Assembly (NCBI RefSeq): GCF_023555055.1
Contig: NZ_JAMJPL010000001.1
Location: forward strand, 434,001 to 498,000
Reading direction: 5' to 3'
Source of the DNA: Marinobacter sp. ATCH36
GTDB lineage: Bacteria > Pseudomonadota > Gammaproteobacteria > Pseudomonadales > Oleiphilaceae
DNA length: 64,000 bases
Shown: positions 1 to 64,000 of the stretch, piece by piece
Layout: each line of letters starts with the position of its first letter
How positions within the stretch are numbered: the stretch's first letter is position 1
The notes under the pieces: generated by a model
Databases searched by the model: none
What the model saw: the letters and a program-made list of their open reading frames with translations, nothing else
Told to the model about the DNA's origin: nothing
Position numbers and translations under genes: made by a program

Positions 1-143
1 GTCGCCAGCTTGGAAATCACCAGAAACCCCAGCGCCAGAGCAACGCGACCACGGAATTCCGCCAGATATGGCCAGAGACCGGAGATAACTTTCCAGTCCG
101 GTTTATGGTCCGCAGGGTAGTCGTTATCGGCGTAGGCTCTCAC
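1..143 (-). CDS. ABC exporter permease/ATPase, N-terminal fragment
   Basis: This is the first 47 or so codons of a gene that runs off the left edge of the window. It begins with a GTG at 143, with a GGAG about 14 bases upstream; no closer ATG is in frame. The translated start reads VRAYADNDYPADHKPDWKV and continues with a hydrophobic stretch (ALALGFLVISKLA) that looks like the first membrane helix of an ABC transporter fused to its ATPase (ATM1/HMT1-like). That identity is inferred from the hydrophobicity pattern and the typical DWKV-LWPYL-FRGRV lead-in. Walker motifs lie outside the window. It is divergent from the ABC exporter starting near 371. Confidence 0.6.
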   Translation of the reverse strand, partial: MRAYADNDYPADHKPDWKVISGLWPYLAEFRGRVALALGFLVISKLA

Positions 144-168
144 TGTCGAGAATAACTCCAAGGTTGGG

Positions 169-286
169 GAGCGCGCGTGGGTGGTAGGGTCTTCCGGGAC
201 ACGCTGTAAATACGTCCCTGTACGCTCGACAAAAGCCATCCATGGCTTTTGACGGTCCCGGAAGACCCTACCACCCAGGTGTGCTC
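169..286. repeat. Large inverted repeat, REP-like hairpin element
   Basis: A perfect 22-bp inverted repeat has arms at 179-200 and 255-276 (left arm begins GGGTGGTAGGGTCTTCC). Imperfect pairing extends outward to about 169 and 286. Inside the loop is a smaller palindrome, AAAAGCCATCCATGGCTTTT (231-250). The element fills the gap between two divergent ABC exporter genes. Its size and nested symmetry suggest a dispersed intergenic repeat or a non-autonomous element rather than a simple terminator, since there is no T-run. Copy number cannot be judged from one window. Confidence 0.75.
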
Positions 287-358
287 TGCCCCAATGTATG
301 ATAGGTCTTGTTACGAGTAAAAATCGTAAGATGTCAAAGTCTACAGTACCCCGCATGC

Positions 359-364
359 AGGAGG
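359..364 (+). promoter_or_regulatory. Perfect Shine-Dalgarno AGGAGG before an ATT codon
   Basis: AGGAGG sits 6 bases upstream of ATT (371-373), ideal spacing for initiation, and no ATG, GTG or TTG lies at that distance. It is the main evidence that the ABC exporter gene starts at ATT, unless the sequence carries an indel here. Confidence 0.5.
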
Positions 365-370
365 CATATC

Positions 371-2140
371 ATTAACACCCGTCACCGCAAGGCACTGAAA
401 CTGGCCGTCGATTTCATCAGCCCTTACAAAAGAGCCGTTGCCGGTGCCCTTGTCGCTCTGGTATTTACGGCTGGCATCACACTTGGACTTGGTCAGGGGT
501 TACGGATTCTGGTCGACCAGGGGCTGGCAACCCAATCGCCGGCCATGTTATCCAAAGCCGTGGGGCTGTTTTTCGTATTGGTGATCGGGCTCGCCATTGG
601 CTCCTTTGCCCGTTTTTATCTGGTGTCCTGGATCGGGGAACGGGTAGTCGCAGATATTCGCAAGCAGGTGTTCAACCACCTGATTGACCTTCACCCCGGC
701 TTTTACGAGAAAAACCGGAGCCTGGAGATTCAGTCTCGGTTTACAGCGGACACCACTGTGCTGCAGTCCGTGATTGGTTCCACCGTATCCATTGCCCTGC
801 GCAATACGCTGATGCTGATCGGCGGGCTGATACTGCTGTTCGTCACCAATGCCAAACTCGCCAGCATTATTATTCTCGGCTTTCCGTTGGTGATTGTTCC
901 TATTCTGGTTTATGGGCGCCGGGTGAGAAACCTCTCGAGGCTCAGCCAGGACCGGGTAGCAGAAGTGGGCAGTTATGTGGGGGAAAACCTTACCCAGATC
1001 AAGACCGTGCAGGCATTCAATCACCAGCCCCATGACCGCCGGTTCTTCGCCCGTGTTGCTGAGAATGCCTTCGATATTGCGCGGGTGAGGATTCGGCAAC
1101 GGGCCTGGTTGACCACCATCGCGATTACCTTGGTGATGGGTGCCATCGGTGTGGTGATATGGATTGGCGGGCTGGATGTTATTTCCGGGCGTACCAGCCC
1201 GGGGGAACTGGCGGCGTTCGTGTTCTACAGCCTGCTGGTGGGACTGGCGGCAGGCGCCATCAGCGAGGTGATTGGTGAGTTGCAACGAGCCGCCGGGGCG
1301 GCGGCGCGGATCTTCGAGTTGTTGCAGACGCCAAGTGACATTCACATGGAGACAAACGCTGCTGAAGTAATGCCGGAAACGATTGCCGGGGATATCGAGA
1401 TCAACAACCTGAGCTTTTCCTACCCCTCCCGTCCCGATATCCAGGTTTTGAAGGACCTTTCACTGAGAATTCATGCCGGCGAAACAGTGGCTCTGGTCGG
1501 TCCTTCCGGAGCAGGCAAGTCCACGCTGTTCGACCTGCTGCTGCGGTTTTATGACCCGGATACGGGGCAGATTCTTATCGATGATACCGACAGCCGCCAG
1601 GTAGCGCTCGATGAGCTGCGACGATGCTTTGCGCTGGTGCCCCAGAATCCGGCACTGTTTCACGGCACCATCGCCGATAATATTCGCTACGCTCGCCCGG
1701 ATGCCAGTGATGAGGCCATGGTTCAGGCCGCACGCATTGCCCATGCTGATGAATTCATTCGTAAACTGCCCCAAGGTTATGAAACACCCCTGGGAGATAC
1801 CGGCCTGGGGCTATCCGGCGGCCAGAAACAACGGCTGGCGATTGCAAGGGCATTGCTCGCGGATGCACCTATACTGTTACTGGATGAGGCAACCAGTGCT
1901 CTGGATGCGGAGAGTGAACACCTGATTCAACAGGCAATGCCGGGCTTGATGTCAAACCGCACAACACTGGTGATTGCGCACCGTCTGGCCACCGTGAGGC
2001 ACGCCGATCGTATTATTGTGCTGGAGGCGGGGATTGTTCAGGATATCGGTAAACACGACGAGCTTGTCGAACGCAATGCGTTGTACCGTCGACTGGCAGA
2101 ACTACAGTTCCGCGAAGACAATCCGGGGCGTGATACGTAG
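371..2140 (+). CDS. ABC exporter, fused permease-ATPase
   Basis: Half-size ABC exporter of the MsbA/ATM1 fold, probably acting as an inner-membrane homodimer; the substrate is unknown. The N-terminal part has about six hydrophobic helices. The ATPase part shows Walker A GPSGAGKST (about residue 377), signature LSGGQKQRLA, Walker B ILLLDEATSALD and the H-loop VIAHRL. The start is uncertain. The reading frame is open from a TTG at 308, but no ATG or GTG fits the expected N-terminus. A perfect AGGAGG (359-364) lies 6 bases before an in-frame ATT at 371, which would give 589 aa. A short ATG-initiated frame at 331-375 (14 codons) ends exactly over that ATT. Either a rare ATT start, the TTG at 308, or a frameshift near 370 is possible. 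Confidence 0.85.
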   Translation: MNTRHRKALKLAVDFISPYKRAVAGALVALVFTAGITLGLGQGLRILVDQGLATQSPAMLSKAVGLFFVLVIGLAIGSFARFYLVSWIGERVVADIRKQVFNHLIDLHPGFYEKNRSLEIQSRFTADTTVLQSVIGSTVSIALRNTLMLIGGLILLFVTNAKLASIIILGFPLVIVPILVYGRRVRNLSRLSQDRVAEVGSYVGENLTQIKTVQAFNHQPHDRRFFARVAENAFDIARVRIRQRAWLTTIAITLVMGAIGVVIWIGGLDVISGRTSPGELAAFVFYSLLVGLAAGAISEVIGELQRAAGAAARIFELLQTPSDIHMETNAAEVMPETIAGDIEINNLSFSYPSRPDIQVLKDLSLRIHAGETVALVGPSGAGKSTLFDLLLRFYDPDTGQILIDDTDSRQVALDELRRCFALVPQNPALFHGTIADNIRYARPDASDEAMVQAARIAHADEFIRKLPQGYETPLGDTGLGLSGGQKQRLAIARALLADAPILLLDEATSALDAESEHLIQQAMPGLMSNRTTLVIAHRLATVRHADRIIVLEAGIVQDIGKHDELVERNALYRRLAELQFREDNPGRDT

Positions 2141-2221
2141 AAACATCAATGCCGGGTTCTCAAACCTCACGGTCATTTCGTGTATGCTGACAGGTCTAAA
2201 CCGAATTCGAGGAGAGGCAAA

Positions 2222-3496
2222 GTGACGAACAAAGAATTGCAGGCACTCAAAGAACGTTATGTCGCGGCCGGTGCTGCCAGCCCCAACGAGCAGTTTGCCG
2301 ACCATGCGACCAATGCCGAACTCTGGGATGCGGATGGCAAGCGTATGATCGACTTCGCCGGCGGCATTGGTGTATTGAATATCGGCCATCGTCACCCTAA
2401 AGTGGTCGAGGCAGTGAAAGCGCAGCTGGATAAGCTGATGCACACCTGCCAGACCGTCATGCCCTATGAGGGCTATGTGAAGCTGGCACAGAAGCTTAGT
2501 GAGGTCGTTCCCGTCAAGGGCAACGCCAAGGTCATGCTTGCCAACTCCGGCGCAGAGGCACTGGAAAATGCCATGAAGATTGCCCGGGCGGCAACCGGCA
2601 AAACCAACGTTATCTGCTTTGACGGCGGTTATCACGGCCGTACATTCTACACCATGGCCATGAACGGTAAGGCTGCACCCTACCAGACCGATTTCGGGCC
2701 CATGCCGGGCACCGTATTCCGCGCACCCTATCCCGTACCTTATCACGGTGTCAGTGAAGATGAAGCGCTTCGTGGTCTGAAGATGGCCATGAAAGCAGAC
2801 TCTCCGGCTCAGGATACCGCCGCTATTGTGATCGAGCCGGTACTGGGTGAGGGCGGTTTTTACGCGGCACCAGCCAGCTTCCTGAAAGAGATTCGCAAGA
2901 TCTGCGATGAAAATGGCATCCTGATGATTGCGGACGAAGTCCAGAGCGGCTTCGGGCGGACAGGCAAGATGTTTGCCATTGAACACAGTGGCGTTGAGCC
3001 GGATATCATGACCATGGCCAAAAGCATGGCTGATGGTATGCCCATTTCCGCCATTGTTGGCACCGACAAGGTGATGGACTCTTCCGGCCCGAATTCCCTG
3101 GGTGGCACCTATACCGGTAGCCCCACCGCCTGTGCAGCAGCACTGGCAGTATTTGATGTGTTCAAGGAAGAGGACATTCTGGGCAAGAGCCAGCGCCTGG
3201 GTGACAAGCTGCGCAAGCGTTTTGACCAGTGGCAGGAGCAGTTCCCCCATGTGGATAACGTGCGTAACCTGGGGCCCATGGCCGCTATTGAGCTGGTCAC
3301 AGACAAGACCAGCAAGGAGCCAAGGGCAGACTTTGCCGCGGCCGTGACCAAAAAAGCCAAGGAAAACGGCTTGATCCTGCTCAGTTGTGGCATGTATGGC
3401 AATACTATCCGCTTCCTGATGCCGGTCACCATTGAGGACGACGTTCTCGAGGAAGGTCTGGGTATTGTGGAACAGGCCCTGAAAGAGGTTGGCTGA
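2222..3496 (+). CDS. gabT: 4-aminobutyrate--2-oxoglutarate aminotransferase
   Basis: Class III PLP-dependent aminotransferase, 424 aa, the usual GabT length. It should transfer the amino group of GABA (or a related omega-amino acid) to 2-oxoglutarate, giving succinate semialdehyde and glutamate in the cytoplasm. Visible motifs are the phosphate-binding NSGAEA (109-114), the cofactor-binding DEVQSGFGRTG (about 238-248) and the PLP lysine in TMAKSMADG (K267). The GTG at 2222 is chosen because GAGGAGAG lies just upstream and the protein then begins VTNKELQALKERYV, normal for GabT; the frame is open further upstream without a better site. The usual partner gabD is not adjacent. A strong terminator follows. 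Omega-amino acid specificity could be broader. Confidence 0.93.
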   Translation: MTNKELQALKERYVAAGAASPNEQFADHATNAELWDADGKRMIDFAGGIGVLNIGHRHPKVVEAVKAQLDKLMHTCQTVMPYEGYVKLAQKLSEVVPVKGNAKVMLANSGAEALENAMKIARAATGKTNVICFDGGYHGRTFYTMAMNGKAAPYQTDFGPMPGTVFRAPYPVPYHGVSEDEALRGLKMAMKADSPAQDTAAIVIEPVLGEGGFYAAPASFLKEIRKICDENGILMIADEVQSGFGRTGKMFAIEHSGVEPDIMTMAKSMADGMPISAIVGTDKVMDSSGPNSLGGTYTGSPTACAAALAVFDVFKEEDILGKSQRLGDKLRKRFDQWQEQFPHVDNVRNLGPMAAIELVTDKTSKEPRADFAAAVTKKAKENGLILLSCGMYGNTIRFLMPVTIEDDVLEEGLGIVEQALKEVG

Positions 3497-3544
3497 ATGA
3501 CCTACACGCAGGGCGTTTGATCGTCCTGCTACTGCCTTCCTAAG

Positions 3545-3579
3545 CGCTGGTCAGTTCCTTGCTGACCAGCGTTTTTTTT
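3545..3579 (+). terminator. Rho-independent terminator after gabT
   Basis: Ten-base stem CGCTGGTCAG (3545-3554) and CTGACCAGCG (3562-3571), 7-base loop, then eight T residues. It lies 49 bases after the gabT stop and before the convergent ParA-like gene. Confidence 0.93.
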
Positions 3580-3605
3580 GGGTTAGAAAAACTCCTTGCC
3601 ACTCG

Positions 3606-4346
3606 CTAGAGCAGCTTGCGGATTTCCTTCCATAACCGGCGATAGGCATCCGCAGCGGCGGACGACCGATCCATCAACTCGACAGGCTGGCCACTTTCGC
3701 CCATTTTCTCCACAACACTGGCATTGGGGATGATGGCATTCAGCCCCCCTTCAAGATGCTCTTTCCGGTTGATTACCATCTCCCGATGGAGGTTTTTGCG
3801 CCGGTCCACCATCGAGAAGAACGGATGCAGGCGGCCGGGTTTGAGCTTCTTGTCCCTGGCGAAGTCCTGAAGCTGGTGCCAGCTGTTAAGTGCAAGCCAG
3901 GTGGGTACCACCGGCACAAATACGCCGTCTGCCGTTTTCAGCACCTGCTCCGATAAGCGCGACATTGACGGTGGACAGTCCAGCACCACCAGGCTGGTTT
4001 CCTCTGAAAGCGGCGCCAGCCAGTTCTTGAGCGTATTGTTGCTGTCGTCCTTATCCAGTCGCACATCAAGGTTGCGAAAGCTATTGTGGGCAGGAACGAA
4101 GTCCAGGTTGGGGTAGGCACTGTCGCGAATAAACTTGCCTATCGGAGTTTTGCCGTCCATCAGCGCGGCCAGTTTCCGGCCTTTGATCTCGTCGGTACCG
4201 GCCAGATACCAGCTTGCTGCCCCCTGGGGGTCCAGGTCCCATAACAGTGTGGAGATACCGGCCTGACTGGCCAGATAGGCGATGTTCACAGCCGCTGCGG
4301 TTTTACCCACACCGCCTTTGAGACTGTAGAACGCAATAATCTTCAT
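3606..4346 (-). CDS. Orphan ParA-family ATPase
   Basis: ParA/MinD-superfamily P-loop ATPase of 246 aa. The deviant Walker A motif KGGVGKTA is at residues 10-17 and the DPQG motif of ParA proteins is present (LLWDLDPQGAAS). The start at 4346 is supported by AGGAGG 4 bases upstream; an open frame extends to 4415 but lacks a ribosome site. No parB-like gene is next to it, and it is not the chromosomal Soj, which lies at 33.7 kb. Orphan ParA proteins position cargo such as chemoreceptor clusters, flagella or carboxysomes; which cargo applies here cannot be read from the neighbours. It is convergent with gabT. Confidence 0.88.
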   Translation of the reverse strand: MKIIAFYSLKGGVGKTAAAVNIAYLASQAGISTLLWDLDPQGAASWYLAGTDEIKGRKLAALMDGKTPIGKFIRDSAYPNLDFVPAHNSFRNLDVRLDKDDSNNTLKNWLAPLSEETSLVVLDCPPSMSRLSEQVLKTADGVFVPVVPTWLALNSWHQLQDFARDKKLKPGRLHPFFSMVDRRKNLHREMVINRKEHLEGGLNAIIPNASVVEKMGESGQPVELMDRSSAAADAYRRLWKEIRKLL

Positions 4347-4576
4347 GCTCCCTCCTGAAGCCTGGCGGAAAAATGGCTTGTAGCTTAACCGATTCCACTT
4401 ATGCGAGTGTTGCAATTACATGACACCGACACACGAACTACCATATACCGGATTTCACTCCCCGACCATTGCGTTCTGCCTACGATAAACGGTGGTTTCA
4501 TCGTATACTGCGTGGAGATTTTTTCGGTATGCTGGGTTTCTGACAGCATCACTTTCCCGAACCATCAGGCTGATTT

Positions 4577-5347
4577 ATGACCCCCCAGGAAATCCGACCA
4601 AGACCGTCCCATAAACCCAGGCCCTGGGTAGACCTTCTTGTCAGCATCATCATTCCCTCAGTTATTCTTATGAAACTGAGCGGTGATGAGTACCTGGGCA
4701 GTGTGATGGCCCTGGTAATCGGTCTCGCTTTCCCTCTGGGCTGGGGCCTGTTCGAGCTGGTACGGTACCGTAAATACAATTTTATCGCCGTGCTGGGCGT
4801 CATCAGTGTCGGCCTTACCGGTGGTATCGGCCTGATGGAGCTGGATGCCGGCTGGTTGGCAATCAAAGAAGCCGCCGTTCCCGCAGTGATTGGTATCGCG
4901 GTACTGATCTCGACCCGTACCAGGTACCCGCTGGTTAAAACCCTGCTGTACAACCCGACGGTACTGGATGTGGAAAAAATCCAGGCGGTTCTGAAGGAAA
5001 GGGGGAGCGAGGCAGAGTTCGAATCCCGGCTGCTGAAGGCAAGCTACTTCTTCAGTCTGACCTTCCTGTTCTCATCGATTATGAACTTCGTTCTGGCCAA
5101 ATGGATTGTCACCAGTGCTTCCGGCACGCAAGCCTTCAACGAAGAGCTGGGACGAATGACACTGGTCAGTTACCCGATGATTGCCATTCCATCGATGATC
5201 ATGATGATCGCCATTTTCTATTATCTGTGGCGCTCCATTCGCCGGCTCACTGGTTACACTCTGGAGGAGGTCATGGCGCCCCACCTGGCGGCAAAGCATG
5301 AGAATAGTGAATCATCGGATTCGGGGTCCAGTCGGCAAGACCCATAA
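4577..5347 (+). CDS. VC0807-like multi-pass membrane protein
   Basis: Inner-membrane protein of 256 aa with about six hydrophobic segments (for example LVSIIIPSVILM, GSVMALVIGLAFPL, FIAVLGVISVGLTGGIGL, PMIAIPSMIMMIAIFYYL). The overall layout and the YPLVKTLLYNP stretch resemble the VC0807 family of uncharacterised bacterial membrane proteins. No transport or catalytic motif is visible, so function is unknown. The ATG at 4577 gives a short polar N-terminus before the first helix. The gene is divergent from the orphan ParA gene with about 230 bp between them, and ends at a bidirectional terminator shared with gyrB. Confidence 0.75.
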   Translation: MTPQEIRPRPSHKPRPWVDLLVSIIIPSVILMKLSGDEYLGSVMALVIGLAFPLGWGLFELVRYRKYNFIAVLGVISVGLTGGIGLMELDAGWLAIKEAAVPAVIGIAVLISTRTRYPLVKTLLYNPTVLDVEKIQAVLKERGSEAEFESRLLKASYFFSLTFLFSSIMNFVLAKWIVTSASGTQAFNEELGRMTLVSYPMIAIPSMIMMIAIFYYLWRSIRRLTGYTLEEVMAPHLAAKHENSESSDSGSSRQDP

Positions 5348-5384
5348 CAAACAGAATTTTGTCATCAGGTTATTGATTTTAAAT

Positions 5385-5414
5385 AAAAAAGGCGACCAAA
5401 TGGTCGCCTTTTTT
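5385..5414. terminator. Bidirectional terminator between convergent genes
   Basis: Stem GGCGACCA (5391-5398) and TGGTCGCC (5401-5408) flanked by six A residues on the left and six T residues on the right. It can end transcription of the membrane-protein gene on the plus strand and of gyrB on the minus strand. Confidence 0.92.
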
Positions 5415-5464
5415 GTGCCCCTGGCACTCTCTAGGAGCTGTCCTGATACCGTCACACCATAGTG

Positions 5465-9090
<3,626 letters not shown>

Positions 9091-9124
9091 AAGTCACAAT
9101 AAGTAATCAGCCTGAAGACGGAAC

Positions 9125-9160
9125 AAAAAAGGGCAGCGTGCCTATCGGCAACGCTGCCCC
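9125..9160 (-). terminator. Terminator after the UbiB/AarF-like gene
   Basis: Read on the minus strand, a hairpin with arms GGGGCAGCGT and ACGCTGCCC (pairing extended by GCC/GGC, loop near 9143-9147) is followed by six T residues (plus-strand A run 9125-9130). It lies just downstream of the gene ending at 9190 and before recF. Confidence 0.9.
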
Positions 9161-9189
9161 AGTGTACAAAACCTTAGGGATGAAGGCGA

Positions 9190-10461
9190 TCAATGCAGCA
9201 TGGTCAGCCGCTCGTCCATAAACACATCCATCTCTGGCGCCAGTATGTGAACGTAACGGTCGAAGTAGAGGAACTGCTTCAGCAACAACGCAAACTCCCG
9301 TGGAAAATGAAGTCCGTGGCCTTCGCCAATACGAACCATATCCATCAGAATATTGTTTACGTCGTCTTCAGCCTGATCCGGCTGATAGGGGCTCTCGTCT
9401 GGAACCATCTTATCCATCTGCTGGTACAAACGACGAAGGTCGTTTGCCAGTTCGCTGGCCTGAACCTTTTGATGGGTAATACCAATACGGATCATCGCAT
9501 CCGCCATACCATCAAAGTTTCCAACCATGACCGAGGAAATAAAGTCGCTGACCGCCTGCCATGTGTCCGGCCGAATCCGGCCCACAATACCGAAATCGAT
9601 AAAGCCAACGCGCCCGTCCTTGAGCACCATCAGATTACCCGCATGAACATCCGCGTGGAAAAATTCACACTGGGTGAGGCTCGAAAACCAGGTGTTCATG
9701 GCTGTAATCAGCGTCCGTTCAGGATCCCGCGCGTAACCCCGAATGCTTTCCAGGTCTGTCAGCGGAACCCCGTGAAACCGCTCCATAGTAAGAATCCGGC
9801 GGGTACTGCAGCTTTCATACACAGCCGGAACAGTCGCGTCATCGTTATGTGTATTCAGCAGAAACTCCCGGAAAACCTTCAGGTTATTTGCTTCCTTGAT
9901 GAAGTCACACTCCTCCATCATGGTGCGTTGAATTTCCTCAACGATGCCGGACAACGACGTCCAGGAAAGCTTTGGAGCCAGCGTTTCAAGTATCCTGGCA
10001 GATACGTACAGAAAGTTCAGATCCGTAAGCAGGATGTTTTCCACCCCCGGCTTCTGCACCTTGATCACCACATCTTCCCCGGTAACCAGCTTCGCAGCGT
10101 GAACCTGCGCTATGGATGCAGATGCCAGTGCCACCGGATCAATATCGGAATACACCTCTTCGATGGGTCGCCCCAGCTCATCCCTGATGATCTTTCTGAT
10201 CACGCTGAAGGGCAAGTTTGGGGTACGGTCCAGGCAGTATTGGAACTCCTCCACGTATTCTTTTGGAAAGAACGTGGGCGAGCTGGCAATAAACTGACCC
10301 AACTTGATGTAGGTCGCTCCAAGCGACTCAAACGTTTGCCTGAGCAGTCGCGGTGCAGGCGGACGATCGCCACGAACCCAGCTCACGCCAGCGCGCCCGA
10401 GTACAGACATTGTCTGGCCAATCCGGAATGCTCCCTTAACGCCGTTCGTCACCTTTCCCAT
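9190..10461 (-). CDS. AarF/ABC1/UbiB-family kinase-like protein
   Basis: Atypical kinase of the ABC1/ADCK/UbiB family, 423 aa. Family marks visible are KxGQ (YIKLGQFIAS), the alanine-rich loop ASASIAQVHAA that replaces the glycine-rich loop, VVIKVQKPGV with the ATP-binding lysine, HADVHAGNLM and the DFG of FIDFGIVGRI. Members support ubiquinone biosynthesis or other lipid functions. This one is not next to ubi genes and lacks an obvious C-terminal membrane pair, so calling it UbiB would overreach. The start at 10461 has AAGGA 8 bases upstream; an ATG 9 bases earlier is possible. It lies between dnaN and recF, splitting the classical dnaA-dnaN-recF-gyrB order, and ends at its own terminator. 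Confidence 0.88.
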   Translation of the reverse strand: MGKVTNGVKGAFRIGQTMSVLGRAGVSWVRGDRPPAPRLLRQTFESLGATYIKLGQFIASSPTFFPKEYVEEFQYCLDRTPNLPFSVIRKIIRDELGRPIEEVYSDIDPVALASASIAQVHAAKLVTGEDVVIKVQKPGVENILLTDLNFLYVSARILETLAPKLSWTSLSGIVEEIQRTMMEECDFIKEANNLKVFREFLLNTHNDDATVPAVYESCSTRRILTMERFHGVPLTDLESIRGYARDPERTLITAMNTWFSSLTQCEFFHADVHAGNLMVLKDGRVGFIDFGIVGRIRPDTWQAVSDFISSVMVGNFDGMADAMIRIGITHQKVQASELANDLRRLYQQMDKMVPDESPYQPDQAEDDVNNILMDMVRIGEGHGLHFPREFALLLKQFLYFDRYVHILAPEMDVFMDERLTMLH

Positions 10462-10493
10462 GATTCTCATCCTTATCCCGAAAACATTGCCTG

Positions 10494-11597
10494 TTACAGC
10501 CGCATGGGCATGACAACATACAGGCAACGGTTGTCATTCTGAGCTTCTATCAATGCGCTACTATTGGGGTTGGCCAGAGTAATTTTTACCTGGTCTTCCT
10601 CCAGCGCGTTCATCACATCGACCAGGTAGCCTACATTAAAACCGATCTGTAGTGATTCACCCTGATACTCCACAGGCAATGCGTCTTCCGCCTGTTCCTG
10701 GTCCGGGTTGTTGGCAAACACCTGCAACTCATTGGGAGCAAGATTCAACCGCACACCCCGAATGTTTTCATGAGAGAGGATACCGGCACGCTGAAGGGTG
10801 TTTTTGAGCGTAGCGCGGTCCGCCAATACCACCTTGTCTCCACCGCGGGGAATAACCCGGTTGTAGTCGGGAAACTTGCCTTCGATCAGCTTGGACGTAA
10901 ACGTATAGGCTCCCACGGTGGCGCGCAGATGGTTATCGCCTATCACCAGGGTCACCGGCGTATCAACATCATCCAGCAGCCGCGACAGCTCAAGTACACC
11001 CTTACGGGGCACAATCACCTGACGTGGTTCAGGACAGCCTGTTGGCAGATCGAAATGCGCCATGGCAAGGCGGTGACCATCCGTCGCGACTGTACGAACG
11101 TGATCCTTATCCACTTCCAGTAACAGGCCATTGAGATAGTAACGGACATCCTGTTGCGCCATGGCAAAGGCCGTTGCATCGAACATCCGGCTGAGTTCTT
11201 TCTGTGGTAGCTCAAGCCGGAAGCTTTCCGCCTCGTCCTCTACATTGGGGAAATGCTCCGCAGGTAACGTCGACAGGGTGAAATGGCTGGCGCCACACCG
11301 CAAATGAAGCCGATCGCCTTCCAGTCCCAGCTCAATGGGGGATTCCTCACCCAGCGCACGGCAGATGTCGGACAGCTTCCGCGCCGGAACCGTAATGCGC
11401 CCAGGCTGGTCCACATGCACCGGCGAAACCCGGCCCACAAGTTCTACTTCCATGTTGGTGCCGGTAAGAGTCAGGGAATTCTCTTCCGCCACCAATAAAA
11501 CATTGGAAAGCACCGGCATCGTCTGTTTTCGTTCCACTACCCCGGCAATGGATTGCAGCGGGATGAGCAGGGATTCTCGGCTGATCGTCAGTTTCAT
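10494..11597 (-). CDS. dnaN: DNA polymerase III sliding clamp (beta subunit)
   Basis: DnaN, 367 aa (E. coli 366), three repeated clamp domains that form a dimeric ring around DNA and tether polymerase III. The sequence begins MKLTISRESLLIPLQ and ends CLYVVMPMRL, both characteristic of the family. The start at 11597 is preferred over an ATG 12 bases upstream because it matches the conserved N-terminus. It follows dnaA by 57 bases in the same direction and is presumably co-transcribed with it. Confidence 0.98.
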   Translation of the reverse strand: MKLTISRESLLIPLQSIAGVVERKQTMPVLSNVLLVAEENSLTLTGTNMEVELVGRVSPVHVDQPGRITVPARKLSDICRALGEESPIELGLEGDRLHLRCGASHFTLSTLPAEHFPNVEDEAESFRLELPQKELSRMFDATAFAMAQQDVRYYLNGLLLEVDKDHVRTVATDGHRLAMAHFDLPTGCPEPRQVIVPRKGVLELSRLLDDVDTPVTLVIGDNHLRATVGAYTFTSKLIEGKFPDYNRVIPRGGDKVVLADRATLKNTLQRAGILSHENIRGVRLNLAPNELQVFANNPDQEQAEDALPVEYQGESLQIGFNVGYLVDVMNALEEDQVKITLANPNSSALIEAQNDNRCLYVVMPMRL

Positions 11598-11654
11598 GGC
11601 ACTCAGCATTCTTTTATTGGAAGGTGAATGTTTATTGGTTGTTCTCAGTACCGA

Positions 11655-13103
11655 TCAGGTAGTAAGCAACCGCATAAAGTTCTGATAATCTTCGCGGATA
11701 CCCGGATCTGTCTCCTGGAGTTCCACAATCTTTTTACAGGCATGGAGTACCGTTGTGTGATCACGGCCACCAAACGCATCACCAATCTCCGGCAGGCTGT
11801 GATTGGTCAATTCTTTTGAAAGTGACATAGCGACCTGCCGTGGCCGGGTGATCGTACGGGTGCGTCGTTTCGACAACAGATCGGATACCTTGATCTTGTA
11901 GTATTCCGCCACCGTGCGCTGAATGTTGTCGATACTGACCTGCTTTTCATGCAGCGCCAGCAAGTCCTTGAGGCTTTCGCGAATAAACGGCGGAGTGATT
12001 TCCGAACCAGTGAAGTGAGCATTCGCTATCACCAAACGAAGCGCCCCTTCAAGCTCTCGAACATTCGAACGTATTTTCTGGGCAATAAAAAAAGCCGCTT
12101 CGCTACTGAGTTTTACGTTTACCTGCTCGGCCTTTTTCATCAGGATCGCTACCCGGGTTTCCAGTTCCGGGGGCTCGACCATCACCGTGAGGCCCCAGCC
12201 GAATCGTGACTTCAGCCGCTCCTCCATATCCACAATTTCTTTCGGGAAGCGATCACAGGTAACAATGACTTGCTGCCCACCCTCAAGTAACGCGTTGAAA
12301 GTATGGAAAAATTCTTCCTGGGATCGTTCTTTGCGGGCAAAAAACTGGATATCATCAATCAGCAGGGCATCCACAGAACGGTAATATCGCTTGAATTCAT
12401 TAATCGCGTTAAGCTGAAGCGCCTTGACCATATCTGCCACAAAACGCTCCGAGCGCAGGTAAGCGACCTTTGCCCTGGGATTACGACGCACGATGTCATT
12501 ACCAATAGCGTGCATAAGGTGGGTTTTACCAAGACCAACCCCACCATAAAGAAACAGAGGGTTATAGGCACCACCGGGATTTTCCGCAACCTGCATGGAC
12601 GCAGCCCTGGCCAGCTGGTTTGATTTGCCCTCCACAAAGGTATCGAACGTAAAGCCCTCATTGAGAAAGCTCTGGTGCTTTATATCCCCTTCCACCTGCA
12701 CGGAACGGCGACTGTCCCCACCTCTTGCTTTCGCCGATCGGGGGTTTGCCGTCGCAGCAATTCCCTTTTCTTCCTCTGTTACCGTACTGGAGCCTTCCTG
12801 TTCAGACGCCACCCCGTTCACTGCAGCCTCGGAGCGAACTACCAGTTCCGCCGCTCTGGGCGCCGAGCCCACCTTCATGTTCACCAGCGGAGCCTGGCCC
12901 CCGTGAAGGTCTTTCAATACTTCTTCGATTCGTCTGAGGTATTTTTCGTTAACCCAGTCCATCACGAACCGGTTTGGCGCAAACAGCATCAACTGACCCT
13001 CGCGGTGATCAGACTGCAAGGGCCTGAGCCAGGTGTTGAATTGCTGAGCGGGAAACTCGTCCCGGAGTACTTCCAGACACTGATGCCAGATATTGTTCGG
13101 CAC
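11655..13103 (-). CDS. dnaA: Chromosomal replication initiator protein DnaA
   Basis: DnaA, 482 aa, the AAA+ ATPase that binds DnaA boxes and melts oriC. Domain I occupies about the first 85 residues, followed by a variable acidic/serine-rich linker (about 85-145). The AAA+ core has Walker A GGVGLGKT (187-194) and Walker [10 protein letters not shown]. Domain IV contains the box-recognition signature [15 protein letters not shown] near the C-terminus. The ATG at 13103 gives [22 protein letters not shown], a standard start. The gene lies next to the predicted origin, and the DnaA boxes there could also regulate it. Confidence 0.98.
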
Positions 13104-13229
13104 GACAGTCTTGCCTCCGATGCCTCAGAAATTACTCGTAACGGATCTCCATGACCCGACGAAAGAGATGACCAAGGATTCTAACCTGCGCACCCCACAA
13201 GTGAAAGGGTCAAACGCATTTAATAAACA

Positions 13230-13600
13230 GCCTGTGGAAATTTAAATCGTTATTTTTCAGTTTTTTACAGACTTACCTACAGCCTTGTGTACAGAAAATT
13301 AAAGCTTTGAAGTTACCCACAGCCTGATGTTTGCAACTGGCCCCGAACCCTGTGCAAAAACCACAAACCAACAGTGGATAAATCGCCTGAATCCCGACCC
13401 ATCATCTTACCCACATTTCCTGCTTTGCTTATCCACAGACCTCAATGGCACTTGTCAACCGCCTTGTAAATGCCTCAATTAGCTATTTACAAAGCTATTT
13501 CTGCCGTTATCCACAGAAAATGGCCTGCCTAATAACAGTAATAATAATCCTTAAAGAGATTAAAAAAGACCTACTGAATTTATTACACGACAACCTGGCG
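13230..13600. other. oriC: Probable chromosomal origin of replication (oriC)
   Basis: The non-coding dnaA-rpmH gap holds two perfect DnaA boxes TTATCCACA (13429-13437, 13507-13515), two TTACCCACA boxes (13313-13321, 13407-13415), one reversed AGTGGATAA (13373-13381) and a weaker TTACCTACA (13273-13281). AT-rich stretches flank the cluster, around 13240-13270 and 13530-13595 (AATAACAGTAATAATAATCC, then ATTAAAAAAG), and could unwind. The place and design match the functional origin of pseudomonads. The remaining parts of the 640-bp gap hold no coding sequence I can support. Confidence 0.9.
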
Positions 13601-13744
13601 GAACCTGAATCCGGATAAGTGCATCATAAAGCTGATAAGCATTGAATTCCGCTGCCACATTGCATAGAATGCCGCTCCTGTTTTGGCTGATCATTTTCCA
13701 GTCAATCATTGAATTTCCAATACCCGTAATGTGAGATCGACACC

Positions 13745-13879
13745 ATGAAAAGAACGTTTCAACCCAGCGTACTGAAGCGTAAGCGCGTTCACGGTTTCCG
13801 TGCCCGCATGGCAACTGCTAACGGCCGCAAGGTTATCTCCCGTCGTCGTGCCAAGGGCCGTGCCCGTCTGTCTGCGTAA
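13745..13879 (+). CDS. rpmH: Ribosomal protein L34
   Basis: The 44-aa basic protein [20 protein letters not shown]... ending KGRARLSA is a textbook bacterial L34, a structural protein of the large ribosomal subunit. It starts with ATG at 13745 with GTGAGA a few bases upstream. It opens the rpmH-rnpA-yidD-yidC cluster, 16 bases ahead of rnpA, and marks the right-hand border of the origin. Confidence 0.98.
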
Positions 13880-13894
13880 GATATTGATCGCCGG

Positions 13895-14302
13895 ATGAAG
13901 GCTTTGACCTTTCCAAAATCGTCGCGGCTCCTGAAGCCAAGTGATTACGGCAAAGTCTTCGATGACGTTCAAATCAGGGTTCCGCACCGGAATTTTCTGA
14001 TCCTGGCGACACCCAATACACTGGGACACGCCAGGATCGGTTTAGTATTTTCGAAGAAGAATCTGAAGCTCGCGGTACAGCGCAATCGTGTCAAACGCAG
14101 GATTCGAGAAACCTTCAGGCACCAACCAGACTTCCCTGCTCTGGACATTGTCGTTCTCGGGCGGCGTGGGTTGGCTGACCTTGATAATGCGACGCTTAAT
14201 GTTACCGTGATGGAGCTCTGGTCACGTCTCAGAAAGAAAAACCGCCAGCTCCAGATACCCTCAACATCGGAACAATCCGGTACCGGCAAAGGAACGGGTT
14301 AA
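13895..14302 (+). CDS. rnpA: Ribonuclease P protein component
   Basis: RnpA, 135 aa, the basic protein subunit that helps the RNase P RNA trim the 5' ends of tRNA precursors. The RNA-binding signature [15 protein letters not shown] is clear, along with the [17 protein letters not shown] start. The C-terminal 20 residues are polar and poorly conserved, as is common. Its stop codon shares one base with the start of yidD (TAATG at 14300-14304), indicating translational coupling. Confidence 0.97.
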
Positions 14303-14598
14303 TGCGCAAATTGTTGCTCCTGCCCATCCGAGTCTACCAGTACGCAATCAGCCCCCTGATGGCCAGCCACTGCCGTCACTACCCAACTTGTTCCCAGTAT
14401 GCGATCGAAGCCATCACCGCCCATGGCGCAATAAAAGGCCTTTTTCTTGCGATGAAACGTCTTCTGAGGTGTCATCCGTGGGCAAAAGGCGGGTATGATC
14501 CCGTTCCGGGCACTGAAGTCTGCAGCGAGGTAAACTCCTCCACCACTTGTTGCGGGCCGGCCAGCCAAACCCATAACACTAACCAGACCAAACAGTAA
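14302..14598 (+). CDS. yidD: Membrane protein insertion efficiency factor YidD
   Basis: YidD, 98 aa, a small inner-membrane-associated protein that aids YidC-dependent insertion. Family signature [21 protein letters not shown] and the [16 protein letters not shown] motif are present, with the three conserved cysteines. It overlaps rnpA by one base and ends 4 bases before yidC, so the three are surely one transcript. The last 25 residues are a low-complexity polar tail. Confidence 0.96.
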
Positions 14599-14602
14599 GT
14601 TT

Positions 14603-16315
14603 ATGGATATTCAACGCATTGCATTATTTGCCGGCCTGGCCATTGTCAGTTACATGATGGTTCTTGCCTGGAACGAAGACTATCACCAGCCGCAGACACA
14701 ACAGGTTGCCGAACAGACCAGTTCCGCTGCGTCATCGGGTGACAGCGATAACATGACTCTTCCGGATGAATCAGCTAGCGGGACTGAAGCTTCGGCTGAA
14801 GAGTTCACCACACCAGAAGGTGACAGTCAGGCAATTGGTGCCTCCGAAAATGGTTCCGTCGATGTCAGTAACCAACTCATTACTATCCGTACTGATGTTT
14901 ACGAGCTGAAAATAGATCGGGTAGGCGGCAACCTGATAGAAAGTTCCCTGCTCCAGTATGACCGTTCCCTGGACAGCAAAGAGTCTTTGAAGATCCTGAC
15001 GAATACCAACAAACGCACTTACATCATGGAAAGTGGTCTGATTGGCCGCGATGGTATCGATAGCAAGCGTAACGGCAGCGCTCCGGTATACGACGTCTCA
15101 GCAAACCAATACGAGCTGCAGGAAGGCGAAGAGTCGCTGACCGTCAACCTGACCTATTCCACCAATAACAATGTGGAAGTCACCAAACAGTACCAATTCA
15201 GTCGCGGCAGCTACGAGATCGATGTACGTTATCTGATCGATAACCAATCCGAAGATGTCTGGCAGGCCAACATGACAGGTAAGATCGTCAGGGATCAGGC
15301 TCCGGATCCAACAGCGCAGAACAGCCTGGGCATCAGGGCGTTTCTGGGCATGGTTGTCAGCACCCCGGAAGACCCTTACGAGAAATACGATTTTGATGAC
15401 CTGACTGAAGAACCTGTTAACCAGTCAGTCACTAATGGCTGGCTGGCATTCCTCCAGCATTACTTTCTGGCCGCCTGGGTACCTGAACGGGATCAACCCG
15501 CACAGTTCCAGTCCACACAGCGGGGGCCGCTTCATGTCATGGGGTTTGTCTACCCGGCTACCAAAGTGGAACCAGGACAAACGGCTGAAGTCTCTGCCCG
15601 TGCCTACGTCGGCCCCAAGATCATTGAGCGTTTGGAAAACGTAGCTCCCAATCTCGACCGCACCGTTGATTTCGGATTCCTGTTCTTTATCGCGCTACCG
15701 CTGTTTCTCATCCTGGACTGGTTCCATGGCCTGGTAGGCAACTGGGGTGTTGCCATCATTCTGTTGACGGTTCTGGTCAAGGCTGTGTTCTTCAAGCTCT
15801 CGGCCACCAGCTACCGCTCCATGGCTAGAATGCGCGCGGTTGCCCCGCAGCTCACGAGGCTGAAAGAACTCTATGGCGATGATCGTCAGCGCATGTCCCA
15901 GGAAATGATGGCGTTGTACAAACGGGAAAAGATAAACCCCCTGGGTGGCTGCCTGCCGATACTGGTACAGATGCCAGTGTTCATTTCCCTGTACTGGGTT
16001 CTGTTCGAAAGTGTGCAGTTGCGTCATGCGCCCTTTATGCTCTGGATTCACGACCTGTCAGTGATGGATCCGTATTTCATTCTGCCGATCCTGATGGGTG
16101 CCAGTATGATGTTGCAGATGAGCCTGAACCCGACACCACCGGACCCCATGCAAGCCAAAATCATGAAGATGATGCCACTTATCTTCACGGTATTCTTCCT
16201 GTGGTTCCCGGCAGGTCTGGTACTGTACTGGTTGGTCAACAACATCCTGTCCATCAGTCAGCAATGGTATATTACCCGCAAGATTGAAGCGGAGATGGCT
16301 GCCAAGAAAAGCTGA
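14603..16315 (+). CDS. yidC: Membrane protein insertase YidC
   Basis: YidC/Oxa1 insertase, 570 aa. An N-terminal signal-anchor (RIALFAGLAIVSYMMVLAW) is followed by an acidic, serine-rich linker and a large periplasmic beta-sandwich domain (about 90-335). The conserved five-helix insertase core follows. The core includes the arginine region KLSATSYRSMARMRAVAPQ and NPLGGCLPILVQMPVFISLYWVL. The length is typical for gammaproteobacterial YidC. It inserts proteins such as the ATP synthase subunits encoded further right. A hairpin follows before mnmE. Confidence 0.98.
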   Translation: MDIQRIALFAGLAIVSYMMVLAWNEDYHQPQTQQVAEQTSSAASSGDSDNMTLPDESASGTEASAEEFTTPEGDSQAIGASENGSVDVSNQLITIRTDVYELKIDRVGGNLIESSLLQYDRSLDSKESLKILTNTNKRTYIMESGLIGRDGIDSKRNGSAPVYDVSANQYELQEGEESLTVNLTYSTNNNVEVTKQYQFSRGSYEIDVRYLIDNQSEDVWQANMTGKIVRDQAPDPTAQNSLGIRAFLGMVVSTPEDPYEKYDFDDLTEEPVNQSVTNGWLAFLQHYFLAAWVPERDQPAQFQSTQRGPLHVMGFVYPATKVEPGQTAEVSARAYVGPKIIERLENVAPNLDRTVDFGFLFFIALPLFLILDWFHGLVGNWGVAIILLTVLVKAVFFKLSATSYRSMARMRAVAPQLTRLKELYGDDRQRMSQEMMALYKREKINPLGGCLPILVQMPVFISLYWVLFESVQLRHAPFMLWIHDLSVMDPYFILPILMGASMMLQMSLNPTPPDPMQAKIMKMMPLIFTVFFLWFPAGLVLYWLVNNILSISQQWYITRKIEAEMAAKKS

Positions 16316-16345
16316 CCGGATGCAATAACCGGAACCAGTAATCAC

Positions 16346-16368
16346 AGAGGCTCCTTCCGGGAGCCTCT
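16346..16368 (+). terminator. Hairpin between yidC and mnmE
   Basis: Perfect 9-bp stem AGAGGCTCC (16346-16354) and GGAGCCTCT (16360-16368) with loop TTCCG. The downstream run is only CTGCTGTTTC, so termination may be partial; it could instead act as an mRNA end stabiliser within the operon. Confidence 0.6.
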
Positions 16369-16390
16369 GCTGTTTCAGGAAACTGTCAAG

Positions 16391-17758
16391 ATGTTTACCA
16401 CCGATACCATTGCCGCCATTGCCACAGCACCGGGCCAGTCCGGCGTCGGTATCGTGCGCGTGTCCGGCCCGGACGCAGGCACAATTGCCCGCCGAATGCT
16501 GGGCTTTGAACCCAGGCCACGGTATGCCCACTATGGCCCGTTTCGGGACACCAACGGCGAATTGATCGACGAAGGCATCGGTCTGTTTTTCCCCAATCCC
16601 CACTCGTTTACCGGCGAAGATGTATTTGAGCTTCAGGGGCACGGCGGTACCGTTATCCTGGACCTGTTATTGCGAACCGTCTGTGAACTGGGGGCTCGCC
16701 TGGCACGACCAGGAGAGTTCTCCGAACGGGCTTTTCTTAATGACAAGCTCGACCTGACCCAGGCCGAAGCTATTGCTGATCTGATCGAGAGCAGTTCTGA
16801 ACAGGCTGCGCGCTGCGCAGTCCGGTCGTTACAGGGCGTGTTTTCCCGCCGGATAGATGCTCTGGTAGAGGCCGTTACCCACCTGCGTATTTACGTTGAA
16901 GCGGCGATTGACTTTCCTGAGGAAGAAATAGATTTCCTCGCCGATGGCAAGGTCGCCAACGATCTTCAGGACATCATTCGGGATCTTGGCATTATCCTGG
17001 CGGAAGCCCAGCAAGGAACGATACTCAGGGATGGTATGAAAGTGGTTATTGCCGGACGCCCCAATGCCGGAAAATCCAGCCTGCTGAATGCGCTGGCAGG
17101 GCGAGAAGCCGCTATTGTAACGGCCGTAGAGGGCACAACCCGTGATGTTCTTCGGGAACACATTCATATCGATGGCATGCCTCTTCACATTATCGACACC
17201 GCTGGCCTGCGTGACAGTCCTGATGAAGTGGAACAGATCGGCATTGCCAGGGCATGGGAGGAAATCCGTCAGGCCGACCGTATTCTACTGATGGTAGATG
17301 CCACCACCACGCCGGATACCGAGCCCCACCGATTATGGCCGGATTTTATTGATCAGCTACCGCAAGGTGCTCCCCTCACCGTGATCCGTAACAAGGTGGA
17401 CCTGACTGGAGAACCCGTGGGTATCGAACAAACGGGTGGGGAATCGGCACCGGTCATTCGTATTGCTGCCAGATCCTCCGAGGGACTGGAGGTTCTGCGG
17501 AGTCACCTGAAACAGTGTATGGGATTTGCCAGTACTACGGAGGGTGGCTTTATTGCCCGACGGCGTCATCTGGATGCCCTGGAACGGGCGCAGGCATTGC
17601 TGCGGCAGGGTGAAGAACAGCTACAGGGCTTTGGCGCGGGCGAGTTGCTCGCAGAGGATCTGCGGACAGCCCAGGACGCCCTTGGAGAAATTACCGGTGC
17701 AATGACACCAGATGAGTTGCTTGGTAAGATCTTCAGCAGCTTTTGTATTGGTAAATAA
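16391..17758 (+). CDS. mnmE: tRNA modification GTPase MnmE
   Basis: MnmE, 455 aa, works with MnmG to add an aminomethyl-type group to U34 of certain tRNAs. The N-terminal formyl-THF-binding domain begins [25 protein letters not shown]. The inserted G domain has Walker A GRPNAGKS (222-229), the G2/G3 region EGTTRDVL and DTAGL, and G4 NKVD. The C-terminal CIGK carries the catalytic cysteine. Its partner mnmG lies 13.4 kb downstream rather than next to it, with unrelated genes in between. Confidence 0.98.
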
Positions 17759-17836
17759 GCACAGGGAAACCTTTGATGTAGTGCTGTTCCATTTGAAACT
17801 GGACGATCCGGTGCCGAAAACGGCCACAAGGTTTCG

Positions 17837-18679
17837 ATGTATCGTTGGTACTTTTCTGTTTTGACCATCATGTTGCTGTCGGGGTGCGCAGGCATCGACG
17901 GTGAGCGTTTGTCGAAAGCATCGTCGGAAGTTGTGTCCCGGACAGGGAATGCGGTGAAGGCGATCATCACCGGGCCTGACGAAGAACCCTACGAGAGACA
18001 GCGTCAGGCTCTTTTTGATCAGCCCTACATTGACCCGCTCACCGATTACCTGAAAGCGCATGGTGACGACACTGACCGTGAAACATTACTCCGGCAAATA
18101 GCGGATGAACGAGATCGCCGCTGTCAGGTTATTGCTGAGAATTATGCCGAAGAGCCAGCAACAGAAGAGAAACTTATCCGTTATCGAGCCGGATATTCCT
18201 ACTCTTGCCCAGCCGAGGTGAAAGCCTTTTCCGAGCGGGTGGAAAGGGAACAGCAGAAGGAAGCTCCATCGACGGTCGTTGGCTCGGACAGTAGTAAATC
18301 CGCCGAAGAGCCAGAAAAAGAGCACGAACAGGACGCCAGTGACTGTTACCTGTTAACCAGCATCCGCAATTACAGTGCGGCCAGGGAGGCCTGTCGTGAA
18401 TTTGCCGAGAATGGTGATCCGCGATCCCAGGCTAATATGGCATTGATTGCCCACGCCTTTGAAGACTACGCCAGTGCCTTCAAATGGGCGCAGAAAGCGG
18501 CCCCCGTGTCGGGCAAGGCATCCTACCTTCTGGGCCAGATGTATGCGTCTGGCCGCGGAGTCGGGCAAAATCCGGAGCAGGCCGTATACTGGTATGACAA
18601 GGCCGCCAGCCTGGGGCATGAGGAAGCCCGCATGGCTCTAAAGCGTTACCGGGAACAAACACCCGCCGACGGTATCTGA
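17837..18679 (+). CDS. Sel1-repeat lipoprotein
   Basis: Predicted lipoprotein of 280 aa. The signal ends in lipobox LLSGC with the acylated cysteine at 17. A central acidic, low-complexity stretch (about 140-165) separates an N-terminal unknown region from C-terminal Sel1-type helical repeats, seen in ASYLLGQMYASGRGVGQNPEQAVYWYDKAASLGHEEA. Sel1 repeats mediate protein contacts in the envelope. No enzyme motif is visible. It precedes the GGDEF/EAL gene by 24 bases in the same direction and may form an operon with it. Confidence 0.85.
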   Translation: MYRWYFSVLTIMLLSGCAGIDGERLSKASSEVVSRTGNAVKAIITGPDEEPYERQRQALFDQPYIDPLTDYLKAHGDDTDRETLLRQIADERDRRCQVIAENYAEEPATEEKLIRYRAGYSYSCPAEVKAFSERVEREQQKEAPSTVVGSDSSKSAEEPEKEHEQDASDCYLLTSIRNYSAAREACREFAENGDPRSQANMALIAHAFEDYASAFKWAQKAAPVSGKASYLLGQMYASGRGVGQNPEQAVYWYDKAASLGHEEARMALKRYREQTPADGI

Positions 18680-18703
18680 TTCTCCGCCGAAGGATATCCA
18701 TTC

Positions 18704-21052
18704 ATGCCGGGACAATATCCCCGCCGCCCGACATACTGGAAGAACCCCTCCTCCCGGCAGTCCGTCATGTGGTTGCTGGGCCTACTGATACTGGTGTTTG
18801 TGGCCGGTATGTTGCTGCTGTCCCGCCTGAATCTCAATTATTCCCGGGATGCCCTTTCCGAGCTCCGGCGTCAGCAGATTCATGAAGTCGTCAGTGCGGG
18901 CTTGATGCGTATCAATGCGCGTCAGTCGGCATTGGCGAGCTATACCAAGACTCTGGCAAATGTTGGAGAAAGCTTTCATTCGATAGCACAGGGCGGTAAT
19001 CCGGAGATCAACGAGTCTGCGCTACGGAACCGGCTCGAAAACTCTCTGAAAGATCATCTGCGGGATTTCGAGGGAGCTGCCGGAGGCGGCTTATGGTTCG
19101 AACCCGGTGTTATGTCAGAGCCGGATACCGGTTATATGCCCTACTTCATTCTGAATTCGGGTGAGCCGGGGCTGGAGCGGCTCGATGTTGAAGGCCGTCT
19201 CAGGAATTTTCGCAATGCCCTCTGGTTCAGTCGCACCCTCGGGCCGAAGTGGACACCGTCTCCGGATAACGCGGGTGAGGTCTACTGGTCACCGATATAC
19301 TACGATCTCAACACGGAACGGGCGGTACTGACTCTCGCAAGCCCGATGTATGACCGGCAGAATAATCTGCTGGGTATGGCAACGACCGCCTGGACAGCAG
19401 ATCAGATCATTGATGTTGTCAGCCGAATCACCGTCACAGAGCACAGCTTTACGTTCCTCAACGACCGCAATAACCGCAATCTCTCAAGCCTCAGCAAGGG
19501 TGAGGATACCCGCGAAGAACAGGCACTGATTGATGCCATTCTGGCACTCGAACTGGCTGGTGATACCGGAGCACGTTTCGGACCCAAGGCCCTTGCTACC
19601 CGCAAGCTAACGGTGGGAGAAGATGACTACGAACTTTATTACGCAGCTACCGCCGGCGGCATGGTGTACGGCGCCGGAGTACCAGTGGATGAAATCAACG
19701 CAGTCCTGAGGCCCATGGAGCAGACCAACCAGCGCATTCTGGTGGGTACGGTTTCAGCCATGCTGCTTCTGAGCCTGTACCTGTTGTACCGGATTATCCA
19801 GCTAATCCGGGAGCTGCAGGCCTCCTATACCGATGAGCTCACCGGATTGCCCAATCGGGTCCGCCTGTTACGGGATCTGCAGACCCGTGATGATATTTCG
19901 CTGTTGATAATCAATCTGGACCGTTTTAACGAGATTAACAGCCTGTTCGGTAATGACTGTGGCGACCAGGTATTGTTATCAATTGCAACGCGTCTGACTG
20001 ATTTCAATAATGAGAAGGATCGGGATCAGCTCAGGGTTTACCGGCTACCGGGCGACGAATTTGCGATCCTCGCCCCGTGTCTGGAGGCGCAACCCATCCA
20101 CGAGTTGGCCGCTCAACTACGCCAGCTGGTTAACGGAGAGCGGATATACTGGCAGCAGCAGCCGTTGACGCTGGACGTCACTATCGGAATGGCCGTGCGA
20201 CGAGACCGGAAGAGTGGAGATTCCGCCGACCAACTGGTCAGCCAGGCCAAGGTAGCCGTGCTGCAGGCCCGAGAACAGAACCGTCATCACCTGCTTTACG
20301 ATCCCGCTGTCGGAGTTGAAGAGAATTACGAGGCCAATCTTTACTGGGCTAACCGTTTGAAAGCGGCTATTGACGACGACCGTCTGGTGCCCTGGTTCCA
20401 GCCAATTTACGACAATGAACAACAGCGTGTGACCAAGTATGAGTGTCTGGTGCGGATGGTCGAGCTGGATGGTCGTTTGGTCGGTGCCGGCCAGTTTGTG
20501 AAAATTGCCGACCGGTTGCGACTGAACCGCAGAATCACAGTGTTGATGATTGAAAAGTGTTTCGCCCGTTTTTCTGACCGGAACGAGGAGTTTTCCATCA
20601 ACCTCTCATATGGCGATATTGCTGATCCGGAAACAGTGAGCAAAATACTGGAGGCACTGGACCATTACGGCATTGGTAACCGGGTGATATTCGAGATTCT
20701 GGAGTCGGACGGTATTACCAACTACGATGAAATCCACCATTTTATCGAGCAGGTAAAGCCTTTCGGCTGTCACATTGCCATTGATGATTTTGGTACCGGC
20801 TACTCCAATTTTGCTCACCTGTTGAGCCTGAATGTTGATTACATAAAAATCGACGGCAGCCTGATCTGCAATCTGCATGAAGACTACACCGCGTTTCTTG
20901 TGACCAGTGGCATTGTCCAGTTTGCCCGCAGCCTGAACATTCGGACGGTCGCAGAATTCGTTCACAATGATGCTGTTCAGGAGCGGGTTCGCGAACTGGG
21001 CATCGACTTTTCTCAAGGTGACTACTTCGGCATGCCAGAAGCGCTGTTATAA
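18704..21052 (+). CDS. Membrane sensor with degenerate GGDEF and EAL domain
   Basis: Cyclic-di-GMP turnover protein of 782 aa. A membrane helix near 22-42 (WLLGLLILVFVAGMLLL) and a second near 345-365 enclose a roughly 300-residue periplasmic sensor, probably dCACHE-like (VYWSPIYYDLNTERAVLTLASPMYD). The GGDEF motif is altered to P449-G-D-E-F, so diguanylate cyclase activity is doubtful. The EAL domain reads E580-C-L but keeps the other usual residues (NLS, the E of FEILES, IDDFGTGYSNF, YIKIDGS, VAEF, QGDYFG). It is most likely a phosphodiesterase, perhaps tuned by a GTP-binding pseudo-cyclase. Confidence 0.9.
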   Translation: MPGQYPRRPTYWKNPSSRQSVMWLLGLLILVFVAGMLLLSRLNLNYSRDALSELRRQQIHEVVSAGLMRINARQSALASYTKTLANVGESFHSIAQGGNPEINESALRNRLENSLKDHLRDFEGAAGGGLWFEPGVMSEPDTGYMPYFILNSGEPGLERLDVEGRLRNFRNALWFSRTLGPKWTPSPDNAGEVYWSPIYYDLNTERAVLTLASPMYDRQNNLLGMATTAWTADQIIDVVSRITVTEHSFTFLNDRNNRNLSSLSKGEDTREEQALIDAILALELAGDTGARFGPKALATRKLTVGEDDYELYYAATAGGMVYGAGVPVDEINAVLRPMEQTNQRILVGTVSAMLLLSLYLLYRIIQLIRELQASYTDELTGLPNRVRLLRDLQTRDDISLLIINLDRFNEINSLFGNDCGDQVLLSIATRLTDFNNEKDRDQLRVYRLPGDEFAILAPCLEAQPIHELAAQLRQLVNGERIYWQQQPLTLDVTIGMAVRRDRKSGDSADQLVSQAKVAVLQAREQNRHHLLYDPAVGVEENYEANLYWANRLKAAIDDDRLVPWFQPIYDNEQQRVTKYECLVRMVELDGRLVGAGQFVKIADRLRLNRRITVLMIEKCFARFSDRNEEFSINLSYGDIADPETVSKILEALDHYGIGNRVIFEILESDGITNYDEIHHFIEQVKPFGCHIAIDDFGTGYSNFAHLLSLNVDYIKIDGSLICNLHEDYTAFLVTSGIVQFARSLNIRTVAEFVHNDAVQERVRELGIDFSQGDYFGMPEALL

Positions 21053-21082
21053 CGGCTGATTGCAGCCTGTCTGAGACCAAAT

Positions 21083-21096
21083 TTGATGGACATCAA
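21083..21096. promoter_or_regulatory. FNR/Anr-type binding site
   Basis: TTGATGGACATCAA matches the FNR/Anr consensus TTGAT-N4-ATCAA exactly. Its centre is about 112 bp upstream of the cytochrome c peroxidase start, in the promoter region. It predicts oxygen-responsive activation. Confidence 0.88.
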
Positions 21097-21201
21097 ATTA
21101 GAATCCGGTTTCCTGATTTCGAGCTTTTTTCCCCTGAACCCTATGTTACGTTTAGTTAACACAAACCCCGGGTATATCGGCGTAATGCAGGGAGAAACAC
21201 A

Positions 21202-22257
21202 ATGGTGAGAGTAATAACCGGCTTGGTACTGGCTACAAGCCTCGGGCTTGTATCAGGTATCACAGTAGCAAGCGAGCTGAGGGAACGGGCAAATGACATG
21301 TTCGGTACAGTTCCTCAGTATCCGCCGGAAATTGACGGCAATGAAATGACGCAGTCAAAAATCGAGTTGGGAAAAATGCTGTTCTTTGAACCGCGCTTGT
21401 CCTCGAGTCACCTCATCAGCTGTAACACCTGTCATAACGTTGGAATGGGCGGCCATGACTACCTGCCTACCTCCATTGGCCATGGCTGGCAAAAAGGGCC
21501 AAGGAACTCGCCAACGGTCTTTAATGCAGTTTTTAACGCTGCCCAGTTCTGGGATGGCCGTGCGGCAGACCTGGCCGAGCAGGCAAAGGGTCCGGTTCAG
21601 GCTGGCGTGGAAATGAGCAGCACACCCGAGCGGGTTGTCGATACGCTCAGCAGTATGCCCGAGTATGTGGCAGCGTTTGAGGATGCATTCCCCGGCGAGG
21701 ATGAACCGGTAAGCTTTGACAATATGGCTGTAGCCATCGAAGCCTTTGAAGCAACCCTTATTACTCCGCATGCCCCCTTTGACGACTTCCTCAGGGGTAA
21801 TAATTCGGCCCTGAATGATAAAGAAAAAGAAGGCCTGGCCCTGTTTATGGACAAGGGTTGCGCTTCATGTCATGGCGGGGTGAACTTTGGTGGTCAGGAA
21901 TACTATCCGTTTGGTCTGGTCGCCAGGCCTGGCGGTGAAATTCTGCCCACCGGTGACAAGGGCCGCTTTGCTGTCACTAACACAGCGTCAGATGAATACG
22001 TATTCCGTGCCGCACCATTGAGAAATATTGAACTGACAGCACCATATTTCCATTCCGGCGCCGTCTGGAGCCTTGAAGAAGCGGTGGCTGTAATGGGTAC
22101 TTCTCAGCTGGGTGCCGAACTGAATGAGGCCGATGTGGACTCAATTGTGGCTTTCCTGAAAACGCTTACCGGTCAGGTTCCGGAAATTCGTTATCCGGAA
22201 TTGCCACCAAGCACTGACTCCACACCAAAACCGGACCCTATGACTTCGCTCAAGTAA
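21202..22257 (+). CDS. Di-haem cytochrome c peroxidase
   Basis: Periplasmic di-haem peroxidase of the CcpA/MauG family, 351 aa, which reduces hydrogen peroxide using electrons from cytochrome c. It has a signal peptide of about 25 residues (ending VASE) and two haem-attachment motifs, C74-NT-C-H and C220-AS-C-H. The family stretches FFEPRLSSS, FNAAQFWDGRA and the C-terminal PLRNIELTAPYFHSGA are also visible. The start at 21202 follows GGGAG. An exact FNR/Anr site lies upstream, as is known for ccpA in pseudomonads, suggesting expression under low oxygen. A strong terminator follows. MauG-like oxidation of another protein is a less likely alternative. Confidence 0.95.
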   Translation: MVRVITGLVLATSLGLVSGITVASELRERANDMFGTVPQYPPEIDGNEMTQSKIELGKMLFFEPRLSSSHLISCNTCHNVGMGGHDYLPTSIGHGWQKGPRNSPTVFNAVFNAAQFWDGRAADLAEQAKGPVQAGVEMSSTPERVVDTLSSMPEYVAAFEDAFPGEDEPVSFDNMAVAIEAFEATLITPHAPFDDFLRGNNSALNDKEKEGLALFMDKGCASCHGGVNFGGQEYYPFGLVARPGGEILPTGDKGRFAVTNTASDEYVFRAAPLRNIELTAPYFHSGAVWSLEEAVAVMGTSQLGAELNEADVDSIVAFLKTLTGQVPEIRYPELPPSTDSTPKPDPMTSLK

Positions 22258-22273
22258 GTTATCCGGTCATTAC

Positions 22274-22305
22274 AAAAAGGGGAGCCAGTCTTGGCTCCCC
22301 TTTTT
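22274..22305. terminator. Bidirectional terminator
   Basis: Perfect 14-bp stem AAAAAGGGGAGCCA (22274-22287) and TGGCTCCCCTTTTT (22292-22305) with 4-base loop. It separates the peroxidase gene from the convergent acyl-CoA dehydrogenase gene. Confidence 0.95.
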
Positions 22306-22329
22306 GTTGTTGCGGGTATTGAAACAAAG

Positions 22330-24150
22330 TCAGCCAATAAAGTTCATATCCTTTGCATCCAGCTGCATCAGGTTCTTGCTCGGGCTGAGCATGCTGGTGG
22401 CATGGGCTAGGGCTCGCGGCAACAATCGCTCGTAGTAGAATTCTGCGGTGGCCAGCTTGGCGCGGTAGAAGTCGGCGGAATCGGCTCCGCCGTGGTCCAG
22501 TTTGTCGGAGGCAACGGCGGCCATCCGTGCCCACATGTAAGCCATGGTGACGTAGCCACTGTACATCAGGAAATCATTGGCGGCGGAGCTGACCATATCG
22601 CGATCCGTACGGGCTGCCAGCATCAGACGAACGGTGAGCAGGTTCCATTGGGCCGTGAGTTTAAGCAGCTCTACCGCGAATGGCCGTACAGTTTTGTTGG
22701 CCAGTTGTTTGCGGGCAAAGTTGGCAATCCTCAGAGTGAACTCTCTTACAGCTCCGCCCCGGGTCATGATCAATACCTTGCGGCCCAGCAGGTCCAGTGC
22801 CTGGATACCGGTTGTGCCCTCGTAAAGTGTAGCAATGCGGGTATCCCTGACGATCTGCTCCATGCCGTGTTCGCGGATGTAACCATGGCCGCCGAATACC
22901 TGTACGCCCAGGTTGGCAGCCTCGTTACCCAATTCGGTCAGAAACCCTTTCAGTATCGGCGTGAGAAAGCCCAGCCTGTCATCGTAGCGGTCGGCTTTCT
23001 TGTCATCGCCGGTAGTATGGCCTTCGACCATATGATCCGCCAGGCGAGCGGCGTAATACAGCATCGCGCGGCCACCTTCGGCAATGGCTTTCTGGGTCAG
23101 CAGCATACGTCGTACATCGGCGTGGTGAATCAGGGCGTCCGCTACCTGTTCCGGTTCCTTTTTACCAGACAATGCCCGCATGGATCGCCGCTCTTTAGCG
23201 TAGTCCAGTGCCCACTGGTAAGACAGTTCCGCAGGCCCGACACCCTGAATCGCAGTACCAATACGGGCGGTATTCATAAAGGTAAACATGCAGTTCAGCC
23301 CTTCATTTTCCGGGCCGATCAGAAAGCCTGTGGCATCGTCGAAATTCAATACACAGGTAGCAGAGGCCTTGATACCCATTTTCTTTTCCAGGCTGCCGCA
23401 GGTAACGCCGTTGCGCTGGCCAACGCCGCCATGTTCGTCCGGCAGGAATTTGGGCACGATAAACAGGCTGATACCCCGCGTACCCTTGGGGGCGTCGGGC
23501 AAACGGCCCAGCACGATATGAACAATATTTTCGGTCAGGTCGTGATCACCGGAAGAAATGAAAATCTTGGTGCCAGACAGCTTATAGCTGCCATCGGTCT
23601 GAGGTTCCGCTTTGGTCTTTACCTGCCCCAGATCAGTACCACACTGGGGTTCGGTCAGGCACATGGTGCCACCCCAGCGGCCCTCGGTCAGCGGTAACAG
23701 ATAGATTTGTTTCTGGTCCTCGCTGCCATGCAGAAAGATGGTATTCATGGCGCCTATGGAGAGGCCGGGATACATGGAGAAAGGCCAGTTAGCTGTGCCC
23801 ATCATTTCCTGTTTCAAAAGACCCATGGAGGCAGGCAGACCCTGACCCCCGTATTCCTCCGGAGCGGAGAGCCCCTGCCACCCGCCCTGGGCGTATTGCC
23901 GGTAGGCCTCGGGATAACCTTTTGGGGTTGTTACCTCTCCGTTCTCCAGTTTACAGCCTTCCTCGTCACCGCTCTGGTAAAGCGGACTCAGCACCTCCTC
24001 ACAGAACCGGCCGCACTCGTTGAGTATGGCGTCGACGATATCGGGGGTGGCATTTTCGCCACTGTTGAGCCGGGTATAGTGCCCGGGGTAATCAAAAACC
24101 TCGTTGAGCAGGAATTTCATGTCGCGCAGAGGCGCCTTGTAAACCGGCAT
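22330..24150 (-). CDS. Acyl-CoA dehydrogenase, long C-terminally extended type
   Basis: FAD-dependent acyl-CoA dehydrogenase of 606 aa, catalysing the first step of fatty-acid beta-oxidation. Conserved features are the N-terminal MPVYKAPLRDMKFLL of this subfamily, the FAD-binding CLTEPQCGTDLG and SGTKIFISSGDHDL, and the C-terminal QVFGGHGYIREHGMEQIVRDTRIATLYEGTTGIQ. The length and the extra C-terminal domain fit the 590-610-residue family found in pseudomonads rather than E. coli FadE. The ATG at 24150 has AGAGG upstream. It is divergent from the DUF3833 gene. Chain-length preference cannot be read from sequence alone. Confidence 0.94.
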   Translation of the reverse strand: MPVYKAPLRDMKFLLNEVFDYPGHYTRLNSGENATPDIVDAILNECGRFCEEVLSPLYQSGDEEGCKLENGEVTTPKGYPEAYRQYAQGGWQGLSAPEEYGGQGLPASMGLLKQEMMGTANWPFSMYPGLSIGAMNTIFLHGSEDQKQIYLLPLTEGRWGGTMCLTEPQCGTDLGQVKTKAEPQTDGSYKLSGTKIFISSGDHDLTENIVHIVLGRLPDAPKGTRGISLFIVPKFLPDEHGGVGQRNGVTCGSLEKKMGIKASATCVLNFDDATGFLIGPENEGLNCMFTFMNTARIGTAIQGVGPAELSYQWALDYAKERRSMRALSGKKEPEQVADALIHHADVRRMLLTQKAIAEGGRAMLYYAARLADHMVEGHTTGDDKKADRYDDRLGFLTPILKGFLTELGNEAANLGVQVFGGHGYIREHGMEQIVRDTRIATLYEGTTGIQALDLLGRKVLIMTRGGAVREFTLRIANFARKQLANKTVRPFAVELLKLTAQWNLLTVRLMLAARTDRDMVSSAANDFLMYSGYVTMAYMWARMAAVASDKLDHGGADSADFYRAKLATAEFYYERLLPRALAHATSMLSPSKNLMQLDAKDMNFIG

Positions 24151-24395
24151 GACAATACCTCTGTGGTTCTTTTTACAGTGTTGGTTAAGGCCGGCAGCCT
24201 TTCTTTAGGTAATGTTTTACGGCATTGCCCGGAATCTGCCATTGACGATAATCTCTACTGCTGGTGTCAGAAAGGACAATTGGCTGAAATGACTAAACCG
24301 GCCATGGATGGTTTCGGCAATGATCGATAACAGTGATTCCGGCGTATTTCAGGTGCTGTCTATTGATTCCGAAATGTCCCGAGAGTGTAAAAGTC

Positions 24396-24956
24396 ATGCA
24401 AAGTTCCGCCGGATTGAAGGCCATCACTGGTCTGCCCCGTTATCTGTGGTTATTGTTATCCATATCCTTTCTTGTTGGCTGCGCCGGGCCAGCATTGGAA
24501 GACTATCAGGATCGTGAGCCGGTACTGACGCCCCAGGAATTCTTCACTGGCGAACTTTCCGCCCGGGGTGTGGTCAAGAATTTCTCTGGCGAAGTAATTC
24601 GTACCTTTGATGCGGATATCTCCGCGAGTTGGGACGGTAATGGTGTTGGAACGCTGGACGAAGTCTTCCGGTTTGATGACGGCGAGGTGCAGACCCGGGT
24701 GTGGACGCTGACACCGGACAATGGTGCCTTGCATGCCGACGCCGGAGACGTCGTGGAGCCAGGCACCATGCGATGGCAGGGTAACGCCATAAATATGAAT
24801 TATGTCCTGCGGGTGCCATACGATGATGGCACTATAGATGTCCGCATGGATGACTGGATGTATCTGATCACACCCGACACTCTGATTAACCAGACCACCA
24901 TGAGTAAATGGGGAATCGAAGTGGGCGAAATTGTGCTGGTGATCAGCAAGAAGTAA
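24396..24956 (+). CDS. DUF3833 lipoprotein
   Basis: Predicted lipoprotein of 186 aa; the signal peptide (YLWLLLSISFLVGC) ends at a lipobox with cysteine 29. The mature part matches DUF3833 in pattern: an FFTGELSARGVVKNFSGEV motif, then a beta-rich body with TLDEVFRFDDGE and the DDWMYL region. The function of the family is unknown. The ATG at 24396 gives a proper signal peptide; the frame is open 21 codons further up but with no better start. It stands 22 bases before the efflux membrane-fusion gene and may belong to that operon, or be a lipid-binding protein. Confidence 0.82.
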   Translation: MQSSAGLKAITGLPRYLWLLLSISFLVGCAGPALEDYQDREPVLTPQEFFTGELSARGVVKNFSGEVIRTFDADISASWDGNGVGTLDEVFRFDDGEVQTRVWTLTPDNGALHADAGDVVEPGTMRWQGNAINMNYVLRVPYDDGTIDVRMDDWMYLITPDTLINQTTMSKWGIEVGEIVLVISKK

Positions 24957-24978
24957 CAACACACTGAACGAGACAAAT

Positions 24979-26073
24979 ATGGTTAAGCAATGGCTGATCG
25001 CCCTGGTACTTGTAGCGCTTGCAGTCGGAGGTGCTTTCTCCTGGCAGTACCTCGCCGGGAAGGAAACCGAGAGTGCACAGTCGGAAAGACCGGCCAGTAA
25101 GGTCAATGCGGTCAGCCCGGGTATGGAGACGGTGCGGGATTCTGTCAACGCCGTGGGGAACCTGCGGGCCCTTGAGCAGGTTGAATTGACCACGGAAGTC
25201 AGCGGCCGTGTGGTGGAAATGAACCTCGATAGCGGCAAGCGGGTCAGTCGGGGCCAGTTGTTGTTGCGCCTCGATGATCGCCAGGCCAGGGCTGATCTTC
25301 AGGTTGCAGAAGCCACTCTGGCGGATGCCCGCCGTCAATATGAACGGGCACAGCGCCTGCAGACCAACAACAGCATTTCCCAGTCCCAGGTGGATGAGCT
25401 TCGTACGGCCATGAATGTGGCCGAGGCCCAGCGAGAGTCTGCCCGGACCCGGCTCGACAACCACCGTATTGAAGCACCTTTCGAAGGTGTGATTGGTCTC
25501 AGCGATATCAGCCTCGGCACCTACCTCAGCTCCGGAACCTCGGTAACGTCCCTCGATTCAACGGATCGCATGGAGCTGGGCTTTTCCATACCGGAGCGCT
25601 TTCTTGGCCAGATACAGATAGGGCAGATGGTTCGTGGTTTTTCGCCCGCCTATCCTGATGAAGGTTTCCAGGGTGAATTGGTGGAGCTGGGAACGCGGAT
25701 CAACGAACTCAGCCGGACACTTCCTGTGCGAGCGGTCATCGACAACCCTGACGGCAAATTGCGTCCCGGGCAGTTCATGTCTGCCAACCTGACACTGCGG
25801 GAGCGCGAAGCACTGGTCATTCCTGAGCAAGCGGTCATGATTCGGGGTGCTGACAAATACGTCTTCGTTGCCGAGGACGGTATCGCCCGTCGGATCTCCA
25901 TTGCTCTGGGCTCCAGATCCCCGGGCTGGGTAGAAGTCTCTGAAGGACTATCGCAGGAAGACCGGGTGATTGTTACCGGTCAGGATCGGCTCAGCAGTGG
26001 CGACCGCATTGATGTGGTGGATGACGACAAAGCGATTCCTGAAAACCGCTTTGTCAGTTCCCGGGAGTCCTGA
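24979..26073 (+). CDS. RND efflux periplasmic adaptor
   Basis: Membrane fusion protein of the HlyD/AcrA superfamily, 364 aa, linking an RND pump to an outer-membrane channel. An uncleaved or signal-like hydrophobic N-terminus (WLIALVLVALAVGGAF) is followed by a lipoyl half (LEQVELTTEVSGRVVEM), an alpha-hairpin (about 100-145), the second lipoyl half (NHRIEAPFEGVIGLS) and beta-barrel. There is no lipobox. The stop is 3 bases before the pump gene, so the two are co-translated. No outer-membrane channel gene lies alongside; the pump must borrow a TolC-like protein. Confidence 0.93.
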   Translation: MVKQWLIALVLVALAVGGAFSWQYLAGKETESAQSERPASKVNAVSPGMETVRDSVNAVGNLRALEQVELTTEVSGRVVEMNLDSGKRVSRGQLLLRLDDRQARADLQVAEATLADARRQYERAQRLQTNNSISQSQVDELRTAMNVAEAQRESARTRLDNHRIEAPFEGVIGLSDISLGTYLSSGTSVTSLDSTDRMELGFSIPERFLGQIQIGQMVRGFSPAYPDEGFQGELVELGTRINELSRTLPVRAVIDNPDGKLRPGQFMSANLTLREREALVIPEQAVMIRGADKYVFVAEDGIARRISIALGSRSPGWVEVSEGLSQEDRVIVTGQDRLSSGDRIDVVDDDKAIPENRFVSSRES

Positions 26074-26076
26074 TCC

Positions 26077-29000
26077 ATGATCCTCTCGGACATCTCCATC
26101 AAACGGCCGGTTTTTGCCACCGTAATAAGCCTGCTGATTCTGGTTTTTGGTCTGGCGGCGCTGCGCGGCCTGCCAGTGCGCGAGTACCCGGATATCGACC
26201 CGCCGGTGGTCTCTATTTCCACCGATTATACCGGCGCGGCAGCGGAAGTGGTCGACACCCAGATTACCCAGGTGATCGAGGGGGCCATCAGCGGCATAGA
26301 AGGTATCCGCTCCATCGAGTCGAGTACGGAGCAGGGAGAATCCCGCACCTCTATCGAATTCAACACGTCACGCAATGTTGATATCGCCGCCAACGATGTC
26401 CGGGATGCCGTTGCCCGGGTGGCTAATGATTTGCCCGAAGAAGCGGACCCGTCTGTGGTTCGTAAGGCTGATTCCGATGCCCGCCCGATGATGTGGATTA
26501 CCCTGCGCAGTGACGTCTGGGATAGCGCTGAACTCAGTGATTTTGCAGACCGGGTACTGGCAGACCGGCTTTCAGTGCTTGATGGTGTGGCCGATGTACG
26601 TATTGGCGGTGAGCGTCGCTACGCTATCAGGGTGTGGCTGGACCGGGAGCGGCTGGCTGCACGTGACATTACCGTTGCCGAGGTGGAGCAGGCGCTGCGA
26701 TCGAACAACGTGGAGTTGCCGGCCGGTTCGGTGGAATCCTCGACGCGGGACTTTACCGTGCGGGCCCAGGGACGCTTGTCGGAAGTGGAGGAATTCCGCA
26801 ATCTGGTCATTCGCCGCGATGGAAATGACCTGCTGCGCCTGGGGGAGGTTGCCAATGTGCAGATGGGGGTGGAGTCCGACACCAGTCGCCTGCGGGCCAA
26901 CGGCCAGACCGCGATCGGTATGGGCGTCATTCGCCAGTCGAAATCCAATACGGTGGCAGTGTCCGACCTGGTGCGGGCAGAACTGGACAAGATTCGCGAC
27001 ACTCTTCCCCCGGAAATCAGCATCGCTGAAAGCTACGACGAGTCCATCTTTATCCGCGCCTCGATCAAGGAAGTGATTGTCACCCTGGCTATTGCGGTGT
27101 CACTGGTTATTCTTGTTATCTTCATGTTCCTGCGTTCGTGGCGGGCGACGCTGATTCCGGCGGTGACCATACCAGTAGCCGTGATTGGTGCGTTTATAGG
27201 CCTTGGTGCGCTTGGCTTTTCCATTAACGTGTTGACCCTGTTGGCGGTGATTCTTGCCATCGGCCTGGTGGTGGATGATGCCATCGTAATGCTGGAGAAC
27301 ATCCAGCGACGTATTGACGACGGTGAACCGCCCCTGCTGGCGGCCTATCGTGGTGCGCGGCAGGTGGCGTTTGCTGTTATCGCCACTACTCTGACGCTGA
27401 TTGCGGTGTTCGTGCCCATCTCGTTCATGGGGGGCAATGTTGGCCGACTTTTCGCGGAGTTTGGTTTTACCCTGGCGGCTGCGGTTGTGGTATCCAGTCT
27501 TGTTGCACTGACACTGGCGCCGATGTTGTGTTCAAAGTGGCTGAGGCACAGCCCGGAAACGGAAGAGGGCCATCGTCTCTGGGCTGCCAGCGAGCGTGCG
27601 CTCAATGGGCTTACCAACGGCTATGCTCGCATGTTGCGGTTTTCCCTGCGCCAGCCCGGCCTGTTGCTGGGCCTCGGTGTGGTGGGCCTGATCATGGCGG
27701 TAGTGGTCTTCCCGCAATTGCCTCAGGAACTGGCACCCACCGAGGACCGTGGTGTCATTATAATGCCCACCAGCGCCCCCCGAGGTTCCACGGTGGAATA
27801 CACCGACCACCATGTCCGCAAGGCCGAAGAGCAGTTGCTGCCTTACCTGGAAGACGGCAGTGCCACCCGTTTACTCTCCATCGTCGGGTTCCGCAACGAA
27901 GCAGACAATGCCTTCATGATCATGGGCCTGGCGCCCTGGGATCAGCGGGAGATCAAGCAGCAGCAAATTACCAGCGAGCTTCGGGGAAAACTGGCGAGCA
28001 TTCCCGGTGTGCGATCCGTCGCGGTCAATCCACCGGGCCTGGGCCAGCGTGGATTCAATCAGCCGGTGGAGTTTGTTATCGGTGGCCCTGATTATGAATC
28101 AGTCCAGGCGTGGAGCGAGGAAATTGTCGAGCGGGCACAGGAGAACCCCAACCTGCTCAGCCTGGAAACCGACTTCGAGCTGACCCGCCCGGAACTGAAC
28201 GTCACCATCGACCGGGAACGCGCCGCGGATCTAGACATTACCGTGGAAGACGTGGGTCTGACCCTGCAAACCATGCTGGCCTCGCGACAGGTAACCACCT
28301 ATCTGGACCGTGGCCGGGAGTACGATGTTATCGTGCAGGCGGCGGATATCGACCGGGCCACCCCCAACGATCTCGGGCGTGTGTTTCTGCGTCCACGACA
28401 GGGTGGTGATCTGATTCCCCTGGAAGCTCTGGTAACGATTGAGGAGGTGGGGGCCAACCCGGACTTGCGGCGAATCGATCGATTACCGGCCGTGGTCATC
28501 AGCGGCTCCCTGGCAGACGGCTATGATCTTGGTTCAGCCCTGAACTATCTGAATAACCTTGCTGTGGACAACCTGCCGCCGGAGGCCAGGGTCAGTTACA
28601 AGGGCCTGAGCCGGGAGTTTCAGGATTCGTCCGCGGCCATTTACGTGACCTTCGGTCTGGCGTTCGTGATTGTTTTCCTGGTGTTGGCGGCGCAATTCGA
28701 AAGCTGGATTCACCCGATGATTATCATGCTCTCCGTGCCGCTGGCGGTAACGGGTGCATTGTTTGCCCTTCTGTTTTCGGGCATTACCCTGAATATCTAC
28801 AGCCAGATAGGCATCATCATGCTGTTGGGGCTGATGGCCAAGAATGGAATACTGATTGTGGAATTTGCCAACCAGCTGCGGGACAAAGGTTACGAAGTGC
28901 GTGATGCCATCCTGGAAGGCGCGATACTGCGCTTCCGGCCGGTTCTGATGACCACTATCTCGACCGTTTTCGGTGCAGTGCCACTGGTACTGGCAACCGG

Positions 29001-29226
29001 TGCCGGTGCTGAAAACAGGGCCTCCATCGGCATCGTTATCCTTGGCGGATTGATCTTCGCCACCACCCTGACCCTGTTTATCATTCCTGTGCTTTACAAT
29101 CTGCTGGCGCGCTTTGCGAAATCCACCAATGCGGTCGCCCTTGAGCTTGAGAAACAGGCCAGTCACTCTGCAGGCGGCCGTGGAGTGGCCGCAGCTCCGC
29201 AATCGAAAGAGATGGATCGGTTCTGA
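26077..29226 (+). CDS. RND efflux pump inner-membrane transporter
   Basis: Proton-driven RND transporter of the HAE1 type, 1049 aa, about 12 membrane helices and two large periplasmic loops. The N-terminus SDISIKRPVFATVISLLILVFG is typical. The proton-relay aspartates lie in helix 4 (GLVVDDAIVMLENI) and the relay lysine in helix 10 (MAKNGILIVEFANQ). It should export hydrophobic compounds as a trimer with the adaptor encoded just upstream. The C-terminus ends in a 30-residue polar tail. Substrate cannot be predicted. The gene ends 10 bp from the convergent EAL gene. Confidence 0.95.
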   Translation: MILSDISIKRPVFATVISLLILVFGLAALRGLPVREYPDIDPPVVSISTDYTGAAAEVVDTQITQVIEGAISGIEGIRSIESSTEQGESRTSIEFNTSRNVDIAANDVRDAVARVANDLPEEADPSVVRKADSDARPMMWITLRSDVWDSAELSDFADRVLADRLSVLDGVADVRIGGERRYAIRVWLDRERLAARDITVAEVEQALRSNNVELPAGSVESSTRDFTVRAQGRLSEVEEFRNLVIRRDGNDLLRLGEVANVQMGVESDTSRLRANGQTAIGMGVIRQSKSNTVAVSDLVRAELDKIRDTLPPEISIAESYDESIFIRASIKEVIVTLAIAVSLVILVIFMFLRSWRATLIPAVTIPVAVIGAFIGLGALGFSINVLTLLAVILAIGLVVDDAIVMLENIQRRIDDGEPPLLAAYRGARQVAFAVIATTLTLIAVFVPISFMGGNVGRLFAEFGFTLAAAVVVSSLVALTLAPMLCSKWLRHSPETEEGHRLWAASERALNGLTNGYARMLRFSLRQPGLLLGLGVVGLIMAVVVFPQLPQELAPTEDRGVIIMPTSAPRGSTVEYTDHHVRKAEEQLLPYLEDGSATRLLSIVGFRNEADNAFMIMGLAPWDQREIKQQQITSELRGKLASIPGVRSVAVNPPGLGQRGFNQPVEFVIGGPDYESVQAWSEEIVERAQENPNLLSLETDFELTRPELNVTIDRERAADLDITVEDVGLTLQTMLASRQVTTYLDRGREYDVIVQAADIDRATPNDLGRVFLRPRQGGDLIPLEALVTIEEVGANPDLRRIDRLPAVVISGSLADGYDLGSALNYLNNLAVDNLPPEARVSYKGLSREFQDSSAAIYVTFGLAFVIVFLVLAAQFESWIHPMIIMLSVPLAVTGALFALLFSGITLNIYSQIGIIMLLGLMAKNGILIVEFANQLRDKGYEVRDAILEGAILRFRPVLMTTISTVFGAVPLVLATGAGAENRASIGIVILGGLIFATTLTLFIIPVLYNLLARFAKSTNAVALELEKQASHSAGGRGVAAAPQSKEMDRF

Positions 29227-29236
29227 CCGAGGCCAC

Positions 29237-30511
29237 CTACAGCGTTTGCGGAAAACAGAGCTGGCCGTCAAATAGTTCGTCAGGGTGAAGGTCGACACAG
29301 AACACTTTCCGGTCGTTACCGATGGTGAGTGATGTGGACAATGTCACCGTACGAACGGCGTCCGGCAATGCCACATAGGGCCGAGAGGCATTGAGAAGTT
29401 GCGGCCGGGTCAGCGCATTACGGAAATATTCCCGATGGGCCCAGCATGCGCCTGCGGATTGATAGAGCGGATTAAAGTTATGTGGTGCGGTATCGTGCGT
29501 GGAACACACAAGATTCCCCTGCTGAACACCATCTCTGTTGAGCAGGAAGCAGCGTTTGACACCCTCGATCTCAAGTGTTGTTTCGCAGGCAGCGGTGAAC
29601 CGTTCACCTCTGGCCAGACGGTGACAGGCTTCCAGAATTTCAAACCTCAGTAAACGTAAAAAACCCTCATGGTCTGAACTTTCGTTAATCGAAAATTGTA
29701 CAGACTGGTTCATAACCAGTTTCAAGGCGGCCTCGCCCTGTGCCACTTTGTCCTGATTGATGACATCAGGCATCCCCAGCAGAAATCCTTGCAGTAAATC
29801 GGCCTCTGTTGCCAGCGCAATCCGGGCCTGCGCCTGGTTTTCAATGCCCTCCAGGAGTACCAGGCTGCCACTTTCGCGGATCATCCGCACCAGGCTTTCC
29901 AGCAACTGGCGGGCGCGGTGGTGCTGTTCGGCATTGACCAGCAGACTGCGATCAAGCTTTACAATCATCGGGTCCATCTGCCATAGCCGCTCGAAATTCG
30001 AGTCTCCAGTACCAAAATCGTCGATTGCGATACGGAAACCCCTGGCTTTTGCGATGTCTATAAACTTTAACAAGGCGCCTGGGTTTTCGCTGGCAGTCTC
30101 CACCAACTCCAGCACCACCTTGTCGGCGGATACGCCACAAGCATTGCACTGCTCTATGAGACGGTCCAGGGAAGAGGCAGGATGAGTGCAGGTCTCCGGA
30201 TTAATATTGAGAAATAGCCACGACGGTATCGAATGCTCTGCAAAACGCCTCAGGTGACGGTGTAACAGGAAGTTGTCCAGTTCCACTGTCTGTTTGCTGC
30301 TACGGGCGTTCTCGAACAATTCCACTGGTGACACTGGCTGGTGATCACGATTTACTCGCACCAGCGCTTCGAAACCGACGAGTTTCTGGTGGGTCGGGCT
30401 GAAAATTGGCTGATACAGGGAGTTGAAATCAAACTCTGCAAAAATATTCTTTTTCCGATAGGGATGAGCGTTGCGCGTTCGGTAACGTGAGAACGAAATT
30501 ACACTGGCCAT
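29237..30511 (-). CDS. EAL-domain cyclic-di-GMP phosphodiesterase
   Basis: Cytoplasmic protein of 424 aa with no membrane segment. The N-terminal EAL domain is complete: FEALVRV (E48-A-L50), NINPET, LELVET, IDDFGTGDSNF, IVKLDRSL, LLEGIEN and LLQGFLLGMP. It should hydrolyse c-di-GMP to pGpG. The C-terminal half (about 255-424) is a different domain containing FLLNRDGVQQGN and RPYVALPDAVRTVTLS. It resembles the PDC/cache-like sensor found after EAL in some marine bacteria, but this is only a resemblance. The ATG at 30511 has AGGATC upstream. The gene faces away from mnmG across a 650-bp gap. Confidence 0.93.
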   Translation of the reverse strand: MASVISFSRYRTRNAHPYRKKNIFAEFDFNSLYQPIFSPTHQKLVGFEALVRVNRDHQPVSPVELFENARSSKQTVELDNFLLHRHLRRFAEHSIPSWLFLNINPETCTHPASSLDRLIEQCNACGVSADKVVLELVETASENPGALLKFIDIAKARGFRIAIDDFGTGDSNFERLWQMDPMIVKLDRSLLVNAEQHHRARQLLESLVRMIRESGSLVLLEGIENQAQARIALATEADLLQGFLLGMPDVINQDKVAQGEAALKLVMNQSVQFSINESSDHEGFLRLLRFEILEACHRLARGERFTAACETTLEIEGVKRCFLLNRDGVQQGNLVCSTHDTAPHNFNPLYQSAGACWAHREYFRNALTRPQLLNASRPYVALPDAVRTVTLSTSLTIGNDRKVFCVDLHPDELFDGQLCFPQTL

Positions 30512-30778
30512 GATCAGGATCCTTCAACAGTGAAGCCGAGCTGGTCTGGACTTTTGCTGAATTTTTAGTGATAGCAGTAAACCCTCGCGAATTTCATGCC
30601 AATTTGTCATAAAACAGGCGTTAAAGAGCCGATAAAGACGTCAATAAAAAATCATCTTTTGAGGCCGCTATCAATATGCACCTTAAAAGGGCAAAAATGC
30701 GTCCGGAGGTTTGAATTCGCCCATAAACAGAACAGCGGGGGAAAGAGGCCTGCAGATTCTGGGATGAGCTTGCAAAGT

Positions 30779-30897
30779 TGTGGATAAATAGTTGGATAAC
30801 CTTCGGATAAGCTTTGATTAAATCTATAAATAACTATTAAAAACAGTGTTTTAATTAGGTTTTAATGCCCTTGTTGGCATTCCAGGAATGTGGATAA
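30779..30897. other. DnaA-box cluster upstream of mnmG
   Basis: The 650-bp gap 30512-31162 carries two perfect DnaA boxes in the same orientation, TGTGGATAA at 30779-30787 and 30889-30897. Between them two further GGATAA repeats follow the first box at about 11-12 bp spacing (30794-30799, 30805-30810), then an AT-rich stretch (30811-30870, including TTTTAATTAGGTTTTAAT). The same place holds oriC in E. coli. I see no gene in the gap. It may be a DnaA titration site, a transcriptional control site for mnmG or a second origin-like element. Confidence 0.6.
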
Positions 30898-31162
30898 CTT
30901 TCTTGAAAAGTTTTTTGAAAAGAACTCTACAAACCGCTGAAATTTTTCGAATTTCGGTTTTTCCTTATCCATGAAACCTGCCGTGGAACACCTGAAAGTG
31001 ACTGAAAGGTGTACTGGGGGTTCATGTGGGTCGCCAGTCTGGTTAAAATTTGCACATTCTGACTGCAATTTACCGGGTTAGGCGTTATACTCCCCGCCCT
31101 GATTTTCAGGCTGTTTTTTTATACCCGGAATTTTTTGATACCCCGTTTGCCGAGGTGATGTA

Positions 31163-33049
31163 GTGGATTATCCGACCCGTTTCGACGTGATTGTCATTGG
31201 TGGTGGCCATGCCGGCACTGAAGCTGCGCTGGCGGCCGCGCGCATGGGCTCACAGACCCTTTTGCTGACCCACAACATCGAAACCCTGGGCCAGATGTCT
31301 TGCAACCCGGCCATTGGTGGCATTGGTAAAAGTCATCTGGTGAAAGAAATTGATGCTCTTGGTGGTGCCATGGCGATGGCCACTGACAAGGCTGGCATCC
31401 AGTTTCGTGTGCTTAACTCCCGCAAGGGCCCGGCGGTTCGCGCTACCCGTGCGCAGGCCGACCGGGTACTGTACAAGGCGGCGATCCGCGAAATCCTCGA
31501 GAACCAGCCCAACCTGACCCTGTTCCAGCAGGCTGCCGACGACCTCATTGTTGAGCGCGAGCGCATCACCGGCGTGGTGACCCAGTCCGGTATCCGTTTC
31601 CGTGCGCCGACTGTGGTGCTGACCACCGGCACCTTCCTGGGCGGTGTGATTCACATTGGCATGCAGCAACACTCCGGCGGCCGTGCCGGTGATGCACCGG
31701 CGAACGCCCTGGCCCAACGTCTGCGGGAACTACCGTTCAATGTCGGGCGCCTGAAAACCGGTACCCCGCCCCGTATCGATGCCCGCAGTGTGGATTTTTC
31801 GGTGATGCAGGAGCAATGGGGCGATGACCCGGCACCGGTGATGTCGTTCCTGGGCTCTCGCGATCAGCATCCGGAGCAGGTCTGCTGCCACGTGACCCGT
31901 ACCACCGAGCAGACTCACGACATCATTCGCAGCGGCTTCGACCGCTCGCCCATGTTTGCCGGTAATATTGAAGGCATCGGGCCGCGCTATTGCCCGTCCA
32001 TCGAGGACAAGGTCAACCGCTTTGCGGACAAGGACTCGCACCAGATTTTCGTGGAGCCGGAAGGGCTAACCACCAACGAGTTGTACCCTAACGGCATCTC
32101 CACCAGCCTGCCGTTCGATATCCAGCTGGCCGCCGTGCGTACCATTCCCGGGTTCGAGAATGCCCATATTACCCGGCCTGGTTACGCCATCGAGTATGAT
32201 TTCCTTAACCCGCAGGATTTACGCCATACCCTGGAAACCAAGTTTATTCGGGGGCTGTATTTTGCCGGCCAGATTAACGGCACCACGGGTTATGAAGAAG
32301 CCGGAGCCCAGGGCCTGCTGGCGGGTATCAATGCCGCGCTTCGTGCTCAGGACCGGGATGAATGGTATCCGCGCCGCGACGAAGCCTACCTCGGCGTGCT
32401 GGTGGACGATCTGATCACCATGGGCACCTCCGAGCCCTACCGTATGTTTACCAGCCGCGCTGAATACCGGTTAATCCTGCGGGAAGATAATGCTGACCTG
32501 AGGCTGACCGAAACAGGCCACAAACTGGGGCTGGTGGATGAAACCCGCTGGCAGGCATTCAACACCAAGCGTGAAGCCATCGCCGCCGAGCGTAAACGCC
32601 TGGAAACCACGAGGATTCACCCGGGTACAGCGGGTGGCAAGTCAGCTAACAGCTTTCTGCGTCAGCCCATGAACCGGGACCAGACCCTGGCGGAACTGCT
32701 GCGGCGCCCGGAGATCAACTACAGCCATATCGCGCAGATGGCCGATGGTGTGGCGGACGATCCCGTTGTCGCGGACCAGGTGGAAATCGAAATCAAGTAC
32801 GAAGGCTATATCTCCCGTCAGACAGACGAAATCGAACGCCTGCGCCGGAACGAGAATACCCGGTTGCCGGACGATATCGATTTTGATGCTATCGGCGGTC
32901 TGTCCAACGAAATCCGGCAGAAACTGAAAGAAGTCCGGCCGGAAACCGTGGCCCAGGCTTCGCGCATCCAGGGGGTGACTCCGGCGGCGATTTCCCAGGT
33001 GCTTGTGCATCTCAAGAAGCGCGACCTGCTGCGCAAACAATCCGCCTGA
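31163..33049 (+). CDS. mnmG: tRNA uridine-modifying enzyme MnmG
   Basis: MnmG (GidA), 628 aa, an FAD protein that with MnmE makes the (carboxymethyl)aminomethyl group on wobble uridine 34. It has the dinucleotide-binding [20 protein letters not shown], the conserved [27 protein letters not shown] split here by its cysteine, and [19 protein letters not shown]. The GTG start at 31163 is supported by CGAGGTGAT upstream and by the standard N-terminus. It leads the mnmG-rsmG-parA-parB cluster. Confidence 0.98.
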
Positions 33050-33057
33050 GTGCGCCC

Positions 33058-33720
33058 ATGAGCGACGCAATGTGGCAACGCCAGCTCGCCGAGGGGCTGG
33101 CCGACCTCAGCCTCGAACTTGATGACGCCAGCCAGCAGCAGCTGCTGGCGTTTCTGGCTTTGTTGAACAAATGGAACCGGGCTTACAACCTCACGGCCGT
33201 TCGTGAACCCCGGCAAATGGTGTCGCGCCAGTTGCTGGACAGCCTCAGCATTCTGCCGTTCGTGACTACCGATCATTTGCTGGATGTGGGTGCCGGTGGT
33301 GGACTGCCCGGCATTCCTCTGGCCATTGCCTTGCCTCATAAACGGTTTACGCTGCTGGACAGTAACAGCAAGAAAACCCGGTTCCTGACCCAATGTGTTC
33401 TGGAACTGAGGCTTGAGAATGTCGATATTATTCACGGTCGTGTGGAAAACTGTGACCCTGCGATCCAATACCGTCAGATCAGCAGCCGGGCATTCACGGC
33501 TTTGGACAACCTGATCGCCTGGTGCGGACATTTACTCGCGGATGAAGGCGAGTTCCTTGCCATGAAAGGCCAGTTTCCGGATGATGAGGTGGCTGCCCTG
33601 CCGGTAGGGTGGCAGGTAACGGCCCGGCATTCGCTGTCGGTGCCCGGCTCGGACTGCGAACGGCATTTGCTGGCGATCGGGCGGGATTCCGGCGATCAGC
33701 GTTTCACCACAGGAGGCTAG
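33058..33720 (+). CDS. rsmG: 16S rRNA (guanine-N7)-methyltransferase RsmG
   Basis: RsmG (GidB), 220 aa, methylates G527 of 16S rRNA using S-adenosylmethionine. The SAM-binding motif LLDVGAGGGLPGIPLAI and the NKWNRAYNLTAVR N-terminal signature are present. It follows mnmG by 8 bases and ends 2 bases before parA, so it is inside one transcript. Length is normal. Confidence 0.97.
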   Translation: MSDAMWQRQLAEGLADLSLELDDASQQQLLAFLALLNKWNRAYNLTAVREPRQMVSRQLLDSLSILPFVTTDHLLDVGAGGGLPGIPLAIALPHKRFTLLDSNSKKTRFLTQCVLELRLENVDIIHGRVENCDPAIQYRQISSRAFTALDNLIAWCGHLLADEGEFLAMKGQFPDDEVAALPVGWQVTARHSLSVPGSDCERHLLAIGRDSGDQRFTTGG

Positions 33721-33722
33721 TC

Positions 33723-34517
33723 ATGGCGCGTGTGATTGCAGTGACCAATCAAAAAGGCGGTGTGGGTAAAACCACCACCTGCGTGAACCTGGCGGCTTCC
33801 CTGGCTGCAACCAAGCGCCGGGTGTTGCTGGTGGATATGGATCCTCAGGGCAATGCCACCATGGGTAGCGGTGTCGACAAGAATGCTCTGGAGCGCTCCG
33901 GTTACGACATGCTTACCAAGCGCGCCACGGCCGCCGAAGTGATCTTCCGGGCAGAGGCCTCCGGATTTGACATCCTCCCCGCCAATGGTGACCTGACCGC
34001 TGCCGAAGTGGAGCTGATGAACGAAATCGGCCGCGAACATCGCCTGCGCCTCGCCCTTAACAAAGTGCGGGAAAATTACGATTACATCCTGATCGATTGC
34101 CCGCCGTCCCTCAGTCTGCTGACCGTCAATGCGTTATCTGCGGCTGACACCGTGCTCATCCCGATGCAGTGCGAATACTATGCACTGGAGGGTCTGGCGG
34201 CACTGATGAATACGGTTGAGCAGATCCAGGAAACCGTTAATCCGGATCTGCAGGTAGAAGGTATCCTGCGCACCATGTATGACCCGCGAAACAGCCTGAC
34301 CCTTGATGTATCCGGTCAGCTCAACGAATTTTTCGGCGATAAGGTCTACAAGGCAGTGATTCCCCGCAACGTGCGGCTGGCGGAGGCGCCCAGTTATGGC
34401 GTACCGGCATTGAAATACGATCGTACCTCCAAGGGAGCAATCGCTTACCTGGCGCTGGCTGGCGAAATGGTTCGCCGGCACGGTTCACAAAAGACATCCG
34501 CGGCCGTTGCCGTGTAA
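33723..34517 (+). CDS. parA: Chromosome partitioning ATPase ParA (Soj)
   Basis: ParA, 264 aa, moves ParB-parS complexes to segregate newly copied origins. It has the deviant Walker A QKGGVGKTT (residues 10-17), DMDPQGNAT and the DCPPSLSLLT Walker B region. The ATG at 33723 is chosen because AGGAGG lies just upstream and the protein then begins MARVIAVTNQKGG; the frame stays open into rsmG but has no suitable start there. parB follows. Its targets, two parS sites, are inside recF on the other side of oriC. Confidence 0.97.
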   Translation: MARVIAVTNQKGGVGKTTTCVNLAASLAATKRRVLLVDMDPQGNATMGSGVDKNALERSGYDMLTKRATAAEVIFRAEASGFDILPANGDLTAAEVELMNEIGREHRLRLALNKVRENYDYILIDCPPSLSLLTVNALSAADTVLIPMQCEYYALEGLAALMNTVEQIQETVNPDLQVEGILRTMYDPRNSLTLDVSGQLNEFFGDKVYKAVIPRNVRLAEAPSYGVPALKYDRTSKGAIAYLALAGEMVRRHGSQKTSAAVAV

Positions 34518-34556
34518 ACTACCTCTCCTTTGCACACAGATTTTTCAGCGGGAAGA

Positions 34557-35441
34557 ATGACAAACACCATGGCGGCGAAGAAACGAGGATTGGGCGAGCG
34601 CGGTTTGGGCGCTCTGCTGCAGGGCTCCAGGGTCAACCTGGACCAGGAACTGAAGGATCACGACGGCGAGTTGCGTGAAGTTCCGATCGACCTGATCCAG
34701 CGTGGCCGGTTCCAGCCCCGCCGGGATATGGACCCGGCGGCCTTGCAGGAACTGGCTGACTCCATCCGCCAACAAGGCGTGATGCAACCGGTTGTGGTGC
34801 GCCCGATCGCAGAGGGCCGATTCGAGCTGATTGCTGGCGAACGCCGCTGGCGGGCGACACAAATGGCCGAGCTCGATCGTATCCCTGCCATCATTCGTGA
34901 TGTGCCGGATGACGCCGCCATTGCCATGGCGCTGATCGAGAACATCCAGCGCGAGAATCTTAACCCCATTGAAGAAGCGTTTGCGTTGCAGCGGCTGCAG
35001 GACGAATTCGGCCTGACTCAGGCGCAGGTGGCGGAAGCAGTCGGTAAATCGCGAACAACCATCACTAACCTGCTGCGTCTGATCAGCCTGTCTGAAGACG
35101 TGCGGCTAATGCTGGAACATGGTGATCTGGAAATGGGCCATGGTCGTGCCATGCTGACCCTGCAGCCGGAACAGCAGATGCAGGTAGCGAAACAGGTAGT
35201 GGCCAAGTCCCTGTCGGTTCGCCAGACTGAAGCTCTGGTTCGCCGGGTGCAACAGGAAATCCCGGGACGCAAGAAATCCCCTGGTGAGTTGGACCCCAAT
35301 ATCCGTGCCCTTCAGGATGATCTTGCTGAACGTCTGGGTGCGCGGGTGTCTATCGATCATGGTCAGCGTGGAAAAGGCAAGCTGGTGATCCAATACACCT
35401 CACTGGATGAGCTGGATGGTATCCTGGGCCACATCAAGTAG
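34557..35441 (+). CDS. parB: Chromosome partitioning protein ParB
   Basis: ParB, 294 aa, a CTP-dependent clamp that loads at parS and spreads on DNA. The N-terminal AAKKRGLGERGLGALLQ motif contacts ParA; the nuclease-like fold includes LIAGERRWRAT and ENIQRENLNPIEEA; a helix-turn-helix (about 155-180, TQAQVAEAVGKSRTTITNLLRL) reads parS. The C-terminus has a dimerisation domain. The start is either ATG 34557 or ATG 34569 (MAAKKRGLG); a GGGAAG is too close to the first and slightly far from the second. A 213-bp gap with the atp promoter follows. Confidence 0.95.
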   Translation: MTNTMAAKKRGLGERGLGALLQGSRVNLDQELKDHDGELREVPIDLIQRGRFQPRRDMDPAALQELADSIRQQGVMQPVVVRPIAEGRFELIAGERRWRATQMAELDRIPAIIRDVPDDAAIAMALIENIQRENLNPIEEAFALQRLQDEFGLTQAQVAEAVGKSRTTITNLLRLISLSEDVRLMLEHGDLEMGHGRAMLTLQPEQQMQVAKQVVAKSLSVRQTEALVRRVQQEIPGRKKSPGELDPNIRALQDDLAERLGARVSIDHGQRGKGKLVIQYTSLDELDGILGHIK

Positions 35442-35591
35442 AGCCATTGGTCGATAGTGCGAAAGTACTGACTCGCCCTTAAAACACCACATGTCGTGAT
35501 CGAAATAGTTTAAAAGCACAACTTGTGTGATATTGGTGGGAATTGCCGTGAAAACTGGCTATTTTTCCATCAAATTTTCCTGCCAGTTCTG

Positions 35592-35620
35592 TTGAACACC
35601 TATCGGTTAACACATATAAT
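35592..35620 (+). promoter_or_regulatory. Sigma-70 promoter of the ATP synthase operon
   Basis: TTGAAC (35592-35597) and TATAAT (35615-35620) are separated by exactly 17 bases, close to the ideal sigma-70 design. The -10 ends 34 bases before the atpI start codon. The preceding stretch 35442-35591 carries no gene. Confidence 0.85.
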
Positions 35621-35654
35621 TTCGCGCGCTTGCATTAACTCCGGACAGGGTTCT

Positions 35655-36047
35655 ATGCCCCCGACCAGAAAGCGAATTAACCGGTTGCCTTTTTTACAGT
35701 GGTTGGCAATCGAAGGCGGGCTCATTATTGTGTTGAGTCTTGTCTGGATCACAGAGAGTCGTTTGGCAGGTTATTCCGCTTTTATCGGCGGTCTTATTTA
35801 CGTAATACCAAACGCGTATTTTGCTCACCGGATGTACCGGTTTGAGGGCGCGCAGAACGCGCACCTCGTGGTGGGCAACATGTTCAGGGCTGAAACCGTC
35901 AAGTTGGCCCTGACAGCCGTCTTTTTTGCGGCCGTTTTCATCTTAATGGAGCCTGTACATGTGCCGGCTCTGTTATTCACTTTTGCTGTGATGGTTGCGT
36001 TGAGCCCGCTTATGCGTTGGTTCATCCGGCCAAAACCACAGCGATGA
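35655..36047 (+). CDS. atpI: ATP synthase accessory protein AtpI
   Basis: AtpI, 130 aa with four predicted membrane helices, assists assembly of the c-ring. The ATG at 35655 is chosen because it lies just after the promoter; the reading frame is open upstream through the promoter itself, so earlier starts are unlikely. The sequence pattern AFIGGLIYVIPNAYFAHRMYRF is typical. It is the first gene of the atpIBEFHAGDC operon. Confidence 0.93.
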   Translation: MPPTRKRINRLPFLQWLAIEGGLIIVLSLVWITESRLAGYSAFIGGLIYVIPNAYFAHRMYRFEGAQNAHLVVGNMFRAETVKLALTAVFFAAVFILMEPVHVPALLFTFAVMVALSPLMRWFIRPKPQR

Positions 36048-36917
<870 letters not shown>

Positions 36918-36938
36918 TACCCGAAAATAAACCCTTAA

Positions 36939-37193
<255 letters not shown>

Positions 37194-37290
37194 TCAGCCG
37201 AAAGGGTTGTCGGGCGCTGCTCCGTTGAATTGAAGCGGCGCCGCGCTCTACGGACACCGGGACGCAACGAATAGCAAGAGGTACACTGCC

Positions 37291-37761
37291 GTGAATATAA
37301 ACCTTACGTTAATAGGGCAAACGATTGCCTTCGCTATTTTCGTCTGGTTCTGCGTCAAATATGTATGGCCACCGATTACCGAGGCCATGAGTGCGCGCCA
37401 GAAGAAAATTGCCGACGGCCTCTCTGCCGCAGATCGGGCTTCCCTCGATCTGGAACTTGCGCAGGAAAAAGCCTCCAAGGAACTGCAGAAAGCGAAAGAA
37501 GAATCCGCAGCTCTGATTGACCAGGCTAACAAGCGTGCCGCCCAGATCGTTGAGGCCTCCAAGGATGACGCTCGCAAAGAAGGCGAGAAGCTCATCGAAC
37601 AGGCCCGGGCGGAAATTCAACAGGAGCGTGTTCAGGCTCGTGACGCACTTAGGGCAGAAGTGGCAGCCATTGCCATTGCCGGTGCCGAGAAGATCCTGGA
37701 AACCTCTGTCGACGCCAAAGCTCACAGCGAGATGCTGGACAAGCTGGCCGCAGAACTCTAA
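37291..37761 (+). CDS. atpF: ATP synthase subunit b
   Basis: Subunit b, 156 aa (E. coli 156), part of the peripheral stalk. One N-terminal membrane helix ([22 protein letters not shown]) precedes a long charged coiled coil with [16 protein letters not shown] and [13 protein letters not shown]. It starts at an ATG-equivalent GTG at 37291, preceded by AAGAGG. Confidence 0.97.
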
Positions 37762-37773
37762 AAGAGGGTCATC

Positions 37774-38310
37774 ATGGCAGAACTGACTACGTTAGCCCGA
37801 CCCTACGCGAAAGCCGTTTTTGACGCTGCGCAGGACCAGAACGCTGTCGATCTGTGGGATCAGGCGCTGGCATTTGCCGCTCAGGTTGCGGCTAACCAAG
37901 AGGTGAAAATCATTCTGGCCAAGCCGGGCCTGTCTGAGCAACGCAAGGCACAGCTCTTCGTTGACTGTTTTGAAGAACAGCTCCCGGAAGCGCTCAGCAA
38001 TTTTCTGTCGATTCTTGCCGAAAACAGGCGGCTTGCCCTGTTGCCAGCTATATCCGAGCTGTTCAGCCTCTACCGCGCTGATCTCGAACGCACGGTGAAG
38101 ATGCAAGTGAGTACAGCGTTCGAAATGACAGCCGAGCAGCAGCAGAAGTTGATCGATGCCCTGTCCAGGAAACTGGAGCGCAAGGTCGAACTTGAATCCT
38201 CGGTTGATCAGTCGCTGATCGGCGGGGTGGTTATACGTACGGGCGACCTGGTTATCGACGCTTCGGTTCGTGGCAAGTTGGCGAAAATGGCCAACGCCGT
38301 GGGCTCCTGA
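37774..38310 (+). CDS. atpH: ATP synthase subunit delta
   Basis: Subunit delta, 178 aa, joins the F1 head to the peripheral stalk. The family begins [14 protein letters not shown] and ends in [23 protein letters not shown], split by its glycines; both are seen here. It lies 12 bases after atpF and 28 before atpA. Confidence 0.97.
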
Positions 38311-38338
38311 TTTCAGCACAAGGTTTGAGGACAAAGGC

Positions 38339-39883
38339 ATGCAGCAACTGAATCCATCCGAGATCAGTGACATCATCAAGAAGAGAATCGAAAAGCTTGA
38401 TATCTCTTCGGACGCAAAGAACGAGGGTACGATCCTTTCCGTTTCCGACGGCATCGTGCGGATTCACGGTCTGGCCGACGTTATGTACGGCGAGATGATC
38501 GAATTCGCTAACGGTACTTTCGGTATGGCACTGAACCTGGAGCGTGACTCCGTAGGTGCCGTTGTACTGGGTGAATACGAAGACCTGGCCGAAGGCCAGA
38601 AAGTCCGTTGTACCGGTCGTATCCTGGAGGTTCCGGTCGGTCCGGAGCTAATGGGTCGCGTCGTAGACGGCTTGGGTAACCCCATCGATGGTAAGGGCGA
38701 ACTGGGTAACTCCCTGACTTCCCCGGTTGAAAAGGTTGCACCGGGTGTTATCGCCCGTCAATCCGTTGACGAGCCCGTACAGACCGGTCTCAAAGCAATC
38801 GACACCATGGTTCCGATCGGTCGTGGTCAGCGCGAGCTGATTATCGGTGACCGCCAGATCGGTAAGACCGCTGTTGCGATTGACGCGATCATCAACCAGA
38901 AAAACACCGGCATCAAGTGTATCTACGTTGCCATCGGCCAGAAGCAGTCCTCCACAGCTGCGGTTGTGCGCAAGCTGGAAGAGCACGGTGCCATGGATCA
39001 CACCATCGTGGTTGCCGCCGGTGCCGCCGACCCGGCCGCGATGCAGTTCCTCGCTCCCTATTCCGGTACTTCCATGGGTGAGTACTTCCGTGACCGTGGT
39101 GAAGATGCCTTGATCGTTTACGACGACCTGTCCAAGCAGGCTGTTGCTTATCGTCAGATCTCCCTGCTGCTGCGTCGTCCGCCGGGCCGTGAAGCTTTCC
39201 CGGGTGATGTTTTCTATCTCCACTCCCGCCTGCTGGAGCGTGCTTCCCGGATCAATGCCGACGAGGTTGAGAAGCTCACCAACGGTGAAGTGAAGGGTAA
39301 GACCGGTTCCCTGACTGCGCTGCCGATCATCGAGACTCAGGCTGGTGACGTATCCGCGTTCGTTCCGACCAACGTAATTTCCATTACCGATGGTCAGATC
39401 TTTCTGGAAACCAACCTGTTCAACTCCGGTATCCGTCCGGCAATGAACGCCGGTATCTCGGTATCCCGGGTAGGCGGTTCCGCCCAGACCAAGATCATGA
39501 AGAAGCTCGGCGGTAATATCCGTCTGGCGCTCGCCCAGTACCGTGAACTGGCGGCGTTCGCACAGTTCGCATCGGACCTGGACGAAGCCACACGGAAGCA
39601 GCTGGAGCACGGTCAGCGGGTAACCGAGTTGATGAAGCAGAACCAGTACAGCCCCATGACTGTTGCAGAAATGGGTACCGTACTGTTCGCAGCTAACGAA
39701 GGCTTCCTGGACGATGTCGAGGTCAACGCAGTGGTCAAGTTCGAGGAACAACTTATCGACTGGATGCGCGCTGAACAGAAAGACCTGCTAGACAAGATCG
39801 GCGCCGAAGGCAAATTCGACGATGATGTTGAAGCCGGCCTGAAAGCTGCTCTGGAGAAATTCAAGACCACTCAAAGCTGGTAA
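38339..39883 (+). CDS. atpA: ATP synthase subunit alpha
   Basis: Subunit alpha, 514 aa, the non-catalytic nucleotide-binding subunit of F1. P-loop GDRQIGKTA and the signature [17 protein letters not shown] are visible. The ATG at 38339 ([20 protein letters not shown]) is preferred to an upstream open extension that lies within atpH. Codon use is strongly biased, as expected of a highly expressed gene. Confidence 0.98.
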
Positions 39884-39950
39884 CACACCTGGCCCGCGAT
39901 TGCGGGCCGGTTGGTCCACAAGAGTGTCTAACTTGAAAAGGCAGTGACTT

Positions 39951-42267
<2,317 letters not shown>

Positions 42268-42303
42268 TACTTCCTTCGCTTTCGGACCCAAGAGGCATCA
42301 GAA

Positions 42304-42726
42304 ATGGCTATGACAGTACATTGTGACGTCGTAAGTGCCGAAGAAAACATTTACTCCGGGCTGGTAGAGATGCTGATCGCTACCGGTACCGAGGGTGAAA
42401 TGGGTATACAGCTGGGCCACGCTCCGCTGCTGACCGAGCTCAAACCCGGATCAGTGCGGATCATCAAGCAGGACGGGAAAGAGGAAATTCTGTACGTTTC
42501 AGGTGGCTACCTGGAAGTGCAGCCCAACCTTGTTACCCTGATGGCTGACACGGCTATCCGCGCCAAGGATGTGGACGAGGCAGCCGCACTGGAAGCCCAG
42601 AAAGAAGCTGAAAAGGCACTGGCAAACAAGACAGGCGAGTTTGAATACTCCCGTGCCGCAGCCGAGCTGGCAGAAGCCGCCGCCCAGCTGCGTACGATTC
42701 AAAAGCTGCGTAAAAACGTTCGCTGA
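42304..42726 (+). CDS. atpC: ATP synthase subunit epsilon
   Basis: Subunit epsilon, 140 aa, couples and regulates F1. An N-terminal beta sandwich ([35 protein letters not shown]) is followed by a C-terminal helical hairpin. Last gene of the operon, ahead of a hairpin-rich region and glmU. Confidence 0.97.
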
Positions 42727-42775
42727 GGCCGGTTATCTCCGGATTCTGCGTATCGGCAGCTGTTCGCCTGACAAG

Positions 42776-42847
42776 AGCCGCATCCTGAAACGGATGACTC
42801 ACCGGAAGGTTTCCGGAGTGTCATTTGCCAGGGACGCGGCTTTTTTT
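42776..42847 (+). terminator. Branched terminator-like structure after atpC
   Basis: AGCCGC (42776-42781) can pair with GCGGCT (42836-42841), enclosing two inner hairpins, ATCC...GGAT and CCGGAA...TTCCGG, and is followed by a run of seven T residues. This would be an unusual multi-branched terminator; the inner hairpins alone are less convincing. Confidence 0.5.
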
Positions 42848-42893
42848 ATTCAATACACCGAAACTCGCCACCATTGCGGAGCATGGTATACCT

Positions 42894-44261
42894 ATGACAT
42901 CCCTGCACGTTGTAATTCTGGCCGCGGGCCAGGGTTCCCGTATGAAATCCGCGTTGCCAAAGGTACTGCATCGCATTGCCGGCAAACCCATGCTTCACCA
43001 TGTGATGGACACCGCTCGTAAATTGGGAGCGGCTGGCATTCACGGTGTTATCGGGCATGGTGCCGATGACGTGAAAGCAATTACCCCGGTTGAGGATGTG
43101 CAATGGGCTCTGCAGGAACAACAACTGGGTACCGGACATGCCGTGGCACAGGCGCTACCAAACCTTCCGGACGATGCCCGGGTGCTGATTCTCTATGGTG
43201 ACGTGCCGTTAACACGCCCGGAAACCCTTGAATCACTCGTCGCCCAGGTTAGTGAGGACTCACTGGCGCTGTTGACGGTGACCCTGGATAATCCGGATGG
43301 CTATGGCCGTATCCTCCGCAACGACGATGGCAGGGTTACGGCAATCGTGGAACAGAAAGACGCCACCGATGCACAGAAAGCCGTTAAAGAAGTGAACACC
43401 GGCATCCTTGCCGTCTCGGCCCGTCATCTGAAGGACTGGTTGCCCCGGCTGTCCAACAGTAACGCCCAGGGGGAATACTACCTCACGGATATCATTGCTA
43501 TGGCGTCAGACAATGGTGTCGCGATTGCGGTGGCCCAGCCGGCCAATGAATACGAGGTGCAGGGTGTGAACAACCGGCTGCAACTGGCGGAACTGGAGCG
43601 GTGGTATCAGCGTCAGGAAGCCAATCGCCTGATGACCGAGGGTGCTACCCTGGCAGATCCTTCCAGAGTGGATGTGCGGGGCAACCTGTCGGTGGGCCAG
43701 GACGTGCTGATCGATATCAACGTGGTTTTTGAAGGCGACGTTACCCTGGCGAACGATGTCAGCATCGGCCCTAATTGTGTCATCCGCGATGCCACCATTG
43801 GCACTGGAACCCGGGTTGAAGCCAATTCTGTGATTGATGGAGCGGACATCGGCACTGGTGCCCAAATCGGTCCGTTTGCGCGACTGCGTCCCGGTACCAG
43901 GCTGGCTGACCACACCAAGGTCGGCAATTTCGTGGAAACCAAGAAGGCGGAAGTCGGTGAGGGCAGCAAGATCAATCACCTCAGTTACGTGGGCGATGCC
44001 CTGCTCGGACGTAATGTGAATGTGGGTGCAGGAACCATTACGTGCAATTATGATGGGGTGAACAAGTACAAAACCGTTATCGGCGACGGTGTCTTCGTGG
44101 GCTCCAATACCTCCCTGGTAGCGCCTGTGTCACTGGCAGACAATGTCACTATCGGTGCAGGTTCGACGATTACCCGTAATGTGGACGAGGGCGGCCTTGC
44201 CGTAGCCCGTGGCCGCCAGCGTAATATCGACAACTGGGAACGCCCGGTTAAAAAAGACTGA
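42894..44261 (+). CDS. glmU: Bifunctional UDP-N-acetylglucosamine synthase GlmU
   Basis: GlmU, 455 aa, acetylates glucosamine-1-phosphate and then uridylates it to give UDP-GlcNAc for peptidoglycan and lipopolysaccharide. The N-terminal uridyltransferase has [18 protein letters not shown]; the C-terminal left-handed beta-helix carries hexapeptide repeats and [25 protein letters not shown]. The ATG at 42894 is chosen since the upstream open frame runs into the terminator region. It precedes glmS, so two consecutive steps of the pathway are adjacent. Confidence 0.98.
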
Positions 44262-44310
44262 CTCAGAAGTCCGAAAAGGCTTTGGTACATCAAGAACAGG
44301 TGATAGCTAT

Positions 44311-46143
44311 ATGTGTGGAATTGTAGGTGCAGTATCGGAAAGGGACGTTCAGGGTATCTTGCTGGAGGGTCTGCGCCGCCTGGAGTACCGGGGTTATGAT
44401 TCGGCGGGTATGGCTGTTATCGACAGCAACCAAGCCATAAACCGCGCGCGGGAAGTGGGCAAGGTTGCCGCACTGGCGGACGTTATTACCGGTGACGGCC
44501 TCGAGGGTGCTGCTGGTATTGCCCATACCCGTTGGGCCACCCATGGCGAGCCTTCACAGATCAACGCTCACCCGCACATGTCCGGCGAGCGGCTGGCAAT
44601 CGTGCACAACGGTATTATCGAGAATTATCAGGAATTGCGGGAGGAGCTGAAAGCTGAAGGCTTTGAGTTTACCTCCCAGACCGACACTGAAGTGGTCGCC
44701 CACCTTATCGAAAAGCAATACCGCCAGAGCAACAATCTTTACCAGGCGGTCGGCTCGGCGATTGAGCACTTACGCGGCGCCTACGCCCTGGCTGTGATCC
44801 ACGCCGACGAGCCGGACCACATGGTGGTTTGCCGTGAAGGCAGCCCGTTGGTGGTCGGTGTCGGTATTGGCGAGAACTTCATTGCCTCCGACCAGTTAGC
44901 ATTGCTGCCGGTGACGGACCGTTTCATGTTCCTCGAAGAGGGCGATATTGCTGATATCCGTCGTGACCATATCGAGATTCATAACCGTGACAAGCAACCT
45001 GTAGAGCGTGCAATCACCCGCTTCGAGCACAGCTCGGATGCCGCTGAAAAAGGTGAGTACCGTCACTTCATGCTCAAGGAGATCCACGAGCAGCCGAAGG
45101 TGATTCGCGCTACCACTGAAGGCCGGCTAACCAATACCCGTGTGCTGGAACAGGCCCTCGGTACCCAGGCCGGCAACCTGCTGGAAAATGTACGCCATGT
45201 TCAGATCATCGCCTGCGGTACCAGCTATCACGCCGGCATGGTGGCGCGCTACTGGATTGAGGACCTCGCAGGCGTGCCCTGCTCCGTGGAAGTAGCCTCG
45301 GAGTTCCGCTACCGCAAACACGTTATCCAACCCGATACCCTGTTCCTGTGCATTTCCCAGTCCGGTGAAACCGCCGATACCCTGGCAGCATTGCGCCAGG
45401 CCAAGAAGGCCGGTTTCCGCGCGGCCATGGCTATCTGTAACGTCCCCGGCAGTTCTCTGGTGCGGGAATCCGATCTGGTGATCATGACCCAGGCCGGCCC
45501 CGAAATCGGCGTGGCCTCAACGAAAGCATTCACCACACAGTTGACGGCACTCTTGATCTTCACCCTGGCACTGGCTCGTCATAACGGCCTCGAGGAAGAG
45601 CGGGAGGCAGAAATTGTTGAAGCCATCCGTCTGGTTCCCGGGCAGGTGGAACAGGTGCTGGCACTGGATGGCGAGATCGTGGAACTGTCGAAATCGTTCA
45701 TGGACAAGTTCCACAGCCTGTTCCTGGGCCGCGGCGCAATGTTCCCGGTGGCACTCGAAGGTGCGCTGAAGCTCAAGGAAATCTCCTACATCCATGCCGA
45801 AGCCTACCCGGCCGGAGAACTCAAGCACGGCCCGCTGGCCCTGGTGGATGGCGAAATGCCAGTGGTAACGGTCGCCCCGAACAACGAACTGCTGGAAAAG
45901 CTGAAGAGCAATCTGGAGGAAGTGCGGGCCCGGGGTGGCGAACTGTTCGTGTTTGCCGACCAGGCGGCCAATGTGAAGGCTCAGGAGGGTATTCACGTAA
46001 TGCAGCTGCCATCAGTGCACCCGATTACTGCTCCGATTGTCTACACTGTGCCATTGCAGCTGCTTTCTTACCACGTGGCGGTATTGAAAGGCACTGATGT
46101 GGACCAGCCCAGAAACCTGGCTAAAAGTGTGACGGTGGAATAA
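44311..46143 (+). CDS. glmS: Glutamine--fructose-6-phosphate aminotransferase
   Basis: GlmS, 610 aa, makes glucosamine-6-phosphate from fructose-6-phosphate and glutamine. It starts [14 protein letters not shown], so cysteine 2 becomes the N-terminal catalytic nucleophile; this fixes the start at 44311. The glutaminase half has [10 protein letters not shown]; two SIS domains follow ([23 protein letters not shown]) and the C-terminus ends [11 protein letters not shown]. It sits directly after glmU. Feedback by GlmS ribozyme or small RNAs is not evident in the leader. Confidence 0.98.
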
Positions 46144-46190
46144 ACAGCAGATCCTCAGAAAATTTTCGGCCACTCTTCTTGCATCTAACG

Positions 46191-46213
46191 CAAATGGTAA
46201 TTATTATCATTTG
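46191..46213. promoter_or_regulatory. Fur box
   Basis: CAAATGGTAATTATTATCATTTG is nearly symmetric. The 7-1-7 core TGGTAAT-T-ATTATCA (46195-46209) matches the Fur consensus at 14 of 15 positions. It lies 24-46 bases before the start codon of the next gene. Confidence 0.88.
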
Positions 46214-46236
46214 TGACATGATGCAAGGAGAACGAT

Positions 46237-46701
46237 ATGGACTTTCTGTGCCCCAATCATCGCCGGCAATTTGCCGAGCTGCCATTGCAGGAACGAAAGG
46301 ACCTCTGGCTGTTCTGGATGGAAAATGCCCATGCGTGCAGCGAGCGGGAGCAGTGGCGGGACGCTGTCTCCCTCGCTGGTAGCGCATTCGATCTGGCGAG
46401 CCTCGATAGTAAGAATGATGAGACCTCCATGCACCTCGAAATGACGCTTGCGGCCATTCTGGTATCCAAGGTGCTGCGTTACTGCGGTGATCGTGCCGGA
46501 TCGGAGCGTGTGGTCTTTCGTGCAGTGGAGTGTTTGGCCGATGAGCGTTATGCGGCTTCCCATGACGGCTGTGAGTTGAAGGAGTGCGTTTCAGTGCTGT
46601 TGGATCGCTCGCGCCAGGCGGAGTTTTTCGCCGACTACCTGAACTGGCCATCGTTACCGGTTGGTCTGGCGAACAGAGCCTGTTCCAGGGTGCTTCACTG
46701 A
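46237..46701 (+). CDS. Fur-controlled hypothetical protein
   Basis: I do not recognise this 154-aa cytoplasmic protein. It has no signal peptide or membrane helix. Cysteines occur at residue 5 and at three or four later positions (AHACSE, LRYCGD, VECLAD, DGCELKEC). The pattern is helical with TPR-like periodicity (EQWRDAVSLAGSAFDLASL). The ATG at 46237 has AAGGAG 7 bases upstream, and a strong Fur box covers its promoter, so it should be made when iron is scarce. A small gene follows in the same direction. Iron homeostasis is a reasonable inference; the actual role is unknown. Confidence 0.75.
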   Translation: MDFLCPNHRRQFAELPLQERKDLWLFWMENAHACSEREQWRDAVSLAGSAFDLASLDSKNDETSMHLEMTLAAILVSKVLRYCGDRAGSERVVFRAVECLADERYAASHDGCELKECVSVLLDRSRQAEFFADYLNWPSLPVGLANRACSRVLH

Positions 46702-46714
46702 AACCGGGGGTAGC

Positions 46715-46951
46715 ATGGGCATGCCATTCAGGCAACCGGACCAGGGACATCTACAGGGCACTGGCGAGAAAGGTATCGACTGGCTTGGGGATTTCAAGCC
46801 AGAAACAGTGTCTATTGCAATCGATGCCGACCGCCTTTACCAGCTCCTGCGCGAGCATCAGTTGTATGTCCAGGATTTCTCATGTGCTGATGAGTCCTCC
46901 AAGGCCTGTGTGCGCCGGCTGTTGCTGGCGCTTTTGAACCGTCCGGGCTGA
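46715..46951 (+). CDS. Small hypothetical protein, probably in the Fur operon
   Basis: Predicted 78-aa protein starting at ATG 46715, with GGGGGT 3-8 bases upstream, 13 bases after the preceding gene. It contains a charged N-terminal half and the motif DFSCADESSKACVRRLLLALL, split by its serines, at the C-terminus. Length and coding quality are modest, but spacing and a ribosome site support it. If real it would share the Fur promoter of the gene upstream. No family was recognised. Confidence 0.6.
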   Translation: MGMPFRQPDQGHLQGTGEKGIDWLGDFKPETVSIAIDADRLYQLLREHQLYVQDFSCADESSKACVRRLLLALLNRPG

Positions 46952-47025
46952 GCTCCAGGTGTCATGAAGTGGAATTATTTGCTATGTTCTGGAGCAGATT
47001 GATATTCAATGTAAAATAGATAAGT

Positions 47026-47230
47026 CAGCGGGAGAGATCGAGTCTTACTCGGCGCCGAAGGAGCAACAGCCCCGGAAACTCTCAGGCAAAAGGACCGCTG
47101 ACATGAAGACTTTCCGAAGAGTTGCCGACGATTGCGTCTGTTGGCACACCGAAGGAGCAAGCGGTCGTTTTCAGTTTGGTTGAAACGGCGCGTGAATCTC
47201 TCAGGTCCAGTGACGGAAGGGGTGCTCTCT
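47026..47230 (+). ncRNA. Tandem glycine riboswitch
   Basis: Two aptamers in series. The first (about 47026-47103) has GCGGGAGAG, CGCCGAAGGAGCAA and CTCTCAGGCAAAAGGACCGC. The second (about 47104-47230) repeats ACCGAAGGAGCAA and ends TCTCTCAGGTCCAGTGACGG. These are the hallmark elements of the gcvT-type glycine riboswitch. It lies in the leader of the FAD oxidoreductase at 47277. There is no U-tract hairpin before the gene, so control is more likely at translation. Confidence 0.95.
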
Positions 47231-47276
47231 ACCAATCTGTGTAGCGAGGAAGCCCTTGACGCCCCTGGAGACGGTT

Positions 47277-48503
47277 ATGAAGCGAATTGCAGTTATTGGT
47301 GGTGGCATTACCGGTATTACCACCGCTTACACCTTGGCCAAGCGTGGCCTGGACGTCACTGTTTACGAAAAACACCGCTATGCGGCGATGGAGACCTCCT
47401 TTGCCAACGGCGGCCAACTGTCGGCTTCCAATGCCGAGGTCTGGAACAACTGGCAGACGGTGATCAAGGGCATCAAGTGGATGTCGCGGCGGGATGCGCC
47501 GCTGCTGGTCAATCCCAAGCCTTCCTGGCACAAACTCAGCTGGTTTGCCGAGTTTATTGCCGCCATTCCCCAGTACCAGAAAAACACTACCGAAACCGCC
47601 CGGTTGGCGATTGCCGCCCGGGAATTCCTGTTTGCCTGGGCGAAGGAAGAAGGTATCGACTTCGATCTGAAGAAGCAGGGCATCCTCCACATCTATCGGG
47701 ACAAGGCCGGTTTTGACCACGCTGCGAAGGTGTCGAAACTGCTGGCCGCCGGAGGCCTTGACCGGCGTGCGGTCACTCCCGATGAGATGCGCGACATCGA
47801 ACCCACCCTGGCTGGCACCTATTACGGCGGTTTCTACACTGAAAGTGATTCCACCGGAGATATCCACAAGTTCACCAATGGCCTGGCGGAGGCCATGGTC
47901 CGGCTCGGTGTCAAAACCTGCTATGAACACTCGGTGACGGAACTGAGTGCGGATCAGTCCCATGCCTGGGTCACATCGTTTGATGGTGAAGAGCAAACCC
48001 GTGACACGTTTGATGGTGTGGTGATCTGTGCGGGCGTGGGCAGCCGGGAACTGGCCGCAAAGCTGGGGGATCGCGTCAACATCTACCCGGTCAAGGGCTA
48101 TTCCATCACGGTGCAGCTGGACGACGAGGATTCGCGGAAGGCGGCGCCCACGGTCAGTCTGCTGGACGATGCCACCAAGATCGTCACCAGCCGGTTGGGT
48201 GACGAACGTTTCCGTGTTGCCGGTACGGCGGAATTCAGTGGATTTAACCGGGATATCCGCGATGACCGGATTCAGCCGCTTACCCGCTGGGTCGAGCAGT
48301 GCTTCCCGGGGGTCTGTACCCGGCGCGTGGTGCCCTGGGCGGGCCTGCGTCCCATGCTGCCGAACATGATGCCGCGCGTCGGCCCTGGTCGCCTGCCCAC
48401 GGTGTTCTATAACACCGGGCACGGCCATCTGGGCTGGACACTGTCGGCGATCACCGCCGAGATGCTGGCCGAGGCGGTTGAGCCCGCGTCGCCGGGCCGT
48501 TGA
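47277..48503 (+). CDS. DadA-type FAD-dependent amino acid dehydrogenase
   Basis: FAD oxidoreductase of the D-amino-acid dehydrogenase/glycine oxidase family (DAO fold), 408 aa. The FAD-binding motif IAVIGGGITGITTAYTLAKRG is at the N-terminus; the C-terminus has PWAGLRPMLPNMMPRVGP and NTGHGHLGWTLS, which are characteristic of DadA proteins. It would oxidise a D-amino acid, or possibly glycine, feeding electrons to the respiratory chain. The ATG at 47277 has GGAG 7 bases upstream. The upstream glycine riboswitch suggests that its real substrate or pathway is glycine-linked. Its stop overlaps the start of the AraC regulator. Confidence 0.92.
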   Translation: MKRIAVIGGGITGITTAYTLAKRGLDVTVYEKHRYAAMETSFANGGQLSASNAEVWNNWQTVIKGIKWMSRRDAPLLVNPKPSWHKLSWFAEFIAAIPQYQKNTTETARLAIAAREFLFAWAKEEGIDFDLKKQGILHIYRDKAGFDHAAKVSKLLAAGGLDRRAVTPDEMRDIEPTLAGTYYGGFYTESDSTGDIHKFTNGLAEAMVRLGVKTCYEHSVTELSADQSHAWVTSFDGEEQTRDTFDGVVICAGVGSRELAAKLGDRVNIYPVKGYSITVQLDDEDSRKAAPTVSLLDDATKIVTSRLGDERFRVAGTAEFSGFNRDIRDDRIQPLTRWVEQCFPGVCTRRVVPWAGLRPMLPNMMPRVGPGRLPTVFYNTGHGHLGWTLSAITAEMLAEAVEPASPGR

Positions 48504-49459
48504 ACACACCTCCCGGCCCAGCGTCATTCAGTATCCGGGATTTCCTGACGTTTGGCCGTGAATACGGAATCAACTACCGTTTTCCCGGAGTTGCTGATCC
48601 TGATGCGCTGGCTAGCGACCTGATTGTTGCCAACGGAATCATCGACGAAACCGCCTTGCCATCCGGGTTTCGTTTCACACACTCCGATCTGACGGTCTTT
48701 CACAGCTACGAATCGGTGTCGCTGGGTCACGCACCCCTGTTGATAGTGATTGTACTTGAAGGTCAGGTCCGGTTATCGATCGGTGCCGTGCAGCGTGGAT
48801 TGCAAAGTGGAATGGCCGCCAGCCTGCAACTGCGACCGGAATATGCCCTTGAAGCGCATCAGCCTGCGGGGCAACGGTTAAAAACCGTTGTCCTGGCCTT
48901 TGATCCGGCGGAACCAGTGCCCGCAAAGTTAGAACAGGGGTCCCTTCGGGCTTTGCTCAGGGGCGTTCATGATCCGGTGGCACTCTGGGAGGTACCGCCC
49001 TTCCTTCTCGTTGCCCTTGAACGTTCCCTTTGCGCGACATTGCCCACACTCCAGAAAACCCTGGTGCTCGAGGGTCTTGCGATGCAGCTGACGGGTTTTG
49101 GCCTGCCGGAACAGGTACAACCGCCTGGACGAAGAAGCCGCACCTCCTCACAGCAGCATCAGCGCCTGGAAGCCGTTCGCCAGCTTCTGGAATTCGCCCC
49201 GGCGGAAGAATATTCCCTGGATGATCTTGCACGCACAGCCGCCATGAGCCCAAGCAGCCTGAGGGAAAAATTCCGGATGACCTATGGATTATCGGTGTTC
49301 GAGTACCTGCGAAATTGCCGCCTGACGCTGGCCAGAAACTATCTGGAGCAGGGGTACTCGGTGCAACAGGCAGCTCATCGGTCAGGCTATCGGCACGCTA
49401 CCAATTTTGCCACTGCCTTCCGCAGGCAGTTCGGCCTCTCCCCCAAAGACATCCGTTGA
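48500..49459 (+). CDS. AraC-family regulator, PchR-like
   Basis: Transcription regulator of 319 aa. The N-terminal ligand-sensing half shows FSIRDFLTFGREYGINYRFPG; two helix-turn-helix motifs lie in the C-terminal 100 residues, one at SLDDLARTAAMSPSSLREKF and one at SVQQAAHRSGYRHATNFATAFRRQFGLSPKDIR. PchR-like members sense siderophores and activate their receptor genes; the TonB receptor gene follows immediately. The start is a TTG at 48500, with TTGA overlapping the stop of the dehydrogenase gene; no ATG occurs in frame near the expected N-terminus and there is no clear Shine-Dalgarno, so translational coupling is likely. Confidence 0.88.
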   Translation: MNTPPGPASFSIRDFLTFGREYGINYRFPGVADPDALASDLIVANGIIDETALPSGFRFTHSDLTVFHSYESVSLGHAPLLIVIVLEGQVRLSIGAVQRGLQSGMAASLQLRPEYALEAHQPAGQRLKTVVLAFDPAEPVPAKLEQGSLRALLRGVHDPVALWEVPPFLLVALERSLCATLPTLQKTLVLEGLAMQLTGFGLPEQVQPPGRRSRTSSQQHQRLEAVRQLLEFAPAEEYSLDDLARTAAMSPSSLREKFRMTYGLSVFEYLRNCRLTLARNYLEQGYSVQQAAHRSGYRHATNFATAFRRQFGLSPKDIR

Positions 49460-49511
49460 TCTTGCCAGATCTGGCGTTGGCCATATAAAACCTGTCATAC
49501 CTCATATCTAT

Positions 49512-49525
49512 TTTTGGATCCAAAA
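49512..49525. promoter_or_regulatory. 14-bp palindrome before the TonB receptor
   Basis: TTTTGGATCCAAAA is perfectly symmetric. A direct repeat GATCCAA-A/G-AGAG occurs at 49517-49528 and 49554-49565, the second copy overlapping the ribosome site. This is a candidate operator for the AraC-type regulator encoded just upstream. Confidence 0.55.
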
Positions 49526-49539
49526 GAGAATAATTCGCA
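49525..49539. promoter_or_regulatory. Fur box before the TonB receptor
   Basis: AGAGAAT-A-ATTCGCA matches the alternative Fur pattern TGAGAATNATTCTCA at 13 of 15 positions when read on the minus strand. It adjoins the palindrome at 49512-49525 and lies 34 bases before the receptor start. Confidence 0.7.
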
Positions 49540-49572
49540 TTACATTATTGTCAGATCCAAGAGAGGTTTTTG

Positions 49573-51675
49573 ATGTTCCAACACACCCGATTGTCATTGG
49601 TCATTGCCGCTGCCCTTGCCGGCACTGCAGGCTCGCCAACGGTCCTGGCCCAGGGACAGGGTGAGCCGGAAATGCTGGATGCTCTGAATGTGACAGCAAC
49701 CCGCAGCGCCACCAAAACCGAAACTCCGGTGATGGAAACGCCCCACTCCGTCTCCGTGATCGACCGTGAAAACTGGGAAGAGAAAGGGGCGCGCACCGTG
49801 CAGCGTGCCGCTGATTACACCCCGGGTGTGGGCACCAATCAGGTGGGCTCGTCCAATCGTTATGATTACCTGATCCTGCGTGGTTTTTCCGATGGCAGCA
49901 TCAATAATACCTACCTGGATGGTCTGCGTGTGATGAATGATGGCGGGTCCTATAGCTCATTCGCTATTGATCCCTGGTTCCTTGAGCGCATCGAGATTGT
50001 CAAAGGCCCCACCTCCGTACTCTACGGGCAGGGCTCCCCCGGCGGTATCGTGGCGTTAACCAGCAAGCGGCCGCAATTCACAGACCAGGGCGAAATCCGG
50101 GTAAGCCTTGGCAATAATGCACAACGTAGTTTCGCCTTTGATGTTACCGGGCCAGTGGATGATGAGCAGCGGTTGGCTTATCGCCTGACCGGGATTGCTT
50201 CCGCTGCTGATGCGCAACAGGACAAAGTGGAACTGGAGCGCAGGGCCATTGCCCCTTCGTTGACCTGGGACATGACCGACGACACCAGCCTTACACTGCT
50301 GGCGTACCTCCAGCGCGATCCTGAAGGTGGCTACCACAGTGGCTTGCCTTACGAGGGCACAGTCGTTTCCCGTAATGGCAGAAAGATTGATAACAGCTTT
50401 TTTGAGGGTGAGCCGGATTACGACTCGTTCCGGCGCGATATGGCCATGGCGGGTTACGATCTGGAGCATCGAATCAACAATAACTGGTCCGCGCTGCAGA
50501 AAGCCCGTTACCTGGATTCCGATGTCCAGTTGAAGCAGGTGTATGCGTTCCGCTGGGCGTCGGATACCGAGCTTAACCGGTACTACTCCGGTGGTGACGA
50601 AGACCTGCAGGCAGTCACCGTGGATAACCAGCTTCAGGGCGAGCTTACAACCGGCGCTGTAGACCATACTCTGCTGCTGGGGCTTGACTATCAGCAGCGG
50701 GAGAACGACGTCGAGTGGCCGTCAGGGGCGTTTCCTGCCATTGATGCCTTTGACCCCGAATACGGAGCCGAACCATCAGCCTTGTATCCGCCTGTACGCC
50801 ATCTGCGCAAGCAGAAACAGATCGGGGTCTATGTTCAGGACCAGTTGGCCGTCGGTGGCTGGCGGCTTTCGCTGGGTGGCCGTCATGACCGGGTCGAGAT
50901 CGAAAACACCAACCGTGACACCGGCGATGTAACCGAACTGGAGGAGAACCAGTTCAGTGGTCGGGCCGGTCTGCTCTACCTTTTCGATAATGGCATCGCA
51001 CCCTATGTTTCTTACTCCACATCGTTCTCGCCCAGTGCCTTTACCGATGAGAATGGTGATTTGCTGGAACCCAGCGAGGGCAGGCAGATTGAAACCGGGC
51101 TGAAATACCAGCCAGTGGGCACCCGTGATCAGTACACGATATCCCTGTTCCGCATCAACCAGGAGAATCTGGCTACCAAGCTGCCACAGGAAACCTTCTA
51201 CCGCGGTATTGGTGAAATCGAATCACGGGGTGTGGAGCTCGAGGCCAATACTCACGTAACTGACAACCTGAATCTTCAGTTCGGTTACGCCTACACCGAC
51301 GTCACCTTCGAGGAGTCCGAAGCGTACCGTCAGGGTAAAAGTGCAAGCCAGGTTCCCGAGCATCAGCTGACCCTTTGGGCAGGGTACCGGTTCTCCCGCG
51401 GGATACTGGACGGCGCCAATGCCGGGTTGGGTGTGCGCCATATCGCGGATATCTATGCCGATGATGCCAACACCAGGAAGGTACCGGACTACACCCTCGT
51501 GGATCTGGCCCTGGGATACGATCTTGGCAAACTGGGCCTGGACGGCGTTTCCACTCAACTCAATGTGAATAATCTGCTCGACAAGGAGTATGTAGCCTCC
51601 TGCTACAACAGCCTGGATTTCTGTTACTACGGCGCTGAGCGGAACATAACGGCGTCTCTTTCCTACCGTTTCTGA
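49573..51675 (+). CDS. TonB-dependent siderophore receptor
   Basis: Outer-membrane receptor of the FhuA/FoxA-type siderophore family, 700 aa. The signal peptide ends near AQGQG. The TonB box region is LDALNVTATRS, the plug carries PHSVSVIDRENWEEKGARTVQRAADYTPGV (joined here by residue order) and SVLYGQGSPGGIV, and a 22-strand barrel ends in the usual aromatic SLSYRF. The ATG at 49573 follows a GAGAGG site. A Fur box and a possible regulator site lie upstream, and the PchR-like regulator gene precedes it. It should import a ferric hydroxamate or similar siderophore; the exact ligand is unknown. Confidence 0.93.
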   Translation: MFQHTRLSLVIAAALAGTAGSPTVLAQGQGEPEMLDALNVTATRSATKTETPVMETPHSVSVIDRENWEEKGARTVQRAADYTPGVGTNQVGSSNRYDYLILRGFSDGSINNTYLDGLRVMNDGGSYSSFAIDPWFLERIEIVKGPTSVLYGQGSPGGIVALTSKRPQFTDQGEIRVSLGNNAQRSFAFDVTGPVDDEQRLAYRLTGIASAADAQQDKVELERRAIAPSLTWDMTDDTSLTLLAYLQRDPEGGYHSGLPYEGTVVSRNGRKIDNSFFEGEPDYDSFRRDMAMAGYDLEHRINNNWSALQKARYLDSDVQLKQVYAFRWASDTELNRYYSGGDEDLQAVTVDNQLQGELTTGAVDHTLLLGLDYQQRENDVEWPSGAFPAIDAFDPEYGAEPSALYPPVRHLRKQKQIGVYVQDQLAVGGWRLSLGGRHDRVEIENTNRDTGDVTELEENQFSGRAGLLYLFDNGIAPYVSYSTSFSPSAFTDENGDLLEPSEGRQIETGLKYQPVGTRDQYTISLFRINQENLATKLPQETFYRGIGEIESRGVELEANTHVTDNLNLQFGYAYTDVTFEESEAYRQGKSASQVPEHQLTLWAGYRFSRGILDGANAGLGVRHIADIYADDANTRKVPDYTLVDLALGYDLGKLGLDGVSTQLNVNNLLDKEYVASCYNSLDFCYYGAERNITASLSYRF

Positions 51676-51715
51676 CCGGCCCCCTTCCTGGTTGCGGTTA
51701 ATACCAAATAGTCAC

Positions 51716-51747
51716 CTACCCGGTACCTTCGATGGATTACCGGGTAG
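51716..51747. repeat. Inverted repeat between receptor and nhaB
   Basis: Perfect 10-bp arms CTACCCGGTA (51716-51725) and TACCGGGTAG (51738-51747), 12-base loop. No T-run follows, so it may be a Rho-linked terminator hairpin or a protein site ahead of nhaB. Confidence 0.6.
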
Positions 51748-51818
51748 GGAAATATCAAGGAAGATACGGGCGATTGCCATATACTGTCGCTCGTCCGCTA
51801 ACTCAGAAGATTCCCGCA

Positions 51819-53324
51819 ATGCCCACAACCGTTCTGTCCGGCTTTACTCACAACTTCCTGGGTAACGCACCCGCCTGGTACAAACAGGTCATTATTCTTT
51901 TTCTGATTGCTAACCCGCTGATTTTATGGACTCTGGGCCCCGCCGTGGCCGGCTGGGTTCTGGTGGGCGAGTTTATCTTTACCCTGGCTATGGCCCTGAA
52001 ATGCTACCCCCTGCTGCCGGGGGGCCTGCTGGCCATTGAGGCTCTGCTGGTGGGCATGACCACAGCCGATGCGGTGTACCACGAAGTGCTGGTGAACTTT
52101 CCGGTTATCCTGCTGCTGATGTTCATGGTTGCGGGCATCTACTTCATGAAAGAGCTGCTGCTGGTGACGTTTACCCAGATACTGGTGGGCGTGCGTTCCA
52201 AGTCGGCGTTGTCACTGCTGTTCTGCGCCGCTGCGGCATTGCTGTCGGCCTTTCTGGATGCGTTGACTGTTACCGCAGTGATTATCAGTGTTGCCGTGGG
52301 CTTCTACTCGGTTTACCACAAGGTGGCTTCCGGCAAGGGTTACCACCACGCTGATCACAACGCCAACAGCGATGACCATGTGATCGAACTGCACCGGGAA
52401 GACCTGGACAAGTTTCGGGCGTTTCTGCGCAGCCTGTTGATGCACGGTGCCATCGGTACCGCGCTGGGCGGGGTGGCCACCATGGTCGGAGAGCCACAGA
52501 ACCTGCTGATCGCCAAGGTAGTGGGCTGGGATTTCGCCAGTTTCTTCCTACACATGGCACCGGTCAGCTTACCGGTGCTGGCCGCTGGCCTGACGACCTG
52601 CTGGCTGCTGGAGAAGCTACGTTGGTTCGGTTATGGCGCCCGCCTGCCGAAACCGGTGCGGCAGGTGCTGGAGGAATTTGCTGACAACGAACGCACCAAG
52701 CGTACCAAGGCTGACCAGGCTGCTTTGTGGGTACAGGCACTGGCGGCACTGATTCTGGTTATTGGCCTGGCATTTCATCTGGCGGAGGTGGGGCTGATTG
52801 GCCTGCTGGTGATTATTCTCATTACGTCGTTCACCGGTGTTACCGACGAGCACCAGATCGGCAAAGCGTTTCAGGAATCTCTGCCTTTCACCTCCCTGCT
52901 GGTGGTGTTCTTTGCTCTCGTTGCGGTGATTCATGAGCAGCATCTGTTCAAGCCGATCATTGATTTTGTGCTCAGCCTGCCTCAGGACCAGCAACCGGGC
53001 ATGTTCTTTATTGCCAACGGGCTGCTGTCGATGATCAGCGATAACGTGTTTGTTGCAACGGTCTACATCAGCGAAATCAAACAGGCCCTGGATGCCGGCA
53101 GTATCGACTACGAGCATTTCCAGGAACTGGCCATTGCTATCAATACGGGCACCAATCTGCCGAGCGTAGCCACACCCAATGGCCAGGCGGCGTTCCTGTT
53201 TCTGCTGACGTCTGCCATCGCTCCACTGGTGCGTTTGTCCTACGGGCGGATGGTCATCATGGCGTTCCCCTATACCATCGTGATGGCTGCGGTTGGCCTG
53301 TTCAGCGTTATCAACCTGGTCTGA
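51819..53324 (+). CDS. nhaB: Na+/H+ antiporter NhaB
   Basis: NhaB, 501 aa, a multi-pass sodium/proton antiporter that exports sodium in exchange for protons. Around twelve membrane helices are visible. Family marks include [25 protein letters not shown] and [25 protein letters not shown] (split by its glycine). The ATG at 51819 matches the family N-terminus; an open extension of 29 codons precedes it without a good ribosome site. A regulator of the NhaR type lies 9 kb to the right. Suited to a marine or saline habitat. Confidence 0.96.
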
Positions 53325-53428
53325 AACCGGCTGGCGATCAGTGCATTCCTGCGCAGGTCTGTTACTCTTTTTTGTATATTGAAAAGAATTGGCCACCGGC
53401 AACGATGATAATAAAAGCCAGAGATCTG

Positions 53429-54247
53429 ATGAGGTTGTTCCGTTTTGTTCTGCATTGCGGGCAGTTAGGTGTTGCTCGCCCGTTGACTCTTTTGCTGATC
53501 GTATACCTGTCGCTTGTCGGCCCCGCGCACGCGCAGCAGGTCCGCGATACTCTGAAAGTTGGTTATTTGGATGTGCCACCGCTGACATACCAGGCTGAAA
53601 ATGGCCGTGCCGAAGGCGTTTTTATTGAATTGACCCGTCAGGTCGCGGAAGAAGCCGGGTATGATCTGGAGTTCCGGTATTTGCCGATAAGCCGCGCCTA
53701 TTTTTACCTGCGCACAGGCGGCATCGACGTATGGCCGGGTGCCACCGATATACCGGCGCTCGAAAATCAAGTCTTGGAGAGCTTTGTCAGCCCCTTTTCT
53801 TTACAACTCAGTGCCTGGGGGGTGCAAAACGCGCCGCCGGTGGCTCACTTTAACGATCTGATCGGTAAGACTCTTATTCTGATTGCAGGCTATACCCACA
53901 GCGGACTGGATTCCGTGCTGGAATCCAGTCCTGCAATCACGGTGATCTATGCGCCGAATCACCGGGCTGGCGTCGCGATGCTGGCGCGTGGGCGGGGAGA
54001 TTACCTACTCGGTTTTCGCCAAGCGGTCCGGGCTGTGCTCAAGGAGTTCCCGGTTCCCGGGATTCGCGATTACCCCGTGCGAACCAGGAACGCCGCCTGG
54101 GTATTCTCACTGGCCAACCCAAGAAGTGCTCAATTGCGGGACGAATTTGACAATGCTTACCTCCGTCTTGCAGACAGGGGTGAAGTTCCGCTGTATCGGG
54201 CATTCAGTGAAGGTTTTGTGCTTCCAGGACTACCACAATCGCCTTAG
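53429..54247 (+). CDS. Periplasmic solute-binding protein, family 3-like
   Basis: Exported protein of about 272 aa resembling amino-acid-type substrate-binding proteins (SBP_bac_3). The cleavable signal ends PAHAQ; the domain then begins TLKVGYLDVPPLTYQAENGRAEGVFIEL and has YLPISRAYFYLRTGGIDVWPG, a familiar pattern. There is no transporter gene nearby, so it may sense rather than import, or serve a distant ABC system. The start may be ATG 53405 or ATG 53429; the latter has GAGA 6 bases upstream and gives a compact signal peptide. It overlaps the convergent DUF3047 gene by 4 bases. Confidence 0.8.
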   Translation: MRLFRFVLHCGQLGVARPLTLLLIVYLSLVGPAHAQQVRDTLKVGYLDVPPLTYQAENGRAEGVFIELTRQVAEEAGYDLEFRYLPISRAYFYLRTGGIDVWPGATDIPALENQVLESFVSPFSLQLSAWGVQNAPPVAHFNDLIGKTLILIAGYTHSGLDSVLESSPAITVIYAPNHRAGVAMLARGRGDYLLGFRQAVRAVLKEFPVPGIRDYPVRTRNAAWVFSLANPRSAQLRDEFDNAYLRLADRGEVPLYRAFSEGFVLPGLPQSP

Positions 54248-54966
54248 GGCCGGACCAGCTCTACATCGCCGTACCAGGCGGTGGCAGATTCCCCGGTATT
54301 GTCAGAGTCTGACATGATCGCTATTCCCACCAGCTTTGGGGGTTTGCGTCCGAACGCTTCTTTGTAGTCTGCAACGATGTCCCTTTCCACGGTGACCCAC
54401 TGGCCGGTTTTTTCGGCTCCGGAATTCACCGCCACCATCATCGTGGTATCGGTGAAGGGATTGGCGACGATTTTTCCAGCTGGCAACCGGTTGGCCCAGA
54501 TGTAGTTCAGGGCGTTGCCGGGCAGTTGCTCCCCGAACACCAGTTCCACCGCTTTCCGTTTGGCGCGCTCAAAAAAGCCGGCGTTCCCGGGCTCGAATTC
54601 GAACGCCACATAGATGCGGGCGGGGTAGTCATCGCCGTCCTTCCTGCGGGCATCGCCCTGATCGAAAACATTGGAAACCTTCCAGCGCCAGCGTAGGATC
54701 AGCGTGTCTCCGGGTTCAACCGATGCACGAGCAATGAGGCCGGACGCGCTGTTGTCGGTGTTTGCCTCGACAACCTGACTGCCGTCGTCATCAACCAGTT
54801 GATAGTGGCTGTGGCGGTCGATTTTCGGAAATTCCAGCGGCTCCCAGCCATCCTCCAGGGATGTCATGGCTGAAAAAGGTTTTACCAGCGAGCCGCCTTC
54901 ACTGTCTGCATGGACCGGAGTGGTGAGGATCAGGATTGTCAGAAAGTATCTGAGTGCGAGTTTCAT
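54244..54966 (-). CDS. DUF3047 exported protein
   Basis: Exported protein of 240 aa; signal peptide ends PVHADS. The body matches DUF3047: GDTLILRWRWKVSNVFDQGDARRKDGDDYPARIYVAFEF (long conserved core), then NYIWANRLPAGKIVANPFTDTTMMVAV and AIMSDSDNTGESATAWYGDVEL. The predicted fold is a beta-sandwich that could bind carbohydrate or lipid, but the function of the family is unknown. It is divergent from nrdA and its leader. The 4-base convergent overlap with the binding-protein gene is unusual. Confidence 0.85.
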   Translation of the reverse strand: MKLALRYFLTILILTTPVHADSEGGSLVKPFSAMTSLEDGWEPLEFPKIDRHSHYQLVDDDGSQVVEANTDNSASGLIARASVEPGDTLILRWRWKVSNVFDQGDARRKDGDDYPARIYVAFEFEPGNAGFFERAKRKAVELVFGEQLPGNALNYIWANRLPAGKIVANPFTDTTMMVAVNSGAEKTGQWVTVERDIVADYKEAFGRKPPKLVGIAIMSDSDNTGESATAWYGDVELVRP

Positions 54967-54990
54967 GGTGCTCTCTTGTCGTGATCGATT

Positions 54991-55038
54991 TTACTGTATA
55001 TAGTATTTGTATCCTTGGTTAAGTACCAGATATGGTGA
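54991..55038 (+). promoter_or_regulatory. Tandem NrdR-like boxes overlapping the nrdA promoter
   Basis: TTACTGTATATAGTAT (54991-55006) matches the NrdR box consensus acaCwAtATaTwGtgt at 12 of 16 positions, including most core bases. A weaker GTACCAGATATGGTGA (55023-55038) begins 32 bp later, three helical turns, the usual pairing distance. A possible sigma-70 pair TTGTAT (55007-55012) and TATGGT (55031-55036), spacer 18, lies between and within them. Confidence 0.65.
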
Positions 55039-55041
55039 TTA

Positions 55042-55192
55042 CATTGGTACTGGGAATCCGGTGAAAATCCGGAACTGACGCGCAGCGGTATTGGGGAACA
55101 AGCGTGGCACAAAGACACTGGCTAACGCCGGGAAGTCGCCACGCAAGGCCGAACCAGACGGTTCATGCCCCTGAGTCCGAAGACCTGCCAGG
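55042..55192 (+). ncRNA. Cobalamin riboswitch
   Basis: The leader of nrdA has the elements of a B12 riboswitch in order: GGGAATCCGGTGAAAATCCGG, ACTGACGCGCAGCGGT, GGGAAGTCGCCA and the B12-box stretch GAGTCCGAAGACCTGCCAG. The downstream leader (55193-55310) can form long-range stems, CCTTCGCG (55205-55212) with CGCGAAGG (55283-55290), and AGAATCG with CGATTCT. No U-tract terminator is present. Confidence 0.95.
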
Positions 55193-55324
55193 GAGACAAC
55201 TGCACCTTCGCGTTTCAAGGTGAGCAGAATCGTAGAACCGACATCGGGCGTTCAATAACGTCCCTCCGATTCTCTCTGCCTGCGCGAAGGACATGGAAAG
55301 CAACGCGTATTCAGGAGAATCAAT

Positions 55325-58090
55325 ATGTCCACGGCGACCCTAGTCGAGTCCCGGGCTTTCGAGCCAACCGATACCACCTCCCTACAGGTTATTAAACGCA
55401 ACGGCACCCTGGTTGGATTCGATCCAGCCAAGATCAGTGTTGCGGTGACCAAGGCCTTCCTTGCCGTGGAAGGTGATGAAGCCGCGGGCTCAGCCCGCAT
55501 TCACGATTCCGTGGAACGGGTCACCCGGCAAGTCATCCAGGCCATCAGCCGGCGCCTGAAAGCTGGCGGCAAGGTACACATCGAAGACATTCAGGACCAG
55601 GTGGAACTGGCCCTGATGCGGGCGGAGGAGCAGAAGGTTGCCCGTGCCTATGTACTGTACCGTGAGGACCACGCCCGCCAACGAGCCATCGACGAGCCGA
55701 TGGAAGCTCACCCCCACCTGACTGTCAGGAAAGCTGATGGCAGCATTGCTCCTCTGGATCTGGGCCTGATGAAGCAGCAGGTGGAGCACGCCGCTACCGG
55801 GCTGGATGGTATTGATGGCGAGTCCCTGGTGGAAGGGGCGCTGCGCAACCTTTATGACGGTATTGCCGAGGAGGAAGTGCTGTCTGCCCTGATCATGACG
55901 GCCCGCGGGCGCATCGAACAGGAGCCGGACTACAGTGCCGTCACCGCCCGCCTGCTGTTGGAACAACTGCGGCTCGAAACCGCCACTGCCCTCGAATTGC
56001 CCCTGGACCTGCCGCTGGCGGAGGTTTATCCACAGGCTCTGAGTGCGCTTGTTCATCAGGGTATTCGCCAGGACCTTCTGGATGAGGCGATGGCAGCCTA
56101 TGATCTGGAGCGCCTGGGTGCAGCGCTCAAGCCGGAGCGGGATTTTCAATTCGGGTTCCTGGGCCTGCAGACGCTTTACGACCGTTACTTCATAAACTGG
56201 AATGGCGACCGCCTGGAACTGCCCCAGGTCTTCTTCATGCGCGTGGCCATGGGTCTGGCGCTGCAAGAGGACGACCCCAACGCCCGGGCCATCGAATTCT
56301 ATGATCTGCTTTCGTCGTTCGACTACATGGCCTCCACGCCCACCCTCTTTAACAGCGGTACCCAACATTCCCAGCTATCGTCCTGTTACCTCACCACGGT
56401 GCAGGACGACCTGGAAGGCATCTACGGTGCCATCCGCGACAACGCCATGCTGTCCAAGTGGGCCGGTGGCCTGGGCAACGACTGGACCCCGGTGCGGGCT
56501 CTGGGCGCTCACATCAAAGGCACCAATGGCAGTAGTCAGGGTGTGGTGCCGTTCCTGAAGGTGGTCAACGACACCGCAGTGGCGGTCAACCAGGGGGGTA
56601 AGCGCAAGGGCGCAGTGTGTGCCTACCTGGAAAGCTGGCACCTTGATATCGAGGAATTCCTGGAGCTGCGCAAGAACACAGGTGATGAGCGTCGCCGTAC
56701 CCACGATATGAACACCGCCAACTGGGTGCCGGATCTGCTGATTGAGCGCATGCGCGAAGACAAAGACTGGACTTTGTTTTCACCCAGCGACGTGCCTGAC
56801 CTTCACGACCTGTATGGCAACGCTTTCCGTGAGCGTTACGAGCATTACGAGGCTCTTGCCGGGCAAGGTAAGATCAAACTGTTCAAAACAATTCCCGCCA
56901 AGCAGCTCTGGCGCAAGATGCTCACGGTGCTGTTCGAGACCGGTCATCCCTGGATCACCTTCAAGGACCCCTGCAACCTGCGTTCGCCGCAACAGCACCG
57001 TGGCGTGGTGCACAGCTCCAACCTGTGTACCGAAATCACTCTGAACACCAGCGCCGATGAAATCGCCGTGTGTAACCTGGGCTCCATCAACCTGGCGGCT
57101 CATATCCGCGATGGGGAGCTGGACGTGCAGCGCCTGGAACGCACCGTAAATACCGCAGTACGCATGCTCGATAACGTGGTCGACATCAACTACTACGCGG
57201 TGCCCCAGGCGAAAAACTCCAACTTCAAGCACCGTCCGGTAGGTCTCGGCCTGATGGGTTTTCAGGATGCGCTATACCAACTGAATTTGCCGTACACCAG
57301 CCCCGAAGCGGTGGAGTTCGCTGACCTGGCTATGGAACAGATCAGTTACTTCGCCATTCGCGCCTCTGCCAGTCTGGCTGGCGAACGCGGCTCCTATGAG
57401 ACCTACGAAGGATCTCTCTGGCAGCAAGGTATTCTGCCAATCGACTCCATCAACCTGGTGAGGGAGAACCGCCGGGATGGCGATTTCAGCCTTGATAGCA
57501 CCAGCCGCCTGGACTGGGCACCGGTGCGGGAACTGATTGCGAAGAACGGTATGCGCAATAGCAATGTCATGGCCATCGCGCCAACGGCCACTATCTCCAA
57601 CATTGTTGGTGTATCCCAGTCCATCGAACCGGCGTACCAGAACCTGTTTGTTAAATCGAACCTGTCCGGCGAGTTCACGGTGGTGAACCCGTCCCTGGTC
57701 CGGGACCTCAAGGCCGAGGGCCTGTGGGACAACGTCATGGTCAACGACCTCAAGTACTTCGACGGCAGCGTTCAGCAAATTGACCGCATCCCCAACGAAC
57801 TCAAGGCCCGCTACGCCACCGCCTTCGAGATTGACCCCAGATGGCTGGTGGAAGCCGCTGCAAGACGCCAGAAGTGGCTCGACCAGGCCCAGAGCCTGAA
57901 CCTTTATATGGCGGAACCGAGTGGCAGGAAACTGGATGCCCTGTACCAGCTGGCCTGGGAACGTGGCCTGAAAACCACTTATTACCTGCGCTCCCTGGGT
58001 GCCACCGGCGCCGAAAAATCCGCCCCGGTCGCCGCGCCGCAGCCACAGGTGTGCAGCATCGATGAGCCAGATTGCGAAGCCTGCCAATAA
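55325..58090 (+). CDS. nrdA: Ribonucleoside-diphosphate reductase class Ia, large subunit
   Basis: NrdA, 921 aa, reduces ribonucleoside diphosphates for DNA synthesis. Two ATP-cone domains precede the core: LQVIKRNGTLVGFDPAKI and PHLTVRKADGSIAPLDL, an arrangement seen in the pseudomonad enzyme and tied to dATP feedback. Active-site cysteines are C354 (QLSSC), C568 (SNLCTEI) and C583 (AVCNLG); the radical-transfer tyrosines are Y886-Y887. The C-terminal DEPDCEACQ holds the shuttle cysteines. The ATG at 55325 follows AGGAGA. A B12 riboswitch and NrdR-like boxes lie upstream; nrdB follows by 15 bases. Confidence 0.97.
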   Translation: MSTATLVESRAFEPTDTTSLQVIKRNGTLVGFDPAKISVAVTKAFLAVEGDEAAGSARIHDSVERVTRQVIQAISRRLKAGGKVHIEDIQDQVELALMRAEEQKVARAYVLYREDHARQRAIDEPMEAHPHLTVRKADGSIAPLDLGLMKQQVEHAATGLDGIDGESLVEGALRNLYDGIAEEEVLSALIMTARGRIEQEPDYSAVTARLLLEQLRLETATALELPLDLPLAEVYPQALSALVHQGIRQDLLDEAMAAYDLERLGAALKPERDFQFGFLGLQTLYDRYFINWNGDRLELPQVFFMRVAMGLALQEDDPNARAIEFYDLLSSFDYMASTPTLFNSGTQHSQLSSCYLTTVQDDLEGIYGAIRDNAMLSKWAGGLGNDWTPVRALGAHIKGTNGSSQGVVPFLKVVNDTAVAVNQGGKRKGAVCAYLESWHLDIEEFLELRKNTGDERRRTHDMNTANWVPDLLIERMREDKDWTLFSPSDVPDLHDLYGNAFRERYEHYEALAGQGKIKLFKTIPAKQLWRKMLTVLFETGHPWITFKDPCNLRSPQQHRGVVHSSNLCTEITLNTSADEIAVCNLGSINLAAHIRDGELDVQRLERTVNTAVRMLDNVVDINYYAVPQAKNSNFKHRPVGLGLMGFQDALYQLNLPYTSPEAVEFADLAMEQISYFAIRASASLAGERGSYETYEGSLWQQGILPIDSINLVRENRRDGDFSLDSTSRLDWAPVRELIAKNGMRNSNVMAIAPTATISNIVGVSQSIEPAYQNLFVKSNLSGEFTVVNPSLVRDLKAEGLWDNVMVNDLKYFDGSVQQIDRIPNELKARYATAFEIDPRWLVEAAARRQKWLDQAQSLNLYMAEPSGRKLDALYQLAWERGLKTTYYLRSLGATGAEKSAPVAAPQPQVCSIDEPDCEACQ

Positions 58091-58105
58091 CCACGGAGAT
58101 CCACC

Positions 58106-59164
58106 ATGCTTGACTGGAACGACGAACCAACTACCCGAACCCAACCGGCAGACTCCGAAGGCCCGGCCCCGGTCAACGTTGACGACAAGCGCGTCATCAA
58201 CGGCGAAACCGACATCAACCAGCTGGCGCCGTTCAAGTACCCCTGGGCCTGGGAGTACTTCATGAACGCCAACAAGAACCACTGGACGCCGTTGGATGTG
58301 AACATGGCCCAGGATGTCCATGATTACCATCACCGCCTGTCCGCGCCCGAAAGGCACGTATACGAAAACGTGTTGGCCTACCTCACCACCTCCGACATCC
58401 TGGCCATGCGCAACATCGGCCTGGCGGTAATGGAGAAAATGAGCGCGCCGGAGCTGCAGATCTACCAGGCCCGGCAGGTGTACGAGGAGGCCATGCACAC
58501 CTGGGCCTACCAGCACTGCATCGAAACCCTCAACCTCGACCAGAGCGAAATCTACAACCGCTACCGCGTGGTGCCTGCCATCAACGGCAAGATCCAGATG
58601 GCCAACCGCCGCCTGGACGCCGCCATGCGCTCGGACATGAACCTGCGCAACAAGGACGACTTACACGAGTTCATCATGTCCTACCTGTTCTTCGCAGCGG
58701 TGTTTGAGGGCACCTGGTTCTACAATGGTTTCAGCCCCATTTTCGCGCTGCAGCGCCGTGGCCTGATGCGTGGCACCGGTGAACAGCTGCAGTACATCCT
58801 GCGGGACGAAGCCATGCATTTTTCGTTCGGCCTTAAGGTGGTGAACCAGATTCTCGAAGAAGAAAACATCACCCTGGACCCCAAAGCCGTCAGCGAGATG
58901 TGGGAAGAGTCCGAAGCTGCGGAGGTTGCCTACGCCAACTACATCCTGAGAGATCCGATCCTGGGTTACTCCGCCGAGTACCACAGCGAACAGTTCCGCT
59001 TCGTGGCCAACCGCCGGGCCAGAACGGTAGGCCTGGAAGAACCGTTCCCGGGCGCAAAGAACGTGTCGCCCTGGCTGGATGAACAGGCCACGATGCGCAA
59101 GGAGAAAAACTTTTTTGAAACGCGGGTGATTGAATACCAGACGGGGGCACAGTTGGAGTGGTAA
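58106..59164 (+). CDS. nrdB: Ribonucleoside-diphosphate reductase class Ia, small subunit
   Basis: NrdB, 352 aa, the diiron-tyrosyl radical subunit. Iron ligands are seen in TTSDILA, YEEAMHTWAY and LRDEAMHF, with the tyrosine four residues after the histidine in EEAMHTWAY, equivalent to Y122 of E. coli. The second glutamate is in FFAAVFEGTWFYNGF. The radical subunit is therefore of the ordinary tyrosyl type. It is co-transcribed with nrdA. The C-terminus (EYQTGAQLEW) is plausible for binding NrdA. Confidence 0.96.
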   Translation: MLDWNDEPTTRTQPADSEGPAPVNVDDKRVINGETDINQLAPFKYPWAWEYFMNANKNHWTPLDVNMAQDVHDYHHRLSAPERHVYENVLAYLTTSDILAMRNIGLAVMEKMSAPELQIYQARQVYEEAMHTWAYQHCIETLNLDQSEIYNRYRVVPAINGKIQMANRRLDAAMRSDMNLRNKDDLHEFIMSYLFFAAVFEGTWFYNGFSPIFALQRRGLMRGTGEQLQYILRDEAMHFSFGLKVVNQILEEENITLDPKAVSEMWEESEAAEVAYANYILRDPILGYSAEYHSEQFRFVANRRARTVGLEEPFPGAKNVSPWLDEQATMRKEKNFFETRVIEYQTGAQLEW

Positions 59165-59290
59165 GCAAAATGTCGATTTAATTTACAATTTTGCAATGGG
59201 CGTTCCAGGAGGGCACGCCCTAAGCTCCCAAAAATAGATTAATAATTAACCAAAGGCTTGAAAGTTGCTTGATTAAGCACTCTTGAAACG

Positions 59291-59344
59291 CTCGCTTCCG
59301 CAGTGCGGGCTATCCGGGACTAGGTCCCGATGCGGAGGCCCGAG
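59291..59344 (+). promoter_or_regulatory. Leader hairpin that buries a ribosome-binding site
   Basis: CTCGCTTCCGCA (59291-59302) can pair with TGCGGAGGCCCGAG (59331-59344) through 12 pairs with a two-base bulge; an inner perfect hairpin GGGACTAGGTCCC (59316-59328) sits inside. The right arm contains GGAGG, the Shine-Dalgarno of the CHASE2 gene, and reaches its GTG start, so the fold would block translation. Confidence 0.65.
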
Positions 59345-60810
59345 TGCCAATTAGCAACAAGCTACTGTCATTGCTGAAAATATTGTGGCGCCATTGGCTG
59401 GTGCTGCTGGTTGGTTATGTGCTGGTGTTAGCTGATCCATTCGGTATTGGTTCCAGCACCAGCAAGGCCATCACTAATGCCTTCGACCGGATGGTATCCC
59501 CCTTCTACACTCGTGATCTGGCACGTGGGCAGGGGTTGGATTCCGCCGACCTCGTGGACGTCATACTCATTGACGACAGATCCATTCGCGAACTTTCTCG
59601 CGAAGGCGTCGGCTATTTGAGAGCGAACGATTGGCCGCTCGCCTATAGCGATCATTTGATGTTGATCGATGCGCTCCGGCGACGGGGATATGGAACGATC
59701 ATCTTCGACGTTACCTTTTACCGTAAGCGCAGTCTTGATGGCAGCTTTAATGACCTGGTTACCCGACTGGATTATTTTCGCGAGCATGCCGGGCTGGAAG
59801 TCATTCTGAGTGCCGGATCAGACCCGGAGGACCTGGAGGATTCAATACAGCCACTTGTAAATGCGGTCTCGGATCTGGGGCTGACGGGCTGGTCTGGCTA
59901 CGGCGATGGTTACCCTTTGAACCATGTATTCCCGGATGGTCGCCAGGAACCGAGCCTGGCGTTTGCCGGGTATCAGGCCTTCTGTCGGCAAGCCGGCCCA
60001 ATGGCTTGTGAAGACCTGTCCAGAGCCGAGGAGGCCTGGCTCGTACCGGAACCTTCTGGTATGCATCTGAATTGGGGAATGCCCTCCAAACATCAGTCAG
60101 ATTCCATAGGCTGCATGCCACGCACATTGGATGAGACGTGGTATCCAGCGTGGGTTGAGTTGCTGGTCGTTATCAAGAGGAACCTGGTTGGCCCTGATAT
60201 CATCGATGAAAATACACGCAACGTCTGCCCGCCGCTACCAACGGCCACTTTGCAGGACGTTCTCTTCAGTGGGTCAGAGTGCAAACCACTTTTCGATAGT
60301 GACGGTCCCAATGCGTGCGACACCCCCAGAATTGCCATGGTGGGTGTCTCCCTGCCGTCGGCCCGGGATCTGTTTGACCCGCCCACACCCGGCCGCCTGC
60401 CTGGCGTTTATCTCCATGCCGAGGCTCTGCGAAACCTTCTTCATTTCCAGGCGGATTATTTCAAGCCCCTGGGATTGGAACTGAATCTCGGCTTTAACGG
60501 ACCGCCCCAATGGTCATTGCCTGTTGACGTGTTTTTGGTTTGGCCCCTTTTGCTGCTTGCAGCTGTTTGGCTGGCGCGGCGCGTTCTGGAGTGGCGATGG
60601 AAAGAAGAGAACACTTGGGAGATTCCGGAAATTTTACTGGAACTGGGTGAAACGGTGTTGGTGCTGATTGCTCTGGTGTTGCTTTACCAGTTGGCAATCG
60701 TTTTCCACCGCACCCCGGGAGGATTGGCGGATCTGATTGGATTGATACCGCTGTTACTGATTGTCGTTCGTCGCGAACGGAAGGAGATAGAACATGAGAG
60801 GCTACGTTAG
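59344..60810 (+). CDS. CHASE2-domain membrane sensor without output domain
   Basis: Membrane protein of 488 aa. One N-terminal helix (HWLVLLVGYVLVLAD) is followed by a roughly 350-residue periplasmic CHASE2-type sensor (VDVILIDDRSIRELSREG; ALRRRGYGTIIFDVTFY) and three C-terminal helices (about 395-475). After them only about 10 basic residues remain, with no kinase, cyclase or GGDEF domain. It is therefore a stand-alone sensor or structural membrane protein. GTG 59344 has GGAGG 5 bases upstream. It overlaps the next gene by 17 bases and begins a three-gene operon ending in an M48 metalloprotease. Confidence 0.85.
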   Translation: MPISNKLLSLLKILWRHWLVLLVGYVLVLADPFGIGSSTSKAITNAFDRMVSPFYTRDLARGQGLDSADLVDVILIDDRSIRELSREGVGYLRANDWPLAYSDHLMLIDALRRRGYGTIIFDVTFYRKRSLDGSFNDLVTRLDYFREHAGLEVILSAGSDPEDLEDSIQPLVNAVSDLGLTGWSGYGDGYPLNHVFPDGRQEPSLAFAGYQAFCRQAGPMACEDLSRAEEAWLVPEPSGMHLNWGMPSKHQSDSIGCMPRTLDETWYPAWVELLVVIKRNLVGPDIIDENTRNVCPPLPTATLQDVLFSGSECKPLFDSDGPNACDTPRIAMVGVSLPSARDLFDPPTPGRLPGVYLHAEALRNLLHFQADYFKPLGLELNLGFNGPPQWSLPVDVFLVWPLLLLAAVWLARRVLEWRWKEENTWEIPEILLELGETVLVLIALVLLYQLAIVFHRTPGGLADLIGLIPLLLIVVRRERKEIEHERLR

Positions 60811-61150
60811 CTTGTTTGCCCTGCTGCTAGCATCGAGTAACCCGCTGCTCGCTGAGTCCCTGAAAATTGAGAGATTTCACGATCAGAAACATGCTTTTGT
60901 CACTACACCCGATGGTTCTACGGTGTCGGTAGGTGAACTGGAGCTGGTATTTCCTCTGGATATAACCGGAATGGAACGCGGTCAATACGTGTTCAACGGT
61001 CCGGAAGGAGAGGGTTACCGGGTTTATGTGCCAGAAGTTGTGATCACCGGCTCCACAGAGCCTGTTGTCGTTTGTGACCAATCCCAGGTTGTCTTTGCCG
61101 ACGACTACCGGATTGCCAGCGCACGCGGCGTTGAAGGGGAGTGTCAGTGA
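60794..61150 (+). CDS. Small exported protein in the CHASE2/M48 operon
   Basis: Predicted periplasmic protein of 118 aa; the signal peptide (SLFALLLASSNPLLAES) is followed by a beta-rich domain of about 95 residues. Two cysteines (VVCDQ and GECQ) could form a disulfide. No family was recognised. It overlaps the CHASE2 gene by 17 bases at its start and its stop shares one base with the next start (TGATG at 61148-61152). Such tight coupling argues that the three products act together. Confidence 0.75.
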   Translation: MRGYVSLFALLLASSNPLLAESLKIERFHDQKHAFVTTPDGSTVSVGELELVFPLDITGMERGQYVFNGPEGEGYRVYVPEVVITGSTEPVVVCDQSQVVFADDYRIASARGVEGECQ

Positions 61151-62631
61151 TGAGACGCTATCAGACTGTGGGGTTGGTTTTTTCTCTATGCTTGTTGCTT
61201 GCAGGCTGCAGCACCTCTCCTTACGAATCCGAGGAGTGGTCTGAAGATGGCGAATTGCGCCAGAAGCACCTGGATGAACTCGTCTCCAGAGCGGCCCTGC
61301 ACAACGGAAGTGGCCTCGACCCAATGGCCGATGCAGTATTGTTACGAAGTGACAGTGTTGCCCCCCTGGCGGCCGCTTCCGTTACGGCCGAACTTCAGGC
61401 TATCGCCGAAGAACTGTCACAGAGTTGGGCGGGAGAACCCTGCCGCTGCCAAGTCCGGATCGGGCCGAGTTACAGCTTCGGTGGATTCACTTATCCCCAT
61501 GGCACCATCGTAATTCAGGCCGGTACTCTGGAGTATTTGGACACCCGCGACGAAGTGGCGGCTTTGCTCGCCCATGAGCTTTCGCACCTCTGGCTGGACC
61601 ACCACAGCAAAAATGAAATGCAATCCGCCGCCAAGGGCCTGACCGACCTGGTCCAGGCTGTTTCCCTTTTCAGCAACGATGAAGATGCCAGGGAGACCAC
61701 TATGCGCTTGGGGGGCTCCACAGATGCCCTGATAGCGGCGGCCGGCTTCACACAGTGGAATCGGCAACAGGAAACAGAAGCCGATCTGCTGGCGGCAAAA
61801 ATACTGGAAAAGTCCCGTTACAGCCCCATGGCAATGATTGCTTTACTGACCAAACTCAGGAAAGGGAAAGAGGCAATCCCGGTTGCCGGCTCTGCCTATG
61901 AGGAAATGGGTGAGGCGATGGCCAAGAAGATAAAGAAAGAGGAGGTCGAGATCAGCGATAACCAGATTCAGAGATGGCTGACAACGGTATCCGACGATAT
62001 GGATGGCAGAGAGTATCTGTCTTCCGAGGAACGTCGTCAGATTGCGCGGTCTGTGATCTACGGACTTGAACCGGCCACATTGGCCCGCTCTTTCACGTCA
62101 CTGGGTATTAATCCGGAAGTGCTGAAGCCCGTGACCTCCCTCAGAACCATTCACGAGTTGGAGCCAGCCAGTGCAGCGTATTTTCAGCTTGTCGATCGGT
62201 CGATGGTAAGCGAGCCGGACAACCTCCATCTGCAACTGATCAAATTCCGTGGGTTGGTTGATCTTGGCGACCATCAGCAAGCGGCGAAGATGGCAGCTGC
62301 CTTTATTGGAAGGCCAGACGCGACATTCAGTGCACTGAGTGAAGCAACACGGTATCTGGATCAGCACGTGGTGATGGATGAAGAGCAACGTAAGTCACTG
62401 ATGCGAACAGCCGTGATCAAATTAGTGGAACTGGATTTGCCAGATGCCTACGCGGCTGATCAGTATTATCTGTCCAAGCGATATCAGGTGCCACTGCACG
62501 ACGCACTCAATGAAAAATTGTGTGTTGCCCGCTCCGGTAAGGTTAGTGTTCGGGAGCGATGCAAGTTGGCGAAGCAGGCGCTGGAACGCAATATCAGTTT
62601 TTATCAGACACTGGCGCAGGCAGGATTGTAG
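61150..62631 (+). CDS. M48-family metalloprotease lipoprotein
   Basis: Lipoprotein of 493 aa with lipobox LLAGC (cysteine 20). The zinc motif HELSH (142-146) and the glutamate of ETEADLLAAKIL (about 208-210) mark an M48 (BepA/LoiP-like) metallopeptidase. The second half (about 290-493) is helical and may be a TPR-like region that binds partners. M48 lipoproteins act in outer-membrane protein and lipopolysaccharide-transport quality control. The ATG at 61150 is preceded by GGGGAG. It is the last gene of the CHASE2 operon. Confidence 0.88.
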   Translation: MRRYQTVGLVFSLCLLLAGCSTSPYESEEWSEDGELRQKHLDELVSRAALHNGSGLDPMADAVLLRSDSVAPLAAASVTAELQAIAEELSQSWAGEPCRCQVRIGPSYSFGGFTYPHGTIVIQAGTLEYLDTRDEVAALLAHELSHLWLDHHSKNEMQSAAKGLTDLVQAVSLFSNDEDARETTMRLGGSTDALIAAAGFTQWNRQQETEADLLAAKILEKSRYSPMAMIALLTKLRKGKEAIPVAGSAYEEMGEAMAKKIKKEEVEISDNQIQRWLTTVSDDMDGREYLSSEERRQIARSVIYGLEPATLARSFTSLGINPEVLKPVTSLRTIHELEPASAAYFQLVDRSMVSEPDNLHLQLIKFRGLVDLGDHQQAAKMAAAFIGRPDATFSALSEATRYLDQHVVMDEEQRKSLMRTAVIKLVELDLPDAYAADQYYLSKRYQVPLHDALNEKLCVARSGKVSVRERCKLAKQALERNISFYQTLAQAGL

Positions 62632-62703
62632 AAAGCTACAGTAGGCGGAATCGGGTTCCTTCGCTACCCTAGGGGCTTTACGGCCTCTTGACTTATTTTG
62701 TCT

Positions 62704-63621
62704 ATGGATAATTTGAACCTTCGCCACCTTCATTATTTCTGGGTGATAGCCCGGGAAGGCTCTATCGTGCGTGCGGCAGAGAGCCTGGACCTGACACCAC
62801 AGACCCTGAGCGGTCAACTTGCGACTTTTGAATCCACCCTGGGCAATGCCCTGTTCCGGCGAGCCAACCGGGCGCTGCAACTGACGGATTTCGGCCAGAC
62901 GGTGTTCAGCTATGCCGATGACATGTTCCAGACTGCACAGGCGCTGACGGATGTGCTACGGCAACCACCGGAAAACAGGCCCCTGAGTCTGTCTGTCGGC
63001 ATTGCTGCCTCGATTCACAAATTGATTGCTTATCATCTGACGGCGCCCGCCCTGTCACTTTCCCGTGAGGTACGCCTGAGCTGCCGTTCCGGCGACCCCT
63101 CCGCTCTGTTGAAGCGCCTTGGCCAGCGAGAGCTCGATATTGTGCTGACCGACCGCCAGCCTCCGTCAGGCGAGGCCAGTCAGTTCCGCAGTCATCGGCT
63201 GGCCAGCTCCTCTATGTCACTGTTTGCGGCCCCGGAACTGGCGCGTACGCTTTCAGCTGATTTCCCCACCAGTCTTGACCGGCAACCCTTTTTGGCGACC
63301 TCTTTTGATGCCCCGTACATCAGCGCCCTGATGAACTGGTTTGCCAGCCAGAATATCCGGGTGAAAGTGGTTGCCGAGGTGGACGACAGCGCTCTGATCA
63401 AGGTATTCGGGCGTGAGGGGCTGGGTTACTTCGCCGCACCCACTGCCATCCGTGATGAGGTTTGCCGACAATACCAGGTGGTGCATGTGGCCAGTATTCA
63501 GGAGGTCAGGGACACCCTGTATGGAGTGACTCGTGCCAGGGGAAGCCATAATGCGGCAGTGGCGGAGTTGTTGCGGGAACGCCCCGAGCTTGATGATAAG
63601 ATCGAAAAAAACGAACTATAA
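62704..63621 (+). CDS. LysR-family regulator, NhaR-type
   Basis: LysR-type regulator, 305 aa. The N-terminus NLNLRHLHYFWVIAREGSIVRAAESLDLTPQTLSGQLATFE (one helix-turn-helix) closely follows NhaR, the sodium-responsive activator of antiporter genes. The effector domain has the NhaR-like NWFASQNIRVKVVAEVDDSALIKVFGREGLGYFAAPTAI. The ATG at 62704 is preferred to a TTG 6 bases upstream. It is not next to nhaB, which lies 9.4 kb to the left, so it may act there or elsewhere. Confidence 0.9.
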   Translation: MDNLNLRHLHYFWVIAREGSIVRAAESLDLTPQTLSGQLATFESTLGNALFRRANRALQLTDFGQTVFSYADDMFQTAQALTDVLRQPPENRPLSLSVGIAASIHKLIAYHLTAPALSLSREVRLSCRSGDPSALLKRLGQRELDIVLTDRQPPSGEASQFRSHRLASSSMSLFAAPELARTLSADFPTSLDRQPFLATSFDAPYISALMNWFASQNIRVKVVAEVDDSALIKVFGREGLGYFAAPTAIRDEVCRQYQVVHVASIQEVRDTLYGVTRARGSHNAAVAELLRERPELDDKIEKNEL

Positions 63622-63697
63622 ACACGAAAAAATGGCATTCCTTTCGAATCATTGTTTGTGGATGATGTCCGGGAGTCCTTTAGAAGGAGAACCGGCC

Positions 63698-64000
63698 ATG
63701 AAAACGATCCATAAGTTCCGCCTCGAATGCGGCAAAGAAGCCAACACGCTGAAACTGCGGGAAGGTTACCGCGTGGTTCGCTGCGAATACGTAGTGCCCC
63801 AGAAAGGGGTCTACCTGTGGGTGGAGCAACCACTGAACGTTACTATTCCGGTGGTAGAGCGGCAATTCGTCGTGGTGTTCTCGGGTGATCCGGTACCTGT
63901 CAGTTACCAGTATCTGGACACCGCACTCGATCCCTTCGGCCCTGAAGCTTACCATGTGTTCGAAGTGGCCGAAGCGCCAGCGGAAAAGGCAGATTTACCG
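63698..64000 (+). CDS. DUF7352-like small protein, C-terminus cut by window edge
   Basis: At least 101 codons from ATG 63698, with AAGGAG 7 bases upstream, open to the right edge. It begins MKTIHKFRLECGKEANTLKL and is beta-rich, resembling the DUF7352 family, often seen in phages and their hosts. No function is known. Because it runs off the window, its length and neighbours cannot be judged. Confidence 0.6.
   Translation, partial: MKTIHKFRLECGKEANTLKLREGYRVVRCEYVVPQKGVYLWVEQPLNVTIPVVERQFVVVFSGDPVPVSYQYLDTALDPFGPEAYHVFEVAEAPAEKADLP

Follow-up and report, generated by a model that had tools for sequence, protein, structure and literature searches.

Genes at the locus

The window, the whole stretch of 64,000 nucleotides of Marinobacter sp. 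ATCH36 DNA that was analysed, contains three tightly packed genes on the forward strand (59344-62631), which encode a CHASE2 protein, a small exported protein and an M48 lipoprotein. The features of this locus are:

59334..59338, + strand: Shine-Dalgarno-like GGAGG before GTG 59344 (sequence)
59344..60810, + strand: orphan CHASE2 membrane protein, 488 aa (PF05226 match, hydropathy)
60794..61150, + strand: small exported protein, 118 aa (ORF, N terminus by eye, predicted fold)
61150..62631, + strand: M48 zinc-metalloprotease lipoprotein, 493 aa from ATG 61150 (PF01435, HELSH, lipobox)
62671..62688, + strand: terminator-like stem-loop between the M48 gene and a LysR gene (weak)

The genes overlap end to end by 17 bp and 1 bp, as the initial annotation had stated. 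Its start position of 59289 lies close to where the open frame begins, but is out of frame with the GTG at 59344, the first start codon of the CHASE2 gene, which has the GGAGG sequence upstream. The stem-loop behind the M48 gene is a weak candidate, since the stretch contains 4 terminator-like sites, versus an average of 3.8 in shuffled sequences.

The CHASE2 protein

The first ORF matches PF05226 (E 2e-13, 50.9 bits against a cut-off of 26.3), and no second Pfam family was found up to E 1. Hydropathy analysis showed an N-terminal hydrophobic segment (residues ~10-28) and C-terminal segments at residues ~392-410, 437-455 and 459-477, with a tail of 11 residues, and the predicted topology places a periplasmic CHASE2 domain between them. 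The protein thus appears to cross the membrane once near its N terminus and three times near its C terminus, as in a Burkholderia CHASE2 kinase (available part of PMC5192318), and a hydropathy scan of the other CHASE2 proteins from such trios gave two to five segments. Pfam and the length of the tail gave no kinase, cyclase or other cytoplasmic output that would mark the window protein as a signalling receptor, and by these two measures its initial description as an orphan CHASE2 without signalling output holds. Similarly, among the orphan-type CHASE2 proteins scanned, the 13 that score above the CHASE2 cut-off all lack another Pfam family above its cut-off. The structure model was poor (mean pLDDT 44), and there were no sequence relatives in the PDB up to E 1. 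The ATCH36 genome also encodes a second CHASE2 protein, a histidine kinase by eye, adjoining a FecR-like gene.

The small exported protein

By eye, the N terminus of the small protein resembles a signal peptide. Neither Pfam nor NCBIfam gave a match for the window protein, and the orphan-type small proteins scanned had no Pfam family above cut-off. A fold model built from five sequences suggests that it is probably an SH3-like barrel: the best Foldseek match was 3h41, an NlpC/P60 protein (E 0.08, prob 0.99), followed by many Hfq, Tudor and SH3 barrels together with unrelated folds (myosin, integrase, FGF), with none of the matches below E 0.001. Comparison using hhalign with the Pfam-SH3 counterparts from cyclase-type operons (see below) gave 90.7%, over an aligned stretch which includes the signal peptide. 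The fold is thus not as entirely unknown as the initial label had it, since model and profile comparison indicate, not conclusively, an SH3-like barrel.

The M48 protease

The third ORF matches PF01435 (E 4e-17, 63.2 bits versus 20.3), and both the HELSH motif and the lipobox (LAGC-ST) claimed for it are present. The zinc ligands and catalytic residues are H142, E143 and H146 (HELSH, 142-146), with the third ligand being E208 in ETEAD, and the C-terminal part is TPR-like. The HExxH motif and third ligand are intact in all 15 trio M48 proteins, and 14 of these have a lipobox. Sorting of lipoproteins to the outer membrane depends on the residue that follows the lipidated cysteine, and the M48 lipoprotein is probably anchored in the outer membrane. 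Its nearest solved relatives are 3c37 and BepA, but the protein is neither BepA (NF052400, 31.2 bits against an equivalog cut-off of 570) nor LoiP (NF052399, 41.2 bits against a model cut-off of 365). With these NCBIfam cut-offs missed and four further M48 genes in the ATCH36 genome, we also rejected a housekeeping BepA under another name.

The M48 active-site plug is described as HPx4R (His-Pro, followed by Arg at position +6 from the His) in the available part of PMC7950410. The window protein has Y289...R295 instead, and Tyr is also present at the plug-His position in the other five Marinobacter trio M48 proteins. His was found at this position in 9/9 of the aligned trio M48 proteins from outside Marinobacter, followed by Pro in 2/9.

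Cysteine signatures

All three proteins contain characteristic cysteines. The CHASE2 protein has four, predicted to be periplasmic (Cys 214, 222, 257 and 295), which most members of the trio subfamily retain and which lie in a stretch that 20 canonical CHASE2 proteins lack, with these counts resting on one MAFFT alignment; all four are missing from G407 and the Caballeronia protein, and G327 has two. The M48 protein has a C-terminal pair (Cys 458/471), absent from G348 and G807, and neither this pair nor the four CHASE2 cysteines were present in the controls. The small protein ends in a tail with C94...G...C117, and the C...G...C pattern was kept in all 17 small proteins tested, with a longer Cys loop in Novosphingobium (by eye).

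Conservation of the three-gene order

The initial annotation was to be refuted if homologues of the three genes rarely occurred together. This test did not refute it, and the genes stay together: the order of CHASE2, small exported protein and M48 was found in 19/19 assessable orphan-type CHASE2 loci from Alpha-, Beta- and Gammaproteobacteria. These loci come from six Marinobacter genomes, ten other genomes and three replicons (Photobacterium, Caballeronia and Novosphingobium), and 15 of the 19 were reached with CHASE2 sequence alone. A separate contig pattern scan gave four loci, all from Marinobacter, because its patterns were too specific. Four of the six Marinobacter loci were first found via the M48 protein, and G064 and G093 via the CHASE2 profile alone; as four of the six were used to build the first CHASE2 profile, they are not independent. 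Using a CHASE2-only profile, the order and class samples gave the trio order in 9/9 orphan-type matches, the phylum sample added G1098, and a CHASE2 tblastn of the plasmid collection found the trio order in 3/3 replicons. G311 and G579 were left out of the count because of contig edges.

Gaps between neighbouring genes ranged from -113 to +99 bp (18 loci measured), with the Novosphingobium M48 gene (ATG start) overlapping the small gene by 4 bp. The weakest member is G547, which was left out of the gap and distance tables; its CHASE2 part scores 18.5 bits against the Pfam cut-off of 26.3, while the trio profile gave 6e-28, and the small protein of this locus is divergent and, by eye, has a shorter Cys loop. 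Identity between Marinobacter and distant trio proteins is ~13-28%. The pairwise distances of all three proteins agree, with r 0.85 for CHASE2 and M48 over ten divergent loci (0/2000 permutations as high), an agreement expected from co-inheritance alone. Within Marinobacter the trio is sporadic (6/124 genomes), and therefore not essential in the genus. That the three genes belong together is strongly supported, and since they do so in three proteobacterial classes, the coupling of an orphan CHASE2 to a protease proposed in the initial annotation is a real, conserved arrangement.

Controls and rejected contexts

The 40 control loci were the top-scoring PF05226 genes among the matches listed for the class (frames of 582-985 aa), and therefore sample strong canonical matches; their output domains were checked by Pfam only for G518. 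One (L158) was dropped as it had no sequence behind the CHASE2 gene. With 2.7-5.8 kb of sequence available behind the CHASE2 gene, an M48 gene was present in 3/39 of these long, canonical loci, in contrast to 19/19 orphan-type loci, which rejects a chance neighbourhood. In the reverse control, trio-type CHASE2 was found near other M48 genes in 0/30 loci (flanks up to 1.5 kb), using a trio-type profile which may miss canonical CHASE2.

Three further contexts were rejected. The trio is not part of a ribonucleotide-reductase neighbourhood, as G008 lacks an nrd match in its 16 kb, and the neighbours of G093 and of the distant loci differ (by eye). None of the three window proteins matched a PADLOC family up to E 0.01, which argues against a known anti-phage defence system. 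Plasmid-borne spread of the Marinobacter trio was not supported either, with 72,556 plasmid records yielding only distant homologues (<60% identity) on large replicons. The M48 query of this collection found 11 records, most without a CHASE2 match, thus M48 often occurs without CHASE2 and only the CHASE2-to-M48 direction is tight.

A second arrangement and comparison with known systems

A CHASE2 protein, an SH3 protein and an M48 protease also occur together in G518, G529, G665 and G790 (four genomes, three genera), and the same kinds of protein are thus linked in a second way. A cyclase domain was confirmed for G518 and G790. Where CHASE2 bears a cyclase, M48 could lie upstream of the sensor rather than being its output.

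No description of a CHASE2-M48 pairing was found in the literature searched. LapD binds c-di-GMP through cytoplasmic domains, and LapG belongs to the cysteine proteases. By analogy with LapD/LapG, a receptor in the inner membrane may likewise control a periplasmic protease from its periplasmic face in the trio, but with a CHASE2 protein lacking cytoplasmic domains and with a zinc protease; for the trio, this proposal draws on gene order. Its M48 protein shares HExxH, the third glutamate and a signal peptide with BepA, YcaL and LoiP, resembling BepA in the TPR-like part after M48, and LoiP and YcaL in being a lipoprotein. It differs from BepA and LoiP in scoring far below the NCBIfam cut-offs, in its C-terminal Cys pair and in sharing an operon with CHASE2, and the Marinobacter branch carries Tyr at the position of the regulatory His246 of BepA. 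The CHASE2 domain is common to the trio and to the CHASE2 kinases and cyclases (LysM/FecR-CHASE2-HK operons; Sinorhizobium CyaD1, CyaD2 and CyaK), from which the trio protein differs by the absence of a detected output, its extra periplasmic cysteines and its constant protease partner.

Possible functions of the trio

Our preferred explanation, held tentatively and at slightly less than an even chance, is a self-contained periplasmic proteolysis module, in which CHASE2 would hold and gate the envelope M48 protease with the SH3-like protein as adaptor, in a manner comparable to LapD and LapG. The CHASE2 protein would span the inner membrane and expose its sensor domain to the periplasm, and because it lacks a cytoplasmic output, its output may also be periplasmic, holding or gating the protease. 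The small protein would connect the two, its disulfide-closable tail being the likeliest docking or locking element, and a signal at the CHASE2 domain would release or activate M48, which would then cut envelope proteins. We infer the physical complex, the gating, the signal and the substrates. The initial proposal of an envelope-stress or proteolysis-control device is partly supported; a function in envelope stress is a possibility, and control could run either way, with the sensor gating the protease or the protease feeding the sensor. A more specific version appears unlikely, in which disulfide-closable elements of all three proteins, chiefly the C-loop-C tail of the SH3-like adaptor, lock and unlock M48 in a three-part sensor-adaptor-protease branch of CHASE2 proteins found in Alpha-, Beta- and Gammaproteobacteria, and possibly report the state of oxidative folding in the envelope.

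The order of events may be reversed, with M48 and the SH3 protein making or clearing a CHASE2 ligand (a processed peptide or a piece of the envelope); the cyclase version would then raise cyclic nucleotide levels and the orphan CHASE2 signal in trans via a membrane partner. The cyclase-type loci fit this, as do the Sinorhizobium CHASE2 cyclases that sense a protein signal via an outer-membrane protein (available part of PMC13001267) and the second ATCH36 CHASE2 protein, by eye a histidine kinase encoded next to a FecR-like gene. We nevertheless consider it rather unlikely, as an output family was found in 0/13 orphan-type CHASE2 proteins, and no third signalling gene recurred next to the trio when the loci were read by eye. 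A role of the trio M48 in outer-membrane quality control is plausible from its sequence, consistent with its TPR-like part, its solved relatives and the degradation of BamA and LptD by BepA (available parts of PMC7950410 and PMC8423444). That CHASE2 would only be a scaffold or substrate receptor for a BepA-like, non-sensing protease removing misassembled outer-membrane proteins is unlikely, since a sporadic trio that is additional to four other M48 genes does not resemble a housekeeping factor, and the CHASE2 domain has been retained where a simple anchor would suffice. The constancy of the C...G...C tail despite the low identity between Marinobacter and distant proteins could also point to an exported peptide trimmed by M48, with CHASE2 as its receptor or immunity partner; this is highly improbable, given that the remainder of the small protein resembles a folded SH3-like domain in the model, that the scanned orphan-type small proteins lack a Pfam family above cut-off, and that, by eye, no export genes recurred next to the trio.

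CHASE2 was recognised as a sensory domain two decades ago, and to our knowledge its signals are mostly unknown. A conserved branch without cytoplasmic output and with a dedicated protease offers a route to the periplasmic role of CHASE2, free of kinase or cyclase. It also suggests that an envelope M48 protease can be controlled by a partner besides its own active-site plug, the His of which is replaced by Tyr in the Marinobacter branch. The trio may tie envelope sensing directly to protein cutting in the same compartment, a device undescribed in the literature searched.

Organisation of the locus

On one strand of the window, 3′ of nrdA and nrdB and 5′ of a LysR gene, three consecutive genes are located:

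59344–60810, + strand, CHASE2 gene (488 aa)
60794–61150, + strand, small exported protein gene (118 aa)
61150–62631, + strand, M48 protease gene (493 aa)

This confirmed the trio of CHASE2, small exported and M48 protease genes described in the initial annotation, with its overlaps of 17 bp (CHASE2/small) and 1 bp (small/M48), and the M48 protein carries the HELSH motif and lipobox (LAGC) reported there, with the third ligand within ETEAD. As far as domain matches and length show, the CHASE2 protein was also correctly described as having no signalling output: no second Pfam family was found in a Pfam scan and its C-terminus lies 11 residues past the last hydrophobic segment. Compared with the five other Marinobacter loci (L033, L034, L035, L037 and L046), the window's CHASE2 gene is shorter at its 3′ end (60790–60810) by about 20 codons or more: the overlap with the small gene is 74–89 bp in those loci versus 17 bp in the window, where the homologous tail is broken by a TAG. 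This genome has a single further CHASE2 match (locus L031, G000:C19:62655-66509), a long protein in which PAS- and kinase-like sequence can be made out by eye; its gene lies 3′ of a FecR-like gene (by eye), which is the canonical arrangement.

Distribution of the trio

The M48 protein provided the initial route to four of the six Marinobacter loci, and later loci were reached by CHASE2 alone. A CHASE2 profile built from those four loci (A1) matched in 6/124 Marinobacter genomes, all six having the three genes in order. A profile of the CHASE2 proteins of the six loci (A4) matched outside the genus in six genomes of an order sample (n=390) and seven of a class sample (n=369); two of these 13 (G311 and G579) had the match at a contig edge and were excluded from the count. 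In all 11 remaining loci the CHASE2 gene was followed 3′ by a small exported gene and then an M48 gene, the latter confirmed by Pfam (11/11). Nine of the 11 were of the orphan type (CHASE2 without an output domain) and two had a canonical CHASE2: in G790 it carries a Pfam cyclase domain, and in G529 the gene is broken across two frames. A wider profile (A6), run on 319 genomes of the phylum, gave strong matches in the genome of the window, G327 and G1098 (all <1e-94, next match 9e-10), with G1098 bearing the trio, and on the class sample it matched 6/369 genomes at 1e-12, none beyond those already found. Finally, four CHASE2 proteins used as queries against an independent set of 72,556 plasmid and secondary-replicon records matched three, from Photobacterium sp. 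DA100, Caballeronia sp. M1242 and Novosphingobium sp. KACC 22771. The trio was present in all three, annotated in Caballeronia as CHASE2 domain-containing protein, hypothetical protein and M48 family metalloprotease. The search for the same three-gene order across genomes thus found it in 19/19 assessable orphan-type loci (6 Marinobacter, 9 order/class, 1 phylum, 3 replicons), and CHASE2 by itself had led to 15 of these (2 + 9 + 1 + 3).

As controls, we used 40 long CHASE2 genes (582–985 aa frames) among the PF05226 matches listed, and scanned their flanks with an M48 profile. When trained without trio sequences, this profile recovered 17/17 trio or cyclase-type loci (CHASE2-cyclase, SH3 protein and M48), with the control matches unchanged. 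One control (L158) was excluded as its stretch ends with the CHASE2 gene, leaving 39 with 2.7–5.8 kb scanned 3′ of CHASE2, compared with an M48 start a few hundred bases past CHASE2 in the trio. M48 was found near 0/19 control genes in the first set and 3/20 in the second; in two of these, G518 and G665 of a single genus, the genes for CHASE2, an SH3-type protein and M48 are directly consecutive (Pfam recognises a cyclase domain in G518), and the third has an M48 frame several genes away, truncated by the stretch edge. Conversely, trio-type CHASE2 was near none of the other M48 genes in 30 loci with flanks of up to 1.5 kb. Conservation (19/19 orphan-type loci versus M48 in 3/39 controls) strongly supports the earlier proposal that the three genes form one functional unit, with a putative role in envelope stress.

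Four cyclase-type loci (L073, L074, L183 and L185, in G529, G790, G518 and G665) have successive genes for CHASE2, an SH3-type protein and a short M48 (about 275–280 aa), with the cyclase confirmed in G790 and G518. Their SH3 proteins have a common tail, ARRRAS..TAA.RGL, similar to the ASARG(V/L) found in the small protein of Marinobacter, and in G518, G665 and G529 a FadL/PorV-like protein (by eye) is next. In M. azerbaijanicus (L037 2975–7765) about 5 kb separates nrdB from the trio, with Mut7-C-like, beta-barrel-like, subtilase-like protease, sigma-factor-like and anti-sigma-like genes (by eye). The M. salexigens trio is accompanied by an integrase-like frame (by eye; L034 140–691) close to the end of the contig, and a second, CHASE2-looking membrane protein (by eye) is convergent to the trio of G435 (L063 1285–3279).

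Co-inheritance and conserved cysteines

Identities between Marinobacter and the distant sets were 16–24% for CHASE2, 13–28% for the small protein and 13–23% for M48, and intergenic gaps ranged from −113 to +99 bp (18 loci). Pairwise distances of CHASE2 and M48 correlated with r 0.98 (15 loci) and 0.85 (ten divergent loci), with 0.71 for CHASE2-small and 0.68 for small-M48 in the latter; at most 1 of 2000 permutations reached the observed r. Agreement of these protein distances shows co-inheritance, and says nothing on contact.

Of 15 trio CHASE2 proteins, 14, 14, 13 and 13 have Cys in the columns of C214, C222, C257 and C295 (window numbering), compared with 0/20 canonical CHASE2 proteins, in which residues 201–220 of the window protein are unmatched (in that one alignment). 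The G407 protein is without the four cysteines, that of G327 has two, and that of Caballeronia has other cysteines. All 17 small proteins tested end in a tail bearing two cysteines, the second closely preceded by a glycine, and the only invariant columns in an alignment of 14 are C96, G114 and C119 (first-row numbering); outside the 17, cysteine spacing differs (by eye) in G547 and Novosphingobium. A C-terminal C-x(9-13)-C is present in 15/17 trio M48 proteins and 0/10 other M48 proteins (438–658 aa).

The small exported protein and the M48 protease

An AlphaFold2 model of the small protein from five sequences (mean pLDDT 69.6) gave a small, mostly-beta domain, with block means of 84–90 over residues 21–80 and the tail unplaced. 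The top Foldseek match was the NlpC/P60 protein 3h41 (E 0.08, prob 0.99), which has SH3b domains, followed by many Hfq, Tudor and SH3 barrels plus unrelated chains, with none below E 0.001. The cyclase-type counterparts in G529 and G790 match Pfam SH3 families (2/2 scanned), and hhalign of small proteins against these counterparts gave 90.7% over a stretch that takes in the signal peptide. Together, these model and profile comparisons make an SH3-like fold likely, short of proof, and the label "of unknown fold" in the initial annotation holds only in part.

For the protease domain the M48 profile matched 3c37 and BepA, and for the C-terminal part it matched TPR proteins; the window protein scored far below the cut-offs of both the BepA and LoiP NCBIfam models; four further M48 genes are present in the genome. 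Zinc ligands are intact in 15/15 trio proteins and a lipobox is present in 14/15 (absent in G861). Two studies of BepA describe a plug that blocks the active site and whose His246 is the fourth zinc ligand, and H246 mutants that act as deregulated (PMC7950410, PMC8423444). This position is Tyr in all six Marinobacter proteins (Y289 in the window) but His in the other nine trio proteins aligned, with an arginine six residues on kept in 15/15. Tyrosine occurs as zinc ligand in other metalloproteases.

Proposed function

The CHASE2-M48 pairing was not described in the literature searched, a collection missing most subscription papers; its one match for CHASE2 with metalloprotease has the two terms unrelated in the text available, titles and abstract openings on CHASE2 and protease gave none on the pairing, and no two of CHASE2, M48 family and SH3 domain-containing protein were found together. 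As far as these searches go, the trio is an undescribed combination of known families.

CHASE2 proteins are known to be able to work with envelope partners: earlier reports describe Sinorhizobium CHASE2 cyclases responding to a protein via the outer-membrane protein NsrA (PMC13001267) and Burkholderia CHASE2 kinases with a LysM/FecR partner (PMC5192318). The weak point of a gating role for CHASE2, the reading given next, is the cyclase-type operon, where the protease could equally well sit upstream of the sensor, clearing or making its ligand; this is the first alternative. The orphan-type CHASE2 protein has no recognisable means of acting in the cytoplasm, and its two constant companions are exported. 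The simplest reading is an output in the periplasm, where CHASE2 would hold or gate the M48 protease through the SH3-like adaptor, much as the membrane receptor LapD is reported to do with the periplasmic protease LapG (PMC3032545, PMC3032553, PMC4359373).
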